From: a virus
Direction: 5' to 3' (one strand)
Virus record (IMG/VR): IMGVR_UViG_3300030060_007603
Span: 1 to 33,354 of that record
DNA length: 33,354 nucleotides
Part shown: positions 1 through 33,354 of the stretch, in pieces
How positions within the stretch are numbered: position 1 is the stretch's first letter
Layout of the letters: every line of letters begins with the position of its first letter
Translations under genes and position numbers: made by a program
Notes under the pieces: model-generated
The model's database searches: none
What the model was told of the DNA's origin: nothing
The model's input: the letters and a program-made list of their open reading frames with translations, nothing else

Positions 1-321
1 CATGATAGTTAATACTCTAGTTGTTTTTTCTGGATCAGATTTATCCTCACTATGATATTTCATATTGTTATCATAATAAGATATTTTCCAGAAAAAATCC
101 ATACCATTAACTCCAAAAGCTCCAAAGTCTCTTTCACCAAAGCGATTATTATCTTCATCAAAGTCTTTGTAATTCTTAACTTTCTGAAACACTTTTTTTT
201 GTATTTGTTTATCAAGTTTAGAAACTCCCTCTGTGATAACAATCTTATCTTTTACAGGCGTAGCTGTAAGTATATAGCCACGCAAAAAGTCATTTAATTT
301 AGCAACTTTATCAATATTCAT
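1..321 (-). CDS. DUF3768-like protein, C-terminus cut by window edge
   Basis: An open frame of 107 codons runs from ATG at 321 to the first base with no stop, so the C-terminus is outside the window. A strong GGAGG lies 4 nt before the ATG. The protein starts MNIDKVAKLNDFLR. It carries the block ERDFGAFGVNG-MDFFWKISYYD and near the edge KTTRVLTIM. This pattern (DFGAF, W-KI-YYD, TRVLTIM) is what I recall of DUF3768, small soluble proteins of unknown function in proteobacteria, plasmids and phages. In that family the chain ends a few residues after this last motif, so little is probably missing. It lies beyond a terminator after the ArdC-like gene, so it may have its own promoter. Its biochemical role is unknown. 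Confidence 0.7.
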   Translation of the reverse strand, partial: MNIDKVAKLNDFLRGYILTATPVKDKIVITEGVSKLDKQIQKKVFQKVKNYKDFDEDNNRFGERDFGAFGVNGMDFFWKISYYDNNMKYHSEDKSDPEKTTRVLTIM

Positions 322-357
322 TTAACCTCCAATAATTGAATCTAAGTTTAAGACAAC

Positions 358-380
358 TAATAAACAAGCCAAGTTTATTA
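358..380. repeat. 8-bp inverted repeat upstream of DUF3768-like gene
   Basis: TAATAAAC (358-365) and GTTTATTA (373-380) are perfect inverted copies around a 7-nt centre. The repeat is in the 89-nt gap between the ArdC-like and DUF3768-like genes, 37 nt from the latter's start. A weak minus-strand promoter (TTGGCT, 16 nt, TAAACT) could overlap it, so it may be an operator. It could also be a weak AT-rich hairpin. Confidence 0.4.
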
Positions 381-397
381 AGTTAACGACAATCAAA

Positions 398-427
398 AAC
401 TTTAAGGTACTCATTGCTGAGTACCTT
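398..427 (-). terminator. Intrinsic terminator at end of ArdC-like gene
   Basis: On the minus strand a perfect 10-bp stem AAGGTACTCA/TGAGTACCTT (418-427 and 404-413) with a 4-nt loop is followed by AAAGTTTTTGATT. The stop codon of the ArdC-like gene (411-413) is inside the stem. Such a hairpin plus U-run should end the ArdC transcript. Confidence 0.65.
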
Positions 428-689
428 CATTGTTTTCAAAAGAAATCTGAGAGATATGAAAAACAGGATATTTCACCCACTCCTCTGTCAAACCTTTTTC
501 TGACAATCTCTCTCCGACCAATCTAGTAAGTCTAGCAACTGACTTTGTACCTTTAGGAACAAATCCACCCATCTTTCTAGCTTGGTTGAAAGTAAGGAAA
601 CCACCTGTAAGACCTGTTTTTTTCAAAGTCTCTACATTGATACCTTCGTAGTCTATCTCAGTAAAAGCGTTAAAAAATCTTTCACTCAT
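411..689 (-). CDS. ArdC N-terminal-domain-like antirestriction protein
   Basis: A 92-residue protein. I choose ATG 689 over the in-frame ATG at 701 because GGAGG (in the last codons of the upstream gene) sits 4 nt before 689. The order FNAFTEIDYEGINVETL, then GGFLTFNQARKMGGFVPKG, then YPVFHISQIS matches the N-terminal single-strand DNA binding domain of ArdC-type proteins (GxNxxxL, LTFxQAxxxGGxVxKG, VFxxxQ). ArdC proteins protect incoming plasmid or phage DNA from restriction. The metallopeptidase half is absent, so this is a stand-alone binding domain. It is translationally coupled to the gene before it and closed by a hairpin over its stop codon. The family call is fairly firm; antirestriction activity is inferred. 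Confidence 0.65.
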   Translation of the reverse strand: MSERFFNAFTEIDYEGINVETLKKTGLTGGFLTFNQARKMGGFVPKGTKSVARLTRLVGERLSEKGLTEEWVKYPVFHISQISFENNEGTQQ

Positions 690-690
690 A

Positions 691-864
691 TTAACCTCCA
701 TTAAAAGATAATTTTGTTAATTCATTTTCTGCGAATGACCATTCACCACCAGCGAATGATACCCAGATACGATTGTCAGAACTAATTTCCTTAACAATCC
801 CTAAATGATATTCATCAGTATCTTCAGTATATAACTGAACAAGATCGTCTTTTTTTATTTTCAT
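691..864 (-). CDS. Small conserved-type protein, unknown function
   Basis: 57 residues starting MKIKKDDLVQLY. ATG 864 is preferred to 888 because GGAG lies 7 nt upstream of it. The pattern (DLVQLY, LGIVKEI, RIWVSFAGGEWSF) looks like a short all-beta barrel such as an SH3-like fold, but I do not recognise a family. Its last codons (AAT GGA GGT TAA) serve as ribosome binding site for the ArdC-like gene, so the two are made together. It is the first gene of a small unit with its own promoter (895-922). Confidence 0.6.
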   Translation of the reverse strand: MKIKKDDLVQLYTEDTDEYHLGIVKEISSDNRIWVSFAGGEWSFAENELTKLSFNGG

Positions 865-894
865 AGTTTTCTCCGTTGAAATAATCATAATTGT

Positions 895-922
895 AATATA
901 GTTATCATTTTGATAATATCAA
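895..922 (-). promoter_or_regulatory. Promoter with operator-like palindrome in its spacer
   Basis: On the minus strand TTGATA (922-917) and TATATT (900-895) are separated by 16 nt. The spacer holds a perfect palindrome, TTATCA-ttt-TGATAA (902-916), exactly between the two boxes. This is the layout of a repressor operator. It would drive the small gene at 864 and the ArdC-like gene. Confidence 0.5.
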
Positions 923-942
923 CTAAAATCGTACTAATTATG

Positions 943-970
943 AAAAAAAGTTTACCTATGATTTATAGGG
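943..970 (-). terminator. Intrinsic terminator after the basic-protein genes
   Basis: On the minus strand CCTAT-aaatc-ATAGG (969-955) is followed by TAAAC and seven T residues (949-943). It lies just past the stop codon of the gene at 974. It separates the portal-side operon from the antirestriction unit. Confidence 0.5.
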
Positions 971-973
971 TTT

Positions 974-1249
974 TTATACTCTCCAGCTTTTCATCGCCCA
1001 ATATACAGGCTGTAATGTAACTTGCCTTCCTTTAGCTCTCATCTTTTTTAGTGTAGCTCCATGTCTGGCGAGAAATGATCTTCTTCTTGCTGGGTTGTTT
1101 TTTTTGATAGTCATGTTTGGGTCTCCGTATCTAACTTTGACTACGTTACCTGTTTTTTTATTTTTTACATAAACTGCAAATTTTTTTGATTGACCTGAAG
1201 TTCTAAATGGTTTGTTGAGCTTTACTTCACGCCCTTGATACTTAGCCAT
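974..1249 (-). CDS. Conserved phage protein with RYGDPNM-IKKNNPARR motif
   Basis: 91 residues, strongly basic. The central block VRYGDPNMTIKKNNPARRRSF-ARHG and a C-terminal YWAMKSW recur, as I remember them, in small proteins encoded near capsid and portal genes of many environmental phages and annotated only as domains of unknown function. In relatives the region before YW usually has Cys and ends AxYWSCxxW; here the Cys is absent. The start overlaps the previous gene's stop by 1 nt (TAATG). A virion-associated role is inferred from position only. Confidence 0.65.
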   Translation of the reverse strand: MAKYQGREVKLNKPFRTSGQSKKFAVYVKNKKTGNVVKVRYGDPNMTIKKNNPARRRSFLARHGATLKKMRAKGRQVTLQPVYWAMKSWRV

Positions 1250-1494
1250 TACTTTTTACGTTTACGTTTTCTTAAATCAAGATCATGTTTTTTAGAGCCA
1301 CGAAGAAAGGAATTCACACGACCCATACTCCAAGCAGCCATAGATACTCTTCTTGAACCTGAACTAAGAAATGCACCTTGACCTCTGCGATAAACTTTTG
1401 CAAGTGTACCATAAGTGAATCGTGATTTTTTCGCTTTGTTTCTTAAAGTTTTTTGTACAGTTGCTGATAAAGATTTTCTAAACTTACTAGCCAT
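1249..1494 (-). CDS. Small basic phage protein (DUF5824-like)
   Basis: 81 residues, very rich in Lys and Arg, ending RKRKRKK. The pattern TLRNKAK-SRFTYGTLAKVYRRGQGAFLSSG followed by AAWSMGRVNSFLRG resembles what I recall as DUF5824, an uncharacterised phage family in which a KKVYxRGxxA helix precedes WAMxRVNSF. It overlaps its neighbours by 1 nt on each side, so it is co-translated with the genes after portal. Function unknown; binding to DNA or to an acidic capsid surface would suit the charge but is a guess. Confidence 0.55.
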   Translation of the reverse strand: MASKFRKSLSATVQKTLRNKAKKSRFTYGTLAKVYRRGQGAFLSSGSRRVSMAAWSMGRVNSFLRGSKKHDLDLRKRKRKK

Positions 1495-1679
1495 TATGCC
1501 CTCGTTCTAGATCTTAACAGACTTGGAGAAATATATCCACCAGATTTATATATTGAAGAAACTCTTTTTATTAATCTTGCTCTTCTTGATCTTTTACTAC
1601 CTTTTAATCCTGATAAATATTTTTTAGGTAGACCTGACTTTTTATCTTTAGGTACTCTTTTTCTTTTACGTTTCGCCAT
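1494..1679 (-). CDS. Small basic protein overlapping portal end
   Basis: 61 residues from ATG 1679 (MAKRKRKRVPKDK). The longer reading from 1709 would extend 43 nt into portal and lacks a better ribosome site. The chosen start overlaps the portal stop by 14 nt. The sequence is almost entirely basic and contains PKKYLSGLKGSKRSRRARLIKR. Similar KKYxxGLxGxxRxxRxxEI patterns occur in small phage proteins of unknown function beside portal and head genes. First of three consecutive basic genes. Confidence 0.55.
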   Translation of the reverse strand: MAKRKRKRVPKDKKSGLPKKYLSGLKGSKRSRRARLIKRVSSIYKSGGYISPSLLRSRTRA

Positions 1680-3087
1680 CTTGACTTTGCTCTGGTAAGT
1701 TAGTATCAAATTGTCCTATAGCTGTAGCGTTACTTTCTATCTCAGTATTTATTGTAGATATAACCTCGTCATCATCTACAACTGAACTAGCAATCTGTTT
1801 ATCAATCTCTTTTGTAAAAGTAGCAGACTTAACTCCACTAGCTTTAGCAGTTTGTAAGAATGCTAAGTCAGACGCATAATCTCTTAAATCAAATGTATCT
1901 GGATAATCTATTTCGCCATCAAACATTTTATTTTGCCACTTAGCAAACAATGACCAGATTTGTTCTTCGCAGTTTTCTAGTAGGTCTGCTTTTTCTGATA
2001 GTCTAGCGTTTAACAATGAAAATTCAGTTTGAAGTGCGATACCTGAGTTTATAGTTTTTTCTGTTCCTCTAACTGAACCCATATGTGTAATTCTATTGAT
2101 TGCATCTACTTTCATACTAATACAACTCATTATACTATCTAATGATTGTGAACTAGGTTGTATGATATAAGGTTTAAGATCACTAGGCATATCTTCTGGT
2201 ACTTCAATAACTGAACCAGCTCCAGCAGATGCTTCTACGTTAGGAGTTTTGACTAATGAAGGGTGGTTAGATAATCTGATTAACTGTTCTATCTCTGAAT
2301 AATCATTATAGATACTTCTTTGTAGTTCAGCTACATCTGAAAGATCAGATATACCAATCGCTTTTCTTTGTGACTTTTGATTGTATAAAATTACTGCTGG
2401 TATCTCTCCGATTGCATTTATTTGTTCATCTAATAATTGTACTTTCTTACTTGCATATTCTTTTGTGTAATCTGGTACAAGATAAGTTGTTACATCTTCT
2501 TTAGTCCAAACTTTTACGATAGCTCTATCTTCGTTTACATCTTCTATAATTGTCAACATGCTTAAAGCATATTTACCATTAGGAAGTCTTTCGTATTCCC
2601 AGTTCGTAACATTCTCTGGAGTGAGTAAAGATATGTAAGGTCTTATCTCTTGTTGAAGTTCTTCAGCTCTGGTTTGTGTTATTGTTGTAGGTTTATCCAT
2701 GATCGCCCAACAAGTGCCATAGATAGAAGCGTGTTGTTGCATATCTTTTATTACATTTTGAAAACTCCTACCGTCTAAATCTGCATCTTTTAAGAATAAC
2801 TGTAACTGCGGATCTTCTGATAATGTGCCATAGTTTCTAGTTGCTGGTACTCTGAATAAAAAACTTGAATATATTTGTACTACGTTTCTACAGTGGTTAT
2901 CTAAAGGCGTGAAGTCTATCCTTTTAATAAACTCCTCATCTGATTCAAGTACATATCTGTTTAGAAAATAACCTTGACTATAGTTATCACCACCTAAAAA
3001 AGATCGTAAGTGAAATCCCCAAAGTTCTAAATTTTTATCATAATCGTTATGTTTAGCTGTTAAAAAATTTCTATCGTATTGTGCCAT
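1666..3087 (-). CDS. Portal protein
   Basis: 473 residues, a normal size for a portal. It would form the dodecameric ring at one capsid vertex through which DNA is packaged and to which the tail joins. Features are an N-terminal NDYDKNLELWGFHLRSFLGG region, a first domain with CRNVVQIYSSFLFR, a mid-protein ISDLSDVAELQRSIYNDYSEIEQLIRLSNHP stretch, and a GIALQTEFSLLNARLSEKA helix typical of the portal stem and clip. It directly follows terL with a 1-nt overlap (TAATG), the usual terL-portal order. The MuF-like gene that often follows is at the far right of the window, consistent with a circular map. Confidence 0.85.
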   Translation of the reverse strand: MAQYDRNFLTAKHNDYDKNLELWGFHLRSFLGGDNYSQGYFLNRYVLESDEEFIKRIDFTPLDNHCRNVVQIYSSFLFRVPATRNYGTLSEDPQLQLFLKDADLDGRSFQNVIKDMQQHASIYGTCWAIMDKPTTITQTRAEELQQEIRPYISLLTPENVTNWEYERLPNGKYALSMLTIIEDVNEDRAIVKVWTKEDVTTYLVPDYTKEYASKKVQLLDEQINAIGEIPAVILYNQKSQRKAIGISDLSDVAELQRSIYNDYSEIEQLIRLSNHPSLVKTPNVEASAGAGSVIEVPEDMPSDLKPYIIQPSSQSLDSIMSCISMKVDAINRITHMGSVRGTEKTINSGIALQTEFSLLNARLSEKADLLENCEEQIWSLFAKWQNKMFDGEIDYPDTFDLRDYASDLAFLQTAKASGVKSATFTKEIDKQIASSVVDDDEVISTINTEIESNATAIGQFDTNLPEQSQDGET

Positions 3088-4295
3088 TATGAAAACCTCT
3101 TAGGAGAGCTAGGTATAAAGTTTCTACGCAATGGATATAAATATTCTACCATATATCCTAATGCATCATTAAAATGATCAAATCCACTGTCTTTATCTGG
3201 CACTATAGTTCCTTCTTTGTATACTTGTCTTTCTATGCTCTTAATCATGTTTTTGCAAGTTTTTAGCATAAAAAGACTTGACATACCATTAGCATTTTTT
3301 AATTTTGTATTCACTGCATTTATTCTATCTCTAATTAATGGGTGATTAGTTCTTACTTTAACATCAAAACCAGCATTTTTCAAAATACTTAAATCAGTAA
3401 ATCCACCAGCACTAGTCTTACGTTGTCTTGATGCTGGGTCAGGATAGATAACTATTCTGTAATTTTTGTATCTGCTTTTTATTTCTTCAACCATCTCATG
3501 CGTGTTTGAACCATAAATAACTATCTCATCAAATATTGTAAGTTTGTCATTAGATATTTGTCCAACAACAGCACACATAGGATCAATGTTAAAATCCATA
3601 CCAATATGGATGGTCGCATCAAGTTTTTGATAACTATCAATAACATGAATATTACGATTAAAGTTGTAGTAAATAATACCAGAATAGCTGACAAAAGTTG
3701 CGAGATATTCCTGTTGAAATGTTCTTTCATCCAAATCATTTTTAGCTTGTTCAATTTCATCTTTACTAACCTGTCCTCCCTCAACTGTAGTATATTTAAA
3801 ACTTTGCCACTCTTTATCTTTTTTTGTGAAAAGATCATATGCGTGATTAAATCCTTTAGGCGTACCACAAAAGAGTGCATGACCTTTTTTGTCAGATAGT
3901 GTCGGTCTTAAAACTTCATACCACGCTTCAGGCTTTATGTCTTGAAACTCATCTAAGACAATGAAGTCTAAACCTACTCCTCTAAGTGATTGTTCGTTAT
4001 CAGCTCCTTTAAGTTGTATTATAGTATTATTTTTTAATGTAACCGAAAGATCACTATCATTAATTTTTTGAGCCCATTTATATTTAATTACTTGCTTCTT
4101 TAATTCATTCCAACAAATGTTTTTTGATTGTCTATAGCTAGGAGATACATACCATACTTTCCTATTGGGTATTCTACCAAATTTTGCAAGTTCGTTTATT
4201 GCTATGAAAGTTTTACCGAATCTACGACCAGATATTAGAACTCTGAATCTAGTATCACAACTTATAACATCTTTTTGAGGTTGTGTTAGTGGCAC
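3087..4295 (-). CDS. terL: Terminase large subunit
   Basis: 402 residues; the motor ATPase and headful or site-specific nuclease that packages DNA. Walker A is SGRRFGKT (22-29), Walker B with its catalytic acid is FIVLDEFQD (111-119) and the coupling motif is CGTPKG (143-148). The C-terminal RNase H-like nuclease shows acidic residues at D234 (IGMDFN), D286 (IYPDPAS) and D373/D377 (GFDHFNDALGYMVEY). All motifs are intact. It overlaps terS by 1 nt and portal by 1 nt. Confidence 0.95.
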   Translation of the reverse strand: MPLTQPQKDVISCDTRFRVLISGRRFGKTFIAINELAKFGRIPNRKVWYVSPSYRQSKNICWNELKKQVIKYKWAQKINDSDLSVTLKNNTIIQLKGADNEQSLRGVGLDFIVLDEFQDIKPEAWYEVLRPTLSDKKGHALFCGTPKGFNHAYDLFTKKDKEWQSFKYTTVEGGQVSKDEIEQAKNDLDERTFQQEYLATFVSYSGIIYYNFNRNIHVIDSYQKLDATIHIGMDFNIDPMCAVVGQISNDKLTIFDEIVIYGSNTHEMVEEIKSRYKNYRIVIYPDPASRQRKTSAGGFTDLSILKNAGFDVKVRTNHPLIRDRINAVNTKLKNANGMSSLFMLKTCKNMIKSIERQVYKEGTIVPDKDSGFDHFNDALGYMVEYLYPLRRNFIPSSPKRFS

Positions 4296-4597
4296 TAATC
4301 AATAGACCATGCTAGAGGCTGGTTATCATCTGCTAAAGGTGATTCAGCTTGGTTTAATATTTGTTTACCTAACCATATCTGCATCGTTACATTACCTTTC
4401 TCAGCACTCTTCATTTGTAGTTGTCTTAACCTAAGTTTCTGCTCTGCTCTTCCTTTTGTCAGAAATTCCGAATAACTCTTTTCAAGCAAGTCTGAAGAAC
4501 AACCATAGAAACTAGCTATTTCAATATTTGTACATCCAAATCGTGCTAAATTTTGTATTTGTTTAGGGTCTAAATTATACTTTTTCGGTCTTGCCAT
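4295..4597 (-). CDS. terS: Terminase small subunit
   Basis: 100 residues starting MARPKKYNLDPKQ. An N-terminal helix-turn-helix (NLARFGCTNIEIASFYGCSSDLLEKSY) is followed by a helical segment ending GNVTMQIWLGKQIL, a pattern common in small terminase subunits. It recognises the packaging site and regulates the large subunit. Its stop overlaps the terL start. The 62 nt upstream hold an inverted repeat and a motif shared with the ArdC promoter region, so terS may begin its own transcript. Confidence 0.85.
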   Translation of the reverse strand: MARPKKYNLDPKQIQNLARFGCTNIEIASFYGCSSDLLEKSYSEFLTKGRAEQKLRLRQLQMKSAEKGNVTMQIWLGKQILNQAESPLADDNQPLAWSID

Positions 4598-4609
4598 ATC
4601 GCCTCTTAT

Positions 4610-4650
4610 ACTGAGAGTGTCAGTCTGATTAAAATAATACTAATTATGAT
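4610..4650 (-). promoter_or_regulatory. Putative regulatory region before terS
   Basis: The gap between the FkbM and terS genes holds ACTGA-gagtg-TCAGT (4610-4624), a 5-bp inverted repeat, and the minus-strand word TCATAATTAGTA (4649-4638) followed by NNATTTTA. The same word and tail occur at 943-924 before the ArdC unit. CATAAT within it could be a -10 box. A promoter or regulator site is likely but I see no convincing -35 box. Confidence 0.35.
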
Positions 4651-4659
4651 TATTTACAA

Positions 4660-5364
4660 TTATTTTTTCATACAAAAAATAATACTGTCTATGAATCCTC
4701 CCCAATATCCTTTCTGTCCTTGATAGTTTTGATTATAGTAGCTTTTTTGAATATCAACATAAAAATACTTTTCTAGCTTATCTACACACTTAAAAAATGT
4801 ATCCATCTTTCTATCTTTTGTAAAACTGTATTCAAAAACTAATTTATCTATCTTATTGAAATCGTGATCATTTTGTAAAATTTCAAGCTCTGAACCTTCT
4901 ATATCTAATTTGATACAGTTGATATCTGGTTGATTCTTTAATATTTCATCTATAGCCATACAATCTATTTCAGTAGTAGGTAATTTTTTTTTATAATGTG
5001 TATGTAAAGAGTGTCTCCAAGTATTAGGAGCTATAGTAAATGTTCCTGTACCTCCGTTTTGATTAATAGCTTTTTTCTCAAGTATAAACTTACAACCTGT
5101 TTTATCGCTACAATCCATAGTATTTTTATTTAGGAGTATCCAGTTTTGATCCTCTGGTTCATAACTATAAACTTTCTTTGCACCTTTAGATGCTACGAAA
5201 CATGAGAATATACCTATATGTGCTCCTCCATCTAACCAAACATCGTCTGGGGAAATGTTAAAGTTGATCTTTTTTTTAAGATATGCTTTTTTAATAAATA
5301 TTTCTTTGATTACGTTTTCATCTGTAGTGTTAGGTCTTATTACAATATTGTTATGATCGTACAT
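4660..5364 (-). CDS. FkbM-family methyltransferase
   Basis: 234 residues. A class I SAM-dependent fold: motif I LDGGAHIGIFS (44-54), the ribose-binding acidic residue in YSYEPE (66-71), and the FkbM hallmark IKLDIEGSELEIL (151-163). FkbM enzymes usually O-methylate hydroxyl groups of sugars or small molecules. AAGGAT precedes the start, which overlaps the TET/JBP gene by 14 nt, so the two are co-translated. The adjacency suggests a role in finishing an oxidised base, for example methylating a hydroxymethyl group, but methylation of a glycan or other product is equally open. There is no DNA-methyltransferase NPPY or PCQ motif, so it is not a standard DNA base methylase. Confidence 0.8.
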   Translation of the reverse strand: MYDHNNIVIRPNTTDENVIKEIFIKKAYLKKKINFNISPDDVWLDGGAHIGIFSCFVASKGAKKVYSYEPEDQNWILLNKNTMDCSDKTGCKFILEKKAINQNGGTGTFTIAPNTWRHSLHTHYKKKLPTTEIDCMAIDEILKNQPDINCIKLDIEGSELEILQNDHDFNKIDKLVFEYSFTKDRKMDTFFKCVDKLEKYFYVDIQKSYYNQNYQGQKGYWGGFIDSIIFCMKK

Positions 5365-6262
5365 GTTTTATCCTTTGTAGTTCTTCTTCGTAAGTGCCAC
5401 ATTGCACCATTTTTTCTCTAAAATAACAAATAATAGATATTCTCTCATAAGGTTTACTACTATATGTTTCTGTATTTCCGTGTAATTCGTGAACATCAAA
5501 CAATGCTAGATCACAGTTTCTAACATCTACTGCTACTCTATACTTTGGTATAACTGTATACGCTCCTTCATATTCTCCTGTTTGTAATACTGTTAAATTA
5601 CCAAAACCTGTTGCTAAATCTCCTTTATCATAGTGAGAAGCAGTACGAAAATTTTTATTTACTGTTACAGTTGTAAACACTGTGTCTGCTATTTTAAAAT
5701 CTTTGCTAGTCTTTTCGTGATATTCTAATTGATTGTTATATCTCTCTGGCAGAAATTCTTTGAAAAGATCTGATATGCTTTTGATATATGGTATTGCTTT
5801 TTTGTAAGTATCAAAATGTCTGTAAGTAAATTCAGTAGTTCTGCAATAAGGTATTCTAGCATATCTATCAGCATAACCAATAATACTTGAATTAACATTT
5901 TTACCTTTGGCAGTATTAGAAAGTGTGCCATCTTTTTTAAGTGGTATATATTTATTACCACCTACTAATTTACCTATAACTTGACCATCTATAACATCGC
6001 CTACTTTAGCATCTATCGGACCTCCAGCGATTGCCCTATTAGAAGTTTTTCCAATAGCTTTTCTAAGTGAATAATATGCTTGCTCACATACATTAGCTGG
6101 AATACAATTTTTTTTAAAAACTAATAATGGTTCGCCATTCTCTTTTAATACTTTTGTATCTTCTGTAATTACAGTATCAAAATGAGTTTCGTTTAAAAAA
6201 GTTCCTTCTAATTTATCTATTTCTTCTTTATTTAGTTTCGGCTCTAGTTTTACTGTTTTCAT
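5351..6262 (-). CDS. TET/JBP-family 2-oxoglutarate/Fe(II) DNA dioxygenase
   Basis: 303 residues. The C-terminal half is a TET/JBP core: VTVNKNFRTASHYDKGD with the iron ligands H210 and D212, then GFGNLTVL, then VAVDVRNCDLALFDVHELHGN with the distal iron histidine (H258 or H261), then YERISIICYFREKM with the 2-oxoglutarate arginine R274. The order and spacing match the trypanosome J-base hydroxylases and phage TET/JBP proteins, which oxidise the methyl group of thymine or 5-methylcytosine in DNA. The N-terminal 190 residues form a cap region with AIAGGP (78-82) and a conserved-looking RYARIPYCRTTEFT. It overlaps the ParB-like gene by 35 nt and the FkbM gene by 14 nt. No cytosine-5 methyltransferase is in the window, so thymine, or host-made 5-methylcytosine, is the likely substrate. 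Family call firm; substrate unknown. Confidence 0.85.
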   Translation of the reverse strand: MKTVKLEPKLNKEEIDKLEGTFLNETHFDTVITEDTKVLKENGEPLLVFKKNCIPANVCEQAYYSLRKAIGKTSNRAIAGGPIDAKVGDVIDGQVIGKLVGGNKYIPLKKDGTLSNTAKGKNVNSSIIGYADRYARIPYCRTTEFTYRHFDTYKKAIPYIKSISDLFKEFLPERYNNQLEYHEKTSKDFKIADTVFTTVTVNKNFRTASHYDKGDLATGFGNLTVLQTGEYEGAYTVIPKYRVAVDVRNCDLALFDVHELHGNTETYSSKPYERISIICYFREKMVQCGTYEEELQRIKHVRS

Positions 6263-6860
6263 AAAAAGTCTTGACTACTTCATATACTGTATCTGTTATA
6301 TTGTCAGTTCCTAAATGACCATTATCTATAAGCCAATGAACCATCTTTTTAAATTCCTTTTCTTTTTCTGGGTCTAGGAATAATTGCAACATCCTAATAT
6401 TAGCTTTTTGATGTTCTTCTGTTTCTAGCTCTGTATCTCCCTCCAGGTCATTAGTTCTTTCAAACTTTGGCTCATATGCCAACATGTTTTCTATTTCTTG
6501 ACTATCAAAACCAAGATCATTTAATTCAAAATGATTATCTAATAAATCAGTGAACTCTAAATTTAGTTTACTATAATCCCAATCGCTATCTTCATTTAGT
6601 CTGTTGTCTGCTATTCTGTATGCTTTAGCTTGTGTAGGAGTAAGATCAGCAATTACTACAGGTACTTTTTTAATACCTAATTTCTTTGATGCTTCGTATC
6701 TAGTATGACCGACAATTATTTTATAACTATTATCTAAAACAATCGGCTGTTGAAAACCAAATTCTTTTATTGAACTAGCTACTTTATCTGAATTCAAATT
6801 TTTTCTTGGATTGTTGATGTATGGTATTATTTGATCTAATTCTATTTCTTGTATTTTCAT
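6228..6860 (-). CDS. ParB/sulfiredoxin-fold protein linked to TET/JBP
   Basis: 210 residues. Residues 1-90 are a ParB N-terminal domain: IPYINNPRK, then FGFQQPIVL, IVGHTRYEASKKLG (49-62) and QAKAYRIADNRLNE. The GHTR replaces GERR of classical ParB; this form occurs in phage and methylase-associated ParB-like proteins. The C-terminal half (IRMLQLFLDPEKEKEFKKM) is unlike chromosomal ParB and may bind DNA or a partner. ParB-like domains bind nucleotides and can have nuclease activity. Comparative genomics of phage TET/JBP genes (Iyer, Aravind and colleagues) linked them with ParB-like genes, so this gene probably guides or couples base modification. The start overlaps the preceding stop by 1 nt (TGATG). 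Confidence 0.8.
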   Translation of the reverse strand: MKIQEIELDQIIPYINNPRKNLNSDKVASSIKEFGFQQPIVLDNSYKIIVGHTRYEASKKLGIKKVPVVIADLTPTQAKAYRIADNRLNEDSDWDYSKLNLEFTDLLDNHFELNDLGFDSQEIENMLAYEPKFERTNDLEGDTELETEEHQKANIRMLQLFLDPEKEKEFKKMVHWLIDNGHLGTDNITDTVYEVVKTFYENSKTRAETK

Positions 6861-7036
6861 CAGTGTATCGTTATCCCTTCTTTAAATATATCTTCTTTAC
6901 TTATTTGTTGCGATTTTGACAAGTATACCTGAGCCTCCTCCTCAGAGCCAAAACCAGACACTTGAATAATAGCAGTATATCTACCTTCATCGTCTGGCAC
7001 TGTCATAAAAAATTTTTTTAGTTCGTCATCTTTCAT
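6860..7036 (-). CDS. Small acidic protein, unknown function
   Basis: 58 residues, starting MKDDELKKFFMTVPDDEGRY. The start overlaps the replication gene stop by 4 nt (ATGA), and the stop overlaps the ParB-like start by 1 nt (TGATG), which strongly supports translation. It contains GRYTAIIQVSGFGSEEEAQVYLSKSQ, a beta-beta-alpha-like pattern. No family recognised. Confidence 0.7.
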   Translation of the reverse strand: MKDDELKKFFMTVPDDEGRYTAIIQVSGFGSEEEAQVYLSKSQQISKEDIFKEGITIH

Positions 7037-7848
7037 ATCAAATTCATTCTTTTCATTGCTTCTTCAGATATCTCGCCTTCTTTATACTTCAATATTATAT
7101 CATCATCAAAGTCATTAATAGTCTTAATACCTTTTTTCCACAACTCTATATTACGAAATCTATCAATAGGAACTATACCAAAGTTATCTTCTACAATTTT
7201 TTCTTTAACTAATTCCTCTGTCCAACCTTCATTATTAAGCCAAGTACTAAAATGAGGTATATATTTTTTTTCAGATACTGAATCACATTTTAGATTATAT
7301 TTTTCTATAATCCATGTGGAATCATAATCAATTATTGTTAGATCTTTGTTTTTAAACAATCTTAAAAAACTTTTATAAGCATTAGCTTTAGTTCCTCTTT
7401 TAACTTTTAACTTACTCCAAACATCATCAAACAACTCTTTTGTAAATTTATTTATATCATTTATTTGTTTTGCACTCTTTGGTGTTTCGCTTGGTGTATC
7501 TTGATATAGATCATATTGGCAGATTGTAATGATGTTTGGCATATCTGCTGGTGCATCTTTTGGCGTTTCGGTTGTTATACTGCCATTCAATATTAATCTA
7601 TCAAGGTATCTTTGAACTTTTGATTTATGCCAATTAAAAGCATTTGCCATATAAGTAAGTGAACTACAAAGTTGTCCTCGTTTTAATTTTACTTCACTAT
7701 TACCTATTCTAAACTTTCTATCTAAAAAACTTGCTTCTAATAATAACCAAAGCCAAGCTCCTATCTCACAAAAAGATCTATCTTTTTTTTGTAGTGCTGG
7801 GTGATACAGTATTGATCTGTCTATCTTTATGTAACCTATTCTCTTCAT
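7033..7848 (-). CDS. Phage replication initiator-like protein (winged helix)
   Basis: 271 residues. The N-terminal part (GYIKIDRSILYHPALQ, then EIGAWLWLLLEASF, LKRGQL-SSLTYMANAFNWHKSKVQRYLDRLILNGSI) is the winged-helix domain found in phage replication proteins of the O or DnaD-like type. The C-terminal half has IPHFSTWLNNEGW, a motif seen in helicase-loading replication proteins. It probably binds the origin and recruits the host replisome, since no phage polymerase is present. GGAG lies 8 nt before ATG 7848. The start is inside the preceding small gene by 71 nt. Confidence 0.75.
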   Translation of the reverse strand: MKRIGYIKIDRSILYHPALQKKDRSFCEIGAWLWLLLEASFLDRKFRIGNSEVKLKRGQLCSSLTYMANAFNWHKSKVQRYLDRLILNGSITTETPKDAPADMPNIITICQYDLYQDTPSETPKSAKQINDINKFTKELFDDVWSKLKVKRGTKANAYKSFLRLFKNKDLTIIDYDSTWIIEKYNLKCDSVSEKKYIPHFSTWLNNEGWTEELVKEKIVEDNFGIVPIDRFRNIELWKKGIKTINDFDDDIILKYKEGEISEEAMKRMNLI

Positions 7849-7975
7849 TTTTTTTCTCCATTATTTTTAATGCATTCTTAAAACACTTTGCCTGATAATT
7901 TGGAAAAAACAACAAATTTTCTTCAACGATCTTAATATAGTATCTGTGAAGTTTATCCAGTTCATCACTATCCAT
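7778..7975 (-). CDS. Small protein between nuclease and replication gene
   Basis: 65 residues from ATG 7975 (MDSDELDKLHRYY). The start overlaps the VRR-NUC gene by 8 nt. The last 71 nt overlap the replication gene in another frame, an unusually long overlap here, so the C-terminal part may be unconstrained. Mostly helical, with a single Cys. Unknown function. Without it there would be about 120 nt of non-coding space in an otherwise tight operon. Confidence 0.5.
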   Translation of the reverse strand: MDSDELDKLHRYYIKIVEENLLFFPNYQAKCFKNALKIMEKKNEENRLHKDRQINTVSPSTTKKR

Positions 7976-8315
7976 GATCTTTGAAAATACTATCAAGTTG
8001 TTTTTTACACTCTTTAAAAGTGCCTTTGACGACATAAAAAGGAGTTCCTAATATTGCTGATTGCATTTTCCAAATTTTCTGTGCAGTGCTTAATCTACCT
8101 TTAGGCATTTTGATTTCAACGTAGACAAACTTACTGCCTTTAAATTCTAAAATTAAATCTGGTACTCCTGATTTCATCCCCATCCTTTTTAATTTTTTCA
8201 GATACCAAACTTTTCTTTTGCCTTCGTTTGGACAATGAAAAAATCTAAATGTAAAATACTTCTGTTGCTCAACTAAGTAATTTACTATTTGTTGTTGTAG
8301 TATACCTTCATTCAT
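7968..8315 (-). CDS. VRR-NUC domain nuclease
   Basis: 115 residues, the usual length of phage VRR-NUC proteins. The PD-(D/E)XK core is GMKSGVPDLIL (catalytic D53), YVEIKMPKG (E67, K69) and LSTAQK (Q79), preceded by RFFHCPNEGKR. Members cleave structured DNA such as Holliday junctions or flaps. It is the first gene of the leftward operon, next to replication genes, so a role in recombination or replication clean-up is likely. No clear ribosome site precedes ATG 8315. Confidence 0.85.
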   Translation of the reverse strand: MNEGILQQQIVNYLVEQQKYFTFRFFHCPNEGKRKVWYLKKLKRMGMKSGVPDLILEFKGSKFVYVEIKMPKGRLSTAQKIWKMQSAILGTPFYVVKGTFKECKKQLDSIFKDHG

Positions 8316-8339
8316 CGGATTTGAAAATGAAAAAGATGT

Positions 8340-8365
8340 GCCACAGATAGTTGAGTATCTGTGGC
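8340..8365. repeat. Perfect 10-bp hairpin in the divergent control region
   Basis: GCCACAGATA (8340-8349) and TATCTGTGGC (8356-8365) pair perfectly around a 6-nt loop. It stands out in AT-rich DNA, 25 bp from the first leftward gene. Neither strand has a clean U-run after it; on the minus strand ACATCTTTTTC follows. It could be an operator, an origin element or an attenuator in the leftward leader. Confidence 0.6.
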
Positions 8366-8406
8366 GATGGAGATCAAAAAACTATGATAGGTTAATTGTC
8401 ATAAAT

Positions 8407-8435
8407 TTTGTACCTTAATTTTTAGAGCAATACAA
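8407..8435 (-). promoter_or_regulatory. Possible leftward promoter
   Basis: On the minus strand TTGTAT (8435-8430) and TACAAA (8412-8407) are 17 nt apart. Each matches the sigma70 consensus at about four positions. It would transcribe through the 8340-8365 hairpin into the VRR-NUC gene. A promoter is required in this gap; this exact placement is uncertain. Confidence 0.3.
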
Positions 8436-8450
8436 CGCTTAATTTAGAGC

Positions 8451-8479
8451 TTTACTTTTTATTATTAATTTGATAATAT
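8451..8479 (+). promoter_or_regulatory. Rightward early promoter
   Basis: TTTACT (8451-8456) and TAATAT (8474-8479) are 17 nt apart, 28 nt before the start of the plus-strand operon. The -10 region contains the word TGATAA, a half-site of the palindrome in the 895-922 promoter. Confidence 0.45.
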
Positions 8480-8507
8480 TCTTCTAACATTTAATTAGGA
8501 GATTAAA

Positions 8508-9029
8508 ATGACTAAAAGAAAAAGTTGGGTTGATGAGTATCATGAGGAACTAGGATACTATGATTACAAAGGTCGTAAGGTAGCTTGTAAAACTGAAAAA
8601 GAAAAGTATGAGTTGGCTGAGAAATACGAAAAGCCAAAAATTACTGAAGATGTTTTTTTAAAGTGTCCAAAATATACTTTCATTTTGTTATTCAGTGATT
8701 CAGAAGAATCTATTGATAATGAAATAAATTTTTATAAAAACATTGAAAAGAAACAAGTCCAGGAAAAGTGGTATATACCTAGTAGTACTAAAAAACCTAA
8801 ACGTAAAGATAGAGATAGAGACCTTATGAAGTTTCTACAATCTTTAGTTGATACAGGTTTAAAGAAAAGACCTTTGATAGCAAAGATGCGAGGTCAGTTC
8901 CCAAAGTTGAGTTCTGCTGTAGTTTGTAATTTTGTAAATAAACAGTTGAAACTTAAAGTAGTAGCTATTGATACTACCTTCAAAACTAAACCTGTAATTA
9001 TAAAAGGTAAATATTGGAGGAGTGTATAA
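8508..9029 (+). CDS. Unknown protein, first gene of early operon
   Basis: 173 residues with AGGAG 7 nt upstream. The first half is acidic-basic mixed (WVDEYHEELGYYDYKGRKVACKT); the last 70 residues are basic and look like a small helical DNA-binding unit (LMKFLQSLVDTGLKKRPLIAKMRGQFPKLSSAVVCNFVNKQL), which could contain a helix-turn-helix. No family recognised. Its position, first behind the early promoter, would suit a regulator or a host-takeover protein, but that is inference. Confidence 0.75.
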   Translation: MTKRKSWVDEYHEELGYYDYKGRKVACKTEKEKYELAEKYEKPKITEDVFLKCPKYTFILLFSDSEESIDNEINFYKNIEKKQVQEKWYIPSSTKKPKRKDRDRDLMKFLQSLVDTGLKKRPLIAKMRGQFPKLSSAVVCNFVNKQLKLKVVAIDTTFKTKPVIIKGKYWRSV

Positions 9030-9223
9030 TGCCAACTGATAAATTTGTTTTTGATGGTAAAGGTAAATTACCTTTTAATAAAATGTTAAATGAGGCTATT
9101 GAGTTTGGGATAGAAAGAGAAGCTCCTAAACTAGAGCCTCATCAAATGATAAAAGTAGTTGTAACAAAAGCTGATGATGGAGTTATAGTTGATGTATTAA
9201 GGGTAGATAAAAATGAGAAATAA
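9029..9223 (+). CDS. Small acidic protein, unknown
   Basis: 64 residues from ATG 9029 (MPTDKFVFDGKG). GGAGGAG precedes this start, and the upstream stop overlaps it by 1 nt (TAATG), so the in-frame ATG at 9014 is rejected. Pattern: FNKMLNEAIEFGIEREAPKLEPHQMIKVVVTKADDGVIVDVLRVD. Unknown function. Confidence 0.7.
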   Translation: MPTDKFVFDGKGKLPFNKMLNEAIEFGIEREAPKLEPHQMIKVVVTKADDGVIVDVLRVDKNEK

Positions 9224-9635
9224 AAGACCATTCAAGATAGTAGGTCGTGATGGTATCATTGGATATCACCCTAAAACTAAAAAACCCATAAGAGGTAAAA
9301 TTATAAAAGAAGATAAAACTTTTATAAAATATTTTTTATGGTTTGTTTTGTTTTGGTTTATATTAAGTGTTTTACTTAGTTGTTCATATCAACCTATAAT
9401 AGATAGTAGAGGTAAGAGTTCAGCTAATATTGATGGATCTGCTGAAAGAATGCATGATGATTTATATACATGCAAAGACATCGTAAAAGACAATACTAAT
9501 AGTGCTTTTGATAATAGCAAAAAAGTGTATAATGCTCTCCGATGGAGAGTACTATGGATTTCTCCTAAACTTGAAACCTCAGATGACTTACTGAGAGAAT
9601 GTTTAGAAGGAAGAGGACATAATGTTCTCAATTAA
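9213..9635 (+). CDS. Membrane-anchored lipoprotein-like protein
   Basis: 140 residues. A basic N-terminus of about 38 residues precedes a hydrophobic segment FLWFVLFWFILSVLLSC (about 41-57) ending in a lipobox-like LLSC. After it come YQPIIDSRG, DLYTCKD, and a C-terminal CLEGRGHNVLN. The combination (YxPxxDxxG, DLxxC, CLxGRGYxVL) recalls small glycine-zipper-type outer membrane lipoproteins, though the glycine zipper itself is replaced by a NALRWRVLWISPK stretch. The long N-terminal extension before the hydrophobic segment is unusual for a lipoprotein. It overlaps the previous gene by 11 nt. An early envelope role, such as superinfection exclusion, is possible but unproven. Confidence 0.65.
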   Translation: MRNKRPFKIVGRDGIIGYHPKTKKPIRGKIIKEDKTFIKYFLWFVLFWFILSVLLSCSYQPIIDSRGKSSANIDGSAERMHDDLYTCKDIVKDNTNSAFDNSKKVYNALRWRVLWISPKLETSDDLLRECLEGRGHNVLN

Positions 9636-9655
9636 AACTATGAAAGGAGTTTTCT

Positions 9656-10120
9656 ATGACATACTTAATAGAAAAACGAGACTGCGATTATTTACTACAC
9701 AGAATTAAAGAAGATATAGCTGAAACTAAAGTAGGCGATGGTGTAGTAGAAATAAAAGGAAAAAAATATTCTACTGTAGGTTTACGAATCAGTAAACTAA
9801 GAGAATATTTCGGATGTAACATTTCTACAAAATTTCATTTACATGAAGCGTCAGATGAAAAAGTATTAGTAGAGTGTGAACTTATTCTCAATGCTGAGAA
9901 TGATAGAATAGTTTTGGCAAATGGTTTTGCTGAAAAAAGAAGAGACACTAATTTTATTACTAGGACATCTGCTGTAGAGTTTTGTCAAACTACTGCTTTA
10001 GGTCGTGCCTGTGCAGGTCTAGGTATAATTGGTGATCACAATATTGCATCTGCTGAAGAAATTTACGGAGCTTCAGAAGATAATAATAAAAAACCAAAGA
10101 TAGAGGTTATTGATGTCTAA
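9656..10120 (+). CDS. Putative single-strand annealing protein (Erf/Sak-like)
   Basis: 154 residues with AAGGAG 7 nt upstream. The body runs KYSTVGLRISKLREYFGCNISTKF, then beta strands, then RTSAVEFCQTTALGRACAGLGI and a tail with IASAEEI. The helix with TTALGRACAxxG and a following SAEEI is shared by phage annealing proteins and their relatives, including Erf-like and RAD52-like Sak proteins. They coat single strands and pair complementary DNA. The neighbouring PD-(D/E)XK protein could be the partner exonuclease. Family assignment is from pattern memory and moderate. Confidence 0.5.
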   Translation: MTYLIEKRDCDYLLHRIKEDIAETKVGDGVVEIKGKKYSTVGLRISKLREYFGCNISTKFHLHEASDEKVLVECELILNAENDRIVLANGFAEKRRDTNFITRTSAVEFCQTTALGRACAGLGIIGDHNIASAEEIYGASEDNNKKPKIEVIDV

Positions 10121-10328
10121 AACGTATATTAAATTATTTAAGAATGATAAGAAGGAAGAAGGAGATACTAAACCTGTCTATCAAAATAACAATGTTAGAA
10201 TAAAAAACAAAGTTACTTTAGACCCAGATAGAGTTTATTCTACTGCCATCTGGAAAAATGATGACGGTACATTAAATCTTAAGATTGAATTAAAAGATGA
10301 GGAGTACAATCAATCTTCAGATATTTAG
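10113..10328 (+). CDS. Small protein, unknown
   Basis: 71 residues from ATG 10113, overlapping the previous stop by 8 nt; a TTG at 10110 is the only earlier start and is less likely. Charged and Asn-rich, with a pattern VYSTAIWKNDDGTLNLKIELKDEEY that resembles a short beta sheet. Unknown function. Confidence 0.6.
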   Translation: MSKTYIKLFKNDKKEEGDTKPVYQNNNVRIKNKVTLDPDRVYSTAIWKNDDGTLNLKIELKDEEYNQSSDI

Positions 10329-10609
10329 TGAAAAAATATCTTAAACTTGTTCAAAAATATTGGGGATATGCTGATCAGGATATCCCTTTATGTTGGCACT
10401 GCTTTAATGACTTTGCTGTTGATTGGCATCACATTGAACCTAGAAGATCTGGAGGTAGTAAAATGAAAGATAGAATAGACAACTTAATACCACTTTGCAG
10501 AACTTGTCATATAAAAGCAGAACAACATAAAATAAGTAAAGACAAACTAAAAAAAAACTTGATGGAGAAAATAAATGATAAAACACACAATAAAGACATT
10601 ATTTGGTAA
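10328..10609 (+). CDS. HNH endonuclease-like protein
   Basis: 93 residues with a GTG start that overlaps the preceding stop (TAGTG). Zinc and HNH residues are visible: C22-x2-C25, HH at 34-35 within VDWHHIEPRRSGG, N52 in IDNLIPLC, and C57-x2-C60-H61. All core residues are present, so it should be active. In many phages an HNH protein sits next to terminase and assists packaging; here it is in the early operon beside recombination genes, so a recombination or host-DNA cutting role is more likely. Confidence 0.8.
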   Translation: MKKYLKLVQKYWGYADQDIPLCWHCFNDFAVDWHHIEPRRSGGSKMKDRIDNLIPLCRTCHIKAEQHKISKDKLKKNLMEKINDKTHNKDIIW

Positions 10610-10826
10610 TCTAGCTCCTGTTCATTCAAAGTATGTATTTAATGCAATACTGAAAGAGAAAGATCTAGAGATAGTTTATAAAGATCAAAGCATGATCATA
10701 CCTTATGATCGTTTAGATAAACCTAAAAAGATGGTTTATGTAACTGATAAATTTACAGGAGAAAAAAAACATCTTTATTATTTTGATTGGATACCTGTTG
10801 ATCCGAATCAAGGGAGGTTACTATGA
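10575..10826 (+). CDS. Small protein, unknown
   Basis: 83 residues; GGAG lies 8 nt before ATG 10575, inside the HNH gene (35-nt overlap). It contains LAPVHSKYVFNAILKEKDLEIVY and YVTDKFTGEKKHLYYFDWIPVDP, which looks like a compact beta protein. Overlap of 4 nt with the next gene. No family recognised. Confidence 0.6.
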   Translation: MIKHTIKTLFGNLAPVHSKYVFNAILKEKDLEIVYKDQSMIIPYDRLDKPKKMVYVTDKFTGEKKHLYYFDWIPVDPNQGRLL

Positions 10827-11614
10827 TATCATTAGAACCAACGATAGATAAAAAAATTTTTGAAAAGTATGATCTTTTGCCTTTATATCCTTCTAGGATA
10901 AATAGTTGGCGAGACTTTCCCTGTGGATTCGTTTTGAAGTATATCTATGGTTATGACTTTGCTACTAATCCAAAGATGCATAGAGGTACATCTATAGAGT
11001 TAGGTATTCATTATATGTTTTCACATGAAAAGACTATTGATGAAGGTCTAGAGAAAGCTCTATCAGTTTATGATGATATGGCTAAGTGGTTCAAAGATCA
11101 AGATAGTGCGATGAAAGAAAGAGAACTATTAGGTGCATATTTTATGAACTCTATTGATTATTTAGAACCATATAGAAGATATTATGCTAGTTATCAGATG
11201 GAGATAAATACTAAAATATTAGGTATACCCTTTTCTGGTAAAACTGATTTTATTTTTAAAGATGGAGACAAGTACAAAGTTATAGATCTTAAAACTAAAA
11301 GCAGATTAGACAAGAGGCATAGTGATTTTATACAACAAGCTATTTACAAAAAAGGAATGCTAGAAACAGTTGCTCCAGAAAATTTGAGTGTACAGATGCT
11401 GATAGCTACGCCAAAAAAGTATGAAGTTATCAAAATTGATGATATAAGCGATTATATGAAAGAGATTGAAATGTCATTAATCAGTATGGCTAATCTTTTC
11501 AAAATTTGTAAATCAAAAGAAAATTTCGCATCTATAGTTACTCCGAATCTTGGAGATTGGCATTGGTATGATGAAGATCAAATTAATGCTAGAAAAGAGA
11601 TTTGGGGAGTGTAA
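10823..11614 (+). CDS. PD-(D/E)XK exonuclease-like protein (RecB/Cas4-type)
   Basis: 263 residues. N-terminal SRINSWRDFPCGFVLKYIYGY (a tyrosine- and cysteine-bearing helix typical of this group) and RGTSIELGIHYMF (54-66) precede the catalytic core FSGKTDFIF (D142), YKVIDLKTK (D155, K157) and FIQQAIY (Q171, Y175). All active-site residues are present. There is no C-terminal Cys cluster for an iron-sulfur site. It probably acts as the exonuclease that feeds the annealing protein encoded upstream. Last gene before the structured region and terminator. Confidence 0.8.
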   Translation: MISLEPTIDKKIFEKYDLLPLYPSRINSWRDFPCGFVLKYIYGYDFATNPKMHRGTSIELGIHYMFSHEKTIDEGLEKALSVYDDMAKWFKDQDSAMKERELLGAYFMNSIDYLEPYRRYYASYQMEINTKILGIPFSGKTDFIFKDGDKYKVIDLKTKSRLDKRHSDFIQQAIYKKGMLETVAPENLSVQMLIATPKKYEVIKIDDISDYMKEIEMSLISMANLFKICKSKENFASIVTPNLGDWHWYDEDQINARKEIWGV

Positions 11615-11771
11615 TGGTTTGTAATGGTCGGGTACAGCGATTGAAAGTTCGTATGCATGGATACGGAGGTCTAGGAGTTCGCAAGTGCCCAAATTTTTCT
11701 AGCTCCTAGATCAACCATGACTTGGACGAGATAAGGGCGATATATCGCCCTTGTCTTGGTTATTATTTTTT
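11615..11771 (+). ncRNA. Candidate structured RNA at end of early operon
   Basis: About 155 nt without an open frame, less AT-rich than its surroundings. Hairpin 1 is TTCGTAT (11648-11654)/ATACGGA (11661-11667), loop GCATGG. Hairpin 2 is GGTCTAGGAG (11668-11677)/CTCCTAGATC (11703-11712). Two possible long-range pairings exist: loop-1 CATGG with CCATG at 11715-11719, and GGGTAC (11630-11635) with GTGCCC (11685-11690) inside loop 2. The terminator hairpin follows. It could be a stable 3'-end small RNA, a nuclease-resistant leftover or a cis element. It does not fit a tRNA. Confidence 0.45.
11727..11771 (+). terminator. Intrinsic terminator of the rightward operon
   Basis: A 14-bp stem (11727-11740 with 11745-11758, two G-U pairs) has an inner perfect 20-bp palindrome AAGGGCGATATATCGCCCTT. 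It is followed on the plus strand by TTATTATTTTTTAA. No U-run follows it on the minus strand, so it mainly stops rightward transcription, facing the convergent late operon. Confidence 0.75.
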
Positions 11772-11808
11772 AAGGGTGTAATCGTATAGGAAGAGTGCTT
11801 AAAGCCTC

Positions 11809-12096
11809 TCAGTGTGCAATTTTGACAATGTTTTTGACCACTCCGATAGGTATAATGTTGCGATCTCCGAAAAAACCATCATCTGACCAACTTGCGAAGG
11901 TATAAAGATAGTTCTTATCTTTTTTTAGTACAAATGCATATGTAGTTATTTTAGCAGTTTTCATTTTTAGGAAATCTTCTAGACTACCTATGGAGGAATC
12001 TCCTACTATGTCCTCCCACTCTATTTTATGAAAGTAATATTCAATACTATTTATAGTAATGCTACTTTTTTTTCTTTTTCTTTTTTTTTCTGGCAC
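11809..12096 (-). CDS. Unknown protein with poly-Lys/Arg N-terminus, GTG start
   Basis: 95 residues read from GTG 12096. The N-terminus (PEKKRKRKKSS) is encoded by runs of A; the body (YYFHKIEWEDIVGDSS, TYAFVLKKDKNYLYTFASWSDDGFFGDRNIIPIG) looks like a small alpha-beta domain. The ribosome site before GTG is weak. An ATG at 12115 with AAGG in front reads a 17-codon Lys-rich frame through the same A runs and stops at 12062; a frame change there could join the two. Last gene of the late arm, convergent with the early operon. No family recognised. Confidence 0.55.
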   Translation of the reverse strand: MPEKKRKRKKSSITINSIEYYFHKIEWEDIVGDSSIGSLEDFLKMKTAKITTYAFVLKKDKNYLYTFASWSDDGFFGDRNIIPIGVVKNIVKIAH

Positions 12097-12165
12097 TTCT
12101 TCTCTTTTTTCTCATTGACCTTTTCCCTATCAAAACTGAAATAGATGTTGAAGTTGTAATACCTC

Positions 12166-12348
12166 TCATTTACCAACCTTACGCATAGCTGATTTATGAG
12201 CTGAAGAAAAAGTTGCACCTTTTTTCATTGAATTAGCCATTGCTCTCATATGTTTCAAAGAATGATGCCTAGCATGTCTATTCATCGTTTTTCTTTGTCT
12301 TGGTTTTAAACCTCTAACAATGTTTTTAATAGATGCAACTTTAACCAT
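12166..12348 (-). CDS. Small basic phage protein
   Basis: 60 residues. The sequence (MVKVASIKNIVRGLKPRQRK, then NRHARHHSLKHMRAMANSMKKG, then SAHKSAMRKVGK) is almost wholly Lys, Arg, His and Met. I recognise similar HxxHHSxKHMxxM proteins from marine phage genomes but know no function. Its ATG directly follows the stop codon of the 26-residue gene upstream. It may bind nucleic acid. Confidence 0.65.
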   Translation of the reverse strand: MVKVASIKNIVRGLKPRQRKTMNRHARHHSLKHMRAMANSMKKGATFSSAHKSAMRKVGK

Positions 12349-12429
12349 CTATTTTTTCTTCTTCCTTTTTTTGCCTTTTTTACCTTTTTTCTTCATTCCC
12401 TTAGAATGTTTTCCTGTATGATATGGCAT
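12349..12429 (-). CDS. 26-residue poly-lysine protein
   Basis: Starts MPYHTGKHSKGMKKKG and ends in a run of Lys broken by one Gly and one Arg; 14 of 26 residues are Lys. GGAGG stands 5 nt before ATG 12429, a perfect ribosome site, and the stop abuts the next start. The MPxHTG...KKK pattern occurs in similarly tiny proteins of other marine phages as I recall. Function unknown. Confidence 0.65.
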   Translation of the reverse strand: MPYHTGKHSKGMKKKGKKGKKRKKKK

Positions 12430-12437
12430 ATTACCTC

Positions 12438-12548
12438 CTAATGTAGTATGTAGTTATGTATTAAAATTATTGCTACCGTAACAATAATCATTTGCAACCA
12501 TAGTTTAAGTTCCATGAATGCGTTAATCCATTTTTTTATCTTCTTCAT
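12438..12548 (-). CDS. 36-residue single-span membrane peptide
   Basis: Starts MKKIKKWINAFMELKLW and has one hydrophobic span (WLQMIIVTVAIILI). ATG 12548 overlaps the holin stop by 3 nt (ATGA type). The final TAG is part of the TTAGGAGG ribosome site for the next gene. A charged N-terminus and one span directly after a holin suggest a second holin, antiholin or pinholin-like helper. Confidence 0.6.
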   Translation of the reverse strand: MKKIKKWINAFMELKLWLQMIIVTVAIILIHNYILH

Positions 12549-12943
12549 TTTGTAAGCCCTTTCGCCTTTTCAAAACTTCTTAAACCTCCTAAACCAAGCA
12601 TACCTAGTACGAGTGGCATAAGTTGACCAAGATCTAAGACAACCCAATCTACTTCAACTCCGAACATTTGTAAAATCATATCTAGTATAGGTTGAAAAAG
12701 ATATACATAACCAATACTTAGTCCAGAGACCCATCCCAAAAAAGGACGCCAACCAGAAACAAAAATTGATCTATGTGATGCTTCAGCCTTGTTGATATCT
12801 AGTTGTTTTTCTTTTAGTTTAGCATCTATCTCTTTCATTTGTAGTTTGAGTTTTTCTTTCTCCTCACCACTAAAATGTAAATCATCTATTACATTACCAA
12901 CAGTTTTCAGTGTATCTCCACCGAATATTTTACCAAGTACCAT
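12545..12943 (-). CDS. Holin of the 3-TM gene-transfer-agent type
   Basis: 132 residues. A charged amphipathic N-terminal half (LKLQMKEIDAKLKEKQLDINKAEASHRS) leads into SIFVSGWRPFLGWVSGLSIGYVYLF, a second span ILDMILQMFG, and a third LGQLMPLVLGMLGLGGLRSFEK. The order A-x-HRS-x-FVxGWRPxxGW and LGLGGLR-x-xEK is that of GTA_holin_3TM. It permeabilises the inner membrane to release the endolysin encoded two genes upstream. Its start overlaps the upstream stop (TAATG) with GGGAGG in front. Confidence 0.8.
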   Translation of the reverse strand: MVLGKIFGGDTLKTVGNVIDDLHFSGEEKEKLKLQMKEIDAKLKEKQLDINKAEASHRSIFVSGWRPFLGWVSGLSIGYVYLFQPILDMILQMFGVEVDWVVLDLGQLMPLVLGMLGLGGLRSFEKAKGLTK

Positions 12944-13146
12944 TACAGCCTCCCTTCTTCTTTTAGTTTTTTACTTATCTTCAACATCTTAGTTTTTAAA
13001 TCATCTTGTTGATATTTTCTTCTCATTTCGTTTATGTAAGTTTTCTCTTCAAACGTAGTTATTCTTTTTTTATGTTTTCTTAGGTCAACTTTTTCATTCT
13101 GTCGCTCAGTCGCATCGCTCTCGCTGGAGTGTGTTTTTTGCACCAT
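12943..13146 (-). CDS. Small charged coiled-coil-like protein in lysis cassette
   Basis: 67 residues from ATG 13146, with GGAGG 7 nt before it although the start is 67 nt inside the lysozyme gene. Very charged and helical (LRKHKKRITTFEEKTYINEMRRKYQQDDLKTKMLKISKKLKEEG). No membrane span or lipobox, so it is not an obvious spanin. Function unknown; coupled to the holin by a 1-nt overlap. Confidence 0.6.
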   Translation of the reverse strand: MVQKTHSSESDATERQNEKVDLRKHKKRITTFEEKTYINEMRRKYQQDDLKTKMLKISKKLKEEGRL

Positions 13147-13514
13147 AACGAATCCTCCATTTCAAAACCAGCATTCACATAATCTTTTTCTTTCAGATAT
13201 TGAAACATCTTTTTGAATTTACTTACTTTTGTTCTACCCATTTGAAAACACATATGTATGATAATTTCTACAGCTTCCTCATTCAAATCTAAACCTTCAG
13301 TAAGTTTTAAGCCATCTTGATGTGCAATCTGAAAATCATATTCAAACACTTTTTCTAATTTTTTATTATCGTAAACTACGCCCTCTTTAAAATTATCTAA
13401 AGGGGTAACTAGATGTCCATATCCTATAGTACCATAACCTAATATATCAAAGTATACCTTGTTAGAATATCCCTCTTCTTTTTTTATTTCTTCTTTCATT
13501 GCTTCTATATTCAT
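13080..13514 (-). CDS. Endolysin, T4-type lysozyme (GH24)
   Basis: 144 residues. The catalytic block KKEEGYSNKVYFDILGYGTIGYGH places E14, D23 and T29 at the same spacing as E11, D20 and T26 of T4 lysozyme. A later MCFQMGRTKVSKFKKMFQYLKEKDY and SLWCKKHTPARAMRLSDRM complete the fold. It hydrolyses peptidoglycan glycan strands. There is no N-terminal signal or anchor, so it depends on the holin. Start overlaps the DUF3310 gene by 4 nt. Confidence 0.9.
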   Translation of the reverse strand: MNIEAMKEEIKKEEGYSNKVYFDILGYGTIGYGHLVTPLDNFKEGVVYDNKKLEKVFEYDFQIAHQDGLKLTEGLDLNEEAVEIIIHMCFQMGRTKVSKFKKMFQYLKEKDYVNAGFEMEDSLWCKKHTPARAMRLSDRMKKLT

Positions 13515-13750
13515 ATCGTTAACCCTACTTTCAAATCGTCTTCATCTGGTTTAGCTTTCTCTTCTTTTTTAATGAGCCTATCTAAATACCATCTAGCTTT
13601 CTTTAGATCTTCTATACCATTTTTATCTCTATGCCTCACTATATATTTAACTATATTACCTTCAAAATAGTTAAGATTGAATTCTGAGATAAAATCAGAT
13701 ACTTGTATTCTTGTACCTACGTAATAATCAGGGTTTATCTTGTCTTTCAT
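13511..13750 (-). CDS. DUF3310 family protein
   Basis: 79 residues with INPDYYVGTRIQVSDFISEFNL, then YFEGNIVKYIVRHRDKNGIEDLKKARWYLDRLI. This is the DUF3310 pattern (GNxxKYxxRxxxKxGxxDLxKAxWYLxRLI), common in phages and of unknown biochemical role, sometimes labelled a nucleotide kinase without proof. Here it lies between the phosphoesterase and endolysin. Its start overlaps the upstream gene by 23 nt. Confidence 0.8.
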   Translation of the reverse strand: MKDKINPDYYVGTRIQVSDFISEFNLNYFEGNIVKYIVRHRDKNGIEDLKKARWYLDRLIKKEEKAKPDEDDLKVGLTI

Positions 13751-14813
13751 ATTTATCCTTTAGTTCTATCATACTTAAAAATTGATGCGATTGTACATGA
13801 CTATCGCAAATCATAAGCGTTGTTATCCCATATGACCAGCCATTAGCACTGTTTTTTGCATATCCTTCAATATGACCATAATCCATACAAGTACCAACAT
13901 TTATAATCTTTACATAATTACCCCTACCCAATTTTGAAGCTCTCCATGATCTTTCTCTATGACTATGACCAAATACTATATCATGTGTTGCACCATTAGA
14001 AACTTGACTTGCTTCTGCCATCTTGCCTCCAATCTCTCTACCCATTTCATTGAGAGGAACATGAACAAAAGCCACTCCACGTATGAAGTAAAAATCTCCG
14101 TACTCTGATATTCCCCAACCTCTACGCCTAAATAAAGTTTCATATTGTTGTGAAAAAGCTCCTACTACTTCTTTATGTTCATCTTCATATCTATAAAGTC
14201 TTAATTCATGATTACCTAAACAGTAATGCTTGTGAGGGTTGATATCTCCCATACCCTCTTCTAAAAGTTTTATACAATCTTCTGTAGCGTTTATGTCTGC
14301 TAGTATAGGTGGTTTTTTTTGACCTTTAACAGTATGATTTTTATCAAAGGTACTACAAGAATCAAAACTACAAAAGTCACCAATACACACAAGATAGTCT
14401 GGGTTATAATCTCTTATAGCTCTACCAATCCAATAAAACCTTTCGTGATTATCTTCTATAGATATGTGAGCATCTGGTATTACGAAAACTTTTACAGGAT
14501 CAGAAAAAGTTGTTGGTTGTGCAGATATTCTTACGACAGGTTTTTTATATTCTTCAATAATTACTTGAGGTTTTGTTTCTTTGTATCTATGCCATTCAAT
14601 AGTCCAATGAGAACTCATCAAAGCAAGTTTTTCAATCTTATCTATTTTTCTTTGAAGTGATGTTCTAGGAATGCCTGTAACTTCTTCTACAACTTTTTTT
14701 GCACCCTTTGGGTTATGAGGTCCTCCTTTACCCAGAGGAGGATAACCTTTGTCTAATGCTTCGTGGAGTTTCTCTTGTATAAGTTTGAGTTCATCCCACT
14801 CTTTATCGTCCAT
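13728..14813 (-). CDS. Calcineurin-like metallophosphoesterase
   Basis: 361 residues from ATG 14813, chosen because the upstream stop overlaps it (TAATG); the frame is open for 63 nt further but those codons lie inside the neighbour. Residues 1-60 carry an HTH-like segment (VEEVTGIPRTSLQRKIDKIE). The catalytic core shows D114-x-H116 (IPDAHIS), GDF (D146), GNHE (200-203) and GHSH (282-285), all metal ligands of the family. Substrate may be DNA, RNA or a nucleotide. An HTH joined to a phosphoesterase suggests DNA targeting. Confidence 0.85.
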   Translation of the reverse strand: MDDKEWDELKLIQEKLHEALDKGYPPLGKGGPHNPKGAKKVVEEVTGIPRTSLQRKIDKIEKLALMSSHWTIEWHRYKETKPQVIIEEYKKPVVRISAQPTTFSDPVKVFVIPDAHISIEDNHERFYWIGRAIRDYNPDYLVCIGDFCSFDSCSTFDKNHTVKGQKKPPILADINATEDCIKLLEEGMGDINPHKHYCLGNHELRLYRYEDEHKEVVGAFSQQYETLFRRRGWGISEYGDFYFIRGVAFVHVPLNEMGREIGGKMAEASQVSNGATHDIVFGHSHRERSWRASKLGRGNYVKIINVGTCMDYGHIEGYAKNSANGWSYGITTLMICDSHVQSHQFLSMIELKDKYERQDKP

Positions 14814-15001
14814 TAGCCAAGCATACGCAATATCCAAGCAATAAATTGTGTAGCAACCATAAAACCTATTGCCCATAAAATATAGTTTAGGCGATCTATA
14901 TCTTTTTGCATGTGCTTTAGATGATTGTTTTCAATTAAGTCTAGCTTACTATAAATGTGGAGGATATGCTCTTTAGTAGTTTTAGGTGTTGGTTTGCTCA
15001 T
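14813..15001 (-). CDS. Coiled-coil protein with C-terminal membrane span
   Basis: 62 residues: MSKPTPKTTKEHILHIYSKLDLIENNHLKHMQKDIDRLNY followed by LWAIGFMVATQFIAWILRMLG, one transmembrane helix. The layout, a soluble coiled coil then one C-terminal span, resembles XhlA-type phage lysis helpers. Overlaps by 1 nt with the phosphoesterase. Likely envelope or lysis related; not certain. Confidence 0.6.
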   Translation of the reverse strand: MSKPTPKTTKEHILHIYSKLDLIENNHLKHMQKDIDRLNYILWAIGFMVATQFIAWILRMLG

Positions 15002-15194
15002 AGTCTTCTATACATTTCATTAATAAACCTATCTCCAGCATTTTTAAATCTTCATCTATCTTTTCAACTATACGATCAATCGCAATATCACAAGTATTAT
15101 AATTTGTAAATGTTATGGGTAATTTTCCACCATAACTGCAAAAAGGTTGTATTGATATATTCAATATGCAAATTATGGTATGAATAGTCCACAT
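14982..15194 (-). CDS. Small secreted or membrane protein
   Basis: 70 residues from ATG 15194, overlapping the upstream stop (TGATG). The N-terminus MWTIHTIICILNISIQPFCS is a short hydrophobic segment without basic residues, possibly a signal anchor. The rest has two more Cys (YNTCDIAIDRI, LLMKCIEDYEQ). It overlaps the coiled-coil gene by 20 nt. A periplasmic partner of lysis proteins is possible; unknown. Confidence 0.6.
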   Translation of the reverse strand: MWTIHTIICILNISIQPFCSYGGKLPITFTNYNTCDIAIDRIVEKIDEDLKMLEIGLLMKCIEDYEQTNT

Positions 15195-15706
15195 CACATA
15201 TTACTCAATGGATTTTCTAGTGCAGATTTTATTCTTTTATCTATCTTTGTTTCTAGTTCAGTCATGGCTGATTCCAACTTATCCGTTAATAATTCCATGT
15301 CTTCATTTATGTCCTTCGTGGTATCTTTTAAGTCCTTCATGGTTTCTCTTGAATCTTCTTTAACTTGTTGCTCAACATCTTCTACAATACTTTCTATCCT
15401 TCTTACATCTTGTCTCAAATCATTTTTTAATTCATTTGCTACATCTGAAACTAATTCTAATTCTTGCAATAACATAGTCATTTCTTGTTGAAGCATTTCA
15501 TTAGATTGATTTAATAACTCTAATCGTTTATCAAAACCACTTAGATCTGGTGATTCAAAAGATGATATGCGATCTTTCATATCAAGGTAATCTTTATAAA
15601 ATTCAAAAGCTCCCCATAATCCACCACCTAAAGTTGTAAGTGCAGTTATAATGACAAATATTTTGCCACCTTTAAACTTCAATCCTGCAAATTCTACTTC
15701 TGCCAT
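15194..15706 (-). CDS. Membrane-anchored coiled-coil protein
   Basis: 170 residues from ATG 15706 (MAEVEFAGLKFKGGKIF), two bases after the upstream stop; a second in-frame ATG at 15730 overlaps the neighbour and is less likely. One span at about 16-37 (FVIITALTTLGGGLWGAFEFY) is followed by about 120 residues of charged heptad-like helix. The leader VEFAGLKFKGGKIF-ITA-TTLGGGLWG recurs in marine phages as I recall. Role unknown; position between secreted and lysis genes suggests envelope spanning. Confidence 0.65.
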   Translation of the reverse strand: MAEVEFAGLKFKGGKIFVIITALTTLGGGLWGAFEFYKDYLDMKDRISSFESPDLSGFDKRLELLNQSNEMLQQEMTMLLQELELVSDVANELKNDLRQDVRRIESIVEDVEQQVKEDSRETMKDLKDTTKDINEDMELLTDKLESAMTELETKIDKRIKSALENPLSNM

Positions 15707-15708
15707 AG

Positions 15709-17235
15709 CTATTCCAAATCCGTCTGCCATTGACTATTAATTATTTCTTCCATACGACCTTCACTCCCAGCAAATAATATATATCCAGCTATATTATTAT
15801 CATTGATAATTGCATCTGGTAAAGACATATCTGAAAAAAATCCTTCACGATCATTTAGTTGTTGTTGGCTTTCAAAAAAAGATTTACTATTACCTAATAC
15901 TTGCATAACAATTAAAGTTTTAGTTTGATTCACATCATCATATCTTTTTTTATCATCAATCTTTTTCATAATTTTTTTTACAGCTTTTTCTTTAGATGAT
16001 TCTTCTTTCGTATCTTTTTGAACAACTTCTTTATCTTGTTTTTCTTCTTCTACTTGTTCTTGTTCTTGTTTTTCATCTTGTTTTATTTCTGGTTCAGGTT
16101 TTGAATCGTCATCTTCTGTTTGTGATTCTTCTGTTGTTGTTTCTTCTTCTTGGATTTCTGTCTCCACCTCAGGCGTTTCTTCTATGGTTTCTTCAATAGT
16201 AGTTTCAATCTCAGTTTCTATTTCAATCTCAATATTTTCAATATCAACTTCTATCTCAGCGATCTCTATTTCTGCGATCTCAATTTCAATAGATTCATAA
16301 CTTGGCTCATCAATTACAATAGGCTCAAAAGACATACCTTCATCTGATTCAATGGGGTTATTACTTTCAAAAATATCTTCAACAACATTAATTACTTCTT
16401 CTGGAGCATCAATATTTAATGCTACAAACATTTCTACTGAAGTTATTGATTCGGTGATAATGGTATTGATAGTGTTATACAAAATGTTAATGCTGACGTC
16501 ATCAAACAAGGGTCCGATTCCTAGATTGATATCTCTACCCCCTACTTCAATTATAACGCTTGTTATAGTTCCAGAAAAATCAAAACCACTTTCATAAGTT
16601 TGATATCCACTAGCTGTACCACTTGCTGAGAGAATGTCAGTTCCTGAAAATACATTTGTGTTTCCATCTTTACCTGTGATGTGCATGTATATAGAATCAG
16701 AAGCGTCTCTTTTATCAACTACGATTGAATAATTAGTTCGCCCTCCATATTTTATATTAAGATCTGATACGTTTACAGTTTGTATGAAAGTTGTTCCCAT
16801 ATTAGGTACGTTCATAGTGGATACTGAATTACCTGAACCAGTAATTTGTGCACATTTATCAGTGCCTAAATTATAACAATTAGAACCACTAGGCATATTA
16901 GCAGGTCCTTGACCTCCCCAATCTATAGACATATTGCCATCTTTAGAACCTACTACAAAACCATTATCGCTGTCTAAAATATCTCCAGAATCTTCATTAG
17001 TTACTGTTGTAGTCGTTGTTGTTGTTTCTGTTGTTGTCGTAGTAAGAATTCCATCTGATTGAAACTCTACTTCTTCTGTAATTATTTCTTCAATGATTTC
17101 CTCTACAGTTGGAGAACATAAACCAACTGTATCTGTAGAACAATCTACAGCTTTACTAGAAGATGAAAGGAATACCGAAAACAGTAACGCCTGTATAAAG
17201 AGCCATACCATAGAATAAAAATTTTCCGAATTCAT
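15709..17235 (-). CDS. Secreted protein with Glu/Ile and Thr repeats
   Basis: 508 residues from ATG 17235 (GAAGG lies about 6 nt upstream). A signal peptide (VWLFIQALLFSVFLSSSSKA) is followed by a poly-Thr block, a globular part (150-290) with GGRTNYSIVVDKRD and SGFDFSGTITSVIIEVGGRDINLGIGPLFDD resembling a beta sandwich, then about 110 residues of alternating Glu and Ile/Val (IEIEIAEIEIAEIEV) passing into a Glu/Gln/Lys tail. A C-terminal domain (VMQVLGNSKSFFESQQQLND) closes it. It overlaps the upstream gene by 80 nt. Possibly a decoration, adhesin or envelope protein; I recognise no family. Confidence 0.65.
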   Translation of the reverse strand: MNSENFYSMVWLFIQALLFSVFLSSSSKAVDCSTDTVGLCSPTVEEIIEEIITEEVEFQSDGILTTTTTETTTTTTTVTNEDSGDILDSDNGFVVGSKDGNMSIDWGGQGPANMPSGSNCYNLGTDKCAQITGSGNSVSTMNVPNMGTTFIQTVNVSDLNIKYGGRTNYSIVVDKRDASDSIYMHITGKDGNTNVFSGTDILSASGTASGYQTYESGFDFSGTITSVIIEVGGRDINLGIGPLFDDVSINILYNTINTIITESITSVEMFVALNIDAPEEVINVVEDIFESNNPIESDEGMSFEPIVIDEPSYESIEIEIAEIEIAEIEVDIENIEIEIETEIETTIEETIEETPEVETEIQEEETTTEESQTEDDDSKPEPEIKQDEKQEQEQVEEEKQDKEVVQKDTKEESSKEKAVKKIMKKIDDKKRYDDVNQTKTLIVMQVLGNSKSFFESQQQLNDREGFFSDMSLPDAIINDNNIAGYILFAGSEGRMEEIINSQWQTDLE

Positions 17236-17707
17236 CATTACCTTCTTTTACTTCAACTATTTCTTTTTCATCTAATAAAAAACTACCTTCTGGTATCAAG
17301 TGTTTATTGAGAAGCCACTCTTCTTTTGCTTCTATCCCAATCTTTCCATTTATTGGAGGATATGTACCAGCACTCCACATCGCATCAAACACTCTATAAT
17401 CTTGTGATAACAAACTAACAGAAGCTACTTTCATACCCATAGAGTACAAAGATCTAGCAAGTTTAATACGTTCACAGTTCTCATCTGTAATAGTTATGCC
17501 AGAAGCTATCCCAAAGACTTGGGTCTGTACGCTCCCTGAAGAAGCACTTTTACAAACATCTGAATTATTTACAACTACGCTAGGAGCATTAGCAGTACTA
17601 GGCGTTGAGGTTACTACAGTTGATGATACTGTGTTTGTTTCTGCTTGAATAGAATAATTAAATATTATTAGGATAGAAAAAAATACAAGGAATAGAATAT
17701 TTTTCAT
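17156..17707 (-). CDS. Secreted phage protein with conserved Cys and C-terminal span
   Basis: 183 residues from ATG 17707 (overlaps the preceding Cys-peptide stop by 4 nt). Signal peptide MKNILFLVFFSILIIFNYSIQA, probably cut at 22-23. A Ser/Thr/Val linker precedes DVCKSASSGSVQTQVFGIASG, ENCERIKLARSLYSMGMKVAS and QDYRVFDAMWSAGTYPP, a block I have seen in marine phage proteins without known role; two Cys could pair. The C-terminus has a membrane segment (FLFYGMALYTGVTVFGIPF). Likely inner-membrane anchored with a periplasmic domain. Confidence 0.65.
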   Translation of the reverse strand: MKNILFLVFFSILIIFNYSIQAETNTVSSTVVTSTPSTANAPSVVVNNSDVCKSASSGSVQTQVFGIASGITITDENCERIKLARSLYSMGMKVASVSLLSQDYRVFDAMWSAGTYPPINGKIGIEAKEEWLLNKHLIPEGSFLLDEKEIVEVKEGNDEFGKFLFYGMALYTGVTVFGIPFIF

Positions 17708-17760
17708 TCCCCACAATTACACTCTTGTTCTTTAAAATTACAATCGCAAGGTTTTATCAT
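17704..17760 (-). CDS. 18-residue Cys-rich mini-protein
   Basis: The peptide MIKPCDCNFKEQECNCGE has four cysteines in two CxC pairs. Its ATG overlaps the upstream gene's stop by 4 nt (ATGA) and its own stop overlaps the next start by 4 nt (ATGA). The two junctions in an otherwise empty 49-nt gap argue strongly for translation. A metal-binding knuckle or disulfide peptide is possible; no known family. Confidence 0.55.
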   Translation of the reverse strand: MIKPCDCNFKEQECNCGE

Positions 17761-17957
17761 AAAGCATCTATATCCGATTGTGTTGGTGCTTTTAATCCAT
17801 CAACATTCCAACTTACTAAATAATCGTTGTTAAGTTTTACTTTCCCTGTTGGTGGTGTTTTTAAATCATTTTGCAAAACATAATTTTCTAATTCATCATC
17901 ATAATTTTTTGAATTATTTTCTAAATATAATTTTATTTTTTGGTTTAATGTACTCAT
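17757..17957 (-). CDS. WNVDGL-motif small protein, third (short) copy
   Basis: 66 residues: MSTLNQKIKLYLENNSKNYDDEL, then VLQND, then YLVSWNVDGLKAPTQSDIDAL. It matches the first 60 residues of the proteins at 18488 and 19847 (KxKLYLExNSK, VLQND, WNVDGLxxPT) but ends before their YxSWExQL half. It follows the C1q-like fibre gene with a 4-nt overlap. Likely a fibre-associated chaperone or tip protein, C-terminally shortened. Confidence 0.65.
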   Translation of the reverse strand: MSTLNQKIKLYLENNSKNYDDELENYVLQNDLKTPPTGKVKLNNDYLVSWNVDGLKAPTQSDIDAL

Positions 17958-18484
17958 GATTGTTTATAACCTCCCCACCATGTTCTTTCTTCGTATGGCG
18001 AGTCTCCAGATTTACCTAAAAAAAGAGCTGACCCTTGATCAATACTATTTCTAGCATACACTTCAATATAATCTCCAACTGATAAATCTAAAGATAATGT
18101 TCCTGTTACAGAATAATAGTCATTACCTTGTTCATTGTTTGGACCAGAAAACATATAAAGACTACTTCCATTTTTATAAATGTATGCTCTTGGATTTCTT
18201 ACTCCAAAACTTCCTGTTGTTGATAAAGTAACATGAATATAAAAATTATATTTTCCAGCTTTACCAGATGGAACTGTAAATTTATCAGAAGCAAAAGCAC
18301 TATCAGTATCATAGGCTTCATTCCAAGTTACTTTTGTTTTTGTATTATCAGAAACAGATTGATTTGATGTTTTTCCAACATAGAAAGCTGGTGTATTACT
18401 TTCTCCCGCACCTGTGATCGTGCCTGTAAATGCAAAATCATCAGCTAAATTAATTCCTCTTGATCTAGTTTTAATTAATGCCAT
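17954..18484 (-). CDS. Short tail fibre, C1q-like domain (copy 3)
   Basis: 176 residues. A 30-residue leader (MALIKTRSRGINLADDFAFTG) is typical of marine phage fibre proteins; then a C1q-like jelly roll (ESNTPAFYVGK, KFTVPSGKAGKYNFYIHVTL, RAYIYKNGSSLYMF, DYIEVYARNS). It has almost no shaft, so it would be a short receptor-binding protein. It pairs with the small protein at 17757. Confidence 0.65.
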   Translation of the reverse strand: MALIKTRSRGINLADDFAFTGTITGAGESNTPAFYVGKTSNQSVSDNTKTKVTWNEAYDTDSAFASDKFTVPSGKAGKYNFYIHVTLSTTGSFGVRNPRAYIYKNGSSLYMFSGPNNEQGNDYYSVTGTLSLDLSVGDYIEVYARNSIDQGSALFLGKSGDSPYEERTWWGGYKQS

Positions 18485-18487
18485 AAA

Positions 18488-18823
18488 TTACTCTTTCGGA
18501 TATTTGTCTTTAATTGGTTTTATGTGATCTGTTTTCCATTTAGTTATACCATTATGATAGATATAATCTAGTTGTTCTTCCCAAGATAAATACTCGGCTT
18601 TTCTTTTTGTGTCTACAATATTATTTGACTCGGCAGTATTTCCAGCAGTTTCATAACTTGATAACTGATTATCAGTTGGTTTTGATAAACCATCTACATT
18701 CCAAGATGCTATATAATCTCCTGAACCATCATTTTGTAATACAACAGTTTCTTTCCATAACTCATCTTCTGTTTTTGAATTTGCTTCTAAATATAATTTT
18801 ACTTTTGTATATAAACTAGCCAT
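18488..18823 (-). CDS. WNVDGL-motif fibre-associated protein, copy 2
   Basis: 111 residues. Two parts: TKVKLYLEANSKTEDEL to ASWNVDGLSKPTDNQLSSYE, and KAEYLSWEEQLDYIYHNGITKWKTDHIKPIKDKYPKE. The second half resembles C-terminal parts of phage tail proteins of the XkdW/fibre-assembly type (SWxxQLDxLYHDG...KxKYPK). It starts 2 nt after the stop of the fibre gene at 18825, with TAATATGG at the junction, the same junction as copy 1. Probably helps fold or attach the fibre. Confidence 0.65.
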   Translation of the reverse strand: MASLYTKVKLYLEANSKTEDELWKETVVLQNDGSGDYIASWNVDGLSKPTDNQLSSYETAGNTAESNNIVDTKRKAEYLSWEEQLDYIYHNGITKWKTDHIKPIKDKYPKE

Positions 18824-18824
18824 A

Positions 18825-19847
18825 TTATAATCCTGTTATTCTAAATCCACCGAAAGATGTGCTATCGGTGTAATAATTGTTTGATGATGATGAACCACCA
18901 TCATGAAATTTAGCATACAATTCAACATAATCATCTGCATCTAAATCAATAATTGCTACGCAAGTTCCAAAAAATGTATCTCCATAAGCATTATTTCTAC
19001 CATCATGTGTTGTTTGTTGATATTTTGAACCATTTTTATATAATGCAACATGTAATCTTTGTGCATTGCTTACACCTGTACCACTTCCAACAGAAACCAT
19101 TCCATAAATATAATATTTTCCTGCAACTGCTGGTGTAAAACGATAATTTGAACTATTATCATAAGTTGAGTCAGTATCTGTAACTTCTGTTTGTAATTGA
19201 ACTTTTGTATAACTTCCACTTCCTATACCTGTTGATGCGTGTGCTGTTGCGGCAAAAGCTGGTGTATTGACTTCTCCGCCATCTCCAAAAGATAATTGAC
19301 CAATACCTGTTGTACCTGAGCCGCTTACACTTGCTACTTTTAAAACTTTATTAGCAGTAACATTTCCTGTTGGAAGTATAAGCTCATATGATTGCCCAGA
19401 GCTATGATCAGGACTGGATATTTTTACTCCGTGGCTATTTTGTGAACAGTTGAGCTGAATCGTGCCATTTTCTGAACTGCCATCGCCTTTGACAGTAAGA
19501 CCTGGAGTAGAACTTGTGCTTATGAGATTAAGTTTGTTGTTTGTGATAGCTGAATCTACAACTGTCGTTGCTGTTCCAACATCATTTACATTACCTAATA
19601 CTAAAATAAAATCTATGGCATCAGAACTTGTTAATGCACTAGCAAAAGTAAGTGTAGAACCTGAAACAGTAAAAGAACTTACAGGTGCTTGTATCGTTCC
19701 GTTGAGAGATACGATCATGTGATTTGCACTTTGAGGTTCAAAGTTCACAGAATTTTTTTGCATAGTATAACTAGCAGTAGCACTTGTTGTTATGCTATCA
19801 AGTAAAACGAAATCTCCTGATAGAGGTGTTTTGCCTATGTATGCCAT
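18825..19847 (-). CDS. Tail fibre with C1q-like tip (copy 2)
   Basis: 340 residues. The N-terminal attachment region begins MAYIGKTPLSGDF and continues with NHMIVSLNGTIQAPVSSFTVSGSTL and DFILVLGNVNDVGT, a leader I recognise from many marine phage fibres. A middle beta-rich shaft (TVKGDGSSENGTIQLN, SYELILPTGNVTANKVLKV) leads to a C1q-like domain from about 215 (RFTPAVAGKYYIYG, VALYKNGSKYQQ, DYVELYAKFHDGG). Longest of the three fibres, presumably the main receptor binder. Overlaps the previous small gene by 1 nt. Confidence 0.75.
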   Translation of the reverse strand: MAYIGKTPLSGDFVLLDSITTSATASYTMQKNSVNFEPQSANHMIVSLNGTIQAPVSSFTVSGSTLTFASALTSSDAIDFILVLGNVNDVGTATTVVDSAITNNKLNLISTSSTPGLTVKGDGSSENGTIQLNCSQNSHGVKISSPDHSSGQSYELILPTGNVTANKVLKVASVSGSGTTGIGQLSFGDGGEVNTPAFAATAHASTGIGSGSYTKVQLQTEVTDTDSTYDNSSNYRFTPAVAGKYYIYGMVSVGSGTGVSNAQRLHVALYKNGSKYQQTTHDGRNNAYGDTFFGTCVAIIDLDADDYVELYAKFHDGGSSSSNNYYTDSTSFGGFRITGL

Positions 19848-20185
19848 TATTTAGGATTATCCGTTCTTACTTTATCATTATGGTCTTTGAATAAAGATGT
19901 GCCATTCTTTTGATCTTTATATAACATTTCTAGCTGAGACTCCCAAGAACCGTATTGTTGTTTTCTAGTAACATCTATACCAGCATTTTTTTCAACAGTT
20001 TGACCAACAGTTTCATAACTTGATAATTTAGTATTACTTGGCTTTGTTAATCCATCAACATTCCAAGTTTTAATAGATTCACCATTTACTCCATCATCAA
20101 CAAGTTCAATATTATTTTGTTCATTTTCCCATGTTTTAGAATTTTCTTCTAAATACATTTTAACTTTTGTGAATAACATTACCAT
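19847..20185 (-). CDS. WNVDGL-motif fibre-associated protein, copy 1
   Basis: 112 residues: FTKVKMYLEENSKTWEN, KTWNVDGLTKPSNTKLSSYE and RKQQYGSWESQLEMLYKDQK. Clearly homologous over its length to the protein at 18488; the LSSYETxGxT segment is shared almost exactly. Begins 2 nt after the fibre stop at 20187 (TAATATGG). Confidence 0.65.
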   Translation of the reverse strand: MVMLFTKVKMYLEENSKTWENEQNNIELVDDGVNGESIKTWNVDGLTKPSNTKLSSYETVGQTVEKNAGIDVTRKQQYGSWESQLEMLYKDQKNGTSLFKDHNDKVRTDNPK

Positions 20186-20186
20186 A

Positions 20187-20975
20187 TTACGGCAAATCCT
20201 TTGTTGGTAATCTTATTATAGCTAAATTACCACTAGTTATACTTCTTGAACCAGCACCATCAGAATGCCTAACTTTTATTGTAAAATAAGAAGTGTCATT
20301 TGCTGTTAAAATTATTGCACCAGCTTCGCCATGTGAAGAACCACCACCGCCTGTATTATGTCTACTAATAATATAATCATCATCATCATGCGAACTATAA
20401 ACTTTAGTTTGAACATCTATTCCGTTTTCAACACCGTCAAAATGCACTCCACAACAAATTAAATAGTAACCTTTCATGTTTGGCGTAAACCTACCATTTG
20501 ATGAAATCGTTGATGATACAGTTCCAGATTGTTGAGATGTATTGACAGTACCATTGTCGTCCCATGCAGTTACAGTTGTTGTTGAGTTGGCACTAATAGA
20601 TTGTGAAGAAGAAAAAGCTGAATCTTTATAAACTAAAAAAGGCGAATTATGATTAGCAAAAAAATTATAATCTATTCTTTTAAGTGTTCCACCATCATTA
20701 ATTACTATTTCATCTGTTTTATCAGGAACAGCCGCTAAGTCTGTTTGCCCTGTAATGCTTGTAATATCAAACCCACCGCCAACATAACTTGCGTCTATTC
20801 TTTTTAAAACTCCACCATCTGATATTAAAAACTCATCTGTATCTGCTGGTGCTTCTGCTAAAGCTGTAAAACCAGAAATAGCAGTATCGCCAATATGTGT
20901 TGAATTAATTATATCAGCTTCAATGTCTGAAGCAGTTAAAGGAACTGAAGCTGGTTGTACTCCTATAAATCCCAT
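20187..20975 (-). CDS. Tail fibre with C1q-like tip (copy 1)
   Basis: 262 residues. After MGFIGVQPASVPLTASDIE, two shaft repeats, DTDEFLISDGGVLKRIDAS and KTDEIVINDGGTLKRIDYN, lie about 45 residues apart. The C-terminal half is C1q-like (RFTPNMKGYYLICCGVHFDG, YIISRHNTGGGG, SYFTIKVRHSDGAG). It overlaps the upstream gene by 13 nt. A third receptor-binding or baseplate fibre. Confidence 0.65.
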   Translation of the reverse strand: MGFIGVQPASVPLTASDIEADIINSTHIGDTAISGFTALAEAPADTDEFLISDGGVLKRIDASYVGGGFDITSITGQTDLAAVPDKTDEIVINDGGTLKRIDYNFFANHNSPFLVYKDSAFSSSQSISANSTTTVTAWDDNGTVNTSQQSGTVSSTISSNGRFTPNMKGYYLICCGVHFDGVENGIDVQTKVYSSHDDDDYIISRHNTGGGGSSHGEAGAIILTANDTSYFTIKVRHSDGAGSRSITSGNLAIIRLPTKDLP

Positions 20976-21256
20976 ATTATGTTATCTCTAATATACTTAA
21001 CACCTGTCAAAACTTCAAGAGTAGAGTTAGCTGGTATTGTAACTGTTGAAATTAATTTTACGTTTTCATTTGTTTCTGTATCTGAAGTATCTGATTGCAT
21101 ATTTACTGAAGCTGTTACTGATGCTGTGTGAACATTACATAATAACAAACCAACAATAATTGTTTGTGTAGAACTTGGGCAAGTATAGACAGTTAATGGC
21201 GTGCCTGCACTTGCTGGCATAGCCGCATTTGTTTTTACTTTAAACGTGTTAGCCAT
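20963..21256 (-). CDS. Small virion protein, tail-tip associated
   Basis: 97 residues. FKVKTNAAMPASAGTPLTVYTCPSSTQTIIVGLLLCNVH followed by VKLISTVTIPANSTLEVLTGVKY resembles small beta-sandwich proteins encoded between tail tip and fibres in marine phages (YTxPxxxxxIIxGLxLxN, IPxGSxLE). Likely a structural spike or fibre adaptor; exact role unknown. Confidence 0.6.
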   Translation of the reverse strand: MANTFKVKTNAAMPASAGTPLTVYTCPSSTQTIIVGLLLCNVHTASVTASVNMQSDTSDTETNENVKLISTVTIPANSTLEVLTGVKYIRDNIIWDL

Positions 21257-21264
21257 TTATCCTC

Positions 21265-21579
21265 CTATCCTAAAGCGATTGCCAAAGCAGCAGCTTGTGG
21301 GTCAGTTTCTGAAATTGTTCCAGTTACTGACATTGTACTTGTAATAGCATTACTAGAAATATTGATTTGAAACAACTCAATATTATCTGAACCATCATTT
21401 ATTTTTACTTTAAGAACTCCACTCGTTCCATTATCTACCCACATTGTACCTGTCGTTACTGATCCTGGAGCTGAACTACCAATATGCATTGTGTTAAATG
21501 CTCCTAGAATATTATTGAGTTCAGTACGAAAAGAACTGAATCCTTGGTTAGCTAGAGATACATCTGAAACTTGACTCAT
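21265..21579 (-). CDS. Small tail-associated structural protein
   Basis: 104 residues. It contains VSLANQGFSSFRTELNNILGAFNTMHIGSSAPGSVTTGTMWVDNG and LKVKINDGSDNIELF. The NNxLxAxxTxxxGxSAP-TTGTxWxDT-LKxRxxD layout is typical of short proteins following the tail tip gene in siphoviruses. Probably part of the tip or fibre base. Confidence 0.6.
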   Translation of the reverse strand: MSQVSDVSLANQGFSSFRTELNNILGAFNTMHIGSSAPGSVTTGTMWVDNGTSGVLKVKINDGSDNIELFQINISSNAITSTMSVTGTISETDPQAAALAIALG

Positions 21580-21596
21580 AAATGTTTTATAAAGTT

Positions 21597-24500
21597 TTAT
21601 GAAGAACTTTGCAACCCAAAACCCTTAGCAATATAATCAAAAGTTCTATCAACTGCTGAACCAGAAGAATTAACAAAACTTATGACAAATCCACTAGTTG
21701 TTTTACTTGATATAGTAAAAATATCACCTGTCTGCATATTTTGAGCCGCAACACCAATAGAAGGAACTGATTGAAAAGCATTAGCGTAAGTTACAGTTTT
21801 AGATCCTGAGCTTGTCGCTACATTACTTTCTCCAATCGTTCTTTCTTCCATGTTAAGTTTTATAGCAATATTTCTTACGTTACTTGAAGTTTGGCTGTCA
21901 TCGTTAGTAAGTTTTAATCTAAATTTAGCGAATCTAAATTTGAAAGTAGCTGATTGTGTAATATCAACAAAGTTAGTACAGTTAGCTAATGAGGTAGTTG
22001 ACGTAGCAATCTGTACTCTATGAAAAGCGTGTATTTGTTCTGTGCCATCAAAAGGAGCTTTTGCTTCGTCAAACAATAATGCACCACGACCAGAATCAAA
22101 TTTATCATAAGGGTTTTCTGCATCTAAAGTTATTGTCGGTTCAATGTTGCCATCAAATATTGCATCTAAAGATAAAGAGTTAGAAAAGTTATAAAAACCT
22201 TTTGCGTCTCTGTTAGTATTAAAAAAAGTTGGATTAGATGTGTTATCAGTTCCTCCTAAATCAAAGTCACCAACAGGAGAATCAAAGTTACCAGACGTAT
22301 CATCAAAATTAGTTACAGTATCTAATGTTAAAATCACATCGCCAGATTCATCAATCTTAACAGCTAATGGAAAAGTAGAATCCATTTGAGTTTGTGCTCC
22401 TACAATATCTGGCGTTTCAGTAAAAGTTGATATTTGTTTGTATGCTTGTATATCTGAAATATTAGTTGTTACGATAGTTGCTTCTGCAGAACTATTTGAA
22501 TTTTTATCAACAGCTTTAATAAGGTACGAACCAGTTCTTGCAGGAACAATAGCAAAATCACATTTTCTACGAGTACATCTAACAAGGTTTGTTGAGTTTA
22601 ACCACTGTGCACCAGAAGTTGCATTCTGATATCTTATTTCATAAAAACTTATATCAAGATCAGATTGTTGGCTTGGAGGAGTCCAAGTTAATTTCATGTG
22701 ATCTTGTCCGTGCATTTCTACAGCGAAATCTTCTACATTGCTTGGTACTTCAACTCCACCTACTATAGTTCTAGATGCAGAAGTATAAGGAGAGGCAACG
22801 CCTAATGTGTTTACTGCTCTAGCTCTAACATTATATACTTCTCCATCAACTACGTTTAACATTTCATAATTAAGTTGTATTCCACGACCTATAACTTTGA
22901 AATTAGTTTCAGTAGATTTTTTAGCTTCAACTTGATATTCTCTTACGAACTGATCTGTACTAGCTCCAACTAAAACATTTAACCTAGTGATAACGATACC
23001 ATCTGCATATTCAACTAACTCATCACTAAGAGTTAATGAAGCTGGAGCAGTTATTACATTTGGATTTGCTAGTGATGTATCAGGTATCGTTGGTACTGCT
23101 GATTGTGTTGCAAATGTGTAAAAACTATCTTGATGTTCAACTAAAGTTAAATTAACTGCTTGATCTTTTCTTATTACAACTCCAACAACTCTAAAAGGTT
23201 TGTTAGTAAAAGCTGGAGTAGAATGAGTTACATTAACTATATCGCCTATAACTAAATTCATTGCTTCGCCTGTTGCTATGAGAGATACTCGTAATCCGTT
23301 TCTAGACCTACGTAAAATTATTTCAGCGTGTTCTTGAGCTTGATGAAAACTTGTAACTGTTTGTAATGTAAACCTACCTTCTAAAAGTTCTTCACCATCT
23401 GCAGTTTTCATTGTTGCGTGTTGATCTGCAGAGGCGAGAGAACTATCATCATTGGGAGGGAATGAAGCTGTATTGTTTCTGTAATTTAAATCTATATCAG
23501 GGAAGTCAATAACAACTCTATTATATTTATTTGTTTTATCTTCTGATTGTAATTTTATACCACCGATAATATCACTTTCACTTAAAGACAAAACACTAGA
23601 GCCTGTACTTTCAATAACTAAATGATATTTACCACCAGCATAAGATAACAATCCACGACAACCTGTTAAAAGTTCTCTAAGATTGTTTAATACTTTGTTC
23701 TTTGTTTCTAAAGCTACATTAGTATCTATTAAGTTTATAGTATTACCACTAGAGCTATCAGTTGGGTCTGTTACTGCTGATCCTGTAGGAGTTATAGTTG
23801 TATCTGCAACTTGTGAGGCAGTATAGAAACTAGGTATATCTATGTTTGTTAATGGTACTCCTTTACCAAATCTTGTATTTCTTAAATAATCAAGAATAAC
23901 GAAAGCTGGATTGGTTGAATATTGATTTGTAGTTTCATTACTTGAACTGTTAAATGTAGATATTTTTCTACCTTGTATTAATGCGTTGATTGTTGGAACT
24001 CTAGAAAAAACATCTGGATTAAATCTTAATCTTAATGCAAGATATGTTACGCCTCTAAGTCTGTGATTACTAGTCCAATTAGATAAAGCACCATCTAGCA
24101 AAGTAGAAGCAACTTGATCATCATCACCATCAAAAAACTGCATAGCTACATGTGATTGATTTGTTGTTGAGCCATCATCATTTTGTTTATCTGCGAACTT
24201 ACCATAATATAAAGTTTGATCTGTAAAACTACTAGGCGATGTTGCACCACTGCTATCTGACGTATTGAAGTCTGTTACTTCTATGTCATCTAGAAATATT
24301 TTTTTACAAGCATTAACTTGACCCTCTCCCATAACTAAAGCTAAATATAGAAACTCATTATTACTGCTTGTTTCTACAAAAACTAAAGTACCACCTACAC
24401 GCCTCATACCATAAATCAAAGGTAGACCTGCTGAACTTGATTGTTTATTTACTAGTATTGAATCTGTTCTAGTTGTTGGGTCATTAAACTCATTATTAAA

Positions 24501-24635
24501 ATCTGGTATATCAGGTATCGGTACAATCCAAGAAATTACATCTGCTATAATATCTGTTATACCTTCAAAGACATCTTCTATAATATCTATTACATCACTT
24601 ATGATAGGTATATCAATATCAGGAAGACCACACAT
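21597..24635 (-). CDS. Tail tip host-specificity protein (gpJ-like)
   Basis: 1012 residues, the largest protein. Its N-terminus is rich in Ile/Asp (PDIDIPIISDVIDIIEDVFEG). A region with LPLIYGMRRVGGTLVFVE and LALVMGEGQ, then RLRGVTYLALRLRFN and AFVILDYLRNTRFGKG, matches the tail tip J core that forms the hub. Fibronectin III-like domains follow (about 530-720, VEDFAVEMHGQDHMKLTWTPPSQQSDLDISFYEIRY). The C-terminus is a beta-rich tip (TFDYIAKGFG). It closes the tail tube and contacts the receptor. Confidence 0.85.
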   Translation of the reverse strand: MCGLPDIDIPIISDVIDIIEDVFEGITDIIADVISWIVPIPDIPDFNNEFNDPTTRTDSILVNKQSSSAGLPLIYGMRRVGGTLVFVETSSNNEFLYLALVMGEGQVNACKKIFLDDIEVTDFNTSDSSGATSPSSFTDQTLYYGKFADKQNDDGSTTNQSHVAMQFFDGDDDQVASTLLDGALSNWTSNHRLRGVTYLALRLRFNPDVFSRVPTINALIQGRKISTFNSSSNETTNQYSTNPAFVILDYLRNTRFGKGVPLTNIDIPSFYTASQVADTTITPTGSAVTDPTDSSSGNTINLIDTNVALETKNKVLNNLRELLTGCRGLLSYAGGKYHLVIESTGSSVLSLSESDIIGGIKLQSEDKTNKYNRVVIDFPDIDLNYRNNTASFPPNDDSSLASADQHATMKTADGEELLEGRFTLQTVTSFHQAQEHAEIILRRSRNGLRVSLIATGEAMNLVIGDIVNVTHSTPAFTNKPFRVVGVVIRKDQAVNLTLVEHQDSFYTFATQSAVPTIPDTSLANPNVITAPASLTLSDELVEYADGIVITRLNVLVGASTDQFVREYQVEAKKSTETNFKVIGRGIQLNYEMLNVVDGEVYNVRARAVNTLGVASPYTSASRTIVGGVEVPSNVEDFAVEMHGQDHMKLTWTPPSQQSDLDISFYEIRYQNATSGAQWLNSTNLVRCTRRKCDFAIVPARTGSYLIKAVDKNSNSSAEATIVTTNISDIQAYKQISTFTETPDIVGAQTQMDSTFPLAVKIDESGDVILTLDTVTNFDDTSGNFDSPVGDFDLGGTDNTSNPTFFNTNRDAKGFYNFSNSLSLDAIFDGNIEPTITLDAENPYDKFDSGRGALLFDEAKAPFDGTEQIHAFHRVQIATSTTSLANCTNFVDITQSATFKFRFAKFRLKLTNDDSQTSSNVRNIAIKLNMEERTIGESNVATSSGSKTVTYANAFQSVPSIGVAAQNMQTGDIFTISSKTTSGFVISFVNSSGSAVDRTFDYIAKGFGLQSSS

Positions 24636-25075
24636 TAATTAAATCTCCAATTCTTACCCATATCTTCAAAACCTAATTTTTCTAATACAGGATCAATATT
24701 TAATTTTGTAGAGATAGATAAATTTATAGCATCTTTTTTTGCAATCTTTTGAACTGCTCCAAGTAGATTTCTAAAAATAATAAAATTTCTGTGTTCAGGT
24801 AGAACATAAACAAAATGTATATTGTATAAAGGCGTATCGCTCCACCAATGAGTAGTCTTGTAAAAAGCAATACAACCAATTATTTCTTCATTATCGTTTA
24901 GGCTACAACATATTATTTTACCTTTAGTAATAAGCATATCTAATAACTTAAAAACTTTATCCTCAGAAATATCTGGTAAATTTAAGTCTCTTAAATCTCT
25001 TTTAAATTTTTTCAGTAACTCATAAACATTGTCTAAGTCTTTTTCATTAGCTTGATAGAATTTATATTTATCCAC
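24635..25075 (-). CDS. GNAT-like acetyltransferase
   Basis: 146 residues. The core IIGCIAFYKTTHWWSDTP, YNIHFVYVLPEHRNFIIFRNLLGAVQKIAKKD (motif A, the acetyl-CoA loop region) and LEKLGFEDMGKNWRFN is that of GNAT enzymes. The usual Q/RxxGxG/A loop is divergent here (EHRNFIIFRNLL), so activity is uncertain. It lies where lambda-type phages carry a NlpC/P60 peptidase and gpI. Possible substrate: a tail or capsid protein, or a host factor. Overlaps its neighbours by 8 and 1 nt. Confidence 0.65.
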   Translation of the reverse strand: MDKYKFYQANEKDLDNVYELLKKFKRDLRDLNLPDISEDKVFKLLDMLITKGKIICCSLNDNEEIIGCIAFYKTTHWWSDTPLYNIHFVYVLPEHRNFIIFRNLLGAVQKIAKKDAINLSISTKLNIDPVLEKLGFEDMGKNWRFN

Positions 25076-25640
25076 TATTACCCCACTTTAAATCTTTTAT
25101 TATCTGATCTGCAAACTCAAAACCTTTATCTCCACTAAAAAATCTTTGTTGTGTTGTATTGTTTGTAATACGACCATTTACTTGACCACTATTAGCAAAG
25201 TAACTTTCTAGATCTAATTTAAGAACAGATGAAGTTGTTGAATCATTAATTTGAAATGAATTAATGAACCCATGATAAACTAAAAAAGGATCAGCTATGA
25301 TTGAACCAGAGCTATCTAAGAAAGCTCTAAATATTTTAACCTCATCATGTATTACATTATTATTTAAAACTAATGCAATATAAGTTTGATCTACTCCTGT
25401 AAGTGTTAGATTTAATCTAGAAACTTGTACGCCTTGACTTTCAGTTACATTAGAAACATCAAGTAAAACTCCAGACGATAAGTAAGTCGTAGATGAACCA
25501 GAAACACTAGAAGTTAAAGGAAAACTGTTTTCTGTGAAAGCTAGATTAGAACTACCTAAATTTATATTTATCAAATGAACAGCGTTTATGTTTTTAGTTG
25601 CTAGTTCTGTTGTTACTGCAGAAGTAAGACCTCTTGACAT
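25068..25640 (-). CDS. Minor tail protein (gpL/DUF2163-like)
   Basis: 190 residues. VHLININLGSSNLAFTENSFPLT, then SRLNLTLTGVDQTYIALVL, then a C-terminal SGQVNGRITNNTTQQRFFSGDKGFEFADQI, the last recalling the QxxxFxxDxGFEyA segment of DUF2163/gpL-type proteins. These connect the tube to the tail tip. Overlaps gpM-like gene by 1 nt. Confidence 0.65.
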   Translation of the reverse strand: MSRGLTSAVTTELATKNINAVHLININLGSSNLAFTENSFPLTSSVSGSSTTYLSSGVLLDVSNVTESQGVQVSRLNLTLTGVDQTYIALVLNNNVIHDEVKIFRAFLDSSGSIIADPFLVYHGFINSFQINDSTTSSVLKLDLESYFANSGQVNGRITNNTTQQRFFSGDKGFEFADQIIKDLKWGNSG

Positions 25641-26233
25641 TAGAAAGCCTCAATAACATCTATCTCATAATTAAATAATAATTCAGAATTAGAATCAGAT
25701 TGATTAGTTATAAACTCTTGCACATCACTATTTAATCTTACTGTTATAGGCACACTATCAAAACTTATAGCAGAACCTGACACAGCAGATTTTAGAGGAG
25801 GCTCAATGGTTAAAGTTCCTGAACTAATATCTGAATTATCTTCAACAACCATGTATACTTTATTATGAGAAGCAAACTTAATTAAATCACCAGCTAAAAA
25901 ACTTCCTGATCTAGTACCACCTAAAGTTATAGAAGTTGCTCCAGCACTAGCTGTACCTGTTGGGCTACCAGCTACAGTGCCTCTAGCGTTACCGATATAA
26001 CTAGGCAAAGTAATTGTAAAAGTCTCTTTTCTAGATCTTTGCTTCATGATGAAAGCCATAGTAGAGGCAAACTCTGATCTAGATTTTACAGGATAAGATA
26101 AAGTAAAACTAAATCTTTGTCCGTCTATTTGTCTAGTAAACTGTGTTCCATCATCTGCTGTTGAAATAAGAGTTCTTTGATTAGTTCTGAAGTTTATAGC
26201 TTGGAAATCTGTTAAAGGTAATGACCCACTCAT
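25640..26233 (-). CDS. Minor tail protein (distal tail/gpM-like)
   Basis: 197 residues located between tape measure and gpL-like genes, the place of a distal tail protein. Pattern: TRQIDGQRFSFTLSYPVKSRSEFASTMAFIMKQRSRKETFTITLP, then FLAGDLIKFASHNKVYMVVEDN and an edge strand FNYEIDVIEAF. Mostly beta. Assignment rests on synteny more than on sequence. Confidence 0.6.
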   Translation of the reverse strand: MSGSLPLTDFQAINFRTNQRTLISTADDGTQFTRQIDGQRFSFTLSYPVKSRSEFASTMAFIMKQRSRKETFTITLPSYIGNARGTVAGSPTGTASAGATSITLGGTRSGSFLAGDLIKFASHNKVYMVVEDNSDISSGTLTIEPPLKSAVSGSAISFDSVPITVRLNSDVQEFITNQSDSNSELLFNYEIDVIEAF

Positions 26234-28134
26234 ACTAGTTTAGCTCTTCCTTTATCTGTTACTGCAGTATTGATTATGTTCACTATTGTTCCTCTTTCAT
26301 TATTTAATAAAGATCTAAAACCTCTAGTATCAACTGCATTGATTGTAAAGTTAACATGTACTGTTTGTGCTCCTAATTTATTATTAGGTACTATGTTTCC
26401 TCCTTGATCTGGTACAAATAATTCTGGTCCAGCTTCTCCAACTATAAAAGGTTTATCTCTATCAACTCTACCTCCTAATCTTCTACCTGTATATTGTTGT
26501 TTTGCAATCGTGGCTACTTGCACTGCTCCTAAACCACCGATGATTCCAGCGAGTGGAATTCCCAAAGGTCCAAGTGCTAATGCTTTTGATACACCTCTTG
26601 CAGTGTTCATTATAGCGTCTCTTATTGCTAGTGCTTTATTTAATGCAAACGCAAGTCTATTATGTTTAGCTAACTCTCCAAGTAATTCTCTACCAGACGC
26701 TTTAGTTAAATCCATTATTTGATCGTTAGTAAGTCTTTCTAATTCTAGCTCATTAAATTTACCATTTTTAATTATTTGAAGTTGTTTATTAAATCTTTCC
26801 TCTTGTCGTCTTAATCTTTCAGCATCTTGTTTAGCTTCTTCTTGTATTTGTTTTCTTCTTATCTCTAATAATTCTTCGGATAATTTTTTATCTAATTTAA
26901 TTATACTTAAATTTATTCTCTCTCTTTGAACTTTAGATAGTTTTTGATTTTCTAATTCTTTCTCTAATATGTCTCTTTTCTTTTCAAATGCAGAAACTAA
27001 CGCTTGTTCTTCTGTCAATAAAAAATCTAATACAGATTGCGTTTGTTTGCTAAACTCAACAGCTTTTACTTTCGTTACACTTTCCTCATTCTTTTTTTGT
27101 TCTTCATTAAGTTTGTTTATTTTTTGTTGCACTGTAAGAATAGCATCTTCTATTTGTTTAATTAAGTTAGCTGTATCTTCTGGAAATAATAATCTACTAA
27201 ATAATCCTGAGAAACCTTGTATACTTTCTAGATGATCTTCTAGTATTCTTAAATTAAGATTGAGGTTTTCGTTACTCTTTGCAAGTTCACTTATATTTTC
27301 TGAGCTAGCAAAAAAGAATTCATCTAATTTACCCATATCTGTAGCAAAGATATCAAGTATTAAAGTAGTCTCTTCTAATAAATCTTTGTACGCTTTCGTA
27401 ACTCCTAATGCCTCTCCTAGTTTTACAACTGCTCTATCAAAGGCATTACCAAAAGCAGTTTCTAATGAATCAATAGTTGCATCTAATTTTTTAAATTCAT
27501 CATCTAATAGAGTTGCATTTTCCAACATCTCAAAAAATACATCTGCTGTTAATTTACCTGATAATGATAGCTCTCTTAATTTACCGACACTTACACCTGT
27601 CTGTCTAGCCATGATAGATAGAGCAGGTCCAAGACCTTCAACGATTGATCTAAATTCATCGCCTCTAACAGTTCCTGAAGCCATCGCTTGTCCAAACTGT
27701 CTGATAACTGCTTGTGCTGTCATAGTATCAGCTCCAGCTAATTGTAGAGCTTTTGACAATCTATTTGTTACAACTAAAACTCTTTCATCTGATACGCCTA
27801 ATTCTTCTGTTGCTATTCTAAGTTTAGTAAATAGATCAATAGTTTCAATTAATCCTGTTCTGTTTTCGGTTGCGGCTTGGGTTAGCTGTCTGAATCTAGA
27901 TTCTAATTCTTCGCTAGAGTCAGTGACAAGTTTTAATCTGTTTCTTAAATTTTCAAATTCAGCAGAAGTATTTTTTATTGTTCTTAATGCAATTCCTGTA
28001 CCTAAGGTTATAAGTGCATTTCTTAAAGTAAATATACTAGCTCCTACACTTTTGATTGAGCCTTTCGTTTGGTTAAGTTCTCTTCTGGCTTGTGATCCAT
28101 CGGCAGTAATTTTAATTTTCATTTGCTCTGCCAT
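26230..28134 (-). CDS. Tape measure protein
   Basis: 634 residues. The N-terminal region IKITADGSQARRELNQTKGSIKSVGAS, then GIALRTIKNTSAEFENLRNRLKLVT and TGLIETIDLFTKLRIATEELG, MASGTVRGDEFRSIVEGLGPAL is the tape measure domain. A coiled coil (about 330-450) and a hydrophobic helix pair (MNTARGVSKALALGPLGIPLAGIIGGLGAV) follow, with a C-terminal AGPELFVPDQGG segment. At about 1.5 Angstrom per residue the tail should be about 95 nm. The start overlaps the gpGT stop (TAATG). Confidence 0.9.
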   Translation of the reverse strand: MAEQMKIKITADGSQARRELNQTKGSIKSVGASIFTLRNALITLGTGIALRTIKNTSAEFENLRNRLKLVTDSSEELESRFRQLTQAATENRTGLIETIDLFTKLRIATEELGVSDERVLVVTNRLSKALQLAGADTMTAQAVIRQFGQAMASGTVRGDEFRSIVEGLGPALSIMARQTGVSVGKLRELSLSGKLTADVFFEMLENATLLDDEFKKLDATIDSLETAFGNAFDRAVVKLGEALGVTKAYKDLLEETTLILDIFATDMGKLDEFFFASSENISELAKSNENLNLNLRILEDHLESIQGFSGLFSRLLFPEDTANLIKQIEDAILTVQQKINKLNEEQKKNEESVTKVKAVEFSKQTQSVLDFLLTEEQALVSAFEKKRDILEKELENQKLSKVQRERINLSIIKLDKKLSEELLEIRRKQIQEEAKQDAERLRRQEERFNKQLQIIKNGKFNELELERLTNDQIMDLTKASGRELLGELAKHNRLAFALNKALAIRDAIMNTARGVSKALALGPLGIPLAGIIGGLGAVQVATIAKQQYTGRRLGGRVDRDKPFIVGEAGPELFVPDQGGNIVPNNKLGAQTVHVNFTINAVDTRGFRSLLNNERGTIVNIINTAVTDKGRAKLV

Positions 28135-28304
28135 TATCTTTTTTTCCTTAGTAGTTCCCTTTGTTTCATTTCATCATGCTTTATTTCATAATAAGCTAAC
28201 CACATTGTAAACTCAAACTCATCCATTTGCAATATTTCGCTAACGGTCTTATGAAGTTTCTCTGCTAGGAACATGACGGATCTGATCTCTCCGTCTTCTT
28301 TTAT
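28134..28304 (-). CDS. gpT-like extension of tail chaperone (via -1 frameshift)
   Basis: Reached from the G-like gene by slipping back one base on the A9 run at 28312-28304. The new frame is open for 56 codons, starting IKEDGEIRSVMFLAEKLHKTVSEILQMDEFEF and ending ELLRKKR with stop TAA at 28136-28134. LAEKLHKTVxEIL-M---EF--W-AYYE is the pattern of gpT-like tail chaperone parts. It has no good start of its own. Fusion product about 166 residues. Confidence 0.75.
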   Translation of the reverse strand: MKEDGEIRSVMFLAEKLHKTVSEILQMDEFEFTMWLAYYEIKHDEMKQRELLRKKR

Positions 28305-28633
28305 TTTTTTTTAAGCTCTTCTACAGTGGGTGACAGTAATATTTGATTGGCTAAGTCTATGACTATATCAGCCTGTGCTTTTCGCTTGAAGCGTTCTTTA
28401 TCTTCAAGTCCAAACATTTTTTCGCCATCTTTATTTTCACATTTTTGAATAATAACTTCAATCGCTGATAATACAGGATTGTCATTATTACGAAGTTTGT
28501 TTCTTTCAAGAATATTATAAGGTTTGACGAAAATAGCATTATCGCCTTCAAAACCCCACTCTGGTATTTCAATCTTCTTTACAGGAAGACTATCCCAGTG
28601 TTCTCTTATTCCTTTAAAATAATCTGCTGACAC
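28301..28633 (-). CDS. Tail assembly chaperone gpG-like
   Basis: 110 residues ending EELKKK at an A9 run. It begins MSADYFKGIREHWDSLPVKKIEIPEWG and holds FVKPYNILERNKLRN and DIVIDLANQILLSPTVEELKKK. Such proteins bind the tape measure and recruit tube subunits. It lies between tail tube and tape measure, exactly the G position in lambda. Confidence 0.75.
   Translation of the reverse strand: MSADYFKGIREHWDSLPVKKIEIPEWGFEGDNAIFVKPYNILERNKLRNNDNPVLSAIEVIIQKCENKDGEKMFGLEDKERFKRKAQADIVIDLANQILLSPTVEELKKK
28304..28312 (-). promoter_or_regulatory. Programmed -1 frameshift slippery site
   Basis: On the minus strand CTT AAA AAA AAA TAA: a run of nine A residues directly before the stop codon of the G-like gene. 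A_AAA_AAA is a classic slippery heptamer. A -1 slip opens the 56-codon T frame up to the tape measure start. No strong downstream stem is evident by eye. Confidence 0.75.
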
Positions 28634-28643
28634 TAAAAACTAA

Positions 28644-29030
28644 TTATACTGTTAGTCTTGAAACGCCACCAGAAAATTGCACTGTGAAAGTACGAGCGAT
28701 AATATCGTCCATGCTTACTGATGCATCTTCACCTGTAATGATCGCAGTACCAGAAAAATATTTGTCAGAGCTATCTGCTCCTTCTGGATATAATTCTAAA
28801 GTTACTGAGTTTCCAGGAATGAGTGCCTCTTGACCTGAATCAGTTCTATCATAGTGTACTTCTACAGTAGCAGTAGCATCGCCTCGTAGAGCTTTATATG
28901 ATTTGTTTGAATCAGTTAGTGCAGTATCTTCAACTGTATCTGCAGTCATATTTAAAGTAAAATTTTTCACTTCACCTAAAGTGCTTCCACCTACTTTTAC
29001 AACTCCTGCTTGTCCTGTTGCTGTTGCCAT
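28644..29030 (-). CDS. Major tail tube protein
   Basis: 128 residues: MATATGQAGVVKVGGSTLGEVKNFTLNMTADTVEDTALTD, then ATATVEVHYDRTDSGQEALIPGNSVTLELYPEG, then FSGTAIITGEDASVSMDDIIARTFTVQFSG. This is the two-sheet pattern of siphovirus tube proteins (xGxVKxxGxxVxEVxxxxL, FxGxAxVTxxxxxVxxDxxxxxxVxFxG). GAGGAG precedes its ATG. Polymerises into the tail tube. Confidence 0.8.
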   Translation of the reverse strand: MATATGQAGVVKVGGSTLGEVKNFTLNMTADTVEDTALTDSNKSYKALRGDATATVEVHYDRTDSGQEALIPGNSVTLELYPEGADSSDKYFSGTAIITGEDASVSMDDIIARTFTVQFSGGVSRLTV

Positions 29031-29033
29031 GTT

Positions 29034-29195
29034 TTACTCCTCTTCTTTATTTTGTTCTATAATCTTTTTTGTTTTCGGTCTAGTCTTTTCTTCTTCTTTT
29101 TTATAGCCCTGACTTAGATAGAAATCAAGATTTTCACTATCTGTTTCTATAAAATCTTTGCCATTAGGAAAGAATATTTTAATTTTTTTTGCCAT
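29034..29195 (-). CDS. Small protein between tail terminator and tail tube
   Basis: 53 residues: MAKKIKIFFPNGKDFIETDSENLDFYLSQGYKKEEEK, ending in a Lys/Glu tail. The ATG overlaps the upstream stop (TAATG) with GGGAG in front; the end supplies the GAGGAG for the tail tube gene. It resembles the 47-residue protein at 30586 (GYKK-E-KT--K-KK). Probably a minor tail or head-tail peptide. Confidence 0.65.
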   Translation of the reverse strand: MAKKIKIFFPNGKDFIETDSENLDFYLSQGYKKEEEKTRPKTKKIIEQNKEEE

Positions 29196-29638
29196 TACGA
29201 ACTCCCTCTAGTAAATTCATACAATACTCTTACCACAATTCTTACTCCACCATAAGGAAATAATACGCCCTCATCTGTGTTAGCTTCAATCATCTGTGTA
29301 TGTAAAGCATTGCCACCTCTAGTTATATCGTTATCTAAAGTTTCTTCAACTACTTCTATTAATTGGTTTCTTAAAGTATCTATATTAGAAGTTGTTCCTT
29401 TAACAAATCCTACAATAACAAAATCTATATTAGCTGATCTTTTTCCACTACCTACGCCTCCTATAGTGTGAAGTTCTCTAGTTTCATCGCCAGATTGAAT
29501 ATAAACTGCTGGGAATTGTGCTTGTGCTAGTTCTTCTGGTTTGAAAGGCTCACGCTGTATAAGTTTGAAAGTAATAGGCGAACTAACTGCTGTAAGTTTT
29601 GTTATAATATCTCCAGCTATATTTTCTCGTTTACTCAT
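29195..29638 (-). CDS. Tail terminator / tail completion protein (gpU-like)
   Basis: 147 residues: IAGDIITKLTAVSSPITFKLIQREPFKPEELAQAQFPAVYIQSGDE, then ANIDFVIVGFVKGTTSNIDTLRNQLIEVVEETLDND, then GVLFPYGGVRIVVRVLYEF. The mixed alpha-beta pattern and position before the tube gene match tail terminators. Caps the tube after assembly. Overlaps next gene by 4 nt. Confidence 0.7.
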   Translation of the reverse strand: MSKRENIAGDIITKLTAVSSPITFKLIQREPFKPEELAQAQFPAVYIQSGDETRELHTIGGVGSGKRSANIDFVIVGFVKGTTSNIDTLRNQLIEVVEETLDNDITRGGNALHTQMIEANTDEGVLFPYGGVRIVVRVLYEFTRGSS

Positions 29639-30102
29639 CTTATCCTTGCTTCTTTACTAAATGTTTTTTCAAATACGTTAAACAATCTTCTCTCTTCTGT
29701 TTTAGCAATACCAAAAAAAGGACGTTTTGGCAACTTACCTTCACCTGTATGATGTCTAAATGCTTTTTCAGATTCGGCAGCTCTAAGAAAAAATATTTCT
29801 CCTGTTGAACCTCTAACCCTAAATGACATTGCACTAAGCATAAGACCATCTAATACTAAATCAACAAACTTATTCTTTTTTCTTTTGAAAGCGTCAGATT
29901 GTTTATAGCTTTCAGAATATTTGATAAATCTACCTCCACCTAATTTTTGACCTTTTCTAGTTCTTTGATCTATTATTTGACGACCTAATGCACTTGCTTT
30001 AGCTAGGCTTCTTCTAGTAGCAGTTGGAAACTTATTTATTACTGATTTAAATTTACTGTCTATTTTTACAGTATTAGCTTGAACATTTATTTTTACAGCC
30101 AT
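29635..30102 (-). CDS. Neck / tail-completion protein (HK97 gp10 or gpZ-like)
   Basis: 155 residues, basic: FKSVINKFPTATRRSLAKASALGRQIIDQRTRKGQKLGGGRFIKYSESY, then a later FRHHTGEGKLPKRPFFGIAKTEERRLFNVFEKTF. The HxxGxGxxPKRPFxG segment is the mark of virion morphogenesis proteins of the gp10/gpZ group, which link head and tail. Confidence 0.75.
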   Translation of the reverse strand: MAVKINVQANTVKIDSKFKSVINKFPTATRRSLAKASALGRQIIDQRTRKGQKLGGGRFIKYSESYKQSDAFKRKKNKFVDLVLDGLMLSAMSFRVRGSTGEIFFLRAAESEKAFRHHTGEGKLPKRPFFGIAKTEERRLFNVFEKTFSKEARIR

Positions 30103-30105
30103 TGA

Positions 30106-30582
30106 TCATCTTTGTAATCTTAAATTATGTATCGGCTCTTTTTCACTAGCTTTGATAGTTCCTGATGAATCCTCATCATATTCTACCCCATCACGTAGCA
30201 CAGCTTGAAACTCTTCAGCATATTTTGATCTATAGTAATCCATCTGTACTTGAAAACTATCTTTACCTTCTCCTGTATCTGGGTCTCTAAACTTTGATAG
30301 CATAGGAAAAATATATTCGCCTAATGCTTTATAACAAACTGATCTTCTCCATTGAGTTGCTGTGAGTTTGGAGTTTTGTAATTCTAATGTTGTTACTTTT
30401 GTAATGTCTTTGTATCTTACTGTATGTCTGTATCTTTCCCACCATTCTTCACGTACTTGTCTAATAACATCGTCCTCTGCGTGTTGTAGTTGTGTATCAA
30501 AACTACTAATACCGAAACTAGCAATATCTGGTTGATATTCTTGCACATGGCTTAATGCTACTGAAAATACTGAAGTTGCCAT
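30106..30582 (-). CDS. Head-tail connector protein (gp6-like)
   Basis: 158 residues: FDTQLQHAEDDVIRQVREEWWERYRHTVRYKDI, then LTATQWRRSVCYKALGEYIFPMLSKF and FQVQMDYYRSKYAEEFQAVLRDGVEYD. A helical adaptor with WR-x-xCYKxLGEYIxPxLxKF resembles connectors in marine siphoviruses. Follows the capsid and a small gene. Confidence 0.65.
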   Translation of the reverse strand: MATSVFSVALSHVQEYQPDIASFGISSFDTQLQHAEDDVIRQVREEWWERYRHTVRYKDITKVTTLELQNSKLTATQWRRSVCYKALGEYIFPMLSKFRDPDTGEGKDSFQVQMDYYRSKYAEEFQAVLRDGVEYDEDSSGTIKASEKEPIHNLRLQR

Positions 30583-30585
30583 TAT

Positions 30586-30729
30586 TTACTTTTTTTTCTT
30601 TTTTGGTTTTTTTTCTGTTTTTTCTACAGGGCTATAACCTTTGATTTCCCAATAGTTTAAGTTTTTTTTGTAATCATCTTCCTTACGTTCAATGATCCTA
30701 TCGCCTTTTTTTAATTTAATCATGCTCAT
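30586..30729 (-). CDS. Small Lys-rich protein after major capsid
   Basis: 47 residues: MSMIKLKKGDRIIERKEDDYKKNLNYWEIKGYSPVEKTEKK and a Lys tail. GAGG precedes ATG 30729 by 7 nt. IKLKKGDRIIER-EDDY--NL-YWE-KGY is a conserved-looking pattern beside capsid genes. Likely minor head or connector peptide. Confidence 0.6.
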   Translation of the reverse strand: MSMIKLKKGDRIIERKEDDYKKNLNYWEIKGYSPVEKTEKKPKKKKK

Positions 30730-30745
30730 AATTTACCTCGTTTAA

Positions 30746-30766
30746 TGGGGAGGATAAACCTCCCCA
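30746..30766 (-). terminator. GC-rich hairpin directly after major capsid
   Basis: TGGGGAGG (746-753) and CCTCCCCA (759-766) pair perfectly around a 5-nt loop, in the 48-nt gap after the capsid stop. No strong U-run follows (TTAAACG), so it may be a partial terminator or a 3'-end stabiliser that keeps capsid mRNA abundant relative to downstream genes. Confidence 0.5.
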
Positions 30767-30777
30767 CATAAAAGTTA

Positions 30778-31620
30778 TTAGTTGATTACTGATTCGTTTA
30801 GCATTTCAATGCCATACGTATCATGAATCTCACCTACGCCATACACTGCAGTTGCGACGATTTCGTCTGCTCTGAGTGAAGCATCACGTTGGCTCTCAAT
30901 CTTTAGATCTTGCATCATAGCTAGAGCTAAAGCGTCTTGAGAAAATACTCCACCTTTACAGTTATCTGTATCAGAAGTACCATCAACATTTGATGATTCA
31001 AATATTTGAACACCAGCGATCTGTCCAATGAAACCAGTTCTCATAGCTTCATTTTGTAAATCACCATTGTTAGGATTTACGAAAGTATTTGTTAGTGATT
31101 TTTTCACATTGTAAATAACTTTCGGATTGAATACACCATAGTAAGGTCCAGGAACATTAGCTTGTCTTAAAGTAGCTACTGCTTTGAAAATGTTATCTAT
31201 AGTTAATTCAGTTCCAGCTCCACCGATGCTTGTTGAAAAACCATCAAACAATGCAGTTAGATCTGTGTCAATTTTTTTAGCGATTGCTTCGCCAAATAAT
31301 CTACCGACATCTCCTGCAACATTTCTTGGTGCAGAATTTCTCGCTAAATCTGTTAATGTAGTCATGATTCCTACTTCTGACGCTGTAATAGTTACAGAAG
31401 TTGGGTTCACGGCTGTATTAGTTAAGTCTGTCGCTTCGTTTACAGCACTCGCACTTACTGATGAATAAATCGGTACTTCTACAGATTTACCACCACCAGC
31501 GATTGTGTAATTACGAACTAGACCTCGCATTATTGATTGCTCTTGAGCAACAAATAACGCTTCCTGTACTATCTCAGTATATAGCTCCGACAGGGTGGAG
31601 CTGGTCGTTTCGTTAGCCAT
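30778..31620 (-). CDS. Major capsid protein (HK97 fold)
   Basis: 280 residues. MANETTSSTLSELYTEIVQEALFVAQEQSIMRGLVRNYTIAGGGKS gives the N-arm. KSVEVPIYSSVSASAVNEATDLT is the E-loop region, and the P-domain helix is RNVAGDVGRLFGEAIAKKIDTDLTALFDGFST. The A-domain has PYYGVFNPKVIYNVKKSL and FIGQIAGVQIFESSNV; the end DLKIESQRDASLRADEIVATAVYGVGEIHDTYG is typical of HK97-type capsids. It follows the scaffold gene. No protease gene is visible, so maturation may not need cleavage. Confidence 0.85.
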   Translation of the reverse strand: MANETTSSTLSELYTEIVQEALFVAQEQSIMRGLVRNYTIAGGGKSVEVPIYSSVSASAVNEATDLTNTAVNPTSVTITASEVGIMTTLTDLARNSAPRNVAGDVGRLFGEAIAKKIDTDLTALFDGFSTSIGGAGTELTIDNIFKAVATLRQANVPGPYYGVFNPKVIYNVKKSLTNTFVNPNNGDLQNEAMRTGFIGQIAGVQIFESSNVDGTSDTDNCKGGVFSQDALALAMMQDLKIESQRDASLRADEIVATAVYGVGEIHDTYGIEMLNESVIN

Positions 31621-31635
31621 TTCGTATTACTCCTT

Positions 31636-32352
31636 TTAGCTTCGTGTTAAATCAATGACAGTGGGTTTACTATCCCTATCCTTTTTATATTCAGCATAAC
31701 GCTTTCTATCTTCAGGTTTTGTCATATCTAAGTCCGCAATATTAAATGGCTTTGCGTCAACCGTACCCACATTTGCCTTACTTCCAGACCCTCTAGGGGT
31801 TGCCGATTGGAAGTGAGGATTCTGCGTAATGAACTCTGAAACATAATCGTCAATGCTTAAAAGTTCTCCTTCTTTATTATAGCGTGGTTGATTATTTTCC
31901 GCAAGTACTTCTACTCTACCATCATCGCTTAATTTCACATTAGTTCTAAGTAGATCAGAAACTTGTTTAGGATTAATCGCTTTATGTTTAGATGCCGAAG
32001 TTAATAATGAACCATCTATCTTAATACTTTCTATTTCTGATTTTAGTTTATCTATTTCAGAATTAGATTTGTCAGCTTGTTGTTTAAGTATGTCCTCAAA
32101 CTCTCCTCGCTTTTTTTGTTCCTCTAGTTTAATTTTTTCTTTTTCCTCTTTGAGATTTCTAGCCTCATCAGGATTAATACCTTCATAAAGTTTTTCATAC
32201 TTTGATCTTTCTCTAGCTAGTCTTCTCTCAATAATTTTATCAACCTCACTTTGTGATATGAGAGCTTCTTTATCTTTAGGCTCTTCTTTAGGTTGCTCTT
32301 GTGTTTCTACCTGTTCTTTGTTCTCCATCTCCGTTTTTTGCTCGTCAGCCAT
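31636..32352 (-). CDS. Scaffold protein
   Basis: 238 residues, mostly charged helix: EVDKIIERRLARERSKYEKLYEG, then a coiled coil (about 65-110) and a folded C-terminal half with IDDYVSEFITQNPHFQ and RGSGSKANVG. The layout, an acidic N-terminus, a coiled coil and a position directly before the major capsid gene, matches phage scaffold proteins of the minor structural gp20 type. Guides capsid assembly and leaves before packaging. Confidence 0.75.
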   Translation of the reverse strand: MADEQKTEMENKEQVETQEQPKEEPKDKEALISQSEVDKIIERRLARERSKYEKLYEGINPDEARNLKEEKEKIKLEEQKKRGEFEDILKQQADKSNSEIDKLKSEIESIKIDGSLLTSASKHKAINPKQVSDLLRTNVKLSDDGRVEVLAENNQPRYNKEGELLSIDDYVSEFITQNPHFQSATPRGSGSKANVGTVDAKPFNIADLDMTKPEDRKRYAEYKKDRDSKPTVIDLTRS

Positions 32353-32386
32353 AATAAACTCCTTTTTTATAAGTATATATTAATTT

Positions 32387-33160
32387 TTATTCATCTACAA
32401 TAGGCAACCAATGATGTCTACAGTTGTAACCACCTCTAACAATAAATGGATCTCCTTCAGCTTTGCCTTCCCAATTTCTTTTCCAAATCCTTCTAATTTC
32501 GCCTTCATCGTATATCTTATCAAGATGTTCAACACAGTGAGGTCTAGATTCTTTGACTAGTGTTCCAGCGTATTCAAATCTTTCAATACCAGCTTCTCTA
32601 GATTTATAGATTGTAAACTGTCCGTCAAACTGCATGAGAGAGTCGTGTACTATCTGTCTTGCTGAACCTCTAAAAGTTCTGCCTCCTCTATCTAATGTAC
32701 CTGTTATCGCTCCTTTTAGATCTTGTACTAAATCCTCAAAAGGTCGTCCAGCTATTGCGTTTTGATATGCAATACCACTAATTTTTTCAAAATATTCGTT
32801 AGCGACATCTTCAAAACCAGCAAACGCTTGATACTTTAGTTGGGTAATAACATTCCTATCTATCCTTGTTAGAAACTTAAATTCATCTGGCACATTCAAT
32901 CTACCAAACTCGTCTAGGAACTCTTTCACAATCTCGTCATAATCTCTAACGAAAGCGTCAACCTGTGTTACATAAGTGTCTTGTATTAGCTGTCTTATGT
33001 TTGTTCTAAGTTCTATTGCTATTTGAGTTGATAATATTGCTTCATCATCTACAGCACTCGTAATTAATGCTACGATTCTGTTTTCTAAATTTTCTAAAGT
33101 TCTAAGTAATTGTTCTTCGTGTTTATCTAATAGCTGGTCTAATATTGCCTCTCTGCTCAT
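32387..33160 (-). CDS. MuF-like head morphogenesis protein
   Basis: 257 residues. The C-terminal half is a MuF domain (Mu gpF/SPP1 gp7): YQNAIAGRPFEDLVQDLKGAI, DSLMQFDGQFTIYKSREAGIERFEYAGTLVKESRPHC, KIYDEGEIRRIW and DPFIVRGGYNCRHHWLPI, with the conserved RPHC, GGYNCRHxW. The N-terminal helical half (20-120) would bind the portal. Usually follows portal, which fits a circular map joining the window ends. Start overlaps the HTH gene by 38 nt. Confidence 0.75.
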   Translation of the reverse strand: MSREAILDQLLDKHEEQLLRTLENLENRIVALITSAVDDEAILSTQIAIELRTNIRQLIQDTYVTQVDAFVRDYDEIVKEFLDEFGRLNVPDEFKFLTRIDRNVITQLKYQAFAGFEDVANEYFEKISGIAYQNAIAGRPFEDLVQDLKGAITGTLDRGGRTFRGSARQIVHDSLMQFDGQFTIYKSREAGIERFEYAGTLVKESRPHCVEHLDKIYDEGEIRRIWKRNWEGKAEGDPFIVRGGYNCRHHWLPIVDE

Positions 33161-33350
33161 GATCCATGTTTATATACATTTTTAGTATGACAGGCAACCA
33201 ATGAGGTACACTAGACTTACCAGATATGTATCTGTTAATCTTTATACGTTGATAAGGTTTTAAATTACTTGTATTAAATATTAGTCTAGCCAAATCGGAT
33301 TGTGATAATCCGATCTGGTCTAATGTTTTTTTTAATTCTTTTGGTTGCAT
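33123..33350 (-). CDS. Small HTH (Cro/C1-like) DNA-binding protein
   Basis: 75 residues: MQPKELKKTLDQIGLSQSDLARL, a HTH of the XRE kind (LSQSDLARLI then KINRYISGKSSVP), ending in LPVILKMYINMDHEQRGNIRP. The ATG is 5 bases from the window edge, so the ribosome site is cut off and a longer gene cannot be excluded. Likely a repressor or regulator; unusual ahead of a head morphogenesis gene. Confidence 0.7.
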   Translation of the reverse strand: MQPKELKKTLDQIGLSQSDLARLIFNTSNLKPYQRIKINRYISGKSSVPHWLPVILKMYINMDHEQRGNIRPAIR

Positions 33351-33354
33351 TACC

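Follow-up and report, generated by a model that had tools for sequence, protein, structure and literature searches.

The DNA stretch analyzed here (hereafter, the window) spans an entire IMG/VR record, 33,354 bases in length, of a marine bacteriophage. It contains a cassette of three minus-strand genes, encoding a ParB-like protein, a Tet_JBP dioxygenase and a FkbM-family methyltransferase. Genes for a TerS-like protein and for the large terminase subunit adjoin the cassette, and a portal gene comes next. The features are as follows:

6228–6860, minus strand: ParB-like (ParB_N) protein of 210 aa, first gene of the cassette (PF02195, E 1.2e-12)
5351–6262, minus strand: TET/JBP Fe(II)/2-oxoglutarate dioxygenase of 303 aa (PF12851, E 4.1e-26)
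4660–5364, minus strand: FkbM-family SAM-dependent methyltransferase of 234 aa, in the tailoring slot (PF05050, E 3.8e-15; TIGR01444, E 4.6e-17)
4295–4597, minus strand: TerS-like small protein of 100 aa (phrog_309 terminase small subunit, E 1.2e-4, a weak match)
3087–4295, minus strand: TerL, terminase large subunit (PF03237, E 2.6e-12; PF17289, E 2.4e-7; phrog_2, E 2e-49)

The ParB-like and TET genes overlap by 35 nt (6228–6262) and the TET and FkbM genes by 14 nt (5351–5364), exactly the values, strand and location given in a preliminary description of this DNA. As the MKT start of TET is kept in close relatives, the gene overlap is real. That description also placed terS next to the cassette: a small gene (4597–4295) does adjoin FkbM, but its assignment to TerS is weak, whereas TerL is clear. 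Among annotated phages, Pelagibacter phage HTVC112P is closest to the window phage, for which a SAR11 host is therefore likely. Both share the gene order (ParB-TET-FkbM-TerS-like...TerL), with identities of 69% for TET, 65% for FkbM and 67% for the capsid protein; the corresponding overlaps in HTVC112P are of 4 and 11 nt. In HTVC112P, as in nearly every TETpel locus reaching that far, the gene after FkbM is a homologue of the TerS-like gene, and the terminase neighborhood of the cassette is conserved. From this adjacency comes the idea that the terminase may select modified DNA for packaging. Elsewhere in the window there are genes for a PD-(D/E)XK nuclease (PDDEXK_1; 10823–11614), a VRR-NUC nuclease (7968–8315) and a calcineurin-like phosphoesterase (13728–14876).

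The ParB-like protein matches phrog_620 (E 6e-47), the DNA methyltransferase family phrog_498 (E 5.5e-42) and, over residues 1–147, the PADLOC model MTase_II (E 6e-33). By these similarities, it is related to the ParB domains that are fused to DNA methyltransferases. The ParB-like gene of the Prochlorococcus phage MED4-184 cassette (L021, 4315–4956) is annotated as "DNA methylase", a label that probably stems from its resemblance to the ParB part of such fusions. There is also a weak match of the window protein (6228–6860) to the ADP-dependent serine kinase SerK (E 5e-5), so the protein might have a role in nucleotide-dependent transfer. ParBc domains have also been noted next to another phage base-modification system (PMC12783734).

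The dioxygenase scores 91.6 bits against PF12851, above the curated threshold of 34.9. When 27 TETs were aligned, the iron residues H210, D212 and H261 and the 2-oxoglutarate residue R274 were invariant, and H258 was present in the window-type class alone. H210, D212 and R274 are hence as previously claimed, while of the two candidates proposed for the third iron ligand, H258 and H261, the latter has to be chosen because it is the invariant one. A sequence search of solved structures with TET gave no match. The AlphaFold model (pLDDT 95.2) matched human TET2 best (4nm6, Z 21.7), followed by NgTET1 (Z 19.4) and CMD1 (Z 18.9); other 2-oxoglutarate oxygenases and AlkB-type enzymes reached Z values of about 14. 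The modelled fold is that of a TET-type double-stranded beta-helix and not of the AlkB type. Two TET classes, window-type and MED4-type, were distinguished, which are only about 20% identical. Some members carry other names in public records. The TET/JBP gene of HTVC112P (gp18; L001, 7599–8507) is annotated as "DnaJ chaperone / putative SNF2 DNA repair protein", and the TET/JBP-like genes of mycobacteriophages and MED4 cyanophages appear in several RefSeq records as "queuine tRNA-ribosyltransferase" (e.g., L162, 855–1787, NC_051582.1), probably a misannotation.

The methyltransferase scores 56.9 bits against PF05050 (cut-off 22.7) and 62.8 against TIGR01444 (cut-off 37.7). Residues D45, G47, G51, E69, K152-x-D154-I155-E156-G157 and E159 are invariant among 29 relatives, so that the SAM and K-x-DIEGxE motifs are all kept, in agreement with the intact SAM site reported earlier.

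To analyze how often TET and FkbM occur together, viral contigs were scanned three times, with the window TET, with the MED4-184 TET and with a FkbM alignment. Among the 13 loci found with the window TET, FkbM lies directly after TET in nine; one locus ends at that point, and the remaining three are TETs of larger phages without FkbM. The MED4-184 TET retrieved 80 loci. FkbM directly precedes TET in 68 of them, the TET-associated glycosyltransferase TAGT (PF20691) occupies the slot in five, the slot between ParB and TET is empty in six and one locus is incomplete. In the FkbM-anchored scan, TET adjoins FkbM in 52 of 57 loci. The clear exceptions, L071 and L072, both encode distant FkbMs, that of L071 among glycan genes; FkbM without TET is found in few loci, most of which have distant FkbMs or are incomplete. 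There are many near-copies among the loci, and the MED4-type TETs collapse to 32 distinct rows. The preliminary description had made its proposal dependent on FkbM being found beside TET/JBP in related phages, and this pairing turned out to be common. The arrangement was encountered in about 100 contigs. It is found widely among pelagiphages and Prochlorococcus siphophages, and two cultured phages, HTVC112P and MED4-184/P-HS2, have it as well. Gene order is ParB-TET-FkbM in the pelagiphages and ParB-FkbM-TET in the cyanophages, with the terminase genes following in both. The link between TET and FkbM therefore survives rearrangement. Median dN/dS values are 0.04 for FkbM, 0.06 and 0.10 for the TET classes and 0.07 for ParB, which indicates strong purifying selection on the cassette genes. 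Chance adjacency is ruled out by these medians together with the recurrence of the cassette.

The loci with TAGT provide a second line of evidence. When L142, which carries TAGT (E 4e-13), was compared with L111, which carries FkbM (E 1.6e-12), both flanks of the slot were 93.4–93.5% identical at the nucleotide level; identity falls at the end of ParB and resumes at the start of TET, and the two slot genes have no meaningful similarity to each other. L141, a TAGT locus, is 94.6% identical to the FkbM-bearing L113 on the TET side. The same exchange is seen, with synteny and at about 70–72% identity, between the TAGT loci L145 and L146 and the FkbM locus L121. As L141 and L142 come from different metagenomes and share the arrangement, an assembly chimera was rejected as the source of the TAGT form. 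The slot is precisely empty in L096, L097 and L114–L117, and these loci retain ParB and TET, so FkbM is not essential. Within the other TET class, the order ParB-TET-TAGT is found in L149 (a Winogradskyella MAG) and L151 (a Spirulina MAG). FkbM and TAGT were never found together in one cassette among the loci examined, and the option that FkbM acts on a sugar added by TAGT was discarded on these grounds. Taking into account that FkbM trades places with a TET-associated glycosyltransferase, both enzymes most likely act on the same hydroxyl. This natural exchange represents a ready-made comparison of the effect of the final cap against host defence. Other genes have also been noticed next to TET. 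Two unnamed genes of phage LilMcDreamy (genes 3 and 4; L162, 1784–3759), located between TET and terminase, may be further tailoring enzymes, and the unassigned genes directly after TET in the MAG-borne loci L152 (8884–9444) and L150 (8979–9623) possibly encode tailoring enzymes, too.

In a maximum-likelihood tree, the TET-linked FkbMs (29 sequences) group together in a single clade with support 97/93. The outgroup was small and had long branches; it consisted of 19 other FkbMs from five genomes and phages, the cellular ones being those of genomes behind L150–L157. The clade is supported, not exhaustive. Its members occur with both of the distant TET classes and in both gene orders, and L055 joins a window-class TET to a cyanophage-type FkbM; together with the tree, this pairing indicates that the FkbM lineage crosses TET classes. 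Exactly one PF05050 gene per genome is present in the 17 records with the FkbM cassette that were checked. Among the checked phages with TAGT, the kinase or an empty slot, no such gene was found apart from a single unlinked copy in DLP6. The TAGT phage L142 has, far from the cassette, a FkbM-like gene (329–985, minus strand) outside the TET-linked clade.

The conserved pairing, the exchange of slot, the private FkbM clade and the layout of related actinophage operons (see below) argue that FkbM is the tailoring enzyme for the hydroxymethyl group that TET makes. Judged from sequence comparison, we consider it probable that the cassette is a DNA hypermodification system in which FkbM O-methylates that group, and likely that a new DNA letter is made by it. 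A more specific joint reading, to which we assign a probability of roughly 0.4, is that the product is a new base of abundant marine phages, 5-methoxymethyl-2'-deoxyuridine, made post-replicatively by TET/JBP and a DNA-acting FkbM O-methylase, the latter being derived from small-molecule methylases and competing with DNA glycosyltransferases for one exchangeable slot.

The base modified is the first point at which this reading may be challenged. Hydroxylation of either thymine or 5-methylcytosine had been suggested for TET, and thymine is favored, since the cytosine-C5 methylase that would supply 5-methylcytosine is nearly always absent and the operons of the actinophage relatives are built around 5hmU. 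No cytosine-C5 methylase (PF00145) was found in the window or in 50 of 52 related records, HTVC112P and MED4-184 included, nor in the other TET phages checked except Melnitz; thymidylate-synthase-type hydroxymethylases were likewise absent from 20 records. The Tet/JBP proteins of actinophages are homologues of the MED4-type TETs, with matches in 89 phage records. The same cassette might instead act on cytosine: the host, or in rare cases the phage, would make 5-methylcytosine, TET would convert it to 5hmC and FkbM would turn this into 5-methoxymethylcytosine. Phage TETs beside a C5-methylase do exist (Melnitz), and two cyanophage-type records with the FkbM-TET cassette, G034 (L148) and G036 (L147), have a gene for a cytosine-C5 methylase at a distance of some kilobases and may represent a cytosine-targeting variant. 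In addition, the aspartate at +5 from the first iron histidine of the window-class TET (D215) is also present in the Melnitz TET, which may hint at cytosine as the target of this class; near this site, MED4-type TETs have N and actinophage TETs F or N, and the two TET classes could prefer different bases according to this difference (D vs N). The TAGT sequence family moreover includes hmC-glycosylating enzymes (PMC13390438). We nevertheless regard a cytosine product as unlikely, given the lack of the methylase in 50 of the 52 records, the little modification that sparse host 5-methylcytosine would allow and the 5hmU-centered operons of the actinophages.

A second challenge concerns the acceptor of FkbM. 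Most characterized FkbM enzymes are small-molecule or glycan O-methylases, and the enzyme of the window might accordingly be unrelated to the TET product and O-methylate a host or virion component (sugar, lipid or protein), merely sharing a late operon. The distant phage FkbM of L071 lies among glycan genes, and no acceptor emerges from the fold. The preliminary description had proposed structure prediction together with a search of the FkbM acceptor pocket; the TET fold was confirmed, but the acceptor of FkbM was not revealed. The FkbM model (pLDDT 85.3) is a generic Rossmann methylase, for which the FkbM structure 2py6 (Z 12.2, 19% identity) has the highest identity among the matches listed. 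The RNA methylases RsmD, Trm5a and TrmR score as high, and with so many Rossmann methylases tied the fold does not tell which acceptor is used. Sequence searches of solved structures with FkbM returned weak arginine-methylase matches and nothing else. The suggestion that FkbM acts on the TET-made hydroxymethyl group has hence gained strong comparative support (two gene orders, slot exchange, private clade) but none from the fold. An enzyme unrelated to TET is quite improbable: its clade is private to TET loci, it is swapped one for one with a TET-associated glycosyltransferase, and its adjacency to TET outlasts the inversion of gene order in genomes that have no other FkbM. FkbM might also methylate DNA or RNA elsewhere, for example a base (directly, at N or O) or tRNA, in parallel to TET and not after it. 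This would fit the RNA methylases among the nearest folds and a weak Pfam link to TRM5-TYW2 in two FkbM members, but we hold it to be very improbable: FkbM and TAGT exclude each other in one slot, which suggests that they have an acceptor in common, and FkbM is so rarely found without TET.

Under the favored reading, a methylated thymine derivative, the ParB-like protein would be an accessory that binds DNA or nucleotides and assists the enzymes in reaching phage DNA. TET/JBP would hydroxylate the C5 methyl of a pyrimidine in this DNA, preferably converting thymine to 5-hydroxymethyluracil, and FkbM would transfer the SAM methyl to the new hydroxyl oxygen, yielding 5-methoxymethyl-uracil (or -cytosine). 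We propose this O-methyl step because of the slot exchange with the glycosyltransferase and the O-methylase character of the family. Other phage hypermodifications shield DNA from host nucleases, and the capped base might hide virion DNA in the same manner. FkbM would then be the counterpart of the glycosyltransferase, or of the 5hmU kinase with aGPT-PPlase2, in related phages. The known ways in which hydroxymethyl bases of phage DNA are tailored are glycosylation, amination and carbamoylation (PMC12783734); O-methylation, if true, would add the simplest possible cap to these types. Our literature search, of partial coverage such that an earlier mention is possible, found no paper joining FkbM with TET or with 5-hydroxymethyl bases; within the literature searched, this would be the first DNA role for the FkbM family.

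Several known systems resemble the cassette. Actinophage operons with the order ParB - Tet/JBP - aGPT-Pplase2 - 5hmU DNA kinase - terminase have been described as thymidine hypermodification operons (PMC11955845). Those of Rhodococcus phage Tonitrus and Gordonia phage Wooper share with the window the ParB-like gene, the terminase that follows and the absence of a C5-methylase, and their Tet/JBP is homologous, with 25–26% identity to the MED4-type TET. They differ in that tailoring is carried out by the 5hmU DNA kinase and aGPT-PPlase2, without FkbM; neither gene is present between ParB and TerL of the window, where FkbM occupies the slot. In the TET-TAGT modules (Nonlabens phage P12024L; L149, L151, L141–L146) a tailoring gene also lies directly beside TET, in most cases with ParB before and terminase after, but a glycosyltransferase (PF20691) replaces the methylase. 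The C5-methylase-TET module of Methylophilales phage Melnitz has the same TET/JBP iron and 2-oxoglutarate residues; there, a phage cytosine-C5 methylase overlaps TET, whereas the window and most of its relatives lack it. In kinetoplastids, base J is made by JBP and a glycosyltransferase, tailoring being glucosylation. The enzyme family is the same and, if thymine is the target, so is the succession of thymine hydroxylation and tailoring of the hydroxyl; what sets the window phage apart is that methylation, and not glucosylation, is predicted for the last step.
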